Source: Methanosarcina barkeri 3 (lineage in GTDB: Archaea; Halobacteriota; Methanosarcinia; Methanosarcinales; Methanosarcinaceae). From it: a DNA stretch of 64,000 nt. Below the pieces are notes generated by a model. That model was not told where the DNA came from and did no database searches. It saw only the letters and a program-made list of their open reading frames with translations. The translations under genes and the position numbers were made by a program. The stretch spans positions 4,030,001-4,094,000 of the forward strand of contig NZ_CP009517.1 of the NCBI RefSeq assembly GCF_000970305.1, given 5' to 3'. Of this stretch, positions 1-64,000 are shown in pieces (the first letter of the stretch is position 1; every line of letters starts with the position of its first letter).

Positions 1-255
1 GCAAAGGTAGATTTGAGTGAAATTTCAGAATTAAAAGCTGAAGAATTATTATTCTCAGAAGCTCCGGCAAGAGCTCTACTTGTCACAGGCGAACCCGAGG
101 CTGTGCTCGGAATCCTCAAAAATGTGCCTCATACGATAATCGGCAAAGTAGAAGGCAATTCCCTTGAGATTAAAGGAAAAGACCTCAAGATTTCCATCTC
201 CCTCAAAGAAATCTCCGACGCATATGGTAGCCTTACAAGGTTTATGATGGGATAA
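1..255 (+). CDS. purL: PurL C-terminus (partial, runs off left edge)
   Basis: This is the last 84 codons of phosphoribosylformylglycinamidine synthase subunit PurL, which makes FGAM in purine synthesis. The frame is open from base 1, so the TTG at 13 is an internal codon and not the start. The visible part resembles the end of the AIRS C-terminal domain, with a LFSEAPAR segment (matching the family pattern LFSES-x-R) and a terminal GSLTRFMMG. A hairpin overlapping the stop codon ends the transcript. A second purine gene, purH, lies about 50 kb away in the same window and is not part of this unit. The assignment rests on a short tail only. Confidence 0.7.
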   Translation, partial: AKVDLSEISELKAEELLFSEAPARALLVTGEPEAVLGILKNVPHTIIGKVEGNSLEIKGKDLKISISLKEISDAYGSLTRFMMG

Positions 256-275
256 GAGATTCCCTCTTATTTTTT
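252..275 (+). terminator. Hairpin terminator after purL
   Basis: A perfect 7-bp stem, ATAAGAG pairing with CTCTTAT around a 5-nt loop, is followed directly by a T run. It overlaps the purL stop codon. The shape is that of an intrinsic terminator; archaea terminate mainly on the T run. Confidence 0.6.
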
Positions 276-494
276 AGATTTCATCCCATCTTTTATTTAC
301 AATTTTTTTTCAACAATTCATTCTGAAAATTCAAAAATTTGTTTTTGATCTGTTTTTGATATATTTTTGATCCGTTTTTTGACCTTATTCTCAGTATTTT
401 TGTTCATTGCAAGTTTTAGAATTGACATAAAAAATAGTTTTGAGTTAACCAAAACAATAGTTTTTAGTAGGTTTCCATACTAGATTACTGTGTT

Positions 495-1631
495 ATGAAA
501 GCTGTATGCATCTGTATGGGAGTGCATCTGCCTTACAGTCCCAAATGGTACTGGCCTGTAGAAGGGTTTTTCGGGGTGCCTGAAATGGATCGGTATTTTG
601 ACCGGAATAATATTTTTTCAAAATTTTTGAAAACAAGCCGACAGTTTTTACGCCTTAATGATATAATTATGGAGTCCATAGAAAAAGGGGGAAAATATTC
701 CTTTGATCTATCCGGGCCATTCCTTAGACAGTGTCGATGGGACCCCGAACTTCTTGAATCATTCCACGAACTAGGGGAAAATGGGAGCGTAGAATTTACA
801 GGGAGCTGCAGTTATCACTCCCTGAGTTCTCTGTATCCCGATCTTTCATGGTTTAAGGAAGAAGTGCTCATGTACAGAGAAATGCTTCGGGAATTACTGG
901 ATATCACTCCTGAAACCTTCGTAAACACAGAGCTTCTATACACCAAAAGAGTAGGGAAAATTCTTACAGATCTGGGTTTTAACTGTCTCATCACCGAGGG
1001 GTCCAGGAACCTGATGAACGGATATGACCCTGTACATGTCTTTGAAAATAACCTTCCGACTTTGTTAAGGCATATAAACCTTAGCGAGGACCTAGAACTG
1101 CGCTTTTCGGAAAAAAACTGGCAAGGCTATCCTCTTATTCCGGAAAAATTCGCGGACTGGATTGCCAGCATGGAAGGGGATATCCTTACCCTTTATTTTA
1201 ATTATACAAGCCTCTGCTTTCACTATAGAAATAAAAGCATGATAGACGATTTTATAAGGATGTTTCCAGAAGCCCTAAAGTCCAGGGGCATCGACATGCT
1301 CACACCTTCCGAAGCTGTCAAGATATTTGAACCCTTAAGACTTCCTACCCTGGGAACCGAACAGACAATCCGTTATGGAGTGAATAACGCATTAGGTAAT
1401 CATGCTCAGCAGCTTTACTTACGAGAACTGGTAAGAGTTCAAGAAGAACTCTCAGAGCTTAAAGAAAATAAGAACTATCGAGAACTTAAACAAATATTTG
1501 GTTACCTTCAACAGAGTGAAATTTTTTTCTCTATGAACTCCGGGAATATCAGGGAAGGGTATGAAAGGGCTGTCAATTACTTTTCCATCCTGTCCGATTT
1601 CAGGAGAGCTGTGCTGGAGGAGGGAGTATGA
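495..1631 (+). CDS. GH57-family protein, probably inactive paralogue
   Basis: This 378-residue protein has the glycoside hydrolase family 57 fold and is a clear paralogue of the next gene. GH57 enzymes cleave or transfer alpha-1,4-glucans. The family motif HQP near the N-terminus reads HLP here (residues 11-13). The nucleophile segment VNTELLY is kept (Glu146). The acid/base motif, DYETFGEHQ in the neighbour, reads NYTSLCFHY, so the catalytic Asp is Asn236. I therefore infer a non-catalytic or altered partner of the downstream enzyme. Its ATG has no clear ribosome site. It is the first gene of an operon and overlaps the next gene by 4 bases (ATGA). Confidence 0.8.
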   Translation: MKAVCICMGVHLPYSPKWYWPVEGFFGVPEMDRYFDRNNIFSKFLKTSRQFLRLNDIIMESIEKGGKYSFDLSGPFLRQCRWDPELLESFHELGENGSVEFTGSCSYHSLSSLYPDLSWFKEEVLMYREMLRELLDITPETFVNTELLYTKRVGKILTDLGFNCLITEGSRNLMNGYDPVHVFENNLPTLLRHINLSEDLELRFSEKNWQGYPLIPEKFADWIASMEGDILTLYFNYTSLCFHYRNKSMIDDFIRMFPEALKSRGIDMLTPSEAVKIFEPLRLPTLGTEQTIRYGVNNALGNHAQQLYLRELVRVQEELSELKENKNYRELKQIFGYLQQSEIFFSMNSGNIREGYERAVNYFSILSDFRRAVLEEGV

Positions 1632-2824
1632 CTTCGGTTTGTATATATTTTCAGGTACATCAGCCTTTCAGACTGCGCAGGTTCTGGCCTGATGACCGAA
1701 CAGGTTTTTTCCGCTATTTTGACGAGAGAAGCAACAGGGAGATCTTTGAAAGAGTAGCCCGGAAATGCTACATTCCCACAAACAGACTCCTCCTGGACTC
1801 TCTTGATGAACATAAAGGAGAATTCAGGTTTTCTCTCTCGGTTACCGGAACCCTGCTCGAACAATGCGAACTCTGGGAAAAAGATACCCTAGAAGGGTTC
1901 AGACAGATGGCAGAAACCGGAGCAGTAGAATTTCTGGATGAAACATTTTATCACTCCCTTTCAAGCCTTTTTGAAGACAAAACTGAATTTATTGAGGAGA
2001 TAAAAGAACACAGGGAACTTATGTTTGACCTTCTGGGAGTTAAACCTCAGGTATTTCGGAATACCGAATTGCTTTACAATAACACCGTAGCGAAGCTTGT
2101 TTCGGATCTCGGGTACAGGGCAATCCTTACCGAAGGAGCGGACCATATGCTTGATGGAAGGTCTCCCAACGTACTTTACAGGGCAAAAGGTTCGGGACTT
2201 CCAATTATCTTCAGGAATTACAAGTTGAGTGACGATATAGGATACAGGTTTTCTGCAAGGTGGTGGGAAGGATATCCTCTCACTGCAGAGAAATGGGCCT
2301 CATGGGCTTCAGGGAATAATGAAGATTGTGTTAATATTTTTATGGACTATGAGACTTTCGGAGAGCATCAATGGGAAGAAACCGGGATATTCTCCTTCCT
2401 GAAAGACCTTCCCGGAGAAGTGCTAAAAACTCACCTGGACTTCAACACCCCTCTTGAGCTTGTAGAGAAATATTCACCTGTAGCTGAGATCGATGTTGGG
2501 GACTTTTCCACAATTTCCTGGGCTGATATGGAACGTGATACAAGCGCGTGGCTTGGGAACGATATGCAAAGGCGCTGCTTTGAAGAAATAAAACTACTCG
2601 AACCATTTGTAAGGAGGACAGAAGACCCTGAAATCCTGCGTATATGGAAGCATCTGCTGACTTCGGACCATTACTACTATATGTGTACCAAATGGCTCGG
2701 AGATGGGGATGTACATTCATACTTCAGTGTTCACTCAACACCTTTCGATGCAGCGGTTAATTTTATGGCTGTAATTATGGATTTCAAAGCACAAATATTC
2801 AGAAAACTTAGCATAATAGCTTAA
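1628..2824 (+). CDS. GH57-family alpha-amylase-like enzyme
   Basis: This 398-residue glycoside hydrolase family 57 protein probably hydrolyses or disproportionates alpha-1,4-glucan (storage glycogen or starch) in the cytoplasm, since no signal peptide is seen. All key motifs are present: HQP at residues 11-13, the nucleophile in FRNTELLY (Glu147) and the acid/base Asp240 in MDYETFGEHQW. The start ATG overlaps the stop of the preceding GH57 paralogue, and a strong GGAGGAGGGAG ribosome site lies inside that gene, so translation is probably coupled. Exact substrate (alpha-amylase or 4-alpha-glucanotransferase) cannot be read from the sequence. Confidence 0.88.
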   Translation: MTSVCIYFQVHQPFRLRRFWPDDRTGFFRYFDERSNREIFERVARKCYIPTNRLLLDSLDEHKGEFRFSLSVTGTLLEQCELWEKDTLEGFRQMAETGAVEFLDETFYHSLSSLFEDKTEFIEEIKEHRELMFDLLGVKPQVFRNTELLYNNTVAKLVSDLGYRAILTEGADHMLDGRSPNVLYRAKGSGLPIIFRNYKLSDDIGYRFSARWWEGYPLTAEKWASWASGNNEDCVNIFMDYETFGEHQWEETGIFSFLKDLPGEVLKTHLDFNTPLELVEKYSPVAEIDVGDFSTISWADMERDTSAWLGNDMQRRCFEEIKLLEPFVRRTEDPEILRIWKHLLTSDHYYYMCTKWLGDGDVHSYFSVHSTPFDAAVNFMAVIMDFKAQIFRKLSIIA

Positions 2825-2861
2825 CTAAAGAACACATACTAACTCATGGGAGTCAGGTCAC

Positions 2862-3671
2862 ATGGTAAGAGACTTATTCACGTTTGCAGGTTTCAACGAA
2901 AACTCGCAGATTGTATGGTTTAAGATAATCTACTCGAAAGAACCCGGATCTCTGTCTTTAATAACTGATTTTCTCGAAAAGAAGAATGCGTTTATTATTT
3001 TTGGTCATCTGGATAATATCACACAGAAAACCGGAGAATACTCGGTATTTACCGAACTCAATAAAGATGTTGATCCTGAGGATTTCGCTCTAAAAATAAA
3101 AGAACTTGAAGTTGTAAATGAGGTAGAGTACGGGATTTCAGAGTACGGGATGGTTTATTCAGTGGACTTCCCTCTAAATGTTATAGGAGTCAGGGGAGTT
3201 ATGGCAAGGGCACTTACAATTGTTGATATCATTAAAACTCTCAATCAGAGTGCCCCGCATGCAGAAGGACTTCTCACTATTTCAGGACTTAAAGGTGGAA
3301 CTCACGCTGCAAAGTATTTCAAGAGTATTCTGGATCTAAATGACAGCAACTTTGCAAACGTGCTTGCAGAACTTTTTAAAGGTGTAGGATGGGGAATTCT
3401 TGAAATCGAATGTGATCCCAGAACTTACGAAGGAAGAATCATTGTGAAAGACTCGTTTATAGCTGATGTCTACGGAGAATCAGACCAGCCGGTTTGTACC
3501 TTTATGAGTGGTTATTTTGCAGGTTACCTGACCGAATATTTCGGGAAAAACATAAGTGTGAGGGAGGTAAGCTGTAAAGCTACAGGAAAAGAATTCTGCG
3601 AACACATAATCTCACCGGCTCCATCGGGCGGTACAAGCCAGGAATACCAGCTGAGAGGGGAGATGCGGTGA
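2862..3671 (+). CDS. V4R-domain protein in glucan operon
   Basis: This 269-residue protein has a C-terminal V4R (4-vinyl reductase) domain at about residues 120-255. Its typical end is a Cys/Gly-rich signature, CKATGKEFCEH. The first 100 residues are an alpha/beta region that could be a small ligand-binding domain of ACT type. V4R domains bind small hydrophobic or metal-linked ligands and often sit in regulators or in tetrapyrrole-related proteins. Here the protein lies between GH57 and GH15 enzymes: 37 bases after the first, overlapping the second by 4. I infer a sensor of glucan metabolism, but no DNA-binding domain is visible. GGAG lies 9 bases before the ATG. Confidence 0.7.
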   Translation: MVRDLFTFAGFNENSQIVWFKIIYSKEPGSLSLITDFLEKKNAFIIFGHLDNITQKTGEYSVFTELNKDVDPEDFALKIKELEVVNEVEYGISEYGMVYSVDFPLNVIGVRGVMARALTIVDIIKTLNQSAPHAEGLLTISGLKGGTHAAKYFKSILDLNDSNFANVLAELFKGVGWGILEIECDPRTYEGRIIVKDSFIADVYGESDQPVCTFMSGYFAGYLTEYFGKNISVREVSCKATGKEFCEHIISPAPSGGTSQEYQLRGEMR

Positions 3672-5692
3672 TAAAGCAACCCAATGTCATTCTTGGAAAT
3701 GACGAGCTGCTTGTAACAATGGGAAAAAAAGGAGACATTATAGGTTTTTTTTACCCCCGTAGAGACCATGCTCAGCATGTCGAGGAATCCTTAGCCTGTA
3801 TTCATACAGGAGAAAGGCTTCTCTGGACCAATGATAACGAGTGGAGCGGCATCCAGAATTATGTGGAGGACACAAATATTGTGTCAACAAAACTTTATCA
3901 TGATTCGGGAATCCGGATTTCCATTCTTGACCTTGTACACCCTGATGTGCCTGTCCTTATCCGCAGATTTAAAATTCAGTCCCAGAAAAAGCTTTCAGGA
4001 AAATTTTTTTATTATTCGAACTTTAATGTGGGAGAAACCTCCAAGAAAAACTCCGGATTCTGCGATACCGACACTCACTTGCTCGTACAGTACTGGCAAA
4101 ACTATCATATAGGGATATACTCCCAGCCAGAATTTACCGAATGGCAAATCGGAAAGGCAATGGATACTATATGGTGGACGAACTCCAAGTATGATATGGA
4201 AGATGGAAAGCTCCAGAGGAATAAAGAAGACATAGGAAACATTAATAACGCGGCTGGTTGGGATCTTGAACTGGAGGCTGACGGAGCAAACGAGTTTGTC
4301 ATTCTTATAGGCGCCGCTTCTTCCCGACGCCTCCTGTATAAGAGAATGCAGGAGCTCTCAAAATTACCTCTTGAATATATTTTTGAAAAAACGAGGGAAC
4401 ACTGGGTTATGTGGCTCTCCAGAAAGCAGGTTATAAAAATCCCAGGGTTAGAAGAGTACGATAACCTGCGTCAGGAGCTGTTCAATGCATACAATCGGGC
4501 TCTTCTCATGCTTTACCTCCTTAATGACCGCGAATATGGGTCTTTTGTAGCTGCTCCCGAATTTGACTCAAACTTCGAGAAATGCGGAGGGTACGGATTC
4601 TGCTGGAACAGAGATGCCGCAGAAATCGTACTTGCACTAAGGCACTCAGGTTATCCAGAATACTGCGATATGTTTTTTAAATGGTGCATCCAGACTCAGC
4701 TCTCTGATGGTTCATGGTTTCAACGTTACTGGTTAAATGGAGATATTGCTCCCTCCTGGGGCAATTTTGAGTACTCGACTCAGATTGACGAAACCGGATC
4801 TACGCTATATGCTATGGATGTTTACTATAGGATTCTCGAAGGCCTGAAAAAAGCTGAATTTCTGGAAGAGGTCTGGGTCTCGGTTCTCAGAGCTGCCGAA
4901 TATCTGATGAAGCGGACAAAGTCAGGAATTCACGAAAGCTGTATGGATCTCTGGGAGACTTACTACGGAATTTTTACATATACGAATGCTTCAATTTATG
5001 CCGGGCTCATGGGTGCTTCCCACCTCGCTGAAGAAAATGGGGAAGCTGGCATGGCAAGGCGCTGGAAGAAGAGAGCGGAGTTCATAAAACAGGCTACAAT
5101 TGACCGTTTCTGGCTTCAGGAAGGTTACTTTGCAAAAGGAGTGATTAACGAAAAACTGGACAAAACTATTGATGCAAGTATTCTCGGTACCTATGTTCCT
5201 TTTGGAATGCTCTCTCCAAAAGATCCGATTGAGAAAGAAATGATCCAGTTCATGATAGATAACATTCAGAAAAAACTCTCAGTACCCGTAAACCACGGTT
5301 ATGGTATTAAAAGGTATGAAAACGACAGTTACATAAACGGAAATCCGTGGATAGTAACTACTCTCTGGCTTTCGGAAGCGATGTTCGCCTTTGCCCTTGA
5401 CCTTCCCTATGAAAAAACAAGCTTTGCCCCCACTCTCCCCACACATGAAAATTCCTATGAAAAAGGAGAAAACCCTGAAGAGAAAGTGAAAACACTGACC
5501 AATGAAGGAATTAAATGCCTCAAATGGGCTCTTGCCGGAGCAACCAGTACAGGATTACTTCCTGAACAAGTGGACCAGTCTACAGGCAACCCTGCATGGG
5601 CAATCCCTCTCGGATGGAGCGCATCTCTAATACTTAACAATATTCTGCTCCTGGACAAAATCTGCAGGAGAAAAGCAGGAAATTCAGAATAA
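3668..5692 (+). CDS. GH15 glucoamylase-like enzyme
   Basis: This 674-residue glycoside hydrolase family 15 protein releases glucose from the non-reducing ends of alpha-glucans or oligosaccharides. An N-terminal beta-sandwich region (about 1-260) precedes an alpha/alpha-barrel catalytic domain. Barrel motifs are CWNRDAAE (Trp313), the catalytic acid in QIDETGS (Glu375) and the base in LPEQVDQ (Glu633), followed by PLGWSASL. No signal peptide is seen, so the enzyme should act on intracellular glycogen. The start is GTG, overlapping the previous stop (GTGA). It is the last gene of the operon with the two GH57 proteins and the V4R protein. Confidence 0.88.
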   Translation: MIKQPNVILGNDELLVTMGKKGDIIGFFYPRRDHAQHVEESLACIHTGERLLWTNDNEWSGIQNYVEDTNIVSTKLYHDSGIRISILDLVHPDVPVLIRRFKIQSQKKLSGKFFYYSNFNVGETSKKNSGFCDTDTHLLVQYWQNYHIGIYSQPEFTEWQIGKAMDTIWWTNSKYDMEDGKLQRNKEDIGNINNAAGWDLELEADGANEFVILIGAASSRRLLYKRMQELSKLPLEYIFEKTREHWVMWLSRKQVIKIPGLEEYDNLRQELFNAYNRALLMLYLLNDREYGSFVAAPEFDSNFEKCGGYGFCWNRDAAEIVLALRHSGYPEYCDMFFKWCIQTQLSDGSWFQRYWLNGDIAPSWGNFEYSTQIDETGSTLYAMDVYYRILEGLKKAEFLEEVWVSVLRAAEYLMKRTKSGIHESCMDLWETYYGIFTYTNASIYAGLMGASHLAEENGEAGMARRWKKRAEFIKQATIDRFWLQEGYFAKGVINEKLDKTIDASILGTYVPFGMLSPKDPIEKEMIQFMIDNIQKKLSVPVNHGYGIKRYENDSYINGNPWIVTTLWLSEAMFAFALDLPYEKTSFAPTLPTHENSYEKGENPEEKVKTLTNEGIKCLKWALAGATSTGLLPEQVDQSTGNPAWAIPLGWSASLILNNILLLDKICRRKAGNSE

Positions 5693-6034
5693 AGTTGAGA
5701 AGTAACAAAAGGGAGAGAACCTAATAAGTAGAGAGAAGGATTGAAAGGTATAAAAAGTAGGAGCGCAGGAGAGCATTGAAAACCTGAAACCGGTAGTGGG
5801 AATATTAGGGCTTCTGAAATGAACGTAGTAAAAGTGCTTAATTATTTTAACACTAATTTTACTATGCAGACCTATTCTAACCGGTACTTGTTTAGTTATA
5901 AAGCTCATCCATATCCTGAGTTGGTTAAAATTAGGAGAACTGCATAGAAAAGTCCCCCGCTCCTCTTTGTCCTTGAACTTTTCGTATTCAATTTAAGGTT
6001 TTATTTGCTTTCAGAATATGTCCCTGATCTACAC
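5693..6034. other. Convergent intergenic gap, nothing recognised
   Basis: This 342-base gap separates the ends of the glucoamylase and the PKD surface protein genes. I see no convincing ORF, repeat array or RNA gene in it. Confidence 0.5.
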
Positions 6035-7822
6035 TCATTTTACTATTACATAACCTGTTTTCGTTACTGTATTACTGCCTGCAGTATTGCTTACAGTAAG
6101 TGCAACTGTATAATTCCCTGCTTTGGAATATTTATGCATTATATTCTGCTTGGTTGAAGTTGTCCCGTCTCCGAAATCCCATTTCCACTTCGTCGGTATT
6201 CCTGTACTTATGTCAGTGAAAGCGACATTAAGTGGTGCTTTTCCTGATGTAACACTACTGGTGAAGTCTGCAACCGGTTTTGTTACAACTTTTATATAGT
6301 TTGTTTTTGTTACCGTGTTACTACCTGCAGCGTTTTTTACTGTTAAGTTTACAGTATATTTTCCTGCTTTAGAGTATTTATGAACTGGATTCTGGTTGCT
6401 TGAAGTAGTTCCGTCTCCAAAACTCCATTTCCATCCAGTAGGCTTTCCTGTGCTTGTGTCAGTAAATTTAACGTTTAACGGTACTTTTCCTGATGTAACA
6501 CTGCTGGTGAAGTTTGCAACAGGTTTTGCTGTCACTTTTATGTAGTTCACTTTTATTGTTGTATTGCTGCCTGCAGCATTGCTTACTGTCAGTGTTACTG
6601 TGTAATTTCCTGCCTTAGAGTATTTATGGGTAGGATTACGCTGTGTTGAATTTGTTCCGTCTCCAAAATTCCATTTCCATGATGTTGAGTTTTTAGACAA
6701 TTCTGTAAACTGTACTGTTAGGGGGGCATAACCACTGGTTACGTTACTACTGAAGTTTGCAACAGGTGTTTTTAGTTCTGGTTCTTCTGAGATAGTAGCC
6801 ATATAGATGTCTGATGCTCTATAGCGCCCATATGTCCATACTATCCTGTTATTATAGATAGCAGGATTAGTTGCTAATCCACTGGCTGTGACCTGAGTTT
6901 CTTGGGAGGTATAGATATCGTACATATAGATATCTGGGCTTCCATTGCGATAATCCTCCCATACTATCTTATCACCGTAGATTTTAGGATTGTCTGCTGA
7001 TCCACTGGTAGTAACCTGAGTTCCTTTGAAAGTGGAGAGATCATACATATGGATGTCCCCATAATTCCCATTGGGATTCAGCCAAACTATCTTGTCGCCA
7101 TATATAGAAGGACTGATTCCTTCAATAGTAATATTGTTTTTTCCATTAGTAATCAAAGTTTCAGTTTGAGTGGAATTGTTGTACATAAAGATCTGGGGAT
7201 ATCCATTGCGTCCATCCTGATATACTACCCTATCACCGTAGATAGCAGGATTAAATGATGATCTCCAAGTGCCGAGTTGAGTTATATTGTGGAGGTAACG
7301 AGTGGAAATGTCGTACATGTAAATGTTGACGGTATTTGTACCATCTTCCCACACTATCCTGTTACCATGGATATCCTGGCTGCCAGCGTTACGTGGTGGT
7401 TTAGTGATAAGAGTTTCTTTTCTCGTAGAGAGATCATACATGTAAATATCCCAAGAGCTAATATAATTGTCATGGTCTTTGTGTCCATTGCGACAATCTG
7501 TCCATACTATCGTATTACCGTAGATTGCAGGACATGGATGTGGTCCACTGGCACCAAATTCAGCTTCCTCTTTTTTCGTGGAGAGATTGTACACATGGAT
7601 GTTAGATGCGTATTGATTACTGTAGTCCTCCTCCCAGACTATCTTATTGCTGTAAATATCAGGTCGAGTCGCTATTCCACTTGTTGTGATTTGAGTTATA
7701 TTGATATTGGGCGAAGCACTTTGCTCAGTAGCTGCCGATGCCATAGACGAAACAAGAATTAAAAACGAGATCAGAGCTACTGACACCAAGCACAATGAAT
7801 GCAGTTTTTTGTTAGTTATCAT
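6035..7822 (-). CDS. Secreted propeller and triple-PKD surface protein
   Basis: This 595-residue protein begins with a signal peptide (residues about 8-30, ending ASAA). About seven repeats of roughly 45 residues follow, with the pattern IYGDKIVWED and IYMYDLST, typical of TolB/WD40-like beta-propeller blades. The C-terminal 240 residues are three PKD domains, each carrying the WxFGDGT motif and ending near YIKV. Such proteins are common on Methanosarcina envelopes and probably mediate adhesion or cell-cell contact. Many N-x-S/T sequons suggest glycosylation. An AAGGAG ribosome site lies just before the ATG. No membrane anchor is seen at the C-terminus, so anchoring is unknown. Confidence 0.85.
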   Translation of the reverse strand: MITNKKLHSLCLVSVALISFLILVSSMASAATEQSASPNINITQITTSGIATRPDIYSNKIVWEEDYSNQYASNIHVYNLSTKKEEAEFGASGPHPCPAIYGNTIVWTDCRNGHKDHDNYISSWDIYMYDLSTRKETLITKPPRNAGSQDIHGNRIVWEDGTNTVNIYMYDISTRYLHNITQLGTWRSSFNPAIYGDRVVYQDGRNGYPQIFMYNNSTQTETLITNGKNNITIEGISPSIYGDKIVWLNPNGNYGDIHMYDLSTFKGTQVTTSGSADNPKIYGDKIVWEDYRNGSPDIYMYDIYTSQETQVTASGLATNPAIYNNRIVWTYGRYRASDIYMATISEEPELKTPVANFSSNVTSGYAPLTVQFTELSKNSTSWKWNFGDGTNSTQRNPTHKYSKAGNYTVTLTVSNAAGSNTTIKVNYIKVTAKPVANFTSSVTSGKVPLNVKFTDTSTGKPTGWKWSFGDGTTSSNQNPVHKYSKAGKYTVNLTVKNAAGSNTVTKTNYIKVVTKPVADFTSSVTSGKAPLNVAFTDISTGIPTKWKWDFGDGTTSTKQNIMHKYSKAGNYTVALTVSNTAGSNTVTKTGYVIVK

Positions 7823-8462
7823 TATTCTACTCCTTAATTTTTCATTTACATTTTATGCAAAAAATGATAATACCGTGAAAATACGTCAATTTATAAAATG
7901 TCTCTTTTTAGTCACAATGTTGTAAAAGTATTCGAATTAGAAAAAATATATTAATGAAAGAATCTAATTGAAGTTGATTAGCTTGAAATAACAGCATTTG
8001 AGCACAAAAATGTAAAATTGAGATATCTAAATTCAGAGAAAAATTTAGAAAAAAGTTAAGAAATCAAATAGTGAATGTCGTTATTGAAATCATGAGTATG
8101 AAGAAAATTTCCAATTGTAGATAAATAGTAATTTCAAACCCAAAATTACTTCTCTTAATCAAACTATTTGAAAATTACTTGATTTTCGGAGCACAAAAAT
8201 AGATCTGTAATTTTATAGATAAGGAATAAAACTATTTTTGGGATAAACTCATCCAAATTAGATATAAATTAGGAAAGAAGATAGACGCTAATAGCATGCA
8301 AAGCACTGAAAAATTGCGTCCTTAAATTTTTCTCCTACGATTTCTAGTGTTGATAGTGGTTTGGGATATTTTTGGAAATTCCCATACCTTCTATCTAAAT
8401 ATAGACTTTTTTGATTTAAACTTTGGTTTTCTTAGTTTAAACTTTGACTTTTTTGGTTAAAT
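7823..8462. other. AT-rich gap upstream of surface protein
   Basis: This 640-base gap lies between the start of the surface protein and the stop of seryl-tRNA synthetase, both on the minus strand. It must hold the surface protein promoter. It is very AT-rich and has no coding signal that I can support. A directly repeated CAAAGTTTAAA-like stretch near 8405-8455 follows serS and may take part in its termination. Confidence 0.4.
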
Positions 8463-9803
<1,341 letters not shown>

Positions 9804-9896
9804 TTACAAAGTTGAAAAAGAAAAGAAGAAAAGGGGGAATATTAAGAAAAATAAAAACAAAAATAAAAATAAAAAATATGAAAAAATTAACTGCTC

Positions 9897-10010
9897 GCAA
9901 TCGAAACTATCCACAATCGAAACTATCCACAATCGAAACTATCCACAATCGAAACTATCCACAATCGAAATTATCCACAATCGAAACTATCCACAATCGA
10001 AATTATCTTA
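9897..10010. repeat. 16-bp tandem repeat, about 7 copies
   Basis: Six full copies plus a partial of the unit TCGAAACTATCCACAA run from 9901 to 10010, with C/T variation at one position (AAACTATC or AAATTATC). The array fills the gap between the 3' end of the SppA gene and the region upstream of serS. The copies touch without spacers, so this is a minisatellite and not a CRISPR array. Confidence 0.9.
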
Positions 10011-10035
10011 GTCAATTATCGATTCTGTTAGTAGT

Positions 10036-11220
10036 TCAGGCAATAAGTTTTCCATATGGACTTTCTTCAAAGGAACTGACTAACTGTTCGGCAGTCTCAT
10101 TAGACCTTCCGGAGTCCGAACTCAAAAGCAGCCTTGAAAGACTTGCTTTGTTCATATATTCAACTTTGGGTTCCCCTGATATTCCTCCAAGTTCCGCAGC
10201 CTTGTCAATTGCATCATAAAAGTTTCCAAAGCCGTCCACAAGCCCAAGTTCCTTTGCCTTGGTTCCGGTGTATATGCGGCCATCAGCAAGGGATTTTACT
10301 TTACTTTTGGACATGTTGCGCCCTTCGGAAACTTCGGTTATGAAATTTTCGTAACTGTCCATAACCACAGAATCAGCATACTCTTTTTCCTGATCAGTAA
10401 GTCCTCTCCAGGCGCTTCCCATATCTTTCATTTCTCCAGACTTTGCAACGTAATAATCTACACCTGTTTCTTTATAAGAGACAGACATATTCTGGAAGAC
10501 CCAGATCACTCCAATAGATCCGGTATTCGTAGAGGGACTTGCAATAATGTAATCAGTAGGTGCAGAGATGTAATATGCAGCACTGGCTGCAAGGTCCCCC
10601 ATGGATACAACAACAGGAATTCCTTTTGCCTGGGCTTTCTTAATTTCTTCTACAATTTCTTGGGCTGCTGCTGGAGATCCTCCAGGACTGTCAATTCTAA
10701 GCACAATTGCCTTGACTCCGTTATCTTCGGCTGCCCTATGGATATCTCCTGCAATCTCTTCTGAAGTAGCATAACCAAGTCCTTCAGCAACGTTTCCGGA
10801 AAATATAGTACCCTGAATATAGATAACAGCTATCTTATCAGGATTTCCCAATCCTCCTCCTATACCGAGATTGGAGGAGATTACCGTAAGACTCATCAGT
10901 ATGATAGTTATAAGAGCCAGTATGACCAGCAGGTAGGGTATCCATCTGTACTTTCTTTTCTGTGGATAAGAATTGGGATTCATGCTTAAACTCTTGTTTT
11001 TAACTTCTTTATTTTCAGAGATCTCAGCGTGAGTCCCGTGATCAGCTATTTTCTCTGGACCATCAGGAGCAGAGCTGTCGAAGGAGTCATCACTCTTACC
11101 GTAAGTTCCATTATCAGGAACAGAGTAATCACTATCACTGTGAAGATTGCTTTGTAAGTTGTCATCTACAGATAGATCTTTTGAGTTTGTGCCTTCAGGA
11201 TTTATGTTTCTATCGCTCAT
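10036..11220 (-). CDS. sppA: Signal peptide peptidase SppA-like membrane protease
   Basis: This S49-family serine protease should degrade cleaved signal peptides or other membrane peptides. The ATG at 11220 (MSDRNINPEG) is chosen over one at 11289, though neither has a clear ribosome site. Residues 1-80 are acidic, low-complexity and probably cytoplasmic; one transmembrane segment (YLLVILALITIILMSLTVI) follows. The protease domain has the Ser nucleophile in GDLAASAAYY and the general-base Lys in RIYTGTKAKELGL, the Ser/Lys dyad of SppA. It is a single-domain (short) SppA, as in other archaea. The long disordered N-terminus is unusual for the family. Confidence 0.88.
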   Translation of the reverse strand: MSDRNINPEGTNSKDLSVDDNLQSNLHSDSDYSVPDNGTYGKSDDSFDSSAPDGPEKIADHGTHAEISENKEVKNKSLSMNPNSYPQKRKYRWIPYLLVILALITIILMSLTVISSNLGIGGGLGNPDKIAVIYIQGTIFSGNVAEGLGYATSEEIAGDIHRAAEDNGVKAIVLRIDSPGGSPAAAQEIVEEIKKAQAKGIPVVVSMGDLAASAAYYISAPTDYIIASPSTNTGSIGVIWVFQNMSVSYKETGVDYYVAKSGEMKDMGSAWRGLTDQEKEYADSVVMDSYENFITEVSEGRNMSKSKVKSLADGRIYTGTKAKELGLVDGFGNFYDAIDKAAELGGISGEPKVEYMNKASLSRLLLSSDSGRSNETAEQLVSSFEESPYGKLIA

Positions 11221-11525
11221 ATATTGTGGAACCGTATATCTAAGATCGTATATTTTAGATTTGCCGCATTCGTTTGCGGTCTTGAGCATTGTTTAAGTTT
11301 TTAATCAAGAGAATATATACTATTGTAGCAAGCTGTGCAAGAAGAATAACTTACAAAGCTCGCGGGAAATAGAATTTATTTAACAGCTCATTTGTCGGAA
11401 GCTATTGTTAATCTGTCTCTACACTCCATCCTTCTTTATATATAATTGTTGACTATCCCTCAAATAAGTTACCTTGCAAAACACAGTAACAAAACAAGTA
11501 AAGAAAGAAGTAAAGAGAGAAGTGA

Positions 11526-11568
11526 AGAAAAAGTAAAGAAAAAGTAAAGAAAAAGTAAAGAAAAAGTG
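11526..11568. repeat. 11-bp tandem repeat
   Basis: The unit AAAAAGTAAAG is repeated about four times, following looser AAGTAAAGA-like repeats from about 11495. It lies in the gap between the divergent sppA and metG genes. Confidence 0.7.
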
Positions 11569-11592
11569 GCGAGATATAATTTTTAAAATATG

Positions 11593-11709
11593 GCAAACTT
11601 TTTCAAAAAAAGTTTGGTCAAAAAGTGAGCGAAATATATTTTAGAATTGCAGCAAACTTTTTCAAAAAAAGTTTGATCAAAAAGTGAGCGAAATATATTT
11701 TAGAATTGT
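11593..11709. repeat. 59-bp direct duplication with hairpins before metG
   Basis: Two near-identical 58-base copies (starting at 11593 and 11652, period 59) each contain AAACTTTTTC facing AAAAAAAGTTT, a hairpin, then a TCAAAAAGTGAGCGAA segment. The second copy ends 47 bases before the metG start, so the repeat probably lies in the metG leader or promoter. Confidence 0.85.
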
Positions 11710-11755
11710 AATCGTCGAAGAAGAATATATTCGTAAAAATTATATGGAGATAAAA

Positions 11756-13891
11756 ATGCCAGAATCATTCAGTAAACCCGTACTTGTCACCTGTGGCCTG
11801 CCTTATGCTAACGGCAAGGCTCATGTTGGGCACCTCCGGACTTATGTGCCCGCTGATATTTTTGTCCGTTCCTTGCGAAAGGAAGGAAGGGAGGTTACTT
11901 TTGTCTGCGGTTCGGATACTCACGGCACCCCCATTGTCGTAAACGCCGAAGAACTAGGGATCACCCCTAAAGAACTTGTGGAGATATATCACAAACATTT
12001 TGACGAGACTTTCAAACAGCTTGGAGTTTACTTTGATGCTTTTGGAACTACGGATGATCCAGAAAATCACAATCGAACTCTGGATATTGTCAACAAGCTG
12101 ATTGAAAAAAACTATGTGTACCCAAAAACTATCGAAATTGCTTATTGCCCTAAATGCAATCGTTTTCTCCCTGACCGCTACGTAGAAGGGTTGTGTCCTC
12201 ACTGTGGCGAGATTGCAAGAGGAGACGAATGTGACCAGGGATGTGGAAAACACCTTGAGCCCGGAGAACTTCAGAACCCTGTCTGCACTATTTGTGGAGG
12301 GCCTGCAGAGTACAGGCAGCAGGAACATTTCTTTTTCAAGCTTTCCGATTTCAGCGACTATCTGATGAATTATCTCTCAAATGATCTTGGCGGAACCATC
12401 AATGCTAGAAACTACGCATTGGGTTGGGTAAAACAGGGACTTACAGACTGGTGCATCACCCGAAACCTGGAATGGGGAGTAAAATTTCCAGGGCATGACG
12501 ACCTTGTTGTCTATGTCTGGGTAGATGCTCCTATAGGATATATCGCCTTTACCGAGGAATGGGCTGCAAAAGCAGGAGATTCCTGGGAAAAGTTCTGGAA
12601 AAATAATGGGGAAATTGTCCATTTTATAGGAGGAGACATTACCTATCACCACTGTATATTCTGGCCAGCTATGCTTAAAGGCGCAGATTATTCGACTCCT
12701 ACAGCTGTTGTAGCTTCAGGAATGGTAAAAATTGAAGACAAGAAATTTTCTAAAAGTAGGGGTAACGTTGTCTGGGTAGGAGAAGATTACCTTAACCATG
12801 GGTTCCATCCCGACCTGCTGAGATATTACCTGGCAAGCTATACTTCTCACACAAAGGAGCTGAACTTTTCCTGGCGCGTGCTTCAGGAAAAGATCAATAC
12901 CGAACTTGTTGCCGTGCTTGGGAATTTCCTGTACCGGACAATGTTATTTGCTTATAAGAACTATGGAGAAGTTCCCGAAGGAGAACTTGAACCTGAGGTA
13001 AGGAATGAAATCGAAAAGACCTTAAAGGAAGTAAAAGCCGCGATGGCTGAATATGAGTTCAAAAAAGCCGTTGATTCTGCAATGTCCCTTGCATCTTTCG
13101 GAAACACCTACTTTCAGTCTCACGAACCCTGGAGCCTGATAAAACAGGATAAGGCAGCCTGCGGACAGGTGCTTTACAACTGTCTCCATCTGGCAAAAGC
13201 CCTATGTCTTATCTTTGAACCAGTAACCCCAGGAAGCATGGAGACAGCCTGGAAAGAGCTAGGGCAGGAAGGAGACCTGCACACCACCCTGTATGATGAG
13301 GCACTCGTGCCTCTAAAAGTAGGCACAAGGCTTGCAAAACCCAAGATCCTCTTCACCAAACTCGAAGATGAAAGAATCGAGGAAATGGAAGAGATTGCAA
13401 ACCAGAGAGTAAAAGCCGCAGATGCAAAGAAAGCCTCAGGAAAAGGTAACGGAAAAGAACCCTCCAAATCAGAAGGGATGGGTCCTGAAGAGGAAGCGAA
13501 ACCAGCCGAAAAAACCGGAAAAGCAGCAAAACACGCGGAAGAAGAAAAAGAAAGACTTCCCACGATAGAGTACGAAGACTTTGCAAAACTCGACATCCGC
13601 GTAGGAAAAGTTTTGCTTGCCGAACCTGTGAAGAAGTCAAAAAAACTTATAAGAGTTGAAGTAGACATCGGCGAAGAAAAGCCCAGGCAGCTTGTTGCAG
13701 GCCTTGCTTCGTATTACGCTCCTGAAGAGCTTGTAGGGAAAACCGTAATCGTACTCGCCAACCTGAAACCTGCCAAACTCTGCGGAGTCGAATCAAACGG
13801 CATGATTCTTGCAGCCGATAACTGTGAAGATAATATTGTAGCAGCCCTGATGCCGGACAAAGAAATGAAGCCAGGTTCAAGAATACGCTGA
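11756..13891 (+). CDS. metG: Methionyl-tRNA synthetase
   Basis: This class I enzyme charges tRNA-Met with methionine. The ATG at 11756 ([20 protein letters not shown]) has a GGAGA ribosome site 5 bases upstream and is preferred over in-frame codons from 11684. The HIGH motif appears as KAHVGHL, and the KMSKS loop as KKFSKSRGN. Two zinc knuckles lie in the connective domain ([20 protein letters not shown] and the following cysteine pairs). After the anticodon domain comes a charged linker rich in Lys, Glu and Ala (about residues 540-605), then a C-terminal EMAP/Trbp111-like tRNA-binding domain ([12 protein letters not shown]). The 711-residue length fits the fused form. Confidence 0.95.
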
Positions 13892-13923
13892 AACAACTTT
13901 CTTTTTATTTACTTTGGCATGAA

Positions 13924-13952
13924 AGTACGTGATTATTTGTTTTTCACGTACT
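13924..13952. terminator. Hairpin between convergent metG and IS110 transposase
   Basis: A perfect 9-bp inverted repeat, AGTACGTGA and TCACGTACT with an 11-nt T-rich loop, overlaps the transposase stop codon and lies 32 bases after metG. It could terminate both transcripts, or it could mark the right end of the insertion element. Confidence 0.5.
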
Positions 13953-15188
13953 CTCTTGTTCCTTTTTTCCCATAATTGCGATAATACCACTAATTATTGT
14001 TATCCTTTCATCAACCGAGAATATCTCGGTTTCCACAATCTTCCTCTTTTGAACTTCTCCTTTTTCATACCCTGTTTCATCTTGGTACATCTCATCCTTT
14101 GTGATAAGATGCCATATTATTGTTGCAATTTTCCTTGCCAGGGCAATAATTGCCTTTGCATATCCAATTGACTTCTTTTTCCTGTTAAAAAATTCTTTTA
14201 ACCTGCTATTCTTCTTTCTTGCTGCTGCTTGAGCAATCTGAGTTAGAATCCACCTTGCTACTTTTGATCCTCTCTTAGTGATTCTTCCGTTATGGTATTT
14301 ATCTGCAGATTGATATACATTAGGAACTATTCCAAGCCACGAAGCAAGCTTATCTCCCGTTGGAAAATCACTAAAATTTCCTATTTCAGCAATTAGAGTC
14401 GCTGCACCAAGTTCTCCAATACCTGGAACTGACATTAAAATCTCCATTTCCCTTTTATGCTTTTGATAAGCATAATTGAAAATTTCCCTTTCTAGAGTCT
14501 CAATCTCATCATCTAAATGTTTTATAAGGTTAAGGCATATCTGAAGCCTGATTGCAGCACTCTGGGATATTTCTCTGTCAAGAATATCTCTTATCTGAAC
14601 AGCTTTTTTCCGAACATTTGGAGAAAGAGATTCTATAATCTGGTCAACGTTTTTACCTGAAGATATTCCTGCTAGAATTGCTCTACCATTTTTCCCAAAA
14701 ATGTCAGTAAGCACATCACCCAGATGTAACATTTCGGAAGAAAGAATAGCATGAGATTCATTTTTAATATCTGTTCTTTTTCTTACCAGAGTTAACCTGA
14801 GCCTAACATATGACCTGAATTCTCTATGCCTTTTTGGAAAAACTCTCGATGGTTGAATCATTTTATTCAATGCAAGTTGTGCAATTACTTCTGAGTCTAT
14901 TTTATCAGTTTTTTTATGTGTAAATGCCTTCATATCCCGAGCATTTCCAACTATAACAGGCAAATGATCTGTCAATGCCCCATAAATCGGAACCCAAAAA
15001 TCACTTGTTGATTCACAGGCTACAACGTCACATTTTTCTGATGTTACCCAATTTTTAAGGTTTAAAATCCCATCATCATCTCTGGCAAAACGTTGTTGCT
15101 GTTTTTCACCGGATCTACTCAGAATTGTAGCAATAAAAAAATGTTTGTGAATATCTAAACCACAAGATTTGTTTATTTCCCCTTCCAA
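13944..15188 (-). CDS. IS110-family DEDD transposase
   Basis: This 414-residue recombinase moves its element by a bridge-RNA-guided mechanism in the characterised family members. The N-terminal RuvC-like DEDD domain has Asp12 in CGLDIHK, a Glu in VACESTSDF and the Asp pair in KKTDKIDSEVIA. A coiled-coil stretch (about 190-250) leads to the C-terminal Transposase_20 domain with a helix-hairpin-helix MSVPGIGELGAATLIAEIG. The conserved serine region around LASWLGIVP and GRITKRGSKVARW follows. Length and motifs look intact, so the gene may be active. It converges on metG. Confidence 0.93.
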   Translation of the reverse strand: MEGEINKSCGLDIHKHFFIATILSRSGEKQQQRFARDDDGILNLKNWVTSEKCDVVACESTSDFWVPIYGALTDHLPVIVGNARDMKAFTHKKTDKIDSEVIAQLALNKMIQPSRVFPKRHREFRSYVRLRLTLVRKRTDIKNESHAILSSEMLHLGDVLTDIFGKNGRAILAGISSGKNVDQIIESLSPNVRKKAVQIRDILDREISQSAAIRLQICLNLIKHLDDEIETLEREIFNYAYQKHKREMEILMSVPGIGELGAATLIAEIGNFSDFPTGDKLASWLGIVPNVYQSADKYHNGRITKRGSKVARWILTQIAQAAARKKNSRLKEFFNRKKKSIGYAKAIIALARKIATIIWHLITKDEMYQDETGYEKGEVQKRKIVETEIFSVDERITIISGIIAIMGKKEQEST

Positions 15189-15197
15189 TTTAGATTA

Positions 15198-15355
15198 CTC
15201 CATCATTTCAAGGACAGTAGAATTGCCTCAAAGGCAATTTGGCATTCGTGATCAAAGTCACATCTGGGCCTTCGATGGCAATTCAAGGGTTAGTTTTTTG
15301 ACGGTTTCGGAGAACCAAAGTAAAAACAACCTTCCTGTCCAAGGTAATGATGGAG
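15198..15355 (-). ncRNA. Candidate bridge RNA region of the IS110 element
   Basis: A long-range inverted repeat encloses this segment: 15198-15217 against 15335-15355, sharing CTCCATCATT and GGACAG with mismatches between them. Inside it, AATTGCC and GGCAATT form a perfect 7-bp hairpin at 15221-15239. The segment is 158 bases, non-coding, and directly upstream of the transposase on its strand. In characterised IS110-group elements the bridge RNA, roughly 180 nt with internal loops, is encoded there. Structure and position are seen; the RNA itself is inferred. Confidence 0.4.
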
Positions 15356-15792
15356 TTAAATTCTAAAAAAGGTAAGGAAATAAGACTTTCATTCTCTGGG
15401 CATGTTATTCGAAGAATATCATGTGTGTTTTTTATTTCTTTGTTTCCCCTTTGTGTTCGGGCTTTTTGCTTTCTATTTCTTTTTTTACGGAAAAAGTAGT
15501 TTGAAGTCAAACGTGGCAAAAGCCAGGTAAAATGCAACCATATACAAGAGTAAATTTCATTTTTCCGATATAAAATAAAACTTTTATAGCTTTGCATACA
15601 TTTTATAAATATAGTGAAAGTGTTTTAAATAGATCTTTCCACTTCATATTTTTATATTTAGTTTGGAATAAAATTAGATTAGTACGCTTTAATAAATTAA
15701 AATCAGACAATTATTACATAAATCATGATAAGTTCAATCAACATTTCGATAACCTACTCATTACAATTAAGTAAAGAACAGGAGAATTTTTG

Positions 15793-16404
15793 ATGAAACA
15801 CCTGAATTTGTTTTCGATACTCTTTATACTTATATTGCTTTTTCTGGTTCCAAATCTTGCAGCAGCAGCGATTGATGCAGAGGCTGCCAAAATACCTTAT
15901 CAAGTAAACAACTCTGACCGAATAATTATTGGTACAGTCAGCAAGATTGACACATATAGCAGCTATACAATTTATACCGTTACAGTTAAAGAATGGCTCT
16001 ATAATCCCATTCCTGCAGAGACTATCAAAATAAGAAGTAAAATAGGAACTAATCTAGCTGTGGAAGACGAAGTCGAGTTTACCCAGAACGAATCTGCTCT
16101 TTTGATGTTAAATGACGGAAATCTCGATGAACTACTTTTTAGAGTACCTTTGGGAATAAAATATCCTGTTTCAGACAGGGATGCAGTAATAGAGGAGTTG
16201 AAAGCTCAGGGTAAATGGCAAGGAGAAAGTCAAACAGAAAATAAGACAAATGACACCGGAATGACAGAGAAAGCAGGAACAGCAGGAGAGCAGGAAGAAA
16301 GTTCCAATAAGACCCAGAAACCAAATAATACTCCTTTCATGAGTCCTGTAAGTGTGATTGTAGCATTGCTTGGAATAGTCATATACTTAAAAAGAAAACG
16401 ATAA
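15793..16404 (+). CDS. Exported protein with C-terminal membrane anchor
   Basis: This 203-residue protein starts at the ATG at 15793, with AGGAG 8 bases upstream; a TTG just before it is not needed. A signal peptide covers residues about 5-26 (ending LAAAA). A small beta-rich domain follows, containing YTIYTVTVKEWL, then a low-complexity linker rich in Glu, Thr and Asn (about 140-175). One C-terminal hydrophobic helix ends in KRKR. The tail NTPFMSPVSVIVALLGIVIY resembles archaeal sorting or anchoring tails in layout, but not closely enough to name one. Function is unknown; a cell-surface location is likely. Confidence 0.75.
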   Translation: MKHLNLFSILFILILLFLVPNLAAAAIDAEAAKIPYQVNNSDRIIIGTVSKIDTYSSYTIYTVTVKEWLYNPIPAETIKIRSKIGTNLAVEDEVEFTQNESALLMLNDGNLDELLFRVPLGIKYPVSDRDAVIEELKAQGKWQGESQTENKTNDTGMTEKAGTAGEQEESSNKTQKPNNTPFMSPVSVIVALLGIVIYLKRKR

Positions 16405-16714
16405 AAGGTTTAGGAAGAAAAGTTTATGTAACCTTTATAAATGTCGTGTCCTCAAATCACTGACTCAATTTGATAGGATTCACGCGATTGAACTGGGAAA
16501 TCAATAGCATTAAACCTCTACTACATGAAATACCAAATCGGTTACAACTAATATGTTTGGTTTTGGACTTCAAATGCGTATAGTAACTAATTCCGATTGT
16601 AAAATCATACGTAATTTTAAGGCAAGCTCTTGTTTAACCTGTATGAGTTTTTACAAAAAAATTCTGAGTAACGTTTGCTTGATTCTGAGAGTATGTTGAA
16701 GGTGTAAATGTGTG

Positions 16715-16801
16715 CTAGTGTCACGTCAATCCTAAAGATAAATAATTCTGAATCATTTTTAACCAATTATATACTACATTTTAATGCTGGTGCGACACTA
16801 G
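16715..16801. mobile_element. MITE-like inverted-repeat element, copy 1
   Basis: This 87-bp non-coding element has ends CTAGTGTCACGTCAAT and GGTGCGACACTAG, near-perfect terminal inverted repeats. Related copies lie at 28542-28629 and 28647-28733. Between the ends the sequence is AT-rich and has no ORF. It lies in the 506-base gap between the exported protein and gfcR genes. Confidence 0.65.
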
Positions 16802-16910
16802 TACTGCAATTCTAAAGTATATCCATAACATTTGACTTTCGGAGCTATTCATTGATAATGAATTTCTACAAAAGAAAAAACTTATTTTGGAATCGATGCA
16901 CCAGGCATTA

Positions 16911-17522
16911 TCAGTCCACACGTACAACTCTTACAAGAGACTGAATCGGAATATTAGCAATCATATCTGCACCTTTTTTGTCTACCAGTACAACTACAAG
17001 TCTTGGTTTTGCATCCATTTCTCTTAGCCGCTCAATCACTTCCATACTGGTTGAACCGGTGGTAATAACATCATCCACGATAATGCAGTTTTTACCGGCA
17101 ACAGACCCAAAATTCCTGCTTATTGTCCCTTTATGGCCTGCGTGAATGCTCTCCTGCCCTTTACGGTGATAAATAGCTAAATCTGCACCTAATTCATATG
17201 CTATCATGCTTGCCAGAGGAATACCATTGGCTGCAACGCCAACAACCACATCTACTTCAGCATTTATTTTTTCTAAAGTTTCAAGCACCATGTCGCAGAG
17301 TGCAAGCGAGATGTTGTGGAGACGTTTAGCACTTTTTCCTATACTGTTCCAGTTTACAGAAATATCCTTTGGAGCAGGAGTTATTTCTTCTTTTTTAGAA
17401 CGGGTTAAAAGCCAGACAACGGTTTCCCTTGAAACATTGAGTTCGTCGGCGATCTGGCCGGTTACAAGCCCATTATTTTGCAGTTCCACAGCTTTCTGTA
17501 TTAAATCTTCTATATCCTTCAT
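16911..17522 (-). CDS. gfcR: GfcR-type PRT-fold transcription regulator
   Basis: This 203-residue protein joins an N-terminal helix-turn-helix (residues about 5-45, [20 protein letters not shown]) to a phosphoribosyltransferase fold. The PRPP-binding motif [13 protein letters not shown] is intact. Such proteins are often annotated as orotate phosphoribosyltransferase-like; in haloarchaea the relative GfcR regulates sugar metabolism genes. The HTH argues for a ligand-sensing regulator and not a pyrimidine enzyme. Targets cannot be read from this window, though the glucan operon about 11 kb away would be a reasonable candidate. The gene stands alone. Confidence 0.82.
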
Positions 17523-17802
17523 GTCTCCATAACCACCTAAAATTTTTGTCCGGATATATACCGGGTCTCCAAATTAAGGTAATATTATAATATCAAGTGT
17601 TATATCCCTTTCTTCAGCTTAAGATTGACTCTTTTTACAAGTTCTTCATTTTTGAAGAGAAATGATGACAAATGAAGATAGGGAAAACCTTATTTTTCAG
17701 CACTCCTCATCCAAGGATAGCACTCTTCATCCAAGGATAAAACGTTGCTCAGTAGACTGAAAAATTTTCTGCAACTTTAACTGAACTCAAACTATTTGAT
17801 TG

Positions 17803-17922
17803 TGTCCATGAGTCATTGATTGAGAGTCATTGATTGAGTATGAAAAATGAGTATTTAGTATTTAATCCATTATAGGAAAAAATAGAGATTTTCATGATAT
17901 GAATTTCAATAACTCATGGACA
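17803..17922. mobile_element. 120-bp inverted-repeat element before the CYTH gene end
   Basis: Perfect 11-bp ends TGTCCATGAGT and ACTCATGGACA bound an AT-rich, non-coding 120-bp segment that also has a direct GAGTCATTGATTGAG-like repeat near its left end. The related string TGTCCGTGAGTTACTGAT occurs at about 33156 and 34784. The form is that of a short non-autonomous element. Confidence 0.5.
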
Positions 17923-17978
17923 TTACCGATAAAAAGAGTAATACTAAAAGTGTCGAAAGATTGGTATTATACATTCAC

Positions 17979-18066
17979 CAAATGTATTAACTTTTAGATG
18001 TATTAACCTTTAGATGCATTAATCTTTAGATGTATTAGCCTTTAATGCATTAGCCTTTAATGTATT
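17979..18066. repeat. Degenerate tandem repeat at the 3' end of the CYTH gene
   Basis: The unit is about 15-18 bases, TGTATTAACCTTTAGA with variants (GCATTA, TAGCCTTTAA), and it is repeated about six times. It runs up to the stop codon of the CYTH gene. Confidence 0.75.
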
Positions 18067-18598
18067 AACCTCTATTTTTCTCCAGTACCATCTCAAGATA
18101 AGAAATCCGAATAGAATCTTTTTCCTCTGCGCCAAACTGTTTTAGCAATTCAAATAACTTCGCCCTTGAAGCTTCAAGCTCTTTTTCACTATCAGCCACG
18201 ATTTCGACTTCAAGAAATTCTCCAAGCCCTTCTACGATGTCGAGGCAGACAGTAATTTCTCCTGACCTGAAGACTTCCCTTTTTTTACGTACCACTCCAG
18301 CTTCGGAGAAACCAAGGGCATGCAAGATTTGTATTGTAGTTTCTTCGTCTACAGGAGTTTCGAATTCTTCCCGAGTTTTGGAGATCCCATCGAGTTTGGG
18401 GCCTTTATAAGTTAGCACAGCCTGATTATTCAGGGAACGGATCCTGAGCGCCTCGTCAGTTTTTGCAAAATCCCTATGAGGAGCCGCAAAATAGACGTCA
18501 GACTGGTTCTCAACTCCAAGTTTTACTGCCCCTATTTTCTTGAGAACATGGTGGGCCTTTGGATGGTCCGCTTTGACCTTGACCTCGATTTCAATCAT
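18065..18598 (-). CDS. cyaB: CYTH-domain protein (CyaB class IV cyclase-like)
   Basis: This 177-residue CYTH-superfamily protein starts with the signature ExExK as EIEVKVK. Further conserved charged positions of the tunnel fold are LRIRSLNNQAVLTYKGPK and EEFETPV. Members bind triphosphates with divalent metal; CyaB-type proteins are annotated as class IV adenylate cyclases, others are thiamine or inorganic triphosphatases. The archaeal function is not established, so cyclase activity is only one option. The gene lies 153 bases downstream of the DUF35 gene on the same strand, possibly in the same transcript, but with no functional tie that I can see. Confidence 0.8.
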   Translation of the reverse strand: MIEIEVKVKADHPKAHHVLKKIGAVKLGVENQSDVYFAAPHRDFAKTDEALRIRSLNNQAVLTYKGPKLDGISKTREEFETPVDEETTIQILHALGFSEAGVVRKKREVFRSGEITVCLDIVEGLGEFLEVEIVADSEKELEASRAKLFELLKQFGAEEKDSIRISYLEMVLEKNRG

Positions 18599-18751
18599 AG
18601 TTTTCAGGCATCTCCGATAAAATCTACTTAAAATTGGTAAACATTGTGACCTATTTATAGCTAGTATCTATGACTTATGACTAGACACTTTGCCTTGCTA
18701 AAAGCTCACTTCAGTAGTCTAAAAAAATGGGGTCCGGAAAATCCGGACATT

Positions 18752-19150
18752 TTATTCATTTTCAGGGACGAACTTGGTGCCATAGTAGATCATGCCACCT
18801 TCACCGTCCTCTCCAAGCTTGCGGAATACGGATCTTACCCTCATTCCAATGTGAATTTTCTCAGGATTGCCAATTACCTGTGAGGTCAGTCGTGGACCTT
18901 CATCAAGCTCAATTATCGCAAGGATGTAAGGTGTCTGGTCTTCAAAACCTTCAGCAGCTGTATGGATCACTGTATAGGAAATTATTTCGCCAGTGCCTTT
19001 GAATTTGTAAGGCTCAATATGGCCTACACGCCTGCAGTTTACGCAAAAATTGCGCGGGGGATAGAAATATTCCCCACATTCATTACAGCGGGTACCTTCA
19101 AGGTTATACCTGCTGCCAATGCCTCTCCAGAATCTTGGAACCGAAGCCAT
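18752..19150 (-). CDS. DUF35 zinc-ribbon/OB-fold acyl-CoA scaffold protein
   Basis: This 132-residue protein has a zinc ribbon, CNECGEYFYPPRNFCVNC (two Cys pairs, residues about 22-39), followed by an OB-fold domain. In a characterised methanogen complex, a DUF35 protein bridges acetoacetyl-CoA thiolase and HMG-CoA synthase and carries the CoA-bound intermediate between active sites. The gene order here (synthase, thiolase, DUF35, all close together) fits that complex. It begins 6 bases after the thiolase stop codon. I infer the same channelling role. Confidence 0.9.
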   Translation of the reverse strand: MASVPRFWRGIGSRYNLEGTRCNECGEYFYPPRNFCVNCRRVGHIEPYKFKGTGEIISYTVIHTAAEGFEDQTPYILAIIELDEGPRLTSQVIGNPEKIHIGMRVRSVFRKLGEDGEGGMIYYGTKFVPENE

Positions 19151-19156
19151 AGGATA

Positions 19157-20329
19157 TCACCTCTCCCTCGAGAAAATATGCACTACTGCTGTTGCCCCTG
19201 ACCCTCCTACATTATGGGTCATACCGTACTCTGCGCCTTCGACCTGACGCTGGCCTGCTTCTCCGCGCAGCTGGGTTACAATTTCTACAGCCTGTTTTAT
19301 GCCTGTTGCCCCCACCGGATGTCCACATGCTTTGAGGCCACCTGAGGTATTGACAGGAATCCTACTTCCTATTGCAGTTTCCCCGTTTGCTGTGACAATT
19401 CCACCTTTTCCTTTTTCTGCAAACCCGAGATCTTCAATTGCGCAAATCTCAGCAATTGTGAAGCAGTCATGCACTTCCGCAAGGTCGATGTCTTCGGGCC
19501 TTAGTTTTGCCATAGAGTAGGCCCGTTTTGCAGCCATCACGGTTGCATCGAGGGTTGTTATATCTCGCCGGTCATGAAGCGCGATAGTATCACTTGCCTG
19601 AGCCGTTGCCCTGATGTAAATGGGAGTATCCGTATACTTGTGCGCAATATCCGCTGGAGCAAGTACAACAGCTGAAGCACCATCAGTTATAGGAGAACAA
19701 TCAAAAATGTGTAAAGGGTCAGCTACCATAATAGAGTTTAACACGTCTTTCACAGTAATTCTGTTTTTATACTGAGCAATCGGGTTTAAAGAGCCATTTT
19801 TATGATTCTTTACGGCAACCTCGGCAAGCTGCTCACTGGTAGTCCCGTACCTGTGCATATGCAACCTTGCAATCATTGCATAAAGCCCTGGAAAAGTTGC
19901 TCCTGTCATTCCTTCCCACTCGCGATCAGCCGCTGCTGCAAGAGCTGAAGATGCTTCCTCAGAGCCAACATCAGTCATTTTTTCAGCTCCTGCTGCAATC
20001 ACTATATCGTTATAACCGGAAGCTACAGCCATGATAGCCTGCCGCAGGGCAAGCCCTCCCGATGCACAGGCAGCCTCAACTCGAGTAGCTGGAACATGCA
20101 GGTTCTTGGAAAGTCCTGAATAATCCGCTATAAGAGCACCTATATGTTCCTGATCAATAAATCGACCTCCACTCATGTTTCCTACATAAAGAGAATCGAT
20201 TTCTCTACCGCCAACATCTGCGTCTTCAAGCGCTCCTGCTCCGGCTTCTACTACTATATCCCTCAGGGACCGTCCCCAGAGTTCTCCGAACTTGGTATTC
20301 TTTACTCCGATAATTGCTACGTCTCTCAT
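19157..20329 (-). CDS. Acetoacetyl-CoA thiolase (SCP-x/archaeal type)
   Basis: This enzyme condenses two acetyl-CoA to acetoacetyl-CoA, the first step to isoprenoid lipids in archaea. The ATG at 20329 ([15 protein letters not shown]) has GGAGTG just upstream and starts 16 bases after the HMG-CoA synthase stop; an earlier in-frame start at 20395 would overlap that gene. Thiolase motifs are present: the active-site Cys in VEAACASGG, His in [11 protein letters not shown], and the C-terminal CGHPVGATG. The length of 390 residues is normal. It acts with its neighbours, HMG-CoA synthase and DUF35. Confidence 0.92.
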
Positions 20330-20345
20330 ATTTTTCACTCCGTTT

Positions 20346-21395
20346 TCATGACCTGCGAATCTTCCCTTTATGTTTGGCATATCTTGCATAGTCAATATAT
20401 ATAGGATCTTTAATCAGTTCGGAAACCGTCGGAGCCTTGTTTCGGATTTCCTCGATCCTGTCCGTAACTGTTATACTAAAAGCATCAGATCCTGCACCAG
20501 ACCCGAAGGCAGTAGCAAAAATCCTGTCCCCTGGTTTTGCCTGGTCGAGAGTTGCAGCAATTCCCATAAGACAGGAACCTGAATATGTGTTCCCGATTTT
20601 TGGAACTACAAGTCCTGGAGCAATCTGAGCCTTGGTGAAACCCAGGGTTTTTGCAGCTTTGGTAGGGAATTTTCCATTTGGCTGATGGAAAACTGCATAA
20701 TCGTAGTCTTGAGGCTTCGTCCCAAGTTTTTCCAGAAGACCTTTTGCGCCATTAGTCACATGCTTGAAGTAACCTGGCTCTCCTGTAAAGCGGCCTCCAT
20801 GCTCAGGATAGGGCATTCCTTCCCGTCTCCAGAAGTCAGGAGTATCAGTAGTAAAAGAGTAAGTGCCTTCAATGATTGCGGCAAGCTCGGATTCGTTTTT
20901 CCCAATGAGGCAGGCAACTCCACCTGCAGCTGCGGTATACTCGAGGGCATCACCCGGAGCTCCCTGGGAAACATCGGCTCCTATAGCCATGCCCAGGTCG
21001 ACCATTCCTGAACTTACCAGTCCCATACAGGCCTGAACTGCAGCTGTCCCTGCTTTACACGCAAATTCGAAATCTGCTGCAGTCATGTTTGGAGTCGCTC
21101 CTATAGCCTGGGCGACAATTGTGCTTGTTGGCTTTACAGCGTAGGGGTGACTCTCCGAGCCCGTATATACTGCCCCGATCCTCTCTGGATCAGCACCGCT
21201 TCTTACCATAGCGTATCTTGCCGCTTCCACAGCTATAGTTGCTGCGTCTTCATCGATGTCAGGCACAGATTTTTCATATACCATAAGGCCACTTTTAAGA
21301 GCCTCTGCATTATCACCCCAGACTTGGGCGATTTCTTCAACTTTGATACGATATCTGGGAACATAAGCACCGTAAGAGACGATTCCAATAGTCAT
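20346..21395 (-). CDS. Hydroxymethylglutaryl-CoA synthase, archaeal
   Basis: This enzyme condenses acetyl-CoA with acetoacetyl-CoA to HMG-CoA for the mevalonate pathway that builds archaeal membrane lipids. The 349-residue protein shows the catalytic Cys in [11 protein letters not shown], the Glu in [12 protein letters not shown] and the His in FHQPNGKFP. The glycine-rich end [11 protein letters not shown] is typical. It is followed closely by the thiolase and DUF35 genes, which work with it in a channelled complex in characterised methanogens. A regulator gene lies 47 bases upstream on the same strand. Confidence 0.95.
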
Positions 21396-21442
21396 ATTTC
21401 CACCTGTTTTTGAGTGTTTCAGGGTATCAGAGTTTAGGGGGT

Positions 21443-22183
21443 TTATTCCCTGGCATAGTATTGACTGTATTTTCTCAGTAGCTGGATAATTTGATCAAGA
21501 TCCATCGTAGTTGCGACCAGAGGGATACGGTCGACTTCTGCCATCTTGATTGCAACAGGTTCGACCTCTTCTTTTCGAAGTCCGTGAAGTACCACGGCAC
21601 CAGGCTTAAGGTTGGTAACGCGGATGGCTACCATTGGGGATTTCCCGGTGCTGACCTTTGTAAAGATCATGGCCCTGTCAGTACTCCAGCCATAGAGCTT
21701 CTGAAACTCGTGGGAAGAAAGTTCCAGGATTGCTTTCTGGCTGTCAATGACAGAAAAACCGTAAAGAGGTCTTTCAACTCCTTTATAGACAATATTTCCT
21801 TCGATAATGTTGACCAATTTAGCAAGCTGTATCGGGATCGTATACTCGTATGTTGAGTAAATGGATTTCGTACCGCTTTCTAAGGTAAGTATTGACTCAT
21901 AAGCGTGAATTTTTTTACTTCCCCTGTCCATATCAATCTCAAGGAGGCACTCAACAATTTTTTTTATAATTAGTGTTCCTGGAGATTTTCGTCTTCCACT
22001 TTCATAATCACTGATTACTGAAGGGGAAACTTTAAGATAATTTGCAATGTCGGTCTGGGATATCTCAAAATTGGATCTCCATTTTTTGAGTGATTCTCCC
22101 GGTTTTTCCGAAAGAGTTATATCTCCAGCCATTTTTTCCGCCAGACGGTTGCGTAGATTTTCTGAGGATTCATTAGATGTCAT
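21443..22183 (-). CDS. XRE-type transcriptional regulator heading the isoprenoid operon
   Basis: This 246-residue protein has a helix-turn-helix of XRE type at about residues 32-85 ([25 protein letters not shown]). A C-terminal alpha/beta domain of about 150 residues, with [22 protein letters not shown], has the look of a ligand-binding domain found in archaeal predicted regulators. It is the first gene before HMG-CoA synthase (47-base gap, same strand), so I infer that it controls isoprenoid precursor genes and perhaps its own promoter. The effector is unknown. The 136-base gap to the divergent Cas4-like gene must hold both promoters. Confidence 0.8.
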
Positions 22184-22319
22184 GACTCACGTACTCTAAG
22201 AGGAAACATTACCTTATATATCTAACGAATACGAATTCGTCAATTGTCGCAGAACTTTTGAATCAATGTGCTGCAAATGCCCTTAAAAAAATTTATAACA
22301 TTTGTAAAAGAATTAGTAT

Positions 22320-23141
22320 ATGATGTCAACCGATTCGTCCAATCAGGAGATAAATGTCTCAGACCTTCTTCTATATGTCAACTGCCCGAGGAGAGTATAC
22401 TTTGTCAGTCGAGGCTTTGAATTGTTTTCGGAAGTGACCGCCTCCAGGCTCGAAAGAATAATCTTGAAAGAACTCTCCCTGAATTATCCCGAAATTGTGA
22501 AAGATTGTTCGTTAAACGCCGATAACCTCCATAAAGAGCTTGAACATTCCCTGGCAAAGGTATGTACAGACCTTCCACTCTTGTTTCCACGAGAACTCGC
22601 AGGTGTTGCAAAGGAGATTTTTGAGGAAGGAAAAGCGCGGGCAAGAGCAAAAATTCCCGAAATTGCATCCAACCTGCTGGGAGCACTTGAAGAATTTGGG
22701 AGAGAGCCTATGCTTGCGGCACTTACGCCAGTTAAAACCGAACCATTTCTTTCCTCAGAAAGGCTCAACCTTAAAGGTGTTCCATCAAAACTCGTTTGCT
22801 TTGAGAGTGCTCAGATTCCGTCAATCTTAAGGCCAGGAAGCTGCCCTGAACAAGGAGTATGGGCTTCTGACCGGATACACGTTGCAGCTTTTGTCCTGCT
22901 TCTTGAAGCCGAAAATGGAAAGGAAGTTCCCTTTGCCTTTGTGGAATACGTAAGTTTTGGCCTGCTCAGACGGGTAGCTATTCGAAGCTCGGATAGGAGA
23001 GAAGTTCTTAAAATCTGCAGAGAAGTGGAGAAAATCAAAGCCGGATTTATGCCTGAGAGAAAGGAAGAGAAATTTTGTAAGGAGTGCAATTTCTCAGAAC
23101 ACTGCATTTCAGAACCTTCCCTTATGTCGAAATTTTTCTGA
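22320..23141 (+). CDS. Cas4-like PD-(D/E)XK protein with degraded active site
   Basis: This 273-residue protein keeps the Cas4 cysteine framework: one Cys near the N-terminus in LLLYVNCPRRVYF and three near the C-terminus in KFCKECNFSEHC, which could bind an iron-sulfur cluster. The nuclease core looks altered. Where Cas4 has a GxxD motif, this protein reads LKGVPSKLV; where Cas4 has E-x-K, it reads FVEYVSFG, without the lysine. The large helical insert (residues about 45-130) is also unusual. No cas genes or CRISPR array lie in this window. It may be a structural or nucleic-acid-binding relative; function is unknown. Either ATG of the tandem pair (22320, 22323) could be used. Confidence 0.65.
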   Translation: MMSTDSSNQEINVSDLLLYVNCPRRVYFVSRGFELFSEVTASRLERIILKELSLNYPEIVKDCSLNADNLHKELEHSLAKVCTDLPLLFPRELAGVAKEIFEEGKARARAKIPEIASNLLGALEEFGREPMLAALTPVKTEPFLSSERLNLKGVPSKLVCFESAQIPSILRPGSCPEQGVWASDRIHVAAFVLLLEAENGKEVPFAFVEYVSFGLLRRVAIRSSDRREVLKICREVEKIKAGFMPERKEEKFCKECNFSEHCISEPSLMSKFF

Positions 23142-23433
23142 GATGGAATAAATTTAAAAATTCACGGAATGGACTTGACTTAGGAGTCCTTATCAACTGT
23201 ACTTTCAGAACTCAAGAGAACACAGGAGAAGAGCTATCTAGGAAAAGAAGAGAGAGACCTGATTAAGAAACTATGTAAAAACTGTAACATCCTTTTGAGA
23301 CTTCGAACCCCAGAAAAGATACATGCGATAATGCATATCCACTTTTCCAGAAGAAAAAAATAAAACACCTGGAGAAAAAAACCTTTCGATAATGATTTCC
23401 TTATATCGCATAATCTTAGGAAGTCACGATTTT

Positions 23434-23856
23434 TTAGAAAGTTCTGTATAATCTACTAAAGTCTTCATACATTTTGTCCATATCAGCAAATATATTGCAA
23501 GTTGCTTTCTCATAAGCAGCCGAACACTCTGGAGTTTTATTCTTCGGTTTGTCAGCTACTTTCTTCATCTTACGAGCATATTCACAAATACGTTCAAATA
23601 AAGGCAAATCTAACATATCAGCTGCATGAAATTTCACGGCAACAACATTTAACAGACCAGCATACCGATCAAGCTTATTATCCATTTCAGCCATTGTAGT
23701 AAAGTCATTTCGAGTTGCCCAATCTACACGACATCCCAACAGAGCCTCTTTCACCGTTGATATTACAAACTCTTCCTTTTGCTCGTCAACCATTTGTTCG
23801 TCCATCACGTGGTTTAATTGATTGAACAAAACCGAAATAAAAGCCTCTATTACCAC
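23434..23856 (-). CDS. Uncharacterised helical protein
   Basis: I do not recognise this 140-residue protein. It looks almost wholly helical, with no membrane segment and three Cys. The start is GTG with GAGGT 7 bases upstream, and it lies 9 bases after the stop of the PH-domain gene, so the two are co-transcribed. A role linked to that neighbour is the only clue. Confidence 0.6.
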   Translation of the reverse strand: MVIEAFISVLFNQLNHVMDEQMVDEQKEEFVISTVKEALLGCRVDWATRNDFTTMAEMDNKLDRYAGLLNVVAVKFHAADMLDLPLFERICEYARKMKKVADKPKNKTPECSAAYEKATCNIFADMDKMYEDFSRLYRTF

Positions 23857-23865
23857 GTTTCGACC

Positions 23866-24810
23866 TCACATTCCCAGTAACTTTCTTTTCTGTACTGTAA
23901 ACTCTTCTTCGGTAAGTATTCCTTTGTCTCTGAGTTCAGCAAATTTACTAATCTGATCAGCGACATCTAAGTTTTCCTTTGAGACCAAAGAAGATTCTTC
24001 TTTGCATCTTGCAATATAAGATTTTACAGATTTTACAAATTCTTCTATTTCTTCATCCCCCATAATCATATCCAATTCAAAACTATTGGCAATTGTATTG
24101 ATTTTTACACTACCACCCGTAAAACCAGTGCTGAAATTTATACTACTTATCATATCCAAAGGGAAGTCTTCAGACCCATATCCACTTATTAACTTTTTGT
24201 AATAAAATATAACTCTCTTAGATGTTAATACTAGAACACCCTTGAATTTGGCATTACCTTCTAACCATTTTCCCTTACCTCGACCTGCTATAGCGTCTAC
24301 GATTTCCTCATTTTCCAGTAAATTCTCAATACCTTTCATCATTTCTCTACATTTTCTTGTCATGATTTCTTTTTTTAATTCAGCAATTTTACTGATACGA
24401 TCAACAGCATCTAAGTTATCTTTTAATACAGAAGAGTTCTCTCTTTTATAAGCATCAAGATAAAATTTTACGTTTTTTACAAACTTGTCTACTTCTTCCG
24501 TCTCCGGAATTGTATCCACTAAGACACTAGTTTCAAGTGTATCAATATTTACGTTACTACCCATAAGACTAGCACTTAAATGTATACTAATGATCTTATC
24601 CAGATGAAAATCTAGGTATTCGTGCCCAACTATTGGCTTTTTATAATAATATATGACTCTTGTAGGTGTTAGTACTAAAAAACATTTGAATTTGCTACCA
24701 GGCTTCATCCCAGATACTTCGCCATAGCCAGACACAGCGTCTATAATCTCCTCATTTTTCAATACATTCTCAATGCCTGCCATCAATTTTCGAGACTTTT
24801 CTGTAAGCAA
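23866..24810 (-). CDS. Tandem PH-like domain protein with SHOCT tail
   Basis: This 314-residue protein is an internal duplication. Each half holds a bacterial-type PH-like domain (cores FLVLTPTRVIYYYKKP and VLVLTSKRVIFYYKKL) preceded by a short helix (IENVLKNEEIIDA and IENLLENEEIVDA). The second half ends in a SHOCT domain, FAELRDKGILTEEEFTVQKR. The first half keeps only the start of one (KIAELKKE), so the duplication included an ancestral SHOCT that decayed. Such proteins are soluble and may bind peptides or oligomerise; no function is established here. It forms a two-gene unit with the downstream helical protein. Confidence 0.75.
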   Translation of the reverse strand: MLTEKSRKLMAGIENVLKNEEIIDAVSGYGEVSGMKPGSKFKCFLVLTPTRVIYYYKKPIVGHEYLDFHLDKIISIHLSASLMGSNVNIDTLETSVLVDTIPETEEVDKFVKNVKFYLDAYKRENSSVLKDNLDAVDRISKIAELKKEIMTRKCREMMKGIENLLENEEIVDAIAGRGKGKWLEGNAKFKGVLVLTSKRVIFYYKKLISGYGSEDFPLDMISSINFSTGFTGGSVKINTIANSFELDMIMGDEEIEEFVKSVKSYIARCKEESSLVSKENLDVADQISKFAELRDKGILTEEEFTVQKRKLLGM

Positions 24811-25406
24811 TGTTTATCATCTCTTATCTCTATAACAAATTATAGAGAATATCAAAGAAATGATAAACATTGCTATTTTAGTGTCCTCTTCAAGAATCAC
24901 TCAAATCTTTCTCATTTATATTTTTCGATTCTAATTTATATTATCACTTTCTTATTTTTCTGCGTTTCTTTAAAGTATGCTTTTCTGAACTCGACTATTC
25001 TATAGTATATAGGATACAGATATACAGGTATACAGGCCCATTACCGCCATATTTAACAACCTTTTATTATTAGAGAAAAAACAGCATATATGAAAAAGAC
25101 CCAATTGATATTGTTTTCCGTTGTTATTGGTTTATGCGAAAACGTTTCATAAATTAGTTAAGAGTAAGCCAAAAGTATCTATTTTTCGAAAATTTTCTAA
25201 TTAAAGCACAAAAAGTAAGAAAAATGGGAAAAAACCGGTAGTGTAATGATTTTCTCCCTGGCACACAAAAAATGACTTCAAATTTACAGTAAATTTGCGA
25301 CACTGCACCGAAAAAGAAAGAGAAATTGAAAAAGGAAAAAAACAGAAAAAGGTGAGTTCAGAGATATGAAGCTTCGAGTTTTAATTTTTATAGGAAAGTC
25401 GTATTT
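24811..25406. other. Intergenic gap with palindromes
   Basis: This 596-base gap holds the promoter of the PH-domain gene and the 77-bp inverted-repeat element at 25236-25310 (listed separately). I see no ORF that I would support. Confidence 0.4.
25236..25310. mobile_element. Small inverted-repeat element with 19-bp palindrome
   Basis: CGGTAGTGT and ACACTGCACCG form imperfect ends of a 75-bp segment. Inside lies the near-perfect palindrome CAAATTTACAGTAAATTTG (25279-25297). The end CGGTAGTGTTG recurs at about 43890, near another CAGTGTCG string. It could be a tiny non-autonomous element or a protein-binding site. Confidence 0.35.
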
Positions 25407-25694
25407 TTAACGCAAAACCTCCACCTTTAACCCTTTTTTTGAGCCTACTACAGTATTATACAAGCTAGCCGCAATACGCCCTATGAAGTATCCAGATATT
25501 CCATAAAATATAGGTAGACTGAGTACAGCCAATTTCCCGAAAATCAATGAAAAGATCCCGAACTTTTTTGGTATCGAGATCCCCATAAGAGCAGCGATTG
25601 TTGTAAAAAGACCAAAAACTAAACCCATTGTTCCATAAAGGATCGTAAGGATTTTCCCGAATTCGGGTGCATCTATTTCTTTTATGACTACCAT
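25407..25694 (-). CDS. Small membrane protein, two or three helices
   Basis: This 95-residue protein has hydrophobic segments at about residues 14-38 (ILYGTMGLVFGLFTTIAALM) and 48-75 (a long helix containing LAVLSLPIFYGISGYFIG). AGGGGGA lies 8 bases before the ATG. Layout resembles the DUF3566-type small membrane proteins, but I cannot confirm the family. No clear partner lies next to it. Confidence 0.65.
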   Translation of the reverse strand: MVVIKEIDAPEFGKILTILYGTMGLVFGLFTTIAALMGISIPKKFGIFSLIFGKLAVLSLPIFYGISGYFIGRIAASLYNTVVGSKKGLKVEVLR

Positions 25695-26113
25695 GAAATT
25701 CCCCCTGTATTCATTAGTTCTGCATTTCTATATATCTATATCATGACCCAATTCTGAAACCAGTATGAATAGTAGTCTAAAACCAGTATAATTAATCTAA
25801 AACCAGATAATAACAGTAGTCTAAAAACAGCAAAGAAATGCTTTATAACGATACAAGAGAGTTAATGAACAAAATTTATCTGTAACTGCAACAGATTGTA
25901 CACGGAAAATGTTCTCAACCGCTATGGTCACTAATTAACAGTTCATAATTTCATCCTACTTATTTGAACATAATATCCTCAGGAAATTTTTAAAGAATTA
26001 TTGAGTAGAGGTTATGATTTGAAGAAAGCAGATCTTTTCTATTGTATCACTGATACAGAGATATTCCTGCCAAATATTCGTACTATCACACTATTTTAGC
26101 TTGAGGAAAAAGT
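25695..26113. other. Divergent intergenic gap
   Basis: This 419-base gap lies between a small membrane protein and the HAD hydrolase and must hold both promoters. A repeated CTAAAACCAG-like string occurs three times at about 25778-25830. I see nothing else. Confidence 0.4.
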
Positions 26114-26806
26114 ATGATGGTTTTCTTTGATGTAGATGGTACTCTGTTGGATCATAAAAGTGCAGAGTTTGCGGGAGTTAAATTATTTTACCAAAATTAC
26201 CAAAATTTTTTTAATATGGATTTTAATGAGTTTTATTCTCTTTGGTGCAAAATATCAGAAAAACATTTTGAAAGATATTTAGCCAAAGAATGTTCTTTTG
26301 AAGAGCAGCGAATAGAACGAATTAAAGAACTTTATTTAGAAAGAAATATTAATCTATCAAGTGAAGAGGCGCTTAAAGTGTTTGATTATTATTTACGTAA
26401 TTATGAGTTAAGTTGGAAACCCTTTAATGATGTGATACCGTGTTTGAAAAAACTTCCAAAGTTGAAAATGGGTATCATCAGTAATGGCGATTTAGAGCAA
26501 CAAAAACTAAAGCTGGATAAAATGAAAATTTCCCACCACTTTGTTGATGTCGTAGCAGCAGGAGAATTTAATGTTTCAAAACCCTGTACGGAAATATTTG
26601 AGATTGCATGTAAAAGAAATGGTGAAGAACCAGAAAGATGCTTTTATGTTGGAGACACCGTTGAAACCGATATTATACCGTGTGAGAAAATTGGAATGAA
26701 AGGCATATGGATTAATAGAGACAACAAAACTTTGCCAAACAAAGACATTAAAATTATTGCTTCATTAAGAAAACTCTCCAATGTATTATATGAGAGTATG
26801 CCATAA
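26114..26806 (+). CDS. HAD-superfamily phosphatase
   Basis: This 230-residue hydrolase of the haloacid dehalogenase superfamily, subfamily I, should remove phosphate from a small metabolite. Motif I is FFDVDGTLLD (the first Asp is the nucleophile), motif II is GIISNGD, motif III has the Lys in VSKPCTEIF and motif IV is YVGDTVETDI. A helical cap covers residues about 20-95. The layout matches YjjG-type nucleotidase/phosphatase proteins. GAGG precedes the first ATG. The DNA is more AT-rich than the core genes nearby, as is that of the following acetyltransferase. Confidence 0.82.
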   Translation: MMVFFDVDGTLLDHKSAEFAGVKLFYQNYQNFFNMDFNEFYSLWCKISEKHFERYLAKECSFEEQRIERIKELYLERNINLSSEEALKVFDYYLRNYELSWKPFNDVIPCLKKLPKLKMGIISNGDLEQQKLKLDKMKISHHFVDVVAAGEFNVSKPCTEIFEIACKRNGEEPERCFYVGDTVETDIIPCEKIGMKGIWINRDNKTLPNKDIKIIASLRKLSNVLYESMP

Positions 26807-27073
26807 TTATATGGGAGTATTTCATAATCGTTGGATTATTGAGCCTTGTAAAAGAACAAAATATTTGGAAAATCAGTAAATTTCAATGTATAGTCAATGT
26901 ATAATAGTCCAATGTATAGGCTGCTATGAAAGATTATTTGTTTAAGTAAACTAGGTTACAACTAAGAAAATTATTTCGTGTTGTTTAAGAGTTGGAATTA
27001 GCGTTTTTTCCTGATATGGTTAATTGAAATAATCACTTGATATTGTCATAAACCTTACTTTAAAGGTGGGTAA

Positions 27074-27568
27074 ATGTATAGTTTAAAAATAGCAACACAA
27101 GAAGACCGTGATTTTATTTATAATTTGAAGAAGACTACCATGAAAGATTACGTAATAAAAACATGGGGTAACTGGGATGAAGATTTACAGAGAAATTTTT
27201 TCAGCAGAGAATCCAAAGAGATAAAATATCAAATTATTGTTGTAGAAGGCAAAAACGTTGGCGTTGTGGCCTTCAGTAGAAATGAAAAATCCATTAATAT
27301 TGATGAAATCCAAATTTTGCCAGATTATCAGGGTAAAGGGATAGGAACTTCAGTCTTTTCAGATATTATTGCCAATGCCCAAAAGGAAAAAATAGAAACA
27401 ACTCTCAGAGTATTAAAAGTTAATTTTGTGGCTCAAAAGTTTTATAACAAACTTGGTTTTGAAAAAATTGGAGATACAGAAACTCATTTTCTTCTTAGCA
27501 AAAAGCCCAATTTGCAGGTTTCAGATTATCCGGACATTAAATCCAGAAGCGTTCAGACACTAAACTGA
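27074..27568 (+). CDS. GNAT-family N-acetyltransferase
   Basis: This 164-residue protein has the acetyl-CoA-binding motif A, LPDYQGKGIGTSVFSDII, and the family ending FYNKLGFEKIGD. It transfers an acetyl group to an unknown amine. AAGGTGGG precedes the ATG. The last 20 residues are polar and probably disordered. It follows the HAD phosphatase by 267 bases on the same strand; a shared role is not evident. Confidence 0.82.
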   Translation: MYSLKIATQEDRDFIYNLKKTTMKDYVIKTWGNWDEDLQRNFFSRESKEIKYQIIVVEGKNVGVVAFSRNEKSINIDEIQILPDYQGKGIGTSVFSDIIANAQKEKIETTLRVLKVNFVAQKFYNKLGFEKIGDTETHFLLSKKPNLQVSDYPDIKSRSVQTLN

Positions 27569-27876
27569 AACATTCTGACCTGTTTTGTCAAGACAATTGT
27601 CGCTAAAAATCTAGAGTTAAGTATGTGTAAGGAATTGATTTTGGAACTGAAGGTCTAGTTATATAATTTTTTACAGATATTACATAATATGAGTTTAACC
27701 TTAGTTCCTAAATATGCCTGACAATTACTGTTAGTAATAGTAAAATTTTCCTTTTTCGCTTTAAAGGCTTTACGACCTGATTTTCAGATTATTTCTGCCC
27801 CTGGAAATTGAATTATCAGACAAACTATCAAAACCATGTGTTTGTGGCCTTCTGCGCTCCCGATGTAATAAGTTCG
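27569..27876. other. Convergent intergenic gap, nothing recognised
   Basis: This 308-base gap lies between the ends of the GNAT and hexapeptide acyltransferase genes. No ORF, RNA gene or repeat array is visible. Confidence 0.4.
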
Positions 27877-28512
27877 TTATTTGAGAACTGTTACCTGAGA
27901 GGGATCTACCTTCACAGCTAAGTTAGAGACATTAGAATGGAATAGTTCCTTATTTGCGGTTAGAGTTCCATTTGATCCTTTGTTATTTATTTTTTTAGCA
28001 GGAACTCCTGCGATAGAAATGCCTTTTTCATAAAATGATTTATTTACAACGGAGTTTGCTCCAATTGCAATATCGTCCGCAATTGTAATATTCCCAAAAA
28101 TTTTAGCGCCCGGCCCGATGTATACATTATTTCCTATTTGCGGAGCCGAAGTTTCGTCTCTGTTAGATCCTATATTGGTACAGGCATGTATCCTGCAGTT
28201 TTCTCCAACCCTGACATTTTTGTTTATAATTATAGTTCCTCTATGAGCTATGCATAACCCTGGGCCAAAAACATTTAGGGGTATAGTAAACCCTAGATGA
28301 ATACTCATCTGATGATATCTATATTCTATATATTTCAAATATAATTTGGAAATCAAGGATTTTTTACAATTAGTATAATACTCAGCCTTTCTTAGGACTC
28401 TCTGAAATTTCCATATATCATCACCTATTAACTTAGGCTTCCGATAGTTTTTTCCACAAGCTAACTTATCTGCTTTAACATAAAAGTCGTAATCTGCTTT
28501 TGATCTGATCAT
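27877..28512 (-). CDS. Serine acetyltransferase-like hexapeptide acyltransferase
   Basis: This 211-residue left-handed beta-helix acyltransferase has hexapeptide repeats at about residues 85-165, including NVYIGPGAKIFGNITIADD and the catalytic His in CIAHRGTIII. It resembles serine O-acetyltransferases and the acyltransferases of polysaccharide synthesis. No cysteine synthase gene lies nearby, so either role is open. A GGGGGGA ribosome site precedes the ATG. The C-terminal 40 residues after AGVPAKKI are an unusual polar extension. Confidence 0.75.
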   Translation of the reverse strand: MIRSKADYDFYVKADKLACGKNYRKPKLIGDDIWKFQRVLRKAEYYTNCKKSLISKLYLKYIEYRYHQMSIHLGFTIPLNVFGPGLCIAHRGTIIINKNVRVGENCRIHACTNIGSNRDETSAPQIGNNVYIGPGAKIFGNITIADDIAIGANSVVNKSFYEKGISIAGVPAKKINNKGSNGTLTANKELFHSNVSNLAVKVDPSQVTVLK

Positions 28513-28541
28513 AAAAATCCCCCCTTATTCAATAGTAAGTG

Positions 28542-28629
28542 CTAGTGTCGCGTCAATCTTTAAAGGTTCAATGATTACGAATAATAGCAATCGATTTTGT
28601 ACGACATTTTACTGTTGACCCAACACTAG
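28542..28629. mobile_element. MITE-like inverted-repeat element, copy 2
   Basis: This 88-bp element has ends CTAGTGTCGCGTCAATC and GTTGACCCAACACTAG and is related to the copy at 16715. It shares its middle (ATGATTACGAATAATAGCAA) with copy 3 just downstream. It lies just upstream of the hexapeptide acyltransferase start. Confidence 0.65.
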
Positions 28630-28646
28630 GAATTTTCTATATTGAT

Positions 28647-28733
28647 CTAGTGTCGAGTCAGTCACTAAAGATTCAATGATTGCGAGTAATTGTAATCGAT
28701 TTTATACGATATTTTGCTGTTAACTCAATAATG
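28647..28733. mobile_element. MITE-like inverted-repeat element, copy 3 (decayed right end)
   Basis: The left end CTAGTGTCGAGTCAGTC and the body match copy 2, which lies 17 bases away in the same direction. The right end reads AACTCAATAATG and has lost the CTAG tip. Side-by-side copies suggest tandem duplication and not two independent insertions. Confidence 0.55.
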
Positions 28734-29058
28734 GAATTACAAATCTATTCAATTTACCTGATTAATTCTGAAACAAAGGTCAAAGTTTTAAGGAACGTCA
28801 ATAAAGTAACTATGTATATTTAATTAAAGAGTCCGAACTTAGATAAATTTTTCTTAAATGCTTAGAAAACTTTAGTATTGTTTAAACTTTTGAGCGATTT
28901 TTAGAAAGGAATAAACTACTTTAAAACGCTTGATTTTAATAATGTCCTTAGTAGTTTTTGAAATTCAATTAAAACTCAAGAGAGACCAAAGTTAAAACGG
29001 ACATAGTTACTCAAAAATTAACAAGAAAAATCGAGAAAACTTGAAAAAAAGAGAAAAG

Positions 29059-29285
29059 TTTTCAAATGGATTTGTGTTCAAGTTTTTTTTAAAAAGCTCA
29101 CGAAAAACCAAAACTCGTCAAATGAATTTTTGCTCAAGCTTTTTTTAAAAAGCTCACAAAAAACCAAAATTTGTCAAATGAATTTTTGCTCAAGCTTTTT
29201 TTTAAAAGATCTCAAAAAACCAAAATTTGTCAAATGAATTTTTGCTCAAGCTTTTTTTTAAAAAGCTTGAGCCAAAGCCTTTTAA
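29059..29285. repeat. 56-bp tandem repeat with hairpins, four copies
   Basis: The motif CAAATGAATTTTTGCTCAAG starts at 29063, 29119, 29175 and 29231, exactly 56 bases apart. Each unit contains an AGCTTTTTTTAAAAAGCT-like palindrome. The last unit ends in a longer hairpin, GCTCAAGC facing GCTTGAGC across a T/A tract, at 29243-29272. The array ends about 30 bases before the next gene. Confidence 0.88.
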
Positions 29286-29312
29286 AGGTTAACCTCTCTC
29301 AATCTGCATGAC

Positions 29313-31217
29313 ATGTCCAGACCAGCATATCTTGGAAAAATGCTTCTGCACTGGTGTGAGGCCTGTAATGTGCCTGTACTAGGTAAAAAGTGCGGATGCG
29401 GCAAAAGTACAAAAAAAGTTGAGGTAACACCTCCGGGAGATATCCGCCCGGCTTTTGATTATGATATAAAACGCATAAACTCGGTTTCGGAAAAAGAGTT
29501 CAATGCGCCCCTTATACCTGAAGGACACCTTGTAGTGCTAAATAAAGCTCCATACGAAGATCGAATGGACGAGATTATAGTTGACGGGGAAGTAATCGCG
29601 TCTCTCAGATTTGAGATCGAAAGCTGTGAATGGGTTCTGCTTCCCAGGCTCGAAGGGGCAAGAAGACTTTTCCAGGGAAGGGATAAAAAAACCCTGAAAA
29701 AATGGGTTGTTATCGAGCAGTCAGTAGTGCCTTTTATTCTGGAAAAAGGAGCAAGTGTTCTGGCACCTGGGGTTCTTGATGCCGACCCACAAATCAAAAA
29801 AGAAGATGAAGTAATTGTACTGAATCCTGCGGGGGACGTAATATGCTGTGGGCGGGCCCGAATGGCAGGAAAGGAGATGTGTGAGGAAAACCGCGGGCAT
29901 GCCGTAAAACCACGCTGGAGTGGAGAACCAGAGCCTCAAAAAGTAAAACTTGGAGGGCAAACCTGGGAAGATGCCGTAAAAGCCAATGAAAAAATTCTGG
30001 ACGGCATGATAGAAAGATCCCATGCTTTCATAAAAAATGTCGCAGGAAGTATGGATCTGAAGGTAAGTGTATCCTATTCCGGTGGAAAGGATAGCCTTGC
30101 TGTGCTCCAGCTAGTTGATGAGAGTCTTGACGATTACGAGATTATGTTTGCAGATACTGGGCTTGAGTTTCCGGAAACCGTTGAGAACGTCAAGCAGGTT
30201 GTTGAGCATTATGGGAAAAAACTCAGGAGCTCAAGTGCAGGAGAAGCTTTCTGGGACTCGATAAGTGTTTTTGGCCCTCCTACAATGGACACCCGCTGGT
30301 GCTGTAAGATCTGCAAACTAGGACCGATCACCCGGTTAATTGATGAGAACTACGAAGGTGGATGCCTTAGTTTCATAGGACAGCGTCAATATGAATCTCA
30401 TGCCCGTTCAATCAGTAAGAAAGTCTGGAAGAACCCATGGGTAGGAAACCAGGTAGGAGCATCTCCTATACAGGAATGGACAGCTCTTCACATCTGGCTT
30501 TACCTTTTCAAGACAAAAGCCCCCTATAATCCGGCTTATGAGAAAGGGTATGACCGGATGGGGTGCTGGCTCTGTCCGTCTTCTTCTCTTGCAGATTTCT
30601 TCCAGCTTGAAGAAAGCCATCCCGAACTTGCAAAAAAACTGCACTCCCATCTCCTTATCTATGCTAAAAAAATGGGGCTCTCTCCTGAATGGGTGAGGTA
30701 TGGTTTATGGCGCTACAAGCGGTATCCTCGGATTCTCCAGGAACTTGCTGAGAAAAAAGGAATTTCTCTTCTTCCATCCCAGGAGACACCAACAGAACTT
30801 CGTTTTGAAGTAACAACAGGGTACAGGCCCTGCAAAGCAGGAGGAATTTCTGCGGACGGAAGTTTCGGGCAGGCAATTGATGTAGAAACCCTGAAAGAAA
30901 GTGGGATGCTTTCACCCATAGGAAAGGCTTCTTTTATAGATGGAGCTGCTTCAGTCGTTTTTAGAGAATCCAGGGCACAGGTTTTTGCCTCGGGAAATGT
31001 CAATGGGAGAAGTGAAAACGAAAAAGAGCTGAAAAAGCTTATGAGAATTATTGAGTTCTCGGTAAGAAGGGCTTTACTCTGCCAGGGGTGCGGAGTTTGC
31101 GTGGGCCACTGTGAGCATAATGCAATTGAAATGAAAGAAAAAAAGGTAAGAATTAAAGAAAACTGCACTCACTGCGAAGCATGTATTGAAGTCTGCCCGC
31201 TTGTTAAATTTATTTAA
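29313..31217 (+). CDS. PAPS-reductase-like protein with zinc ribbon, PUA-like and two Fe-S modules
   Basis: This 634-residue multidomain protein has, in order: an N-terminal zinc ribbon (CEACNVPVLGKKCGCGK); a region at about 60-215 with a PUA-like end (DEVIVLNPAGDVICCGRARM); a PP-loop ATPase domain of the PAPS reductase family (VSYSGGKDSLAVL, with WCCKICK and GCWLCPSSSLADFF); a helical region; and two C-terminal 4Fe-4S motifs (CQGCGVCVGHCEHNAIEM and CTHCEACIEVCPL). The PUA-like domain hints at RNA, so an RNA-thiolation role is as likely as sulfate or sulfite chemistry. No other sulfur-assimilation genes lie nearby. The ATG has no clear ribosome site, but a hairpin repeat lies just upstream. 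Confidence 0.82.
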   Translation: MSRPAYLGKMLLHWCEACNVPVLGKKCGCGKSTKKVEVTPPGDIRPAFDYDIKRINSVSEKEFNAPLIPEGHLVVLNKAPYEDRMDEIIVDGEVIASLRFEIESCEWVLLPRLEGARRLFQGRDKKTLKKWVVIEQSVVPFILEKGASVLAPGVLDADPQIKKEDEVIVLNPAGDVICCGRARMAGKEMCEENRGHAVKPRWSGEPEPQKVKLGGQTWEDAVKANEKILDGMIERSHAFIKNVAGSMDLKVSVSYSGGKDSLAVLQLVDESLDDYEIMFADTGLEFPETVENVKQVVEHYGKKLRSSSAGEAFWDSISVFGPPTMDTRWCCKICKLGPITRLIDENYEGGCLSFIGQRQYESHARSISKKVWKNPWVGNQVGASPIQEWTALHIWLYLFKTKAPYNPAYEKGYDRMGCWLCPSSSLADFFQLEESHPELAKKLHSHLLIYAKKMGLSPEWVRYGLWRYKRYPRILQELAEKKGISLLPSQETPTELRFEVTTGYRPCKAGGISADGSFGQAIDVETLKESGMLSPIGKASFIDGAASVVFRESRAQVFASGNVNGRSENEKELKKLMRIIEFSVRRALLCQGCGVCVGHCEHNAIEMKEKKVRIKENCTHCEACIEVCPLVKFI

Positions 31218-31315
31218 ATTTTTACAATTGACACAAGTTAGAACTGGAGTAATATTGTAGAAAGAAAAAGTGAAGACTTCGATAGAGGTAAACGTAAAAC
31301 TTCAAAAAGGTAAAT

Positions 31316-32413
31316 TTAATAATCAAAAAGGCTTTTCTGGCCTACCCTTTTCTGGAGTTCCCCTACCCTTACACCTACACGCCTGAACTCAGTATGACTT
31401 TCCGAAACAAATTCACCCAGGATTTCACGAGCTACCTCGAGGAGAGACTCCTTTGAATAAACAGGGTGGTTTAACGTACGGCTTTTGGTATACATTTTAA
31501 ACTTTGAATTTATGACCGTAATGGTTACAGTCCTGAAGGAAAGATCCCTTGAATCGAGTTTTGAAATCACATCCTCTGCCAGCCTGTCAAGTAACTGAGA
31601 AATAAGATTGATGTCAAGGGTATCCTCAGGCAGGGTTGCAATCCTACCTATCTGTTCCGATCCATTTCTTTCTTTTACGGGAGAATTATCGATCCCTGCT
31701 GCAGCCTGTTTAAGCCAGACGCCCCGAGTTTTTCCAAAAGTAGAGATCAGGTCAATAACATCGTGTTCAGCAAGGTCTTTTACTGTGACTATGCCCATTT
31801 CCTGCAGTTTTCCTGCAGTTACATTCCCTATCCCCCAGAGTTTGGACACTTTGAGAGGCAAGAGAAAATTCTCTAATTTATCCGGACTTATGACCGTAAT
31901 CCCATCAGGTTTCTGGAAAGAGGATGCCATCTTGGCAATAAGCTTATTTGGGCCTACTCCCACAGAACAGGTCAGCTTCTCTTTATCCTTTATTTCATTC
32001 TTAATCTGGGTTCCAATCTCAAAGGCCAAATTAAAGTCCCCACCTGTTTTTTCCGTAATTTCCAAGAAAGCTTCATCTATGCTTATCTGTTCAAACGCCT
32101 CTCCAGTCTCCCTGGCATCCGTATAACTCCTGAGAATTTCCATAATTCGATCCGAGACCGAAGTGTAGAAGTCCTTTCGGACAGGTAGAAAAACAGCTTC
32201 AGAGTTCAATTTTTTTGCCTTCGAACAGGACATGCCTGCTCTGATCCCGGATTCTCGTGCGATATAATTGCAAGTACTTACAGCTCCACTCAGCTCGCTT
32301 CTTCCGGACAGCATGCAGACTACGATAGCTTTTCTCTGAAGTTTGGGGTTTTCCCGCTCTTCAATGGCTGCAAAAAAGTAGTCCATATCTACATGGAGAA
32401 CAACACGTTGCAT
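31316..32413 (-). CDS. dinB: DNA polymerase IV (Y-family, DinB/Dpo4)
   Basis: This lesion-bypass polymerase copies past damaged bases. The Met at 32413 (MQRVVLHVDMDYFFAAIE) gives the family N-terminus; the upstream ATG at 32464 adds 17 residues without known function. The catalytic carboxylates lie in HVDMDYFFAA and in SIDEAFLEI. The helix-hairpin-helix thumb follows (KLWGIGNVTAGKLQEMGI), then the little-finger domain. The final residues QKSLFDY match a PCNA-interacting peptide, so it should bind the sliding clamp. It converges on the PAPS-reductase-like gene. Confidence 0.95.
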   Translation of the reverse strand: MQRVVLHVDMDYFFAAIEERENPKLQRKAIVVCMLSGRSELSGAVSTCNYIARESGIRAGMSCSKAKKLNSEAVFLPVRKDFYTSVSDRIMEILRSYTDARETGEAFEQISIDEAFLEITEKTGGDFNLAFEIGTQIKNEIKDKEKLTCSVGVGPNKLIAKMASSFQKPDGITVISPDKLENFLLPLKVSKLWGIGNVTAGKLQEMGIVTVKDLAEHDVIDLISTFGKTRGVWLKQAAAGIDNSPVKERNGSEQIGRIATLPEDTLDINLISQLLDRLAEDVISKLDSRDLSFRTVTITVINSKFKMYTKSRTLNHPVYSKESLLEVAREILGEFVSESHTEFRRVGVRVGELQKRVGQKSLFDY

Positions 32414-32685
32414 CGAAAAAAATAGGCTGGGAAGATTTGTATAATTATCTCTTAAGCTCTCCATTAGGGAAAGTCCATATTTATTACATTAATTATGTCT
32501 TAGGTCAAACACAGAGAGGGCATGCCCTGAGAAACATTGAACCTTACAGAAAGAAATATAGAAGCATTTGTATCAAGTAAACATACGTGAAAATTCTGTA
32601 TTGTATACGCTTGCAAATATGTGTAATAATATAAACTTTTTCTTTTTAATGCCAATACAACAATCTATTAAAAAATTAAAAGTCG

Positions 32686-32925
32686 TAGAAGGTATTTCCA
32701 GGCAGGACATTTCCATCAAGTCTTCTCGTCTACTAATAAACATTTATAAGTAGATTAGATCTTCAACCAAAATTCAGTAAGCTAATCCTACAAATACTCT
32801 TTTTGAACTACTTTTAGTAATTGTTTTCTTTTAGTACAAAGCTTACCGACAACGGTAATTTTTCATTACCAACTCAAAATTTCCGATATCAGTCAATAAA
32901 TAATATAAAAAGCATATTTATAATA
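32686..32925. repeat. Intergenic repeat copy 1 with GGTAAT/ATTACC hairpin
   Basis: This is the first of three similar intergenic copies. Shared strings are GGTATTTCCAGGCAGGACAT with TCAAGTCTTCT at the left, and AAGCTTACCGACAACGG with AACTCAAAATTTCCG at the right. GGTAAT at 32854 pairs with ATTACC at 32865 across 5 nt. It precedes the first DUF7344-like gene. Confidence 0.65.
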
Positions 32926-33368
32926 TAACCTATAAATTTATATGTATACTTTAACATTAAAAATGGACACTGAATCTTCTGTTCACCTAGGTTTGTAATT
33001 TAAAGTCCGCGAAAATAACGAAAAGAATAACACATTTCATACAAATCTAGTGATTATTTGTCTATAAATTAATATTTTATAGCATAAAAATTATACAATA
33101 AATAGATAAAAAAAGCATGAAATATGTGAATAAACGAAACACAAAAGAATGTCGTGTCCGTGAGTTACTGATTTCTGAAGCAGTGTTCTAAATTTGTTGT
33201 AAATTTTAAGTCACATTTTTGTATACTGTATCTGAAACTGGTTTACCACGATTGAATTTTCAATTTAACAACTTTTAAAAGATTTGTTAATTTATAGAAA
33301 TTTCAGTACACTGCCGACCCCAAAAGAGTAGTATTATATGGTAAAAATGGGAAAATGGAGAGATATTA

Positions 33369-33941
33369 TTGCGCTTGATTTTCTTAAAAATTAACACTTA
33401 TTATCGAAAAGTAAATAAATTATTTAGTCCTCAGAAAACTGTACAAACACAATCGCAATTATCAAAGAGCGATATTTTTGGAGTACTCCAGAACAATCGA
33501 AGAAGGCTTGTGCTGGAACTCCTCCGCAATCAGGGAGGCCAGAGTGTACGCTCCCTATCCGAAGAGATAGCACATGTTGAATCCCAAGCCGAAGAGCCAA
33601 AAAGGAGTGTTAGAAAAAGTATATATGTCTCACTGCTTCAGACACATATTCCAAAAATGGAAAACCTGGGAATCATTACCTACAATAAGGAGAAGGACAC
33701 AGTGGAACTTCTCCAAGCTTCCCAGGACTTTGACATCTACCTAGAAACTGTTAATAAAGGAGACATCCCCTGGAGCCAGTTCTATCTTGGCCTGAGCATA
33801 CTTGCCTTTATCAGCAGCTTAATTGTATTCATAGGAGTGATTAACTGGATCTCAAGTTATAAGTGGATGTTTTTCACAAATGGTCTTTTTATGGTAGCCT
33901 CAATAGCTTATAGACGCCACTCCCGCAAACTTGAGAAATGA
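33369..33941 (+). CDS. Membrane-anchored winged-helix protein, DUF7344-like, paralogue A
   Basis: This 190-residue protein has a winged-helix domain at about residues 33-120. It begins LSKSDIFGVLQNNRRRLVLE, then a recognition region QSVRSLSEEIAHVE, a HIPKMENLGIITYNKEKDTV wing and two C-terminal transmembrane helices (about 140-160 and 167-182). It is the archaeal DUF7344-type layout, often beside surface-protein genes. The start is TTG; GGAGAG 7 bases upstream is conserved in the paralogue, which also starts with TTG. It shares roughly two thirds of its residues with paralogue B. I infer a membrane-tied regulator, perhaps of the TasA-like operon nearby. Confidence 0.75.
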   Translation: MRLIFLKINTYYRKVNKLFSPQKTVQTQSQLSKSDIFGVLQNNRRRLVLELLRNQGGQSVRSLSEEIAHVESQAEEPKRSVRKSIYVSLLQTHIPKMENLGIITYNKEKDTVELLQASQDFDIYLETVNKGDIPWSQFYLGLSILAFISSLIVFIGVINWISSYKWMFFTNGLFMVASIAYRRHSRKLEK

Positions 33942-33975
33942 ACGCATTATAAATAGCGTAGACATTACTGTCTTA

Positions 33976-34100
33976 GAGCCTATCCGAAAAGTGGTTACCT
34001 GCTAGAACTTTTAAATATACATCATGCAAAACCGGAACAGATGCCGGGATATTTAGACCTATTGCAATTTATATGCATTACTGACTTTTCGGATAGGCTC
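33976..34100. mobile_element. MITE with IS5-like ends after paralogue A
   Basis: Perfect 17-bp ends GAGCCTATCCGAAAAGT and ACTTTTCGGATAGGCTC bound a 125-bp non-coding element. TTA flanks both sides (33973-33975, 34101-34103), fitting the 3-bp TNA target duplication of the IS1031/IS5 group. It begins 34 bases after the paralogue A stop codon. Confidence 0.8.
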
Positions 34101-34217
34101 TTAATCAACTTTAGTCTTTTTTAAGATAATGGATAAATTTTTGACAACATATATTAAAAAATTAAAGCATTTTCAATTTTTTATTTTTTTATATATTCTC
34201 TCTTACCTCATGCATTG

Positions 34218-34460
34218 GAGTATTTCTAGAACGGACATTTACTTCAAGTCTTCTGATCTACTTAACATACTTAAACAAACATTTAATCTTTACATAAAAT
34301 ACAGTAAAATTAAGCCTTTACAAACTTGGTAACGTACTATTATTTGAATTAATTTATGATTAACTTGTTTTTTTCCTTAAAGCCTATTGATAACGGTAAT
34401 TTATCGTTACCAGCTCAAAATTTCTGTTAATTAACCAATAACTAATACTAAAGAAGCATA
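34218..34460. repeat. Intergenic repeat copy 2 with GGTAA/TTACC hairpin
   Basis: The second copy matches copy 1 along its length (GTATTTCTAGAACGGACAT, TCAAGTCTTCTGATCTACT, TAACGG and CAGCTCAAAATTTC). Its hairpin is GGTAAT-TTATC-GTTACC at 34395-34411, so the outer stem is kept while one pair becomes a T-G wobble. It lies upstream of paralogue B. Confidence 0.65.
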
Positions 34461-34855
34461 ATTATCATTGTAATTATGATACATTTTGTGATACATTTTA
34501 TGATACGTTTTATGATACATTTTATGATACATTTGTAGTTAGTTAAGTCTGTTAATATAAGAATAACTACTACAATTATCGATTCTTTTCGTTTACCTGA
34601 TGGAGTTTATAGAATATAATAAAAATGGTAAATATATTGTAAGAGGTTACATAAGTAATATAAATATGATATAAAATAACATAAAGTAACATATTTTATT
34701 TCTATATAGCATAAAAAATGCGAATAAATCCGAGTCCTATTGATAACTAAAACCAAGTCATTCATGAATGAAAAAGAAGGTTGTGTCCGTGAGTTACTGA
34801 TCAATTCCGAAAAAGAGAGTAAATTTTCTATATTTGAAAAATTGGAGAGATATTC

Positions 34856-35425
34856 TTGTGTTTACTTCTTTCAATAACTCAGGCCCATTACCAAAAGGAA
34901 AACACATGTAATCCTCAGATAACTGTACAAACACAGATGCAGTTAACAAAAAATGATATTTTCGGAGTTCTCCAGAATGACAGGAGAAGATGTGTCCTGG
35001 AAATCCTTCGAAGTCAAGGAAGGCAGAGTGTACGCTCACTGTCCGATGAAATCGCCCGGATTGAATCCCAAGCCGAAGAACCAAAGGAGAATATTAGAAA
35101 GAGCATATATGTTTCATTGCTCCAGACACATATCCCAAAAATGGAAAGTTTGGGAATCGTTGCCTATAGTAAAGAACAGGACACTGTAGAACTTCTCCCA
35201 GCTTCTCGGAACTTTGACATTTACATGGAAACTGTTAAAAACGGAGACATACCCTGGAGCCAGTTCTATCTTGACCTGAGCATTCTTGCCGTTGTCGGCA
35301 GCCTTATGATATTTTCAGGGTTAATCAAATGTATCTCAAGTTTTCAGTGGATATTCTTCACAATTGGAATTTTTATGGCTACTTCAATAGCCCATATGTA
35401 CTACGTCCGCAAACTTGGAAAATGA
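34856..35425 (+). CDS. Membrane-anchored winged-helix protein, DUF7344-like, paralogue B
   Basis: This 189-residue paralogue of the upstream gene has the same order: winged helix (LTKNDIFGVLQNDRRRCVLE, HIPKMESLGIVAYSKEQDTV) and two C-terminal membrane helices. The TTG start and the GGAGAG ribosome site 7-8 bases upstream are kept. Differences concentrate in the first 30 residues and the membrane part, while the DNA-binding core is nearly the same. The two copies could therefore recognise one site while sensing different membrane signals. Downstream, 37 bases after its stop, lies a MITE of the same end type as after paralogue A. Confidence 0.75.
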   Translation: MCLLLSITQAHYQKENTCNPQITVQTQMQLTKNDIFGVLQNDRRRCVLEILRSQGRQSVRSLSDEIARIESQAEEPKENIRKSIYVSLLQTHIPKMESLGIVAYSKEQDTVELLPASRNFDIYMETVKNGDIPWSQFYLDLSILAVVGSLMIFSGLIKCISSFQWIFFTIGIFMATSIAHMYYVRKLGK

Positions 35426-35462
35426 GCTAAATACTAGGCAAATACGTGTTCTTTAATTATTT

Positions 35463-35559
35463 GAGCTCATCCCAAAACCAATTTCTTTCCAAATATCATA
35501 CTATTTTCATGTTAGAAATTAAAGCAGTTATTCAAAGTTCAAGGTTTTGGGATAGGCTC
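35463..35559. mobile_element. MITE with IS5-like ends after paralogue B
   Basis: Ends GAGCTCATCCCAAAACC and GGTTTTGGGATAGGCTC bound a 97-bp element. The tips belong to the same GAGCCTATCC type as at 33976, but the inner sequence differs. No clear target duplication is seen. Confidence 0.7.
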
Positions 35560-35608
35560 AAGAATAAATGTCAAAGATCATTTTATTCTTTTTTAGTATC
35601 TTAAGCAG

Positions 35609-35840
35609 AAGGTCTTTCCGGATACGACAGTCACCTCAACTTTTCATTTACCTTCCAGAACATTAAATAAGTATTTTGATCTTAACCAAGGATCTTTTTT
35701 TCCTACAAGCAACTTTTCAGAATTAACTGTTGATTAACTTCTTTTTCAACACAAAGCTTACTGATAGTGGTAATTTTACATTAACAGCCCAAAATTTTCG
35801 TTAAGTAACCAATAACTAATACTAAGGAAGAATGATAAGG
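35609..35840. repeat. Intergenic repeat copy 3, upstream of TasA-like operon
   Basis: The third copy matches best at its right half: ACAAAGCTTACTGATAGTGG, AGCCCAAAATTTTCGTTAAG and CCAATAACTAATACTAA (the last shared with copy 2). The hairpin is partly broken (GGTAAT and ATTAAC at 35769-35785). Here the next gene is the TasA-like protein and not a DUF7344 paralogue. Confidence 0.6.
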
Positions 35841-36000
35841 AAAAAAAATCCTGATGTGAGATACTTGCAATTAAAAGATGAATAGAATTACTTATTCTAA
35901 TTCTTCTAATACAGGCTCAAATAAATGAAAGTGCTTTCAGGTGTTTTCATTCCAAGATCTGATATTACAGGATTAAAAACCGAAAAAAGGAGGCCATATA

Positions 36001-36513
36001 TTGGTTAATAAAAAAATAATATTGAGTATACTTATTATAGGCTGTATTGCCACCGTTGCAGGCGCAGGAACTTGGGCATACTACACAAGTTCTGCAACTA
36101 GTTCAGGAAACAGTTTTACTGCAGGAAATATGAATATTAGCGTAACTCAAGAAATTGGTAATGTGTCGATAAAGCCAGGTGATGAACTTGGTGATAAGAC
36201 TATTGTTGTTAAGAATGGAGGAAGCATTGCCATAGGAAAAATAAACCTAAACTATAAACCCAGTAATAATCAGCTCAGCCAGCATATTGAATTTAGCAGT
36301 GTGGATATTGACGGCAAACAAATAGCTAAAAAAGGGGTACTTTCAGATCTTAGTAGTCAAACCAGTGTATATGAACCAGAAAAACCTATTCAACCTGGTA
36401 ACAGCTTTGAGATTACATTAAATGATTTGAAAATGGACGATAAGGTTACAGAAGGTCAGGGTCAAACAAGCACTTTGGTTATAACACTTGAGGCAGAACA
36501 AGTGCATAAATGA
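36001..36513 (+). CDS. TasA/camelysin-like secreted fibre protein
   Basis: This 170-residue protein has a signal segment (residues 5-25) followed at once by WAYYTSSATSSGNSFTAGNM. That is the N-terminal signature of TasA/CalY (camelysin) proteins, which depend on a SipW-type signal peptidase. The mature part is beta-rich and acidic, with no membrane anchor. TasA forms biofilm fibres in Bacillus, and archaeal bundling-pilus subunits share this fold. A SipW-type peptidase lies two genes downstream. The start is TTG with AGGAGG about 8 bases upstream. I infer a fibre or surface-coat subunit. Confidence 0.75.
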   Translation: MVNKKIILSILIIGCIATVAGAGTWAYYTSSATSSGNSFTAGNMNISVTQEIGNVSIKPGDELGDKTIVVKNGGSIAIGKINLNYKPSNNQLSQHIEFSSVDIDGKQIAKKGVLSDLSSQTSVYEPEKPIQPGNSFEITLNDLKMDDKVTEGQGQTSTLVITLEAEQVHK

Positions 36514-36726
36514 AGGTGACTAATAGAGCTAAAAGTTCCAAAAAAGTCAATAGTGACATACTGAAAAATGTTACAATAAAATGTATATCGAGTACAAGCT
36601 AAGTTGTGATCTACTGTCAATTGTAAAAGTTACAGTAGATTATAACACTTTTTGGACAGGTTCTAAAACCCAAATTCATACACAAAGAAAACAGTACTTA
36701 CTAGTAAAAACACTAGATGATCCAAA

Positions 36727-38706
36727 ATGAGAACATCTAATAAGATTATTTTTTTGGGATTGATATTTGTTTTTCTCATCTTCACGTGTAGCACTTTACC
36801 TTTTTCAGATACATCCGCTTCTTTCAGTGATACAAAACATACGAATGCTGAGATCACCGCAGGTCTCTGGGAAACCCCAGCAAGCATGATTGGATTATCG
36901 GATCCTAATCTTACCGCAAAAAGCGAAAAACTCAATAGAACTGTTAATAGTGCAAAAGGAGATAATGATTCAACATCCACTTACGAAAATACCTTAGCCG
37001 AAAATTTTTCTAATAATGTAAGTTCATTTCTGAATAACATAAGTTCAGCAGAAAATCTGACTAATAATTCCTCTAAAGCAGTAAACAGAACAATTACCCT
37101 GACAGAAGCCAGTGAAAACAACATGAGTTCAAGCATGGACTTGAGTTCAAGCATGAGCTCAAGTTCTGGTTCCACAACAACTATAGATAAAGATGAGGAG
37201 ATTATTCCGGTTGCAAACTTTAGAAGCAACGTAACTGAAGGTTATACCCCCTTGACTGTACAGTTTACTGATCTTTCGGAAAATGTAACCGAATGGAACT
37301 GGGAATTCGGAGACGGAGATACTTCAAGTGAACAGGATCCAGTGCATACTTACTCTGCAACAGGGACCTATGAAGTCAGCCTGATTGCAAACAATGAAAA
37401 TGGTACAGATTCAAAGCTTGCCACAATAACCATTCATGAACAACCTGATGGAGCCATTCCGGTTGCAAACTTCACCAGTAATGTAACAGATGGTTTTGCT
37501 CCTCTGACAGTTCAGTTTACAGATCTCTCGCAAAATGCAACTGAATGGGACTGGAACTTTGGAGATGGAGATACTTCAACTCAGCAAAATCAGATGCATA
37601 CCTTCTCAGTAGCAGGAAATTATAACGTTAACCTGACAGTAAGCAATAAAAATGATACAGGTTCAAAGCTTGCCACAATAAACGTTTATGAACAAACTGC
37701 AGTCATTCCGGTTGCAAACTTCACCAGTAATGTAACAGATGGTTTTGCTCCTTTGACAGTTCAGTTTACAGATCTCTCGCAAAACGCAACTGAATGGGGC
37801 TGGAATTTCGGAGATGGAGATACTTCAACCGATCATGACCCAGTTCATATTTACTCTGCAGCAGGAAACTATAGCGTTAATTTGACAGTAAGTAATGAAA
37901 ATGGAACAAGTTCCAAACTCGCCACAATAACTGTTCAAAAGCAATCTGCTGGAACACTTCCAGTTGCAAACTTCAGCAGTAATACAACTGAAGGTTATGC
38001 TCCTTTGACTATACAGTTTACTGATCTTTCGGAAAATGCAACTGAATGGAAATGGGATTTTGAAAATGGAGAAATTTCTACAGATCAGAACCCAGTGCAT
38101 ACTTTTTCAGAAGCAGGAATTTATAAAGTTAACCTGACAGTAAACAACGAAAACGACACTAGTTCAAAACTTACCAGTTCAAAACTTAACACAATAACCG
38201 TTTTACAACCCACGTTTCCGGTTGCAAATTTCACCAGTAATTTAACTGAGGGTTATACTCCTCTAACAGTTCAGTTTACTGATCTTTCGGAAAATGCAAC
38301 TATGATAAACTGGAATTTTGGAGACGGAGATACTTCAACTGAGAAAAATCCGGTACATCTTTACTCAGCAACAGGAAATTATAACGTTAACCTGACAGCA
38401 AATAATGAAAACGGCACCAGTTCAAAACTTGCCACAATAACCATTTTACAACCCATACTTCCGGTTGCAAACTTCACCAGTAATTTAACTGAGGGATATG
38501 TTCCTTTGACAGTTCAGTTCACAGATCTTTCGGAAAATGTAACTGAACGGGAATGGGATTTTGGGGACGGAAGTACTTCAAGAGAGCAGGAACCTGTGCA
38601 TACTTTTTCAGAAGCAGGAAATTATAGCGTTAACCTGACCGCAGACAATGATAATGGCACGAGTACAAAAACGAGCAAGATTATTGTGAATAAAATTCCA
38701 AGGTAA
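36727..38706 (+). CDS. Secreted six-PKD surface protein with SipW-type signal
   Basis: This 659-residue protein has a signal segment (residues 6-25), then FSDTSASFSDTKHTNAEITA, the same TasA-like post-signal pattern as the gene before it. A Ser/Asn-rich, sequon-rich linker (about 60-155) leads to six PKD domains of about 85 residues. Each begins PVANF and carries a W-x-FGDGDTS-type motif (in the fourth the motif is WDFENGEIS). The repeat DNA is similar across copies, so units can recombine. No C-terminal anchor is seen. I infer an adhesive or cross-linking partner of the TasA-like fibre, processed by the SipW-type peptidase just downstream. Confidence 0.85.
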   Translation: MRTSNKIIFLGLIFVFLIFTCSTLPFSDTSASFSDTKHTNAEITAGLWETPASMIGLSDPNLTAKSEKLNRTVNSAKGDNDSTSTYENTLAENFSNNVSSFLNNISSAENLTNNSSKAVNRTITLTEASENNMSSSMDLSSSMSSSSGSTTTIDKDEEIIPVANFRSNVTEGYTPLTVQFTDLSENVTEWNWEFGDGDTSSEQDPVHTYSATGTYEVSLIANNENGTDSKLATITIHEQPDGAIPVANFTSNVTDGFAPLTVQFTDLSQNATEWDWNFGDGDTSTQQNQMHTFSVAGNYNVNLTVSNKNDTGSKLATINVYEQTAVIPVANFTSNVTDGFAPLTVQFTDLSQNATEWGWNFGDGDTSTDHDPVHIYSAAGNYSVNLTVSNENGTSSKLATITVQKQSAGTLPVANFSSNTTEGYAPLTIQFTDLSENATEWKWDFENGEISTDQNPVHTFSEAGIYKVNLTVNNENDTSSKLTSSKLNTITVLQPTFPVANFTSNLTEGYTPLTVQFTDLSENATMINWNFGDGDTSTEKNPVHLYSATGNYNVNLTANNENGTSSKLATITILQPILPVANFTSNLTEGYVPLTVQFTDLSENVTEREWDFGDGSTSREQEPVHTFSEAGNYSVNLTADNDNGTSTKTSKIIVNKIPR

Positions 38707-38853
38707 CCTAATTTGAAAGATTGTACTTCGTTTGAGTTTAGTAAAGGCTACGTTAGTGAAATATCTATGGAAAAGTCTGAACTCAAAAATTGAAATTTAT
38801 CCAAATTATGGTTGATAATTCTGAAAATAGAAGTTCCAGCACGGGAATAAAAA

Positions 38854-39891
38854 ATGAATAAAAAAGGAGTTCTTCAAGTAGCGATTGTCCTTGTCATTGC
38901 GATTTTTATGTTCAAGGCCTTGACTCCGTTCATTACAGGATCAGAGAAAGCTTTTATAGTATTAAGCGGGAGCATGACACCCCTAATGCTACCTGGAGAT
39001 ATAATAGTTGTAAAATCGGTAGACCTGAATGAACTTACTGTTGGAGACATCTTAACTTTTCGGGATCCTGGAGGTAAACCTAACACCTACGTAACTCATC
39101 GGATCATCGCCTTAAAAAAAGATAAGGAACCGATTTTTAAGACAAAAGGGGATGCAAACAATGCAGAAGATAACTTCAACGTGACCGCATCAAAAGCTGT
39201 CGGACAAATGGTCTTTGTCATCCCATTTGTAGGCTACCTACCGACAATGGTAAAAAATAAAAATGTTTTTTTATTTATGATCATATTGCCTGCAAGTTTA
39301 ATTATACTTGGTGAAATATGGAATATAATTCTTTATAGTAGCCCTCAACATGCCAGAAAAATAGAAAGAGAACGCAGAAAAACAGCGAAGAGAACTTCTT
39401 ATGAAGTTAAAGGAAAGAAACTAATAGCACTCATTCTTATAAATGGGCTTATTTTTACAGGAATAATTACACAAAGCCTGGGTGAGAACGGGCCTGTAAT
39501 TCTAGAGAAAGAAAACACTGTAGAAAACTCAGAATTTCTTTCTATGGTATATGTTTTCACGCCTGAGGACTCGAAGCAGACACTTGAGATTGATCGCTGG
39601 TATGGGGTGATTTCCCAGAACAATGAAACTCAAGTTATTGCATCGGAAAATACCCCTGCAAAATTGAACACTGTACCTTATATTCTGCCTGTTTTCTGGA
39701 TACTAGAACTTACAAAAGTGAATCCCTATCTTCCTGTAGCTGCCGAAATTGTAGTTTATGCCTCAATTTTTACACTAATACTACTTCCTATATGGTACAG
39801 GAAATCTACAATTGGAAGGCGTAGGAAAAGGATTAGATTTTACCGAATGTTTGCACAGTGGAAGCGAACTCTCCGTTTTTTAAATTTTTAA
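38854..39891 (+). CDS. SipW-type signal peptidase I
   Basis: This 345-residue peptidase is of the archaeal/ER (SipW) class. After an N-terminal membrane helix (about 8-26) comes the catalytic Ser in VLSGSMTPLMLPGDIIVV, then the His in YVTHRIIAL; the bacterial Lys is replaced by His, as in SipW. A second helix pair lies at about 137-160 and 188-205, followed by an extracellular segment and a last helix (about 290-310) with a basic tail. Typical SipW proteins have about 190 residues, so the C-terminal 180 residues are an extension. GGGAA precedes the ATG. Substrates are probably the two proteins encoded upstream. Confidence 0.85.
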   Translation: MNKKGVLQVAIVLVIAIFMFKALTPFITGSEKAFIVLSGSMTPLMLPGDIIVVKSVDLNELTVGDILTFRDPGGKPNTYVTHRIIALKKDKEPIFKTKGDANNAEDNFNVTASKAVGQMVFVIPFVGYLPTMVKNKNVFLFMIILPASLIILGEIWNIILYSSPQHARKIERERRKTAKRTSYEVKGKKLIALILINGLIFTGIITQSLGENGPVILEKENTVENSEFLSMVYVFTPEDSKQTLEIDRWYGVISQNNETQVIASENTPAKLNTVPYILPVFWILELTKVNPYLPVAAEIVVYASIFTLILLPIWYRKSTIGRRRKRIRFYRMFAQWKRTLRFLNF

Positions 39892-40199
39892 GAAAATTAA
39901 CTTAACGATATGTAGTAAAATAACTCTCAAAGACCAATAAAATTTTAGAACTATTTTTCATCTGAATCTGGTTAATTATTAGGGTTACTGGATTCAGAAG
40001 AATATTGAGTTCTGGGACTAGCCATTAGAGACATTAAAATTTAGAATTAAATTTATAAAATTGTGCTTATATAAGATTTTGATTAAATTGGAATGTTTAT
40101 TCATTAGGGAAATACGAAGGCGATATTCTGAAAATTTTACTGTTCAAACTTAAAAATGCCATAATAGACAGACATAAAATACTCATATTTTTATTTGGA
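39892..40199. other. Gap before the DUF5305-like gene, partly coding?
   Basis: In the frame of the next gene the sequence is open from 40083 to 40199 and would encode a basic stretch leading into its membrane helix. No ATG, GTG or TTG is in that frame, although GAAGG lies at 40116-40120 before ATT and CTG codons (40125, 40128). Confidence 0.4.
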
Positions 40200-41261
40200 A
40201 TGATGTTGATTCTTTGCGGGTTCTGGACTTACGAAACTTCAAGGGCCGTCTATGAAGACAAAGATGAAGTAGTTACTTTATATACACATCACGGGTCCTA
40301 TACTTATACGGTACCTGTAACAAAGGAAAATCCACTCTACGGAAAAGGAACCACGCTTAAATTGGGAATGCCTGCGTATTATTTTGCCGTATCTCCCACT
40401 GTTGACATGTCATTCACTTACAATCTTGAGGCTAATGATTCTTCTGATATTAGAGGAAAGCTACAAACAATAGTTGTTGCAACTGATAAGGGAAAATCTG
40501 AGACTGATGAATGTTATGAAAATAATGGATCTGAAACTGAGGAATCAGGTAAAGAAGAGAAAATTTTCTGGCAGAAAGTATTTCCTTTGAAATATAAAGA
40601 AGGTACTGAAACCTGGACTGGAACATCCGTAACCAGAAACTTTTCCCTTAACGTGTCCGAAATTCACTCAATAGTTAAAGACGTTCAGGAACAGCTAGAA
40701 TGCTCAGATGACGCAACGATAGAAATTGTAAATCGCGTCAGCTATACCGGAAAAATAAACGGAGAGAACGTTCAAGGTACAAAAGATTTTGTTATACCTC
40801 TGGTAATAAGTTCTTCATACTATCAGATGCCTGAAGAACTGGAATTCAGTCAGGACACTAATGCAACTAAAAAGATAAGTGTCAAAAATTCCCCTTCACT
40901 GTCAACCGTTAAGATACCTTTTTTCTTATTTCTGCTTAACCTGGTTTTAGTTGGGGTTACTCTACTCTGTGTGAAAACAGATAAAATCGAGCCAAATTAT
41001 ATTGAAAAACTAGAAAAGGAACGTAGTCGCGAACCTTTTAAGGAGTTTGTCAGCAAAGGCAAGCTTCCCGAAAATGTAAGTTCCCTTATCAAAGTTGAGA
41101 TAGGTTCCCTCCAGGGACTTGTAGACGCAGCTGTTGATATGAATTCAAGGGTTATTTATGATTCAGAATCAAGGATATATTTCATGATTCATAGTAGCGT
41201 GCTGTACATTTTCTTTGATACACCAGAGAGAGAAAACAAAAATCTATCAAACTTAGATTGA
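40200..41261 (+). CDS. DUF5305-like membrane protein of the SipW locus
   Basis: This 353-residue protein has an N-terminal membrane helix (MMLILCGFWTYETS and upstream residues). A beta-rich extracellular domain of about 230 residues with YTYTVPVTKENPLYGKG follows, then a second helix at about 250-272 and a cytoplasmic tail of about 75 residues. This is the layout of DUF5305 proteins, which occur beside SipW-type peptidases in archaea. The ATG at 40200 has no ribosome site and would cut into the first helix; the frame stays open upstream to 40083, so the real start may be a non-standard codon near 40125. Role unknown; possibly a membrane partner in export or assembly. Confidence 0.7.
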   Translation: MMLILCGFWTYETSRAVYEDKDEVVTLYTHHGSYTYTVPVTKENPLYGKGTTLKLGMPAYYFAVSPTVDMSFTYNLEANDSSDIRGKLQTIVVATDKGKSETDECYENNGSETEESGKEEKIFWQKVFPLKYKEGTETWTGTSVTRNFSLNVSEIHSIVKDVQEQLECSDDATIEIVNRVSYTGKINGENVQGTKDFVIPLVISSSYYQMPEELEFSQDTNATKKISVKNSPSLSTVKIPFFLFLLNLVLVGVTLLCVKTDKIEPNYIEKLEKERSREPFKEFVSKGKLPENVSSLIKVEIGSLQGLVDAAVDMNSRVIYDSESRIYFMIHSSVLYIFFDTPERENKNLSNLD

Positions 41262-41688
41262 TGTTAAGAGAACTAACTAGAAAAGTCGAAATTTATACAT
41301 TTACTTCTTTATTTTTTTCTTGTTGAAGGTTACACAAAATTAAATTAGTAGTTATTTCGGAACTAAATTTTCTATAATTTGGGAAATATGTCTTACTTTA
41401 AGGTTATTTAGTTCTCGGTTTTCAAAATAATTCCATATTGAACATATACGTTTTAGATGTTCTCTTGAATTGTTTATTTCCGTCCTCAAGATAATTTTTA
41501 TTAGGCACGCAACATAGCACTGCAAATTAAATTCTGAGAATCAAAATGAAAATAAACAAGATATAATAAGCAAAAGAAGAAGTACAAACCATAACAAATA
41601 AGAAAGATAACTTCGTTAGTTGTAATACTGTTTTTAAAAAAGTTAGTTTTCAGAACTAGGCGCGATTTTCATACAGGATGTTTTCAGT
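41262..41688. other. Intergenic gap before the ECF ATPase
   Basis: This 427-base AT-rich gap must hold the promoter of the ECF transporter genes. I see no ORF, repeat array or recognisable riboswitch in it. Confidence 0.4.
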
Positions 41689-42672
41689 ATGAGTACTCCG
41701 AATTTCCCATACGACTCAGAAGAAACAGAAACTTTCCCGAAAGAATCAACAGACAAAACAAGCCAGATATCCGGAACAGGTTCCGAAAAATCGGGCAAAA
41801 CCTTCAAAAGAAGCGGCATTCCTGTACTGGAAGTCAAAGACTTATGTCATAGATATCCTCATCTTGATTCGAACGCTCTGGATAGAATCAATCTCAAAGT
41901 ATTCAAAGGAGAAAGAGTTGCAGTGCTTGGGGCTAATGGAGCAGGAAAATCGACTTTGTTCAAGCACCTTAACGGGATATTGAGGCCTCTTTCAGGGGAA
42001 GTCCTGATAAAAGGAGAAAAAATGACCAAGAAAAATCTCCGGAAATGCAGGGAAACCGTAGGAATCGTCTTCCAGGACCCTGATGACCAGGTGCTTGCTC
42101 CAAGTGTTGAAGAAGATATTGCCTTTGGGCCAATTAATATGGGTTTGCCCAGAAATGAAGTCGAAAGGAGAGTCAAAGAAGCCCTTGAAATGGTCGGACT
42201 CACAGGTTTTGAGGAAAGGGCCCCGCATCATCTTAGCGGAGGACAGAAAAAACTTGTAGCGATCGCAGGTATCCTTGCCATGCGCCCTGAAGTTATAGTC
42301 CTTGATGAGCCAACAGCCGGACTTGACCCTCTCAGTTCGGCTCGCGTTCTTGAGTTAATCATGAAAATGAACAGGAAGCTTGGAATTACCCTGCTTCTTT
42401 CGACCCATGATGTGGATGTGGTCCCTTATTTTGCAGAAAGAGTTTTTGTTCTCCATCATGGAAGACTTGAAGCTGACGGCAGTCCGAATGAGATTTTCAG
42501 CGACCCCGACCTTCTTAGAAAAGCTCACCTCAGGCTTCCGAGAGTGGCTGAAGTATTTGAAATGCTCCAGCAAAAAGGACTCAATGTTAACATACAGATA
42601 ACAGCAGAAGAAGCCAGAGACGAAATATTGCAGCTCGTAAGCTTGGGACATCAAAAGGTGAAGCTTGAGTGA
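41689..42672 (+). CDS. cbiO: ECF transporter ATPase (CbiO/EcfA)
   Basis: This 327-residue ABC ATPase powers uptake through an energy-coupling factor transporter. A polar N-terminal extension of about 45 residues precedes the ATPase core. The Walker A is LGANGAGKSTLF, the Q-loop FQDPDDQV, the signature LSGGQKK, the Walker B VIVLDEPTAGLDP and the switch His STHDVD. FQDPDDQ is typical of CbiO/EcfA proteins. It overlaps or nearly touches the EcfT gene downstream. Metal specificity is set by other subunits; CbiM and a PDGLE protein lie 4 kb downstream, so nickel or cobalt is the likely substrate. Confidence 0.9.
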   Translation: MSTPNFPYDSEETETFPKESTDKTSQISGTGSEKSGKTFKRSGIPVLEVKDLCHRYPHLDSNALDRINLKVFKGERVAVLGANGAGKSTLFKHLNGILRPLSGEVLIKGEKMTKKNLRKCRETVGIVFQDPDDQVLAPSVEEDIAFGPINMGLPRNEVERRVKEALEMVGLTGFEERAPHHLSGGQKKLVAIAGILAMRPEVIVLDEPTAGLDPLSSARVLELIMKMNRKLGITLLLSTHDVDVVPYFAERVFVLHHGRLEADGSPNEIFSDPDLLRKAHLRLPRVAEVFEMLQQKGLNVNIQITAEEARDEILQLVSLGHQKVKLE

Positions 42673-42706
42673 AAGACGGAAAGAGTCCTTCAGAGGAGAA
42701 GTTTCA

Positions 42707-43513
42707 ATGGTAACGCTCACGGATATTGAACGCGAATCATATAAAGACAGTCCAGTACACAGGCTTGACCCCAGGATAAAGCTGCTCTTTGCACTTGCAA
42801 TAATCATTTATGCAGTTAGCCTGCCCCGGATTCACGAAAAAAATATGGTCCGTCTTTTTTCCATAGAGGTTTATTTGCTGCTTCTGGTGCTTGCTGCAGG
42901 GCTCGACTTAAGATACTTTTTCCTTCGTGTTCTTACGATTTTACCGTTCGGACTTGCAATTGTCCTTATCCAGCCATTCCTTAGACCTTCCTTTATAGAA
43001 AATTATACTCCATATCCTCTTGATCTGCCTTTCGGGCTCAGTATAACTTATGAAGGACTTGATTTTGGAAGCACACTGTTTGCGAAATTTCTGGTATGCA
43101 TAACAGCTGTAATTCTATTTTCTTCTACTACGCGGCTCAGGGACATGGTTGCAGCTGCAAGCAGAATAGGTATCCCAGGTGAATTCACTCTCCTTTTGAG
43201 CATGATGGTACGCTACCTCTTCCTTTTTTGGACTGTTCTCAAAAGGATAAAGACCGCACAGCAAACAAGGCTCTTTGATATATGGAACAAAGATGTGCCA
43301 AGAAGATGGATTATCGAGCAAGTAGGGAACAGCATGAGTTCAATTTTTATACGCTCCTACGAGCAGGGGGAAAGGACCTATATAAGCATGCTTTGCAGAG
43401 GTTACGGAAGTGGGTACGAAAAGGCTTACTATAGAACAAAAATAAGAACTCAAGATATCTTGTTTCTGCTCCTGAGTGCAGGCTTCATATTATATATTCA
43501 CCTGTCTGTATGA
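42707..43513 (+). CDS. cbiQ: ECF transporter transmembrane coupling protein (CbiQ/EcfT)
   Basis: This membrane protein couples the ECF ATPase to the substrate-binding subunit. The ATG at 42707 has GAGGAG about 9 bases upstream; a TTG at 42665 inside the upstream gene is also possible. Segments of hydrophobic helices lie at about 25-85 and 100-150. The cytoplasmic coupling helices carry the family Ala-Arg-Gly type signature in SMLCRGYGSG, and the start has HRLDPRIKLLF, typical of EcfT. The length of 268 residues is normal. It is probably translated together with the ATPase. Confidence 0.88.
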   Translation: MVTLTDIERESYKDSPVHRLDPRIKLLFALAIIIYAVSLPRIHEKNMVRLFSIEVYLLLLVLAAGLDLRYFFLRVLTILPFGLAIVLIQPFLRPSFIENYTPYPLDLPFGLSITYEGLDFGSTLFAKFLVCITAVILFSSTTRLRDMVAAASRIGIPGEFTLLLSMMVRYLFLFWTVLKRIKTAQQTRLFDIWNKDVPRRWIIEQVGNSMSSIFIRSYEQGERTYISMLCRGYGSGYEKAYYRTKIRTQDILFLLLSAGFILYIHLSV

Positions 43514-44552
43514 GAGAACTGCTTCCACTACTTTTTAACATTTCTGAGTTTCCATTTCTTTTCAACATTTTATAAAATTGAGCATTAACAGACTTACAGG
43601 TAACAGAGAGAAGACAAAATGTGAGACGTCCTGGACTTAATTTATCCGGATTGCAGGAATTTGTTTTAACTTTTTCTTCCCCTAAATCAGAAAAATTGAG
43701 TTATTACAAAGAATCCTCTGTAGGACTGACTGATTGCCTTTTTAAATCTCTGTACCTCTAGAAGAAGATTGACAGAGGTATTTACAAATCCTATTTCTGA
43801 AAAAAGGAGAACTGGCAATAACTTTATTGCAGTCCATAAAACACTTCCACGGAATTATAAGATAAAGATCTTTCTACTTTCCTTTTTTCGGTAGTGTTGA
43901 TAATTTCACATAAATTTGAAACCAGGTCCAGAAACTAATATCACTTAGTTCTGTTGGCTGTTGTATTCTTCAGTGTCGCTCTTTACGACTAATGGTTTCG
44001 ACTGAAGGAGTCTTATTTTCTGACACTTTATGCGTGCATTTTTTAGCCTAACACCACTTGTTCTTGCAATTTTCTCAGACATATTTTACTCCTTTCCTGA
44101 CCAACAGGATTTTCTCAACTTCTTGTTCATACGTTTAACCGCTTTCTTAAGACAAGTTAGTTTCTATTGTTTATAATTTGAGTACAAAGTTAATAAATTT
44201 GCCTATAGAAATAATACCAGAGTGAAATATAATAATAGAGATCAGTTAAAAAGGTCATTTCAAGAATACAAATATTTCAGTAGATATGGGTTCAATAGAT
44301 CTTTATAAGTCTATTTTGAGAATTTAAAGCTTAATTAAAAGCTTTAAACTTCCCCATCCTTAAAGCGGGTACATCCTAAAAATATAAGTAATTTGAATTT
44401 GTATTCGTGTATTAGTTTTAATAATTTTTGATTTCATAGGACAAAGTATTTATTATTTGACATATTTTAATATATAGTAATACTTAAATTAAATTTAGTA
44501 ATATCTATTAACGTTTTATTGTGGAAAAATAGGGTAAAAGGGGTAGCTTACG
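43514..44552. other. Long gap between EcfT and the HEXXH protein
   Basis: This gap of 1.04 kb holds the reverse-strand small ORF at 43945-44082 (listed separately). It also has a 7-bp hairpin TACCTCT/AGAGGTA near 43754-43781, a CGGTAGTGTTG string at 43890 similar to the element end at 25236, and an AAGCTT-rich stretch near 44330 followed by CCCCATCCTTAAAGCGGG. No other coding signal is supported. Confidence 0.4.
43945..44082 (-). CDS. Small basic ORF, 45 residues
   Basis: This short reading frame starts MSEKIARTSGVRLKNARIKC and ends TEEYNSQQN. It is preceded by GGAAAGGAG 7 bases before the ATG, the best ribosome site in this gap. The first 33 residues carry nine Lys/Arg, so it could bind nucleic acid. 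I do not recognise it. Its product would be too short for standard gene callers, and chance is a real alternative. Confidence 0.45.
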   Translation of the reverse strand: MSEKIARTSGVRLKNARIKCQKIRLLQSKPLVVKSDTEEYNSQQN

Positions 44553-45539
44553 GTGAAGGAAATTAGAACAAAGAAATTTTTGCCAAGAAAAAAAAATGCT
44601 TTGCTGATACGTAGAGTGCGGGAGAAGTTAACTCCTGCATCTTCACCAGCCCCTCCTACTGGCCTATACTTATCACCTTTTACTTATCCTATTTCTAGTC
44701 CTGCTCCTGACTGTTCATTCTGTTCTCCAGGGCTTCTCTATCTCGATCTGAATATTTATCGGGAAACTGTGATAAAAGCTCTTGTTAAAGAACAAAGTGA
44801 GGAGCTGTACCAGCTAATCGAAAAAGTTAACTTTGACGGAAAATATTATCGGATAAAAAATGTGCGTTTCGGGGAATGGGAACACTGCTGGGATCTGGCG
44901 GTTCGAGTGCAATTTTATGGAACAATGCCAGGATTAGCCTTCGAACCGAGAAAAATCATTTCTAAAGAAAACAAGAAAATAATATATAAATCTCTTGTTC
45001 TGGTAAACCCATATGAGTTGTGGGAAAGAAAATTGGTTGAAAAATTATGGAATCTTCAGGATAGAATTGAATTCCTTATAGCAAAAATCCTTTTTCACGA
45101 GTGCATCCATATTCTTATATTCCTTGGAAAAACTCTACACTCAGGTTTGGAGCAGACAAATATTTTCCTTGAATTCAAAGAACTGCTTAAGTTTACAAAC
45201 TCGAAGAAATTGTGTCCTGAAGGTTGCGGTGTCCGGTGCCACCTACGAAATCTTGTTGACCTTTACCCAAGTTTTTCCGAAGACTCCGAAGAAAAATCAG
45301 ATTTGGTTAGTGAACTTTATGAGTTTCTGATCCACGAAAAATACAGCATTAAAAAAACCGATCTGGCTTTTGGCCTTCCCTGCAGCAACAGAAAAATTTC
45401 CCAGGATTATGTGAAACTGACAGCTTTGAAAATGGGACCCTGTATGGAAATTAACAAAAAAAATTGGAAAGAGGAAGTTAACAGGTTGCAGAAGGATCTG
45501 GAAAAACTGTATGATAGAATTGATGGTAACCAGAAATGA
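44553..45539 (+). CDS. Unknown protein with HEXXH motif
   Basis: I do not recognise this 328-residue protein. It has LFHECIHILIFLG at about residues 181-193, an HEXXH zinc-protease motif (HECIH) in a predicted helix. Cysteine-rich parts are CSFCSPG (about residue 55) and LCPEGCGVRCH (about 228). The start is GTG with GGGG about 9 bases upstream, and the first 35 residues are basic. No signal peptide or membrane helix is seen, so it would be cytoplasmic. A downstream third ligand for zinc is not obvious. It lies between the two halves of an ECF metal transporter, but a link is unproven. Confidence 0.6.
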   Translation: MKEIRTKKFLPRKKNALLIRRVREKLTPASSPAPPTGLYLSPFTYPISSPAPDCSFCSPGLLYLDLNIYRETVIKALVKEQSEELYQLIEKVNFDGKYYRIKNVRFGEWEHCWDLAVRVQFYGTMPGLAFEPRKIISKENKKIIYKSLVLVNPYELWERKLVEKLWNLQDRIEFLIAKILFHECIHILIFLGKTLHSGLEQTNIFLEFKELLKFTNSKKLCPEGCGVRCHLRNLVDLYPSFSEDSEEKSDLVSELYEFLIHEKYSIKKTDLAFGLPCSNRKISQDYVKLTALKMGPCMEINKKNWKEEVNRLQKDLEKLYDRIDGNQK

Positions 45540-45689
45540 GAACGAGGTAAATTGAAACGTTTGGGGCTAAATTAACTTATTTAGCTCAAAATCAGATTTA
45601 AATGATCGAAATAACAAACCATAGCATAAAGCTCGAAATCACTTATGAGATTTACAACAATTGAGTATAATTGAGTATATATGATTCTT

Positions 45690-45920
45690 TCACTAATCTA
45701 TTCTTTCACTAATCTGATTCTTTCATTAATCTATTCTTTCACTAATCTAGTTCTCCACTAATCTAGTTCTCCACTAATCTAGTTCTCCACTAATCTAGTT
45801 CTCCACTAATCTAGTTCTCCACTAATCTAGTTCTCCACTAATCTAATTCTCCACTAATCTAATTCTCCACTAATCTACTTTTTCACTAATCTATTTCTTC
45901 ACTAATCTAATTCTCTTACT
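45690..45920. repeat. 16-bp tandem repeat, about 14 copies
   Basis: The unit CACTAATCTAGTTCTC is repeated with period 16, with variants at both edges (TATTCTTT, TAATTCTC). The copies touch each other with no spacer. The array lies about 160 bases after the HEXXH gene. Confidence 0.9.
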
Positions 45921-46037
45921 AATATGTAAAAATAAGAACACTCCTGCAAAAGTAATAAAAATTGACAAATTTAGATAACAAACAGCTATGGAAAAAATCC
46001 TCAATTTAACTGGAAATTCTACACCTTTGCACTAAAT

Positions 46038-46066
46038 CCCTGCCTGCTTTATTACCACAGGCAGGG
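46038..46066 (+). other. Strong GC hairpin upstream of cbiM
   Basis: CCCTGCCTG and CAGGCAGGG form a perfect 9-bp stem with an 11-nt loop. This is by far the most stable structure in the gap before cbiM, but it is about 670 bases away and no T run follows. It could be a terminator remnant or an RNA element; I do not recognise a cobalamin riboswitch. Confidence 0.5.
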
Positions 46067-46287
46067 GCAAAAAGGAGTTCAGATGACTTAGGCGATTTAG
46101 GAGGTAATTTTTTATTTGTGTCTGTTCGCCAGAGATCCTTTATCGATATTACAAACTAATATTTAAGACTTTTGGCATATTTCCTGTTACAAATTATTAA
46201 CTATAGTGATATTATTCTTACGCAATCCGGGTATTGTTTTATGGGTAATTTATCATCTTGAAGTGACAAAAGTCAAGAAATTAATGA

Positions 46288-46410
46288 GAACACATGTTTG
46301 ACTTAATGGAAAACACATGTTTGACTTAACGGAAAACACATATTTGACTTAATGGAAAATACATATTTGACTTAATGGAAGATACATGTTTGACTTAATG
46401 GAAGATACAA
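46288..46410. repeat. 23-bp tandem repeat, five copies
   Basis: The unit CACATGTTTGACTTAATGGAAAA (period 23, first copies at 46291 and 46314) is repeated about five times with C/T and A/G variation. It lies upstream of cbiM. Confidence 0.88.
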
Positions 46411-46738
46411 GGATACTTAATCTGATTAAAAGTAAAAATAAAAATACTGAGGAAGGTGCCAATAAAAAAATCATCGAAAAAAGTAATATCAAAACGTATA
46501 TATGTAATACTAGACAATGTGGTAATATCTAACTTGTTATTGATTGCATTCTTCAAAAACAGTTGCCTGAGACATTGTAGTAGACTCAAAAATATTAAGG
46601 CTGCTCCTGAAAGAACTTTTAGATTTCATGCTAAGGATATTTATCAATTCCTTACTTCAGAAATGTTCCTGAACCTAAAAAGCTCCTGCTCGGATTTACA
46701 GGAAATAAGAAATAGGAATAAAAAGAGGGAAAAGTGAA

Positions 46739-47404
46739 ATGCATATACCTGACTCATTCATGCCGCTTAGCCAGGCAGTGATTTACTGGATTATCGCCCT
46801 TCCGTTTATAATAACATCAATGAAATGGGCAAAAAATGAGCTTGACGAGATGAAAGTACCGGTTCTTGCCGCCCTTGCTGCAGGAATTTTTGCAATCCAG
46901 GCCATGAATATTCCCATAGGGATGGGAACAAGTGGACATATGGTAGGAGCAGCCCTTGTTGCTATTGTCTTTGGAAGCCCATGGGCTGGGGTCCTTGTGC
47001 TTACTCTAGTTCTGATTGTGCAAGGATTCGCCTTCGGTGACGGGGGAGTCACTACTATGGGAGCGAATATTCTGAATATGGGTGTTATTTCCGGATTTAT
47101 CGGATATTATACATACGTTGCCCTTCGAAAAAGTGTAGGTACAAGTATTGCGAGTTTTGGAGGCGCCTGGCTCGGTCTCTTTATTTCGGCAATAGTCTGT
47201 GCAGTTGAGATGTGGATTGCAGGTACTTTCCCACTGGTTCCCGGCCTGGTTGCCATGGGCACATATCATCTTATAATTGGTTTTATTGGTGAAGGCCTGA
47301 TCACTTCAATTGTAATCATGGCGATTGCAAAATCCCGCCCTGACCTTCTTGAGGATAATTTTACTGCCAGGCCAGAAAAGAATAAAAAGGAGACACACGC
47401 ATGA
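46739..47404 (+). CDS. cbiM: Nickel/cobalt ECF transporter substrate-binding subunit CbiM
   Basis: This 221-residue membrane protein binds the metal for an ECF transporter. It begins MHIPDSFM; in CbiM/NikM the N-terminal amine and the following His2 take part in metal binding. Multiple hydrophobic helices follow, with the conserved [16 protein letters not shown] and [17 protein letters not shown] stretches. GAGGG precedes the ATG. The next gene, a PDGLE-domain protein, overlaps by 4 bases (ATGA). With the ATPase and EcfT upstream this makes a complete transporter, probably for the nickel and cobalt that methanogens need in large amounts. Confidence 0.93.
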
Positions 47405-47706
47405 GCGGAAAATCAAACGTGAAATTCTTTTACATCGGGATTGCAATTGCACTTCTGCTTGCAATTCTAGCTCCTTTCCTTGCATCCTCCGACCCAGACG
47501 GACTGGAAAGTGCTGCTGGAGAGATAGTTGAAGAATCGAAAATGTCCCAAATTGAAGCGACTGAACCTGTAGTAAGCTCTCCAATGCCCGATTATTCAAT
47601 AGAAGGCCTGGGAAAAGGGGGAGAAGTAGCAGCAATAGCCGTTGGAACACTTGCAGTACTGGCAATCAGTCTGGGGCTGGGCAAAGTTTTCAGCAAAAAA
47701 ATCTGA
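47401..47706 (+). CDS. PDGLE-domain accessory subunit (CbiN/NikN-like)
   Basis: This 101-residue protein has two membrane helices (about 10-30 and 78-95) flanking an extracytoplasmic loop. The loop starts [12 protein letters not shown], containing the PDGLE motif of the NikN/CbiN-like subunits that activate CbiM/NikM. The start ATG overlaps the CbiM stop, with AAAGGAGAC just upstream. The loop ends [11 protein letters not shown], as is common in this family. It ends the transporter operon and is followed by a strong hairpin. Confidence 0.9.
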
Positions 47707-47735
47707 CATAAAATAGAGTTCTTTTTTTCAAAAAA

Positions 47736-47769
47736 TCGTTTCTCTTCCCGAAAGGTAGGGGAGAAACGA
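47736..47769. terminator. Hairpin terminator between convergent transporter and nth genes
   Basis: TCGTTTCTC followed by TTCCC faces GGGGAGAAACGA, giving a stem of at least 9 bp plus a G-C extension. It lies 30 bases after the PDGLE gene and 26 bases past the nth stop codon, so it can serve both strands. A T run precedes it on the plus strand. Confidence 0.7.
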
Positions 47770-47794
47770 CTTGCATATCTCTTGAAGAAACGTC

Positions 47795-48502
47795 TCAGCT
47801 ACTGCCAATAAATATAATACTGGAAGGACATAAGTCCTTTACAACACAGATTTTACACTTTGGTCTCCTTGCCTGACAGATTTTCCTCCCATGATAGATC
47901 AGGGTCATGGAGATTGAATCAAGATCTTCCTTTCTGGCAAGTGAGATAAGATCCTGTTCAATTTTAGCAGGATCGGAGTTTTTCGTGAGTCCTAACCTTC
48001 TGGAAACCCTTTTTACATGGGTGTCTACAGCAATTCCCTCTACTACTCCGAATCCTCTGGCAAGTACTATATTAGCCGTTTTCCTTCCGACACCTGGCAG
48101 ACTAATAAGCTCTTGCATAGTTTTCGGAACTTCCCCATTATACTTTTCAACAATCATCTGAGCAGCCGTTTTGATATTCTTTGCCTTGCTTTTATAAAAA
48201 CCCGTGGAGTATAGATCGTTTTCAAGTTCCCTGAGATCAGCACTGGCATAATCTTCTGCAGTCCTGTACTTTTTGAATAATTTATCAGTCACTCTGTTAA
48301 TCTGTACATCAGTTGACTGAGCTGAAAGAACAGTTGCCACAAGAAGTTCAAGAGGATTGTTGTAGTTAAGAGAAGGTTTTACATCAGGATACTCTTCTTT
48401 TAGAAGAGTCCAGATTCGGTCGAAGTTATGTCTGTTATCAGGAATATTGTATTCGGAGACAAAATTCTCAGTGTCAGATTTTTTTGGCTTTTTTTCAGGC
48501 AT
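47795..48502 (-). CDS. nth: Endonuclease III (DNA glycosylase/AP lyase)
   Basis: This 235-residue base-excision repair enzyme removes oxidised pyrimidines. The helix-hairpin-helix LPGVGRKTANIVL carries the catalytic Lys, and the catalytic Asp follows in IAVDTHVKR. The C-terminal 4Fe-4S loop is CQARRPKCKICVVKDLC (spacing C-x6-C-x2-C-x5-C). The N-terminal 25 residues are a polar extension. The C-terminus continues about 8 residues past the cluster. No operon partner is seen. Confidence 0.95.
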   Translation of the reverse strand: MPEKKPKKSDTENFVSEYNIPDNRHNFDRIWTLLKEEYPDVKPSLNYNNPLELLVATVLSAQSTDVQINRVTDKLFKKYRTAEDYASADLRELENDLYSTGFYKSKAKNIKTAAQMIVEKYNGEVPKTMQELISLPGVGRKTANIVLARGFGVVEGIAVDTHVKRVSRRLGLTKNSDPAKIEQDLISLARKEDLDSISMTLIYHGRKICQARRPKCKICVVKDLCPSSIIFIGSS

Positions 48503-48612
48503 GTTAACTCCGTCTTCCAGTTATTTCATAATTTTAGCCAGAAACTTGTTTGTTTGAGGAAACAGTACTTTCAATGTCCCTTGAAGTTTGAGTTTATGTC
48601 CGATCCAGCAGG

Positions 48613-49965
48613 TTACAGCATATGAGGAATATCCGAACATGTAGTAGGATAGGTAAAGATCAATCTTTTTATGTCCGAGGCTTTAAACCCCAGCCTCATT
48701 ACCGCAGCAAAAATATTGATAGCTTCTTCGGCATTAGGACCCAGAATATGTGCTCCCATTATACGGTCGTTTGCTCCATCGATAATTACTTTTGAAGCCG
48801 CAAACTCCATTCCTGCTTTCCGGGTTGTATACCAATTGCTTCTGTCCTGGAAAATAACTTTATACTTATCACTATCTTTAGAGACACTGACTCCTACCGA
48901 CGCGAGAACCGGAATGGTAAAGACCGCACTTGGAATGCCTTTATAGTCTGCCTCAACACTATCACCCTCAAGGACATTAATTGCGGCAACTTCTCCCTGG
49001 AGACTTGCAACAGGAGTTAGTTGCACGCCCTCCAATGCGCAGTCTCCACCTGCATAGATCCGGGAGTTTGAGGTCTTCATGTGCTTATCAACTACAATAG
49101 CTCCCTTTTCGGTTTTAACTCCGGCATTCTCAAGACGCAGGTCCTCTATATCGGCTACACGACCTGCTCCGTGCACTACCATATCCGCACGGAAAATCTG
49201 AGTTTCTGGTTCGGTTTCAGACTTAGATTTAGTCTTGACCAGAAAGCCATTCTCGTCTTTTTCTATCGAGACTACTGGTTTGTTTATAAGGATCTTAATT
49301 CCTGAGGCTTCAGAGGCTTTCACAAGTAGATCTACCATATCAGAATCAAAAGCTCCCAGGATCCTTTCACTTCTATGCAGGATTGTTACTTCGGCTCCAG
49401 TTCTTCGCGCAACATGAGCGAACTCCATGGATATATACCCGCCACCGATGAAAGTAATTTTCTCAGGAAGCTTTTTGGTTTCTAATAACTTCTCGCTTGT
49501 AGTAACATACTCCTCACCTGGAATATTGAGTTTTCTGGGCTTTGCACCTGTAGCCAGGAAAATATACTCTCCTTTAAGTTTGTCCTCTCCAACAATGACT
49601 GTGTTTTGGTTTTCAAAATGCGCTCTCCCATGATATGTATCAATTCCCATCTCAACCAGATGTTTCTCTGTTTTGCTGGAATATCCCTCCGTAAATGTCT
49701 TTTTGAACTCGATGAGTGAAGTCCAGTCAAGTTTTAAAGGAGTGTCTATTCCTACACCTTTTCCTATTAGCCGATTATTAGAGTCAGTAACACTAGCAGT
49801 ATTGGTAAGCACCTCTTTCGGGTCACATCCCCTTAGAGGACAGGTGCCCCCATATTCCCTGGAATCAATTATAGCGATCTTTAACCCTGAATGTGCAACT
49901 TTACCTGCAAAGCTTCTGCCCGCAGTACCCGTCCCGATAATTATAATATCATATTTCTTTTCCAT
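48613..49965 (-). CDS. Pyridine nucleotide-disulfide oxidoreductase, class I-like, without the C-terminal His-Glu
   Basis: This 450-residue FAD/NAD(P)H enzyme resembles dihydrolipoamide dehydrogenase, glutathione reductase and mercuric reductase. The ATG at 49965 has GGGGAG upstream; the longer frame to 50055 is unlikely. FAD motif: DIIIIGTGTAGRSFAG. The redox-active pair is CPLRGC in GGTCPLRGCDPKEV. NAD motif: ITFIGGGYISMEFAHVARR. The C-terminal HPT-x-x-E motif of lipoamide dehydrogenases reads YPTTCSDI, so the general-base His and Glu are missing. The substrate is therefore not a normal dithiol disulfide; a mercuric reductase-like or other electron-transfer role is possible. Confidence 0.8.
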   Translation of the reverse strand: MEKKYDIIIIGTGTAGRSFAGKVAHSGLKIAIIDSREYGGTCPLRGCDPKEVLTNTASVTDSNNRLIGKGVGIDTPLKLDWTSLIEFKKTFTEGYSSKTEKHLVEMGIDTYHGRAHFENQNTVIVGEDKLKGEYIFLATGAKPRKLNIPGEEYVTTSEKLLETKKLPEKITFIGGGYISMEFAHVARRTGAEVTILHRSERILGAFDSDMVDLLVKASEASGIKILINKPVVSIEKDENGFLVKTKSKSETEPETQIFRADMVVHGAGRVADIEDLRLENAGVKTEKGAIVVDKHMKTSNSRIYAGGDCALEGVQLTPVASLQGEVAAINVLEGDSVEADYKGIPSAVFTIPVLASVGVSVSKDSDKYKVIFQDRSNWYTTRKAGMEFAASKVIIDGANDRIMGAHILGPNAEEAINIFAAVMRLGFKASDIKRLIFTYPTTCSDIPHML

Positions 49966-50334
49966 TGAACTCCCCAACCCTCTGATATTATTTTCTGAAA
50001 TGAATAAGGAAGATATTTTAAAAGTATATATTTTAAAAGTATATATTACATGCAATTTTTATCCATTTTGATTTCAGAGAATAAGTATTTCACCTGGAGT
50101 CTGATCCAGGAAATGAAGCAAAAAAGTGTGGCTTTAGAGAATTATGCATAAAAAGTACCAAAAACTTAAAGAACTAGATTTCCAGAAGAGTTCTGGCAGT
50201 ACCTTAACGGAAATACTGAGTTTGTAAAATATAAGTTCGGTTTATCCGGAAAAAACGCCCTTTTTTAATATAATAATGTGTAGACCATAAGTTTTATAGC
50301 TAAGAATTTTTAAACCAAGGATATTGGTGATTTT
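49966..50334. other. Divergent promoter region between oxidoreductase and purH
   Basis: This 369-base gap holds both promoters. It has a direct repeat TATATTTTAAAAG at about 50025-50045. I see no riboswitch or small gene in it. Confidence 0.4.
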
Positions 50335-51951
50335 TTGGTAAAGAGGGCACTGCTCAGCGTCTCAGACAAGACAGGAATTGCAGAATTCGCACGCGGGCTT
50401 GAACTACTTGGCGTGAAGATTATTTCAACAGGCGGGACAGCGAAAATTCTTCGCGACGCCGGCATAGAAGTTACTGATGTTTCGGAAGTCACAGGCTGTC
50501 CGGAGATGATGGGAGGAAGGGTCAAAACTCTCCATCCAAGAATTCATGGCGGGCTCTTATGCCTGCGAGAAAGCAAGGAACAGATGGCTGAGGCTGAAAG
50601 AGAAGATATTTCGCTTATTGACATGGTGGCTGTAAATCTCTATCCATTTGAGGTAACAGTCTCAAAGGAAGGCGTCGAACTTGAAGAAGCCATTGAGAAC
50701 ATAGACATAGGAGGGCCCACTCTTCTTCGTTCGGCAGCTAAAAACTACCGTTCGGTTACAGTGCTCTCAGACCCTTCGGACTACGGGCATGTTCTTAAAG
50801 AACTTCGCTCAACAGGGGTGGTTTCGGAGGAAACCAGGGCTGCCCTTGCAGTTAAGGCTTTCAGGCATACTGCGGATTATGATGCAGCAATCGATACCTA
50901 TCTAAGCAGAACCTTGCTTGAGGAAAACGTGCTACGCCTGAACTTTACCGACGGTGTAAAACTTCGTTATGGAGAGAACTGGCACCAGAAAGCCTATTTT
51001 TATAAAGATCCCAAAATTGAAGGTCCTACCCTGGCAAAAGCTATCCAGCTGCATGGAAAAGAACTTTCCTATAACAACTATGTGGACGCAGACAATGCCC
51101 TTCAGACAGTGAAAGAATTAGGAAATGCCCAGCCTGCCGTAGCAATCGTAAAACACAACAATCCATGCGGGCTTGCAACCGGAAGCACACTCCTACAGGC
51201 TCTTGAGGCTGCCTGGGACGGAGACCCGATTTCAGCTTACGGAAGCATAATTTGCACCAACGAAACCTTTGACCTTGAAGCTGCAACTTTTCTGAATGGA
51301 AAATTTGTGGAAATTATTCTTGCTCCTGACTTCAAACCCGATGCCCTTGAGTACCTGAAAAACAAAAGTGAAAACCTTCGACTCCTTAAGCTGCCTGAAC
51401 TCAGAGAAGCTTTTGGAACAGAATACACATACAAGTATGTGATAGGAGGCATGCTCAAGCAGAGTCGTGATATTGGCCTCTACGAAAAATGGGAGTCAGT
51501 TACAGATATTCCCTATCCTGAAGAGAAGCGCTCTCTTTCGGAATTCTGCCTTAAAGCCTGTAAGTCGACGAAATCCAATGCAGTAATCCTTGCTCACGAG
51601 TACGAGCCAGGTTTCTTTATGGTACTTGCTATGGGTGCAGGACAACCGAATAGGGTTGACTCTATTCGCAAACTTGCAGCCACAAAAGCTGTTGAAAATC
51701 TCAGGGTAATTTACGAACGGGAAAATCCTCCAACTTCTTTTGAAGCTTACTGCAAGAAAGTCATGTCAGAGTGTGTAATGGCTTCGGATGCCTTCTTCCC
51801 CTTCAATGATAGCATAATTTATGCCGCAGAAAATAATATCCACTACGTAGTCTCTCCAGGTGGGTCAATTCGGGACGGCGAAGTCATTGATGCTGCAAAT
51901 CGGCTAGGAGTTGCCATGGCCTTTACAGGCATGCGACACTTCCTTCATTAA
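50335..51951 (+). CDS. purH: Bifunctional AICAR transformylase/IMP cyclohydrolase
   Basis: This 538-residue enzyme carries out the last two steps of IMP synthesis. The N-terminal IMP cyclohydrolase domain (about 1-195) has TGGTAKILRDAGI and KTLHPRIHGGLLC. The C-terminal transformylase domain has LRYGENWHQKAYFY, VKHNNPCGLATG and DAFFPFNDSI, and ends near FTGMRHFLH. The start is TTG, with GGTGA a few bases upstream. Many archaea use separate PurP and PurO enzymes instead; the fused PurH, of bacterial layout, is known in Methanosarcina. It stands alone, though purL lies elsewhere in this window. Confidence 0.95.
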   Translation: MVKRALLSVSDKTGIAEFARGLELLGVKIISTGGTAKILRDAGIEVTDVSEVTGCPEMMGGRVKTLHPRIHGGLLCLRESKEQMAEAEREDISLIDMVAVNLYPFEVTVSKEGVELEEAIENIDIGGPTLLRSAAKNYRSVTVLSDPSDYGHVLKELRSTGVVSEETRAALAVKAFRHTADYDAAIDTYLSRTLLEENVLRLNFTDGVKLRYGENWHQKAYFYKDPKIEGPTLAKAIQLHGKELSYNNYVDADNALQTVKELGNAQPAVAIVKHNNPCGLATGSTLLQALEAAWDGDPISAYGSIICTNETFDLEAATFLNGKFVEIILAPDFKPDALEYLKNKSENLRLLKLPELREAFGTEYTYKYVIGGMLKQSRDIGLYEKWESVTDIPYPEEKRSLSEFCLKACKSTKSNAVILAHEYEPGFFMVLAMGAGQPNRVDSIRKLAATKAVENLRVIYERENPPTSFEAYCKKVMSECVMASDAFFPFNDSIIYAAENNIHYVVSPGGSIRDGEVIDAANRLGVAMAFTGMRHFLH

Positions 51952-52933
51952 CAAGCTTTTAAGGTGTCGATAAAATAAAGTGAATATCCCTGAGCTAAAG
52001 ACTCAGGGTTTTACTTTTCTTAACGTAAGTTCGTTAAATGATTTTTATTTAGTTTTAATTTTCTATTGCCCTTAATTCTTTTTACTTTTTCTTGTTGCTT
52101 AGATATTTTGCAAATGTAATAATTTCCGAACTTTTCTTTACCTAATTATATTTTTGTCTGTATATTATTTGTCTGATGATCTGCTATTTGATTTTTCTAT
52201 ATTACAGTCAAACTTTTTACTACTTTACTCTCGTTTCAAGGTTCAAACACTAAAAACTCATTTAACGTTAAATCAGGCTCCGATTTTAAAACTTTTTATG
52301 CGAAAACATTTTTCGTTTCAGACTAATTTTTGGTATAATTAATTTAAAATAATTACAGGGATTATTTTATGTTGTACATAGAGATAACAGAAAGAGTGAG
52401 TACGGGTATGAATAGTAAGTAAAGAATTGCCTGGAAGCTTTTGATCCTGTTCCGAGTAATATGCTTGGGGGAGCGTATTTTCGGATCAACCGTATCGGGG
52501 GCTACGGTAAAGGGAACATAAGTTTCCGGGCTTTTCCTTCTCCTCCTTTTAATGTATTTTCTCTTATTTTTCTACTAATTCTGTTATACTAATATCGTTA
52601 ACCTTTTCACGGTATTTTTCACGATGACAACAGACTATGAGCCTCTAGAACGGCCACGGCATCTGACCATTAACAGCCATTTCTAACACTTGATGGACCT
52701 TCTCTTTCAGTAGTGACTGAAAAAAACCATCTAATTATTTTCAGAATGTGCTGGTGTTCCTGATGGTTAACGGCAATCAGATAGACAATCAGAAGAATAT
52801 ATCAGTCAAAAGAAGACTTCAATCAGAAGAATATATCAGTCAAAAGAAGACTTCAATCAGAAGAATATATCAATCAAAAGAAGATTTCAATCAGAAGAAT
52901 CTATGTTTTCAGAAGAAGATTATAAATTTAAAC
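51952..52933. other. Gap after purH with repeats and a GC-richer patch
   Basis: This gap of about 0.98 kb holds the 34-bp tandem repeat listed separately. A GC-richer patch at about 52430-52535 stands out from the AT-rich surroundings; it contains the stem CCGTA/TACGG and an open frame without a start (reading LILFRVICLGERIFGS). The patch may be a remnant of an older gene or a small RNA. Nothing else is supported. Confidence 0.4.
52791..52900. repeat. 34-bp tandem repeat, three full copies
   Basis: Units starting at 52791, 52825, 52859 and 52893 are each AGAAGAATATATCAGTCAAA plus AGAAGACTTCAATC (34 bases), the fourth being partial. The coding frame through the array (52748-53068) is an artefact of the repeat. 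Confidence 0.9.
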
Positions 52934-53125
52934 TCAGTAAAATATAATTTTGGAAAATCCCTGAGAAAGCTTTTCCCCCAGGAATGTTTCCACTTCTTCT
53001 TTCAGGTTTTCAACAGCTTCTTCAATAGTAGTTCCCTTGCAAATTATATCAGCTTCAGGGCAGATTGAGATATAGAAACTGTCTTCTTGACGGATAGTTG
53101 CGGAAAAAGGAAACCATATTGTCAT
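52934..53125 (-). CDS. HicB-like antitoxin-family protein (orphan)
   Basis: This 63-residue protein has the HicB/UPF0150 partial RNase-H-like fold: FSATIRQEDSFYISICPEAD then a helix GTTIEEAVENLKEEVETFLG. HicB usually neutralises the RNase toxin HicA. No HicA-like ORF with its GSH motif is seen on either side, and there is no DNA-binding tail. It is thus either an orphan or one of the solo archaeal HicB-family proteins of unknown role. No clear ribosome site precedes the ATG. Confidence 0.7.
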   Translation of the reverse strand: MTIWFPFSATIRQEDSFYISICPEADIICKGTTIEEAVENLKEEVETFLGEKLSQGFSKIIFY

Positions 53126-53266
53126 GTTTTAAAAATCTGTCAGCCTACGTTTAAATGTTTTGTATCTTTCTGTTTATTAAGGTCTTCTTTGAGGAAGGTC
53201 TCCTTTTGAGCGCAGGAGTTTTATACTTAAGCTGAGATCACAGTCTAAATATATATTGTTAAGTTT

Positions 53267-54538
53267 GTGGATCCTATGCCAATAGAGTTTATACTGTCTT
53301 CTCCTGTACCTTTACCTGACCTTTCAGTACTTACTCTTCTGGGCGTCTTTGTACTTACAGCTCTCAGGCAGGTCGGGTCTTTAAGGCTGCAGATCTGGCA
53401 AATCATGACCTTTGGAGCGATACTGGTACTTTTGCTCGGTGAGATTTCACCGCAAGAAGCTCTTGCAGCGATTAATACTGATGTGCTTGTCTTTCTTTTC
53501 GGGGCTTTTTGCGTAGGAGAAGCACTTAATAGGAGTGGGTATCTGGCCTGGATTGGGGATAGGATAGTTTCCAGGGCAAAGGATACGGATCAACTTGTTT
53601 TGCTTGTGCTGTTTTCTACAGGAATTCTTTCAGCTGTTCTCATGAATGATACTCTGGCTATCATGGGGACTCCACTTGTTCTGGGTTTTTCCAGAAAGTA
53701 CAATGTATCTTCCAAACTCATGCTCTTTTCCCTGGCATTCGGGGTAACTACAGGAAGCGTTATGAGCCCTATAGGAAACCCACAGAATCTTCTCATAGCA
53801 ATTAATGGAAATCTGGATTCCCCTTTTGTAACATTTTTGCATTCACTCGCTCTACCAACTCTTATCTGCCTTTTAATTGCTTATATAGTGCTAAAACTCT
53901 TTTTTAGAGAGGAATTCGGAAAATCAACTCTTACCCAATCAGAAGAAGTCATTACCGATTCGGAACTTGCCAGTACTGCAAAAAAGGCTCTTTCTCTTTT
54001 GTTAATTCTCATAATCTGTAAGATTTTCCTGGTGGAATTTTTCCCTACCTGGGATTTCAGTCTGAGCTGGATTGCTCTTATCTCCGCGTCACCTGTCCTG
54101 CTCAGTAAAAAACGCGTTGAAATCCTGAAAAATATTGACTGGTCGACCCTGGTTTTTTTTGTTTCAATGTTTGTGTTAATGCAAAGCGTGTGGATTTCCG
54201 GAACGTGCCAGGAATTGCTTGCCAGATTGTCTCCTCAGTTAGGTTCAGTGTCAATGATCCTCGCACTCAGCATAGGACTAAGCCAACTCATATCCAATGT
54301 TCCCTTTGTAGCGCTCTATCTGCCTGCTATGGGTAGTACGGTTTCTCAGGGGCAGTTGATGGCACTTGCTGCGGGAAGTACAATTGCAGGAAATCTTTTG
54401 ATCCTGGGAGCTGCAAGTAACGTTATAATTATTCAAAATGCAGAGAAGGAAGGAAAAACTATCTCATTTGTTGAATTTTCCAGAATTGGAATCTTAATTA
54501 CAATTTTAGATGCCGTTACTTACTTCATATTTCTCTAA
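53267..54538 (+). CDS. ArsB/NhaD (SLC13-type) ion transporter
   Basis: This 423-residue membrane protein has about ten to eleven hydrophobic helices. The two family-type repeats are visible: LFSTGILSAVLMNDTLAIMG in the first half and LSIGLSQLISNVPFVALYLP in the second. The helix-break motif TTGSVMSPIGNPQNLLI and its counterpart AGNLLILGAASNVIIIQNA match the ArsB/NhaD/citrate (SLC13) superfamily. Substrate could be arsenite, Na+/H+ or an organic anion; the sequence does not decide. GTG at 53267 or ATG at 53276 could start it. No arsR or arsC lies near. Confidence 0.85.
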   Translation: MDPMPIEFILSSPVPLPDLSVLTLLGVFVLTALRQVGSLRLQIWQIMTFGAILVLLLGEISPQEALAAINTDVLVFLFGAFCVGEALNRSGYLAWIGDRIVSRAKDTDQLVLLVLFSTGILSAVLMNDTLAIMGTPLVLGFSRKYNVSSKLMLFSLAFGVTTGSVMSPIGNPQNLLIAINGNLDSPFVTFLHSLALPTLICLLIAYIVLKLFFREEFGKSTLTQSEEVITDSELASTAKKALSLLLILIICKIFLVEFFPTWDFSLSWIALISASPVLLSKKRVEILKNIDWSTLVFFVSMFVLMQSVWISGTCQELLARLSPQLGSVSMILALSIGLSQLISNVPFVALYLPAMGSTVSQGQLMALAAGSTIAGNLLILGAASNVIIIQNAEKEGKTISFVEFSRIGILITILDAVTYFIFL

Positions 54539-54724
54539 TACTTATATATTCTAAATTATCTTATAATTGATTTACAAGGTTTAATGCTACCTAAAACTCT
54601 GTTTAAAGAAGTTTTGGTTTTCAATAATTTTGTCTATTTTTTAGTGGAGAGAAATACTTTCTAACTTTCCAATAAACTTGATATACTCAAAGTGCATACA
54701 CTTTTTTCTGGAAGATATAAGATC

Positions 54725-56833
54725 ATGACCCAGAATAATACAGATCTAAATACCAGGCGTAAGCGCGCCAGGTGTACTGTACAGAAGAAAACCTTTGGGC
54801 CTGTTGAAGACCTTGAAACTCACGTCCGGTCCGACTGGTGGCAAACTCTTTTTAACTCACTTTACCTTAAGACCGATGCCGATCTTCTGGATGATATGGA
54901 GGTTACTAGAAAAGAGGTCGATCTCATTGTTTCCATTTTGGGGGTGGCTCCGGAAGAAAAAATTCTTGATCTATGTTGCGGACAGGGGAGACACGTACTT
55001 GAACTGGCAAGAAGAGGCTTTTCAAACGTAGAGGGATATGACAGATCTCAGTACCTTATAAGGAAAGCCAGAACAAGAGCACAGAAAGAGAACCTGCAGG
55101 TAAGGTTCAGAGAGGGAGATGCAAGAAAGCTTCCTTACCCATCTGATACTTTTGACGTGGTTACTATACTGGGTAACAGTTTTGGCTACTTTGACTCAAC
55201 GCTCCAGGACCAAAAGGTCCTTGAAGAAATATTTAGGGTTCTGAAGCCTGATGGCAGAGTTTTCATCGATGCCGTAGATGGAGACTACATGAAAAAGAGT
55301 TTTCAGCCCAGGTCATGGGAATGGCTTGACAGGAAATACTTTGTCTGCAGGGAAAGAGCTCTTTCGGCCGATGGAGATCGGTTAATTTGCAGAGAAGTGA
55401 TAAGCCGTATTGACAAAGGCGTGATTGCAGACCAATTTTACGCTGAGAGGTTATACAATAAAGAAAGCCTCTTTGAGCTGCTTACAGTGTCGGGATTTAG
55501 TAGTCCCGCCTTTCATACTACTTTCAGCCCGGTTTCCGCAGGAACCCAGGATGCAGGCATGATGGAACAGAGAATTCTGGTCTCGGCCTCTGTTGAAAAA
55601 CCTTGGCCTACGTCTCTTCAGGCAATCGGGAATAAAAAACCAATGAGTATTGCAGTTTTGCTTGGAGATCCGAGAAAAGAAGATCAGGTTAAGCCCGCCT
55701 GTGTCTTCGATGACGATGATTTTGATACCCTTGAGAGAATGAAAAAAGCACTTGCAGAGATTCCTTTTATGAAATTTACTTTTCTTGACAGGCATGAAAC
55801 GTTACTTGAGGATCTGAAGAAGAAAGCGGCGAAAATTGATCTTGTACTTAATCTCTGTGATGAAGGATTTTATAACGATCCCACAAAAGAACTTCATGTC
55901 CCGGCTTTGCTTGAACAGTTAAATGTCCCGTATACAGGAGCAGGTCCTCAATGTCTTGCTTTTTGTTATGACAAATCCATTATAAGGGGAGTTGCCAGAG
56001 AGATGCGCATTCCCGTAGCAAAGGGAATGCTTGTAACCGAAGATGCAGAGCTTTCAAAGCTGTCTCTCTCTTTCCCCTTGCTTGTAAAGCCCAACTCAGG
56101 GGACTCAAGTTTTGGGATTACACAGAAAAGCATTGCCCATAACCGTGAGGAGCTTCTTGAAATTCTTGCGGCATCCCGAGAAAAGATGGGCTCTTGTAGG
56201 CCTTTCCTGCTGGAAGAGTTTCTTCCAGGAAAAGACATCAGTGTTGGGATTATTGGAAATCCGCCTTCATGCAATGTACTGCCTATTACGGAAGAAGATT
56301 ACTCGGAAGTACCTGAAGAGTTTCCAAAGATTTGCGGGTATGAGGCGAAGTGGCTTCCGGATTCTCCTTACTGGAACATAAAGTCCGTGCCTGCTGATCT
56401 CCCTGAAAAAACCAGAAAGGAAATCATAAAGTGCTGTCTTGCTCTCTTTACAAGGCTGGGTTGCCGTGATTATGCCCGTTTTGACTGGAGACTTGATGCC
56501 GAAGGCAAACCCAAACTTCTAGAAGTGAACCCTAATCCAGGATGGTGCTGGGACGGTCATTTGGCAAAGATGGCAGCTTATGCTAATATTTCCTATTCCG
56601 GAATGCTTGCGGCCATTATAGAAGCTGCAAAAGAAAGGTATGGTCTTGGAGCTTCTGAAAATCTCGAGCTGAGGAAAATGCCTGGAACCACTTCCAGAAA
56701 AAGCCCGGCTGAATGCGCTGCCGAGTTTGAAGAAGAAATTGAAGCAAGAAGCTCTATGGATTCGGAAAATACCGGGAAGAAAAGTGTTTTCTCAAGTTCC
56801 TCCGAAACGGTACAGGCTTTTGAGAGCGTATGA
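54725..56833 (+). CDS. Methyltransferase fused to D-Ala-D-Ala-ligase-like ATP-grasp enzyme
   Basis: This protein of about 702 residues joins two enzymes. The N-terminal part (about 50-270) is a SAM methyltransferase: motif I is ILDLCCGQGRHVLELARRG, followed by a VVTILGNSFGYF region. The C-terminal part (about 300-640) is an ATP-grasp ligase like D-alanine-D-alanine ligase, with LVLNLCDEGFYNDPTKELHV, VKPNSGDSSFGI and the Mg site KPKLLEVNPNPGWCWDG. The tail is polar. Methanosarcina has no murein, so the ligase must act on another peptide or amino acid. The ATG at 54725 is taken as start; a GTG at 54692 in frame adds 11 residues. Confidence 0.8.
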   Translation: MTQNNTDLNTRRKRARCTVQKKTFGPVEDLETHVRSDWWQTLFNSLYLKTDADLLDDMEVTRKEVDLIVSILGVAPEEKILDLCCGQGRHVLELARRGFSNVEGYDRSQYLIRKARTRAQKENLQVRFREGDARKLPYPSDTFDVVTILGNSFGYFDSTLQDQKVLEEIFRVLKPDGRVFIDAVDGDYMKKSFQPRSWEWLDRKYFVCRERALSADGDRLICREVISRIDKGVIADQFYAERLYNKESLFELLTVSGFSSPAFHTTFSPVSAGTQDAGMMEQRILVSASVEKPWPTSLQAIGNKKPMSIAVLLGDPRKEDQVKPACVFDDDDFDTLERMKKALAEIPFMKFTFLDRHETLLEDLKKKAAKIDLVLNLCDEGFYNDPTKELHVPALLEQLNVPYTGAGPQCLAFCYDKSIIRGVAREMRIPVAKGMLVTEDAELSKLSLSFPLLVKPNSGDSSFGITQKSIAHNREELLEILAASREKMGSCRPFLLEEFLPGKDISVGIIGNPPSCNVLPITEEDYSEVPEEFPKICGYEAKWLPDSPYWNIKSVPADLPEKTRKEIIKCCLALFTRLGCRDYARFDWRLDAEGKPKLLEVNPNPGWCWDGHLAKMAAYANISYSGMLAAIIEAAKERYGLGASENLELRKMPGTTSRKSPAECAAEFEEEIEARSSMDSENTGKKSVFSSSSETVQAFESV

Positions 56834-56924
56834 CAACTTATATTAACTTGTAAAAGAGGTAAATGCGAAAGGATTAGAAATTTTCTTTTTCGCGTTTCCG
56901 TTTTTTCTTTGTTTTTCCTTACTT

Positions 56925-57003
56925 GTTTTTACTTCTGGATGTTTATATTTACTTGTTTTACTTCTGGATGTTTATATTTACTTGTTTTACTTCTGGATGT
57001 TTA
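56925..57003. repeat. 27-bp tandem repeat at the 3' end of the DRG gene
   Basis: The unit ACTTGTTTTACTTCTGGATG plus TTTATATTT is repeated about three times. The last copy includes the DRG stop codon, so the repeat may serve as a terminator (T-rich on the other strand is less clear). Confidence 0.85.
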
Positions 57004-58095
57004 TTTCTGAATAATAATTGTAAGGATATCTTCATCCAGCATTCTATGGTCGAGGCCTACTCTCTGCCCAGGATGTTTTGCTGAGGTGCCCCAGATTTGG
57101 GCATAGCGGAACTTCCTGCGGAAATCCCTGTGCAAACGGTCACAAATCTGGCCTATGTCAGTTCCACTCATAACTATCAGGGGCTCTTCCATATCTGCAG
57201 GCTGACCCTGTGGTTTTAAGTAAACTCGAATGAAACCCAGCCTGTCGTAAATAGCGTCTTTAAGAACCTCGATGTTAATGCCTTCATGGGCTGAAATAAA
57301 AATCGAGTTCGGATATAGCTCTCTGCATTCCTCGATCAGTTGGGGATAGGCCAGGTCAACCTTGTTAACAGCTATGAGAGACCTTACATAACTACGGTTA
57401 TTCAGGACAACGTCGATAAGCTGGTCAACTGTTATATTTTCTCTAATGAGTACACTTGCATTATGGATCTTATACTCATCCAGCACAGCCTTAATGGTTT
57501 CCTCATCCAGATCAAGGTCAATGGTTGAGTTGATCTCTATACCGCCTCTTTCTTTTTTCTTGATTACTACATCAGGAGGCTCCTGATCTACTCGAATTCC
57601 TGCCTGGTAAAGTTCGTCCATAAGTACTTCGTAATGCTTTGGCTGGAAGACATCAAGCAAAAATATAACCATATCCGAGTTCCTGATAACTGATATGACT
57701 TCTCTTCCACGCCCACGCCCTGAAGAAGCGCCTTTTACAAGCCCTGGGACATCAAGGAACTGAATTGTTGCCCCTTTATGCTCCAGCACTCCTGGAACAA
57801 CTGTGAGGGTAGTAAACTCATATGCACCCACTGCTGACTTTGCACCTGTTATTTTGTTCAGTAACGTAGATTTCCCTACTGATGGAAAACCTACAAGGGT
57901 GACGGTTCCGTCTCCTGATTTTCTGACCGAGTACCCTTCTCCTCCTCCTCTTGCCGAAGCTTTCTTCTCTACCTCATCTCGCAGGCGAGCTATCTTGGCT
58001 TTGAGGCGGCCTATATGATGGGAAGTTGCTTTATTGTACTGGGTCTTTCGGATTTCGTCTTCGATTTCCTGTATTTGCTCCTGTATGCTGCTCAT
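57001..58095 (-). CDS. DRG-family GTP-binding protein
   Basis: This 364-residue protein of the DRG (developmentally regulated GTP-binding) branch of the Obg family works in translation or ribosome quality control. An N-terminal helical region leads to the G domain: G1 LVGFPSVGKSTLL, G2 around TTLTVVPG, G3 LDVPGLVKGASSGRGRG, G4 IAVNKVD. The C-terminal TGS domain ends at LDEDILTIII. The length is normal. The Gly/Arg-rich GRGRG after G3 is typical of the DRG/Obg group. A repeat overlaps its stop codon; the divergent gap upstream is AT-rich. Confidence 0.93.
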   Translation of the reverse strand: MSSIQEQIQEIEDEIRKTQYNKATSHHIGRLKAKIARLRDEVEKKASARGGGEGYSVRKSGDGTVTLVGFPSVGKSTLLNKITGAKSAVGAYEFTTLTVVPGVLEHKGATIQFLDVPGLVKGASSGRGRGREVISVIRNSDMVIFLLDVFQPKHYEVLMDELYQAGIRVDQEPPDVVIKKKERGGIEINSTIDLDLDEETIKAVLDEYKIHNASVLIRENITVDQLIDVVLNNRSYVRSLIAVNKVDLAYPQLIEECRELYPNSIFISAHEGINIEVLKDAIYDRLGFIRVYLKPQGQPADMEEPLIVMSGTDIGQICDRLHRDFRRKFRYAQIWGTSAKHPGQRVGLDHRMLDEDILTIIIQK

Positions 58096-58530
58096 CTGGA
58101 ACCTGCCGATTTAGAGACTAAAGAAATGATTTTCATATTGATTGGAAAAAGAAATCGCTCCAAGCGATCTCTACAAACCCTTTTTGATCCAAAAGAGATC
58201 CGTATCTGGATATTTTATCCTGAATAGTTAAATGAAATATATATACCTATGGAATGTTTTTGTTTACTAATTACGAATAATAGAGTTACTCAGAACATTT
58301 ATATTATATTTATATTATGTTTATATTATATTTATATTATATTTATATTATATTTATATTACACAATAAATATAATAATATTTAAAGTTTATTGAAAACT
58401 GCTTCTGGTAAAAGTTTATTCACCATCAACTGATTCAAATAGACAGTCACTCAAGTTTAATGGAGTAGCTGTCTCTTTTACTTAAAGAGACTGTCTTAAA
58501 GGACAATCTCTCTCATTCATTATGATTATT
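58096..58530. other. Gap with 12-bp repeats between DRG and moeA
   Basis: The 435-base gap holds the DRG promoter and the tandem repeat at 58303-58365. It also has CTCTTTTACTTAAAGAGACTG near 58470, a small stem. Nothing else is supported. Confidence 0.4.
58303..58365. repeat. 12-bp tandem repeat
   Basis: The unit TATATTATATTT (with one TATATTATGTTT variant) is repeated about five times. It is pure AT and lies upstream of the DRG gene on its strand. Confidence 0.85.
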
Positions 58531-60459
58531 TCATTCGAAGGAGATTATTTCTCCTGTTCTCTCATAAACGTGCAGCCCGGAGGTAAGCTTTGAAGCGAAT
58601 TCTGTGGAGGTAAGAGTTTCTAAAAATTTGCGGACTTCGAAAGTTTCCAGAATTTCCTTCCTTATAAGGAAATCGTATTCTTCTTCTGCAAATTTTATAA
58701 AGTGGAGACCGTTCTTTTCGGTACAGTTCCTTATTCCCACCCCTACTTCGGCCTTTCCTGAGGCAACTGCCTCACATACAGCTACCTCCGACTTCGCTCC
58801 GGATGCATAGCCAGGAATCGAATCTATAAACTCTTTTTTACTAATTCCTTTTCCAGCTATAAATTCTGCAATTTTCAGGTCTAATAAAGCTCTTGCACCT
58901 GAACCCCGATTTCTGTTAATAAGGTGCTTTCCAGGAAGGTCCGAGATTCCAGAGACCAGGCTACCCTGCCTGACAATAAGTCCGACTTCACGCCTGTAAC
59001 CTTTGACAAGAACAGTCCCTGAAAGTCCCATATTCTCGACTGTAGGAACGTTATACAGGATTCCGTCCTGTCCTCTTGGGTCACTTGACGGCATATTCAC
59101 ACCTGCAATATCGGCTGTGTTTGAGGCAATTGCGCTGAAGCCCCCGCTTGAACTTGTGAAAAGGGTCCTGAAATAAAGTCCACTAAGGTCTTCAAGCAGA
59201 TCAAGGCCAGGACAGAAGCCACCTGCTATCAGAAGGTCAGGTTTTTCAACCTCCCCAAAAAGAGTCACTTCTACAGGAGTTCCCGCTTCAATAAACTCTG
59301 TACTGGATGGAATTTTAATAAAGCCATCTGCTCCGGAAAGCGAGGTTATGGCACCTGAGCCTCTGTCTGCAGGATAAACCATCCCCCGGATCAGGCCTAC
59401 TGGGAGAAGTTGCTGCCTTCCTTCTGAACGGAAACGTGTGCCCATAATTCCATTCTCCGTTTTTTTAAGTGATTTATCTTCTCCAAGGGCTTTTCTGAGC
59501 ATGGGAGCCACGAACTCGTTAAAAATCATCAATGCAGATGTAGGGTTTCCGGGCAGCCCTATTATGGGAACCCCTTGTATTATTCCAATAACCACAGGTT
59601 TTCCAGGTTTTATACTTATTCCGTGTGCAAGAGTCTCTCCGATCTCGTCAATGAGCCTGTACATAATGTCTCCTGCCCCCGATGATGTGCTGCCGGAAGT
59701 CAGGATAAGGGCACACTCCGAAACCGCAGTTTCAAGTGTTTTTTTCATTGCGGTCTCATTATCTTTCACAATCCCGTAAAGCAGAGGGAAGGCTCCACAT
59801 TCACGTATGCCGGCATATAAGGTGTAAGAATTTGCGTCATATATCTTCCCGGAAGTAAGTTTTTCTCCGGGTTGCACAAGCTCGTCTCCTGTTGAGATTA
59901 TCCCAACCTGTAATTTTAGAACAGGCACATCCTTTTTTCCGATAGAAGCAAGCACTCCTATTTCTCTGGTTCCGAGCTTTCGTCCTGCCCTGAGCACACG
60001 TTCTCCCTTCCGTATGTCAGAACCGGCTTTCATGGTATTTTCTCCCACAGTTACAGGACTGTAAATCGATACTGTTCCGTCTCCTTCAGAGCTATATTCA
60101 ACCATGACCACAGCGTTTGCGCCTTCAGGAATCGGAGATCCGGTAGATACTTCTACGGCTTCCCCTGTCGAAACCTTGAATTTTGCATCCGAGCCTGCTG
60201 GAAGGTTTCCCAGGAGTTTGAGTTCTACAGGCCTGGTTTCACTGCATGCATACGTATCCTCTGCCCTGACTGCATAACCATCCATTACAGCTCTTGGAAA
60301 AGAAGGAACATTAATTTCGGTAACAATATCCCCGGCAAGGATTTCACCGTAAGCGTTTTCAAGGGCTAAGCTTTCCGGTCTGGGAAAAACTTGCAGGTTG
60401 TTCATTATTTCACGTGCTTTCTCTACAGAGATAAGTTTCCGAAATTCTTTGCGTTTCAT
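58531..60459 (-). CDS. moeA: MoeA molybdopterin enzyme fused to a PBP-like domain
   Basis: This 642-residue protein joins MoeA (about 1-405), which inserts molybdate or tungstate into molybdopterin, to a C-terminal periplasmic-binding-type domain (about 410-640). MoeA motifs include AVMDGYAVRAEDT, STGSPIPEGANAVVMVE, GIISTGDELV and PGKPVVIGIIQGVPIIGLPGN. The tail contains GLIVRQGSLVSGISDLPG and looks like a LysR/PBP ligand-binding domain without a signal peptide, so it is cytoplasmic. Such fusions are known in methanogens; the domain may sense molybdate or tungstate. Methanogens need the cofactor for formylmethanofuran dehydrogenase. No neighbouring mo genes are seen. Confidence 0.9.
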   Translation of the reverse strand: MKRKEFRKLISVEKAREIMNNLQVFPRPESLALENAYGEILAGDIVTEINVPSFPRAVMDGYAVRAEDTYACSETRPVELKLLGNLPAGSDAKFKVSTGEAVEVSTGSPIPEGANAVVMVEYSSEGDGTVSIYSPVTVGENTMKAGSDIRKGERVLRAGRKLGTREIGVLASIGKKDVPVLKLQVGIISTGDELVQPGEKLTSGKIYDANSYTLYAGIRECGAFPLLYGIVKDNETAMKKTLETAVSECALILTSGSTSSGAGDIMYRLIDEIGETLAHGISIKPGKPVVIGIIQGVPIIGLPGNPTSALMIFNEFVAPMLRKALGEDKSLKKTENGIMGTRFRSEGRQQLLPVGLIRGMVYPADRGSGAITSLSGADGFIKIPSSTEFIEAGTPVEVTLFGEVEKPDLLIAGGFCPGLDLLEDLSGLYFRTLFTSSSGGFSAIASNTADIAGVNMPSSDPRGQDGILYNVPTVENMGLSGTVLVKGYRREVGLIVRQGSLVSGISDLPGKHLINRNRGSGARALLDLKIAEFIAGKGISKKEFIDSIPGYASGAKSEVAVCEAVASGKAEVGVGIRNCTEKNGLHFIKFAEEEYDFLIRKEILETFEVRKFLETLTSTEFASKLTSGLHVYERTGEIISFE

Positions 60460-60617
60460 AGAAATTCAACCCTAATTTACAGGCCTTCAGATAAATTTCC
60501 TAGTTTAATAGCATTTCCAGGCATGTTTTATACTTACTTTTTCCTCCTTGAAAAACCTTGAAGGCAAGTTAGTTAAAAGCTGCTCAAATTGAAGTATAAA
60601 AAGAAACTCAAATATTA

Positions 60618-60666
60618 GTCCAAAAAGTAGTCCAAAAAGTAGTCCAAAAAGTAGTCCAAAAAGTAA
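60618..60666. repeat. 13-bp tandem repeat
   Basis: AGTCCAAAAAGTAGTCCAAA repeats with period 13 about four times. It is followed by AATAGAAACTCAAA-type repeats up to about 60740. Confidence 0.85.
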
Positions 60667-60892
60667 TCTTAATAGAAACTCAAAATTATTTCAGGTAGCA
60701 TTCTAAATAGAAACTCAAAGCTATTCCAAATAGAAACTTAAGTAGAGAATCAGAAAACTTAGAATAAACTTAGAATATAGATTTGAGACAAAAGCTTAAA
60801 AAATTCAAAAGAAACTCAAAAACAGCTTAAGTAGGAATTTAAAAAAGGTTCAGGCAAAAGTTGCTTCAGAAAATTGTCCAAAAAGAACCATG

Positions 60893-60908
60893 GCGGGAAA
60901 AATCCCGC
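60893..60908 (-). terminator. Hairpin after ilvE
   Basis: GCGGGA and TCCCGC form a perfect 6-bp stem with a 4-nt loop, 48 bases beyond the ilvE stop codon. It is the only GC-rich structure in this AT-rich gap. Confidence 0.5.
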
Positions 60909-60955
60909 TTGATTTTACTGCCCTTTTTGTTTCTTTAATTTTTCAGGGCTGCCCT

Positions 60956-61834
60956 TTATTTATAAATTGGTGTGCCCGTACTCTGAGTTATTTTCTCAAA
61001 AGCTTCAACCATCTTCATCGTCATGGGCCCGGGTTTGCCTGTGCCTATAATCCTTCCGTCAAGTCTGGTTATAGGAGCAGCTTCAGCTGCAGTGCCCGTG
61101 ACAAAAACTTCATCAGCTGTGTAAAGGTCAAACAGGCCAAGATTTGATTCGGTAACTTTGCATCCCATCTCATCCAGAAGTTCAATAGCTGTGGCTCTGG
61201 TAACCCCTTTTAAATTGCTGATCGTAAAGGGAGTAAGAACCTTATTGTTCTTGACTATGAAGATATTGTCCCCGGAACCCTCACAGACAAAGCCGTTCTG
61301 ATCCAGGAAAATGGCTTCATCTCCTCCTTTTTCATTGGCTTCAATCTTTGCCAGGATGTTATTCAGGTAGTTCAGAGACTTAATATTAGGGGATAGGGCA
61401 TCAGGGGCATTTCTCCGGACACAGACACTGACAGCTTTCAGCCCGACTTCATACAGGTCGCCGTACATGGCACCCCAACCCTGGGCTATGACAACCACGC
61501 AGGGCTTCCCACAATTGCGGGGATCAAGTCCGAGATCTCCAACTCCCCTTGAAACAATAGGGCGTATATAAGCATCTTTGAGGTTATTTTTTCTGAGGGT
61601 CTCAAGTATTGCTTCGCTCATTTCTTCTTTTGTAAGGGGAATATCCATTGCAATTGCTTTTGCCGAGTCATAAAGCCTGTCAACATGCTCTTTTAACTTA
61701 AAGACACGGCCGTTGTATGCCCTTATTCCTTCAAAAACACCGTCGCCGTAGAGGAAACCATGGTCATAGACCGAAACTTTGGCTTCGGATTTGGGAACAA
61801 ACTTCCCATCCAAATAGATCAATAACTCACTCAT
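60956..61834 (-). CDS. ilvE: Branched-chain amino acid aminotransferase
   Basis: This 292-residue class IV PLP aminotransferase makes or degrades Val, Leu and Ile. The ATG at 61834 ([15 protein letters not shown]) has GAGGAT upstream; the frame continues to 61921 without support. The family start motif [22 protein letters not shown], read without its last two residues, is intact. The PLP lysine lies in [14 protein letters not shown], and the C-terminal [13 protein letters not shown] is typical. It stands alone; a hairpin follows it. Confidence 0.95.
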
Positions 61835-62186
61835 TTGCGAACAATCCTCTGCAATCTTACTACTATTATAGAGTTTACCTATTTTCTTGGTAATGTCAAT
61901 TAAATATGATTGTATATGCAAACCCTATAAACCATTTACTTTTTTTCACTTATTGACAGTATGTAAGCTCTGCGCGGGGTTTTAAAAATTCAAAGCCTCA
62001 GGGAAGTTTCCATACTGGCAAATTCCGAAGTAAAATGTCGAATAAGTCAGTATATACTAAATATATATTACAATTCCGCTTCTATATAAATATTTTAAGA
62101 CATTCACAGTCCCAATTAGTGAATTCATACAAAAAGCTTTTATGTGAAAACGCTCATTTCGTATTCCGTACTAAGAAAAGCAAACA
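61835..62186. other. Gap before tRNA-Arg
   Basis: This 352-base AT-rich region lies between ilvE (reading left) and tRNA-Arg (reading right) and must hold both promoters. TATATA strings near 62050-62070 are candidate TATA boxes, without proof. Confidence 0.35.
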
Positions 62187-62261
62187 GGGCTCGTGGCTTA
62201 GCCAGGATATAGCGCTGGGCTTCTAACCCAGACGTCGGGGGTTCAAATCCCTTCGAGCCCG
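62187..62261 (+). tRNA. tRNA-Arg, anticodon UCU
   Basis: The 75-base cloverleaf has an acceptor stem GGGCTCG/CGAGCCC with G as the discriminator base, an anticodon stem CTGGG/CCCAG with loop CTTCTAA (anticodon TCT), and a T-arm GGGGGTTCAAATCCC. The 3' CCA is not encoded. It reads AGA and AGG codons. Confidence 0.93.
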
Positions 62262-62768
62262 CTTAATTCTTTATTTTTTCCAACAAGCCTTAGAAAGTAG
62301 TTTTTTAATTTACTACTTACTTCAAATTAACCTGCACAACTGTTTTCGCTCTAGTTTTTAATAACAACTTACCTTTTAGTATAGAGCTTCGTCTTTCTAT
62401 CTACCCTTTCTGTTTTTAAGCCTTCTATGCAGTAAAGAGCCTTAACATAAGCTGCAGTTTTACCATAGTACGTGCAGCTTTTGGTTTGAAACGTTTTATA
62501 TTAAAAATTGTGGATCAAAACTATAGGGTTAAAATTGTAGAATCAAAATTGAAGGATCGAAATTTGAGGATTAGAGTTAGAGGATTAGAGTTAGAGAATT
62601 AAGATTAGAGGACTGAAATTGGAAGATCGAAATCGGGGAATAGAAATCGGAGAATAGAAATCGGAGAATAGAAATCGGAGAATAGAAATCGGAGGAGACA
62701 TAGATAAAGTAATGTATAAAAAATTCTGTAAAAAGGAAGCCTAAAGAATCACTGGATGAAATCTGTTT
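62262..62768. other. Gap with tandem repeats after tRNA-Arg
   Basis: This 507-base gap holds a 14-bp tandem repeat (62632-62693) and a looser series of AGGATTAGAGTTAGAG-type repeats just before it. No gene is supported. Confidence 0.4.
62632..62693. repeat. 14-bp tandem repeat
   Basis: The unit TCGGAGAATAGAAA is repeated about four times with period 14, after degenerate AGATTAGAGGACTGAAATTG-like repeats. It is an intergenic minisatellite. Confidence 0.88.
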
Positions 62769-63156
62769 TCATAATAACAGGCACCCCAACCCCAGTATGA
62801 AAAGCATTACTCCTGACATTACTGATGTAATCAGCCCGATCTACCTGATGCTTTCGACTTTAGCTGCGAGACCCAGTGGCACCAGTAATATGAGATAAAA
62901 TGAAGTTCCGATAAAAAATCCTCCAAATAGTAATATGCTGCCTGCAATACTGGCATACGATAAAGCTGCGGACATTGCCAGAAGGAATGGAGGACATACA
63001 TTAATTCCTGTCAGGAAGCCAAAAAAAGCAGGACAATTCATGTATTTTTTACTTAGCTTGCATAACCTGAAGTGAGGCCATTTTTTACTGCTACGAAGAC
63101 TAGCATCAAGAAAAAAGTAGAATCGTAGCAGTCCCTTAAGAGAAAGAAAAGTTGAA
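62769..63156 (-). pseudogene. Remnant of a multi-helix membrane protein with internal TAG
   Basis: The C-terminal half of a TauE/SafE- or CcdA-like membrane protein is readable. It begins within an open frame with no start (up to about 63156: DASLRSSKKWPHF), then MNCPAFFGFLTGINVCPPF, two more helices and GLAAKVESIR. There a TAG (62841-62843) interrupts the frame; beyond it the reading continues in frame as IGLITSVMSGVMLFILGLG and ends at TGA (62769). The N-terminal half is missing. The missing half makes a pseudogene the simplest reading. Pyrrolysine insertion at TAG is the alternative in Methanosarcina. The stretch 62841-63041 alone would encode 66 residues. Confidence 0.6.
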
Positions 63157-63224
63157 AAAGAAAAGTATTAAGAGAAAGAAAGAAAAGTTGAAAAATAGAA
63201 TTTGTAATATTTCACTGCTGGAAG

Positions 63225-63932
63225 TTACTGCCCTGAGCTAGAAATCATTTTATATCCCTCTCCAGAGGGCATAATTATTGCCAGGATAATATACAGGACA
63301 ATACCAATTCCTTGCAAAGCAAGGGCTGCAAAAGCAAGCCTTATAAAGGTAGGGTCAATGCCAAAATACTCACCCAACCCCCCACAGACTCCGAAGAGCA
63401 TACGTTCTTTCTTGCTTTTAGTCAGGCGCTTTTTCATAGTGTAGGTGGTACGCTTTTCTCCTCCAGCTTCTTCCTGGGCTTTCCTGGATTCTTCTTTGAC
63501 CTTTTCTCTAGCTTCTCTAGAAAATTCCTCTTTTTTCTCCCCAGGTTCTATAATGACTCTCCCTTCCATATCTATAGGCTTTGTCCAGGATCTCTCAGTA
63601 TAGCCGGTCTCAAGTTCTCCCTGAGCCTTGAAATCGCTTTTATCCGGAACTTTTCTCTCTTTGAATGCTGGACTTTCTACGACTTCTTCCATATCTTCAG
63701 GTTTTTTCCAGGATTCCTCTTTATAGCCAGTTTCAAGGTCTCCTTGAGGTTTGAATTCGCTCTTTTTCGGCTCCTCTCTTTGCAGAGGTGCTCCACTTCC
63801 ACTGGTCACGTCGGTTTTCCCCCCAGGTTTCGTACTTGTTCCCCTTTCAGATTCGGCTTTAGCTATCCCTGGAACTTCAAAAAAACTTTTTTTAGTTACC
63901 TTTTTTTCTTGAGATTCGGGATTTTCCTGCAT
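63225..63932 (-). CDS. PspC-domain membrane protein with long charged N-terminus
   Basis: This 235-residue protein ends in a PspC domain (about 168-230): RLTKSKKERMLFGVCGGLGE, then YFGIDPTFIRLAFAALALQG and a single membrane helix. PspC proteins respond to membrane stress in bacteria; in archaea the domain is common and its role is unclear. The first 165 residues are charged and low-complexity, with an approximate internal repeat (DLETGYKEESWKKPEDMEE and ELETGYTERSWTKPIDMEG). The repeat may bind a partner. No signal peptide is seen, so this part should be cytoplasmic. No ribosome site is obvious before the ATG. Confidence 0.8.
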   Translation of the reverse strand: MQENPESQEKKVTKKSFFEVPGIAKAESERGTSTKPGGKTDVTSGSGAPLQREEPKKSEFKPQGDLETGYKEESWKKPEDMEEVVESPAFKERKVPDKSDFKAQGELETGYTERSWTKPIDMEGRVIIEPGEKKEEFSREAREKVKEESRKAQEEAGGEKRTTYTMKKRLTKSKKERMLFGVCGGLGEYFGIDPTFIRLAFAALALQGIGIVLYIILAIIMPSGEGYKMISSSGQ

Positions 63933-64000
63933 AATGATTATTCTATTTTTGAGGATTTATAATATGCTGGTACATTTTCTATTCTCTTTGCTATTCTATT

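Follow-up and report, generated by a model that had tools for sequence, protein, structure and literature searches.

A putative operator array of a DUF7344 winged-helix protein upstream of a TasA-type fibre operon in Methanosarcina barkeri 3

Main finding

The window, i.e. the whole 64,000-nt stretch of Methanosarcina barkeri 3 analysed here (NZ_CP009517.1, positions 4,030,001 to 4,094,000), contains three intergenic copies of an upstream module with a 17-bp inverted repeat. Judged by sequence comparison, this dyad is very probably the docking site of the neighbouring DUF7344 protein and an on/off switch of the fibre genes. The best explanation overall, in which we have high confidence, would be a promoter-proximal operator array which is bound by the neighbouring DUF7344 protein and controls a TasA-type fibre operon. 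Binding, dimer formation, the sign of control and the signal are what we infer from the sequence, conservation, spacing, phasing and co-occurrence of the sites. A Pfam domain of unknown function thereby gains a probable function, a DNA target and a regulated operon.

Upstream module and site array in the window

Three intergenic copies with long shared stretches had been noticed in a preliminary description of this DNA, and they were verified by alignment. Copy 1 (32686..32925) precedes the regulator gene W1, copy 2 (34218..34460) precedes the regulator gene W2, and copy 3 (35609..35840), which has the ancestral position, precedes the TasA-like gene. All copies and all sites within them are given for the plus strand. 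A 43-nt segment is 81% identical between copy 1 (32692-32734) and copy 2 (34220-34262). A 117-nt core of copy 2 (34346-34462) matches copy 3 (35720-35836) at 79% and copy 1 (32805-32921) at 61% without gaps, or at 80% over 90 nt with gaps; copy 3 has mainly this core in common with the other copies. Since copies 1 and 2 are alike in parts of the leader as well as in the following genes (W1 and W2 share 300 nt at 79%), they are regarded as copies of a larger unit.

A BLAST search of the whole 4.56-Mb genome found the module at E < 0.01 at these three places only. A second fibre cluster of the same genome, at 2.83 Mb, has a more distantly related version of the core in front of it. This second locus (L039; G000:C1:2820000-2838000) comprises a DUF7344 winged-helix gene (8688-9230 in locus coordinates) and the box (8250-8381), both on the minus strand, together with a TasA-like cluster. 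An identical regulator protein is present in M. spelaei.

The inverted repeat was found in every copy as described earlier. Its best form is RKTAAY-N5-RTTAMY, and it belongs to an array of three to four such sites (A, B and C, with D in other species) which ends at a TATA box. Copy 2 is the fullest, with site A (ATTAATTTATGATTAAC, 34348..34364), site B (GGTAATTTATCGTTACC, 34395..34411) and, 31 bp from B, site C (GTTAATTAACCAATAAC, 34426..34442), the right arm of which lies at the expected BRE position. It is followed by the weak TATA-box-like sequence TAATACTAAAG (34443..34453), a putative assignment made from the TATA position in relatives. In copy 3, site A (ATTAACTGTTGATTAAC, 35722..35738) and site B (GGTAATTTTACATTAAC, 35769..35785) are accompanied by a slightly altered site C (GTTAAGTAACCAATAAC, 35800..35816), with a putative TATA-like site at 35817. 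Copy 1 has lost A and C, and only site B is intact (GGTAATTTTTCATTACC, 32854..32870), a perfect 6-5-6 dyad and the single occurrence of exact GGTAAT-N5-ATTACC in the 4.56-Mb genome. TATA boxes and transcript starts were taken from reading of the sequence. The earlier grading of the repeat as exact in copy 1, wobble in copy 2 and partly broken in copy 3 is correct as a description of the letters but gives no functional ranking: the copy with the perfect site B is the one without A and C, and copy 2 is the fullest. Elsewhere in the genus, the usual left arm is GTTAAT and the usual right arm is ATTACC or ATTAAC; thus, copies 2 and 3 are typical representatives rather than degraded sites.

Regulator genes and fibre cluster

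W1 (33369..33941, plus strand) starts with TTG after a ribosome-binding-like site GGAGAG, belongs to the DUF7344 family (PF24035, E=5e-24) and has one or more C-terminal transmembrane segments by hydropathy. W2 (34856..35425, plus strand) was assigned to the same Pfam family. The scores against PF24035 are 84.8 bits for W1, 83.5 bits for W2 and 57-68 bits for the regulators of Thermococcus and Archaeoglobi, with a cut-off of 27.8. In the AlphaFold model of W2 (pLDDT 81.7), helices 42-54, 59-71 and 78-98 are followed by a wing at 102-113 (strands 102-105 and 110-113), i.e. a predicted winged helix with residues 78-98 as the recognition helix, and membrane helices are predicted at 134-154 and 162-188 from the model and from hydropathy. 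The Foldseek matches of this model, none of which reached E<0.001, are mostly winged-helix folds including E2F-DP, AntR and LmrR; a PDB sequence search found no relative. An alignment of 27 regulators from three groups has 15 invariant columns, nine of which (K82, S83, Y85, S87, L88, Q90, T91, H92 and P94) fall into the predicted recognition helix. In this view, a conserved reading head is matched by a conserved site. No publication on DUF7344 was found in the literature searched.

The target of copy 3 is a gene for a TasA/camelysin-like fibre subunit with a SipW-type signal peptide (36001..36513; PF12389, E=9e-9; TIGR04088). It is followed by genes for a PKD-repeat surface protein (36727..38706; Pfam), a SipW-like signal peptidase (38854..39891; PF10502; TIGR02228) and a DUF5305 protein (40200..41261), all on the plus strand. 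The cluster is of the TasA/SipW kind, as its subunit bears a SipW-type signal peptide and one of its genes codes for a SipW-like peptidase. The TasA/SipW operons of Bacillus and the archaeal bundling pili have the same combination of a TasA-like subunit and a SipW-like peptidase (PMC9674648), but in the literature compared neither a DUF7344 regulator nor such an operator is described for them (PMC9674648).

Distribution within Methanosarcina

For 31 Methanosarcina genomes, a DNA search and a regulator search were performed and the intergenic stretches were aligned into one element. The regulator gene is present in 13 genomes. A box model built from sequence only (R1) matches exactly these, 13/13 versus 0/18 without regulator, and its strong matches all adjoin the regulator gene. 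A composite pattern of sites B and C matches the same loci only, plus one chance site with two mismatches. The element lies upstream of the TasA-like gene and beside the regulator gene, and it points to the TasA-like gene even in genome G019, where this gene is divergent. The search in other Methanosarcina had been suggested in the preliminary description, which named loss of the box beside a retained regulator as evidence against an operator; such a state was found at no regulator-TasA locus of the genus. Three Methanosarcina junctions between regulator and PKD gene which have no TasA gene showed no strong dyad. In genome G030, the fibre cluster between the box and a CbiO gene has been lost, and regulator and box are kept. 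A transposase-like gene is located there between the regulator and a decayed upstream box (L042 9435-9560, 12958-13060).

A second TasA-like/SipW cluster in genome G009 (L126; G009:C1:1699000-1718000) contains neither a DUF7344 gene nor the box and is a natural control with different regulation. Its first gene is a DUF5305 gene.

In the genus consensus, site A (RTTAAY-N5-RTTAMY) is followed 46-49 bp on by site B (GKTAAY-N5-RTTAMC) and, 31 bp after B, by site C (GTTAAY-N5-AATAAC) and a TATA-like sequence, e.g. TATCTTAAAA or TATATAAAA. Site B starts 48 bp before the TATA box, as read from the alignment. Several Methanosarcina have a further dyad, site D (GGTAAT-N5-ATTAAR), about 50-77 bp past the regulator stop codon (L044, L043, L045-L048). 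It lies some 200-230 bp before site A, a distance which could permit looping.

Box and regulator lie in one cassette and move together, so their joint loss within the genus does not count as independent evidence. The comparison was therefore extended to Archaeoglobi and Thermococcaceae.

Conservation in Archaeoglobi and Thermococcales

In Thermococcales and Archaeoglobi, genes of fibre type (DUF1102) and a signal peptidase gene likewise come after the relatives of the regulator, and the same dyad is found in the space that separates the DUF7344 gene from the fibre gene. With a matrix derived from Methanosarcina only, 16 loci of both groups gave a combined shuffle p=1.7e-16; several of the 12 Archaeoglobi loci match weakly. 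The sampled haloarchaeal DUF7344 genes have no such dyad.

The regulator was found in 85 of the 94 Thermococcaceae genomes searched. The pattern RKTAAY-N5-RTTAMY had been widened after the first six loci outside Methanosarcina and was then applied unchanged to 72 Thermococcaceae loci, four of which (L179-L182) are the same genes as the earlier-seen L120-L123. Downstream stretches and upstream controls were taken at fixed length. An exact dyad is present in 61/72 stretches downstream of the regulator, where 0.05 are expected from shuffles, and in 0/72 upstream controls; as the loci are mutually related, these counts do not represent independent events. When similar stretches were removed, 43/52 loci still had the exact dyad. 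Some Thermococcaceae loci have no exact dyad.

When all spacings were counted, a spacer of 5 was enriched both outside Methanosarcina (8 versus 0.07 expected) and inside (30 versus 0.16), and it was found 44 times in the 52 non-redundant Thermococcaceae loci. Arm pairs at spacers 4, 6 and 7 were absent. Smaller peaks at larger spacers are pairings between neighbouring dyads. The distance from dyad to TATA box in Thermococcaceae is 36-38 bp (52 cases) or 47-48 bp (8 cases) in 60/61 loci, two spacings which differ by one helical turn. Mostly 21 bp after the first dyad (start to start), a second, weaker one stands directly before the TATA box.

These spacings bear on the possibility that the dyad is instead recognised by another regulator which acts genome-wide, such as NrpR. 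The NrpR site of M. mazei reportedly reads GGTAA-N6-TTACC, and NrpR is said to act on nitrogen genes and to belong to another protein family. The arms of the dyad are similar to GGTAA/TTACC, but the spacer between such arms is 7 here (5 between 6-bp arms) instead of 6, with 0 cases at neighbouring spacers. Exact GGTAA/TTACC pairs in these regions all have spacer 7, and the one N6 pairing is mismatched and overlaps an N7 site. Moreover, the array is found beside the DUF7344 gene only and in 13/31 genomes, which does not agree with a core nitrogen regulator, and the dyad is common to Thermococcaceae in the same gene context. NrpR is a known repressor in M. mazei (PMC11456600). An NrpR site was rejected because of spacer and distribution, and a genome-wide regulator of this type is improbable.

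The position of the dyad is also relevant to an RNA element (hairpin, leader or small RNA) or a system like sRNA162/171, which would be in line with the long leaders downstream of the conserved block. In M. mazei, sRNA162 is flanked by an 'ArsR' gene and a hypothetical gene, and all three were duplicated as a group (PMC3510493). That locus is alike in its regulator, sRNA, hypothetical gene and duplication, but it disagrees in its published occurrence among species: sRNA162 has been reported from M. acetivorans and M. barkeri (PMC3510493), and the putative M. acetivorans genome G001 has neither box nor regulator. The dyad is located 36-48 bp upstream of the TATA box and hence outside the transcript, RNAalifold predicted no pair over 23 sequences, and the arms lack RNA-like covariation (15 A-C versus 2 A-T outer pairs). 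An RNA element was rejected for want of an Rfam match, a consensus fold and covariation, and its probability is considered very low.

The proposal that the repeat is the operator by which the winged-helix paralogues control the fibre operon is strongly supported by comparison. Co-occurrence is complete in the genus, the same arms, 5-bp spacer and TATA phasing recur next to this regulator in two further groups of archaea, and the box is absent from the regulator-free fibre operon.

Duplication and self-regulation

The paralogues W1 and W2 group as sister sequences (98/94 support), and each has an orthologue in M. spelaei. The ancestral order would have been regulator-box-TasA, and tandem duplication of the regulator with its downstream box would have produced regulator-box-regulator-box-TasA. 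This order is present in genome G009, and the window has one extra box in front. The module was duplicated along with the genes, as would be expected if the box were a functionless by-product of recent tandem duplication; the dyad, however, has been retained ahead of fibre genes in several archaeal groups, although the DNA around it has diverged. This conservation already contradicts a by-product, which is the least probable of the explanations considered.

The duplication would have placed the same promoter before W1 and W2 and thereby created a self-regulatory loop in this lineage, an example of how duplication of a regulator plus its operator may lead to autoregulation. Self-regulation of the paralogues had been anticipated, and it stands in so far as the box precedes both regulator genes here and in the sister species. 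It does not hold as a general feature: nearly all other loci have no box upstream of their only or first regulator gene, nor do the Thermococcaceae upstream controls, and the conserved circuit therefore runs from the regulator to the fibre operon. The self-loop appears to be a derived side-product of the tandem duplication and not the core of this circuit.

Mode of control and comparison with known systems

In the proposed mechanism, the RKTAAY-N5-RTTAMY sites are bound by the adjacent membrane-anchored DUF7344 winged-helix protein, probably as one dimer per dyad. The array lies immediately ahead of the fibre operon's core promoter. In Methanosarcina, C abuts the TATA box, B starts 48 bp before it and A is 46-49 bp further up; the B-C distance of 31 bp corresponds to approximately three helical turns. 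Bound regulator would most likely assist TBP/TFB onto a weak BRE/TATA. Provided that the operator assignment is right, an activator is slightly favoured by analogy. Exclusion of TFB from the BRE, i.e. a repressor, has on the same premise a somewhat smaller chance, and it was kept as an alternative since the proximal site covers the BRE position.

Taken as an explanation in its own right, a DUF7344 operator with repressor action is a serious but less probable candidate. The proximal dyad (site C; RGTAAN-N5-AATTTAC in Thermococcaceae) lies at the BRE position directly before the TATA box, and archaeal repressors can block TFB or TBP sterically (PMC5512572). The weak TATA-like sequences, multiple upstream sites and helical phasing, in contrast, fit activators like EarA and Ptr2 in their published description (PMC5512572), and ArnR acts as an activator (PMC6396743).

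The closest known analogues of the putative DUF7344 regulator appear to be ArnR and EarA, both archaellum regulators. ArnR/ArnR1 of Sulfolobus acidocaldarius likewise form a paralogue pair with an N-terminal HTH and two C-terminal transmembrane helices and control a surface filament (PMC6396743); W2 has two such helices by model and hydropathy. ArnR boxes are two inverted repeats with the same 5-bp spacer but another sequence (TCGAC-N5-GTCGA; PMC6396743), and the arms here are RKTAAY/RTTAMY. ArnR has HAMP and sensor domains and an archaellum target (PMC6396743), whereas the DUF7344 protein is associated with a TasA-type fibre operon. Pfam detected no HAMP or sensor domain in W2, and the model has about 20 residues between wing and first transmembrane helix. 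The likeness of ArnR and DUF7344 is one of layout, with no sequence relationship shown.

EarA of Methanococcus and Thermococcales is also a winged-helix protein, and its site is present in one to four copies immediately before the BRE of an operon for a surface appendage (PMC5512572, PMC10665913). EarA is not described as membrane-bound in the passages considered, its motif is of the 6-bp TACATA type, and its target is the archaellum (PMC5512572, PMC10665913). The present sites differ from an EarA regulon in sequence, dyad symmetry and fibre target. In the position, repetition and phasing of the sites and in the weakness of the core promoters, the present system resembles activation by EarA and Ptr2 (PMC5512572, PMC10665913).

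On a broader scale, we lean towards DUF7344 being an ancient archaeal one-component regulator whose membrane anchor would sense an envelope signal and whose 6-5-6 array, phased to the TATA box, would control TasA-type fibre (biofilm matrix) operons. The circuit would be conserved from Thermococcales to Methanosarcina and would provide the first regulator assigned to archaeal TasA-like fibres. Operators conserved over such distant archaea are unusual; owing to this conservation, tractable Thermococcus strains offer a direct test of both the protein-DNA code and the way in which archaeal TasA-like fibres are controlled.

Additional observations

In-frame stop codons occur in a few Thermococcaceae regulator genes (G496, G440, G464 and G486); decay or phase variation is possible. 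The long leaders of W1 and W2 share a 30-nt block with a GTGTCCGTGAGTTACTGAT core (33143-33172 and 34772-34801, 93% conserved), far downstream of the boxes. The leader of W2 also contains a 12-bp unit (TTATGATACATT) four times in tandem (34474-34534). Two short elements, 33975-34101 after W1 and 35461-35561 after W2, have terminal inverted repeats (18 bp perfect and 19 bp at 89%; DNA fold z -5.8 and -4.3) and look like MITEs related to GAGCCTATCC-ended insertion sequences.
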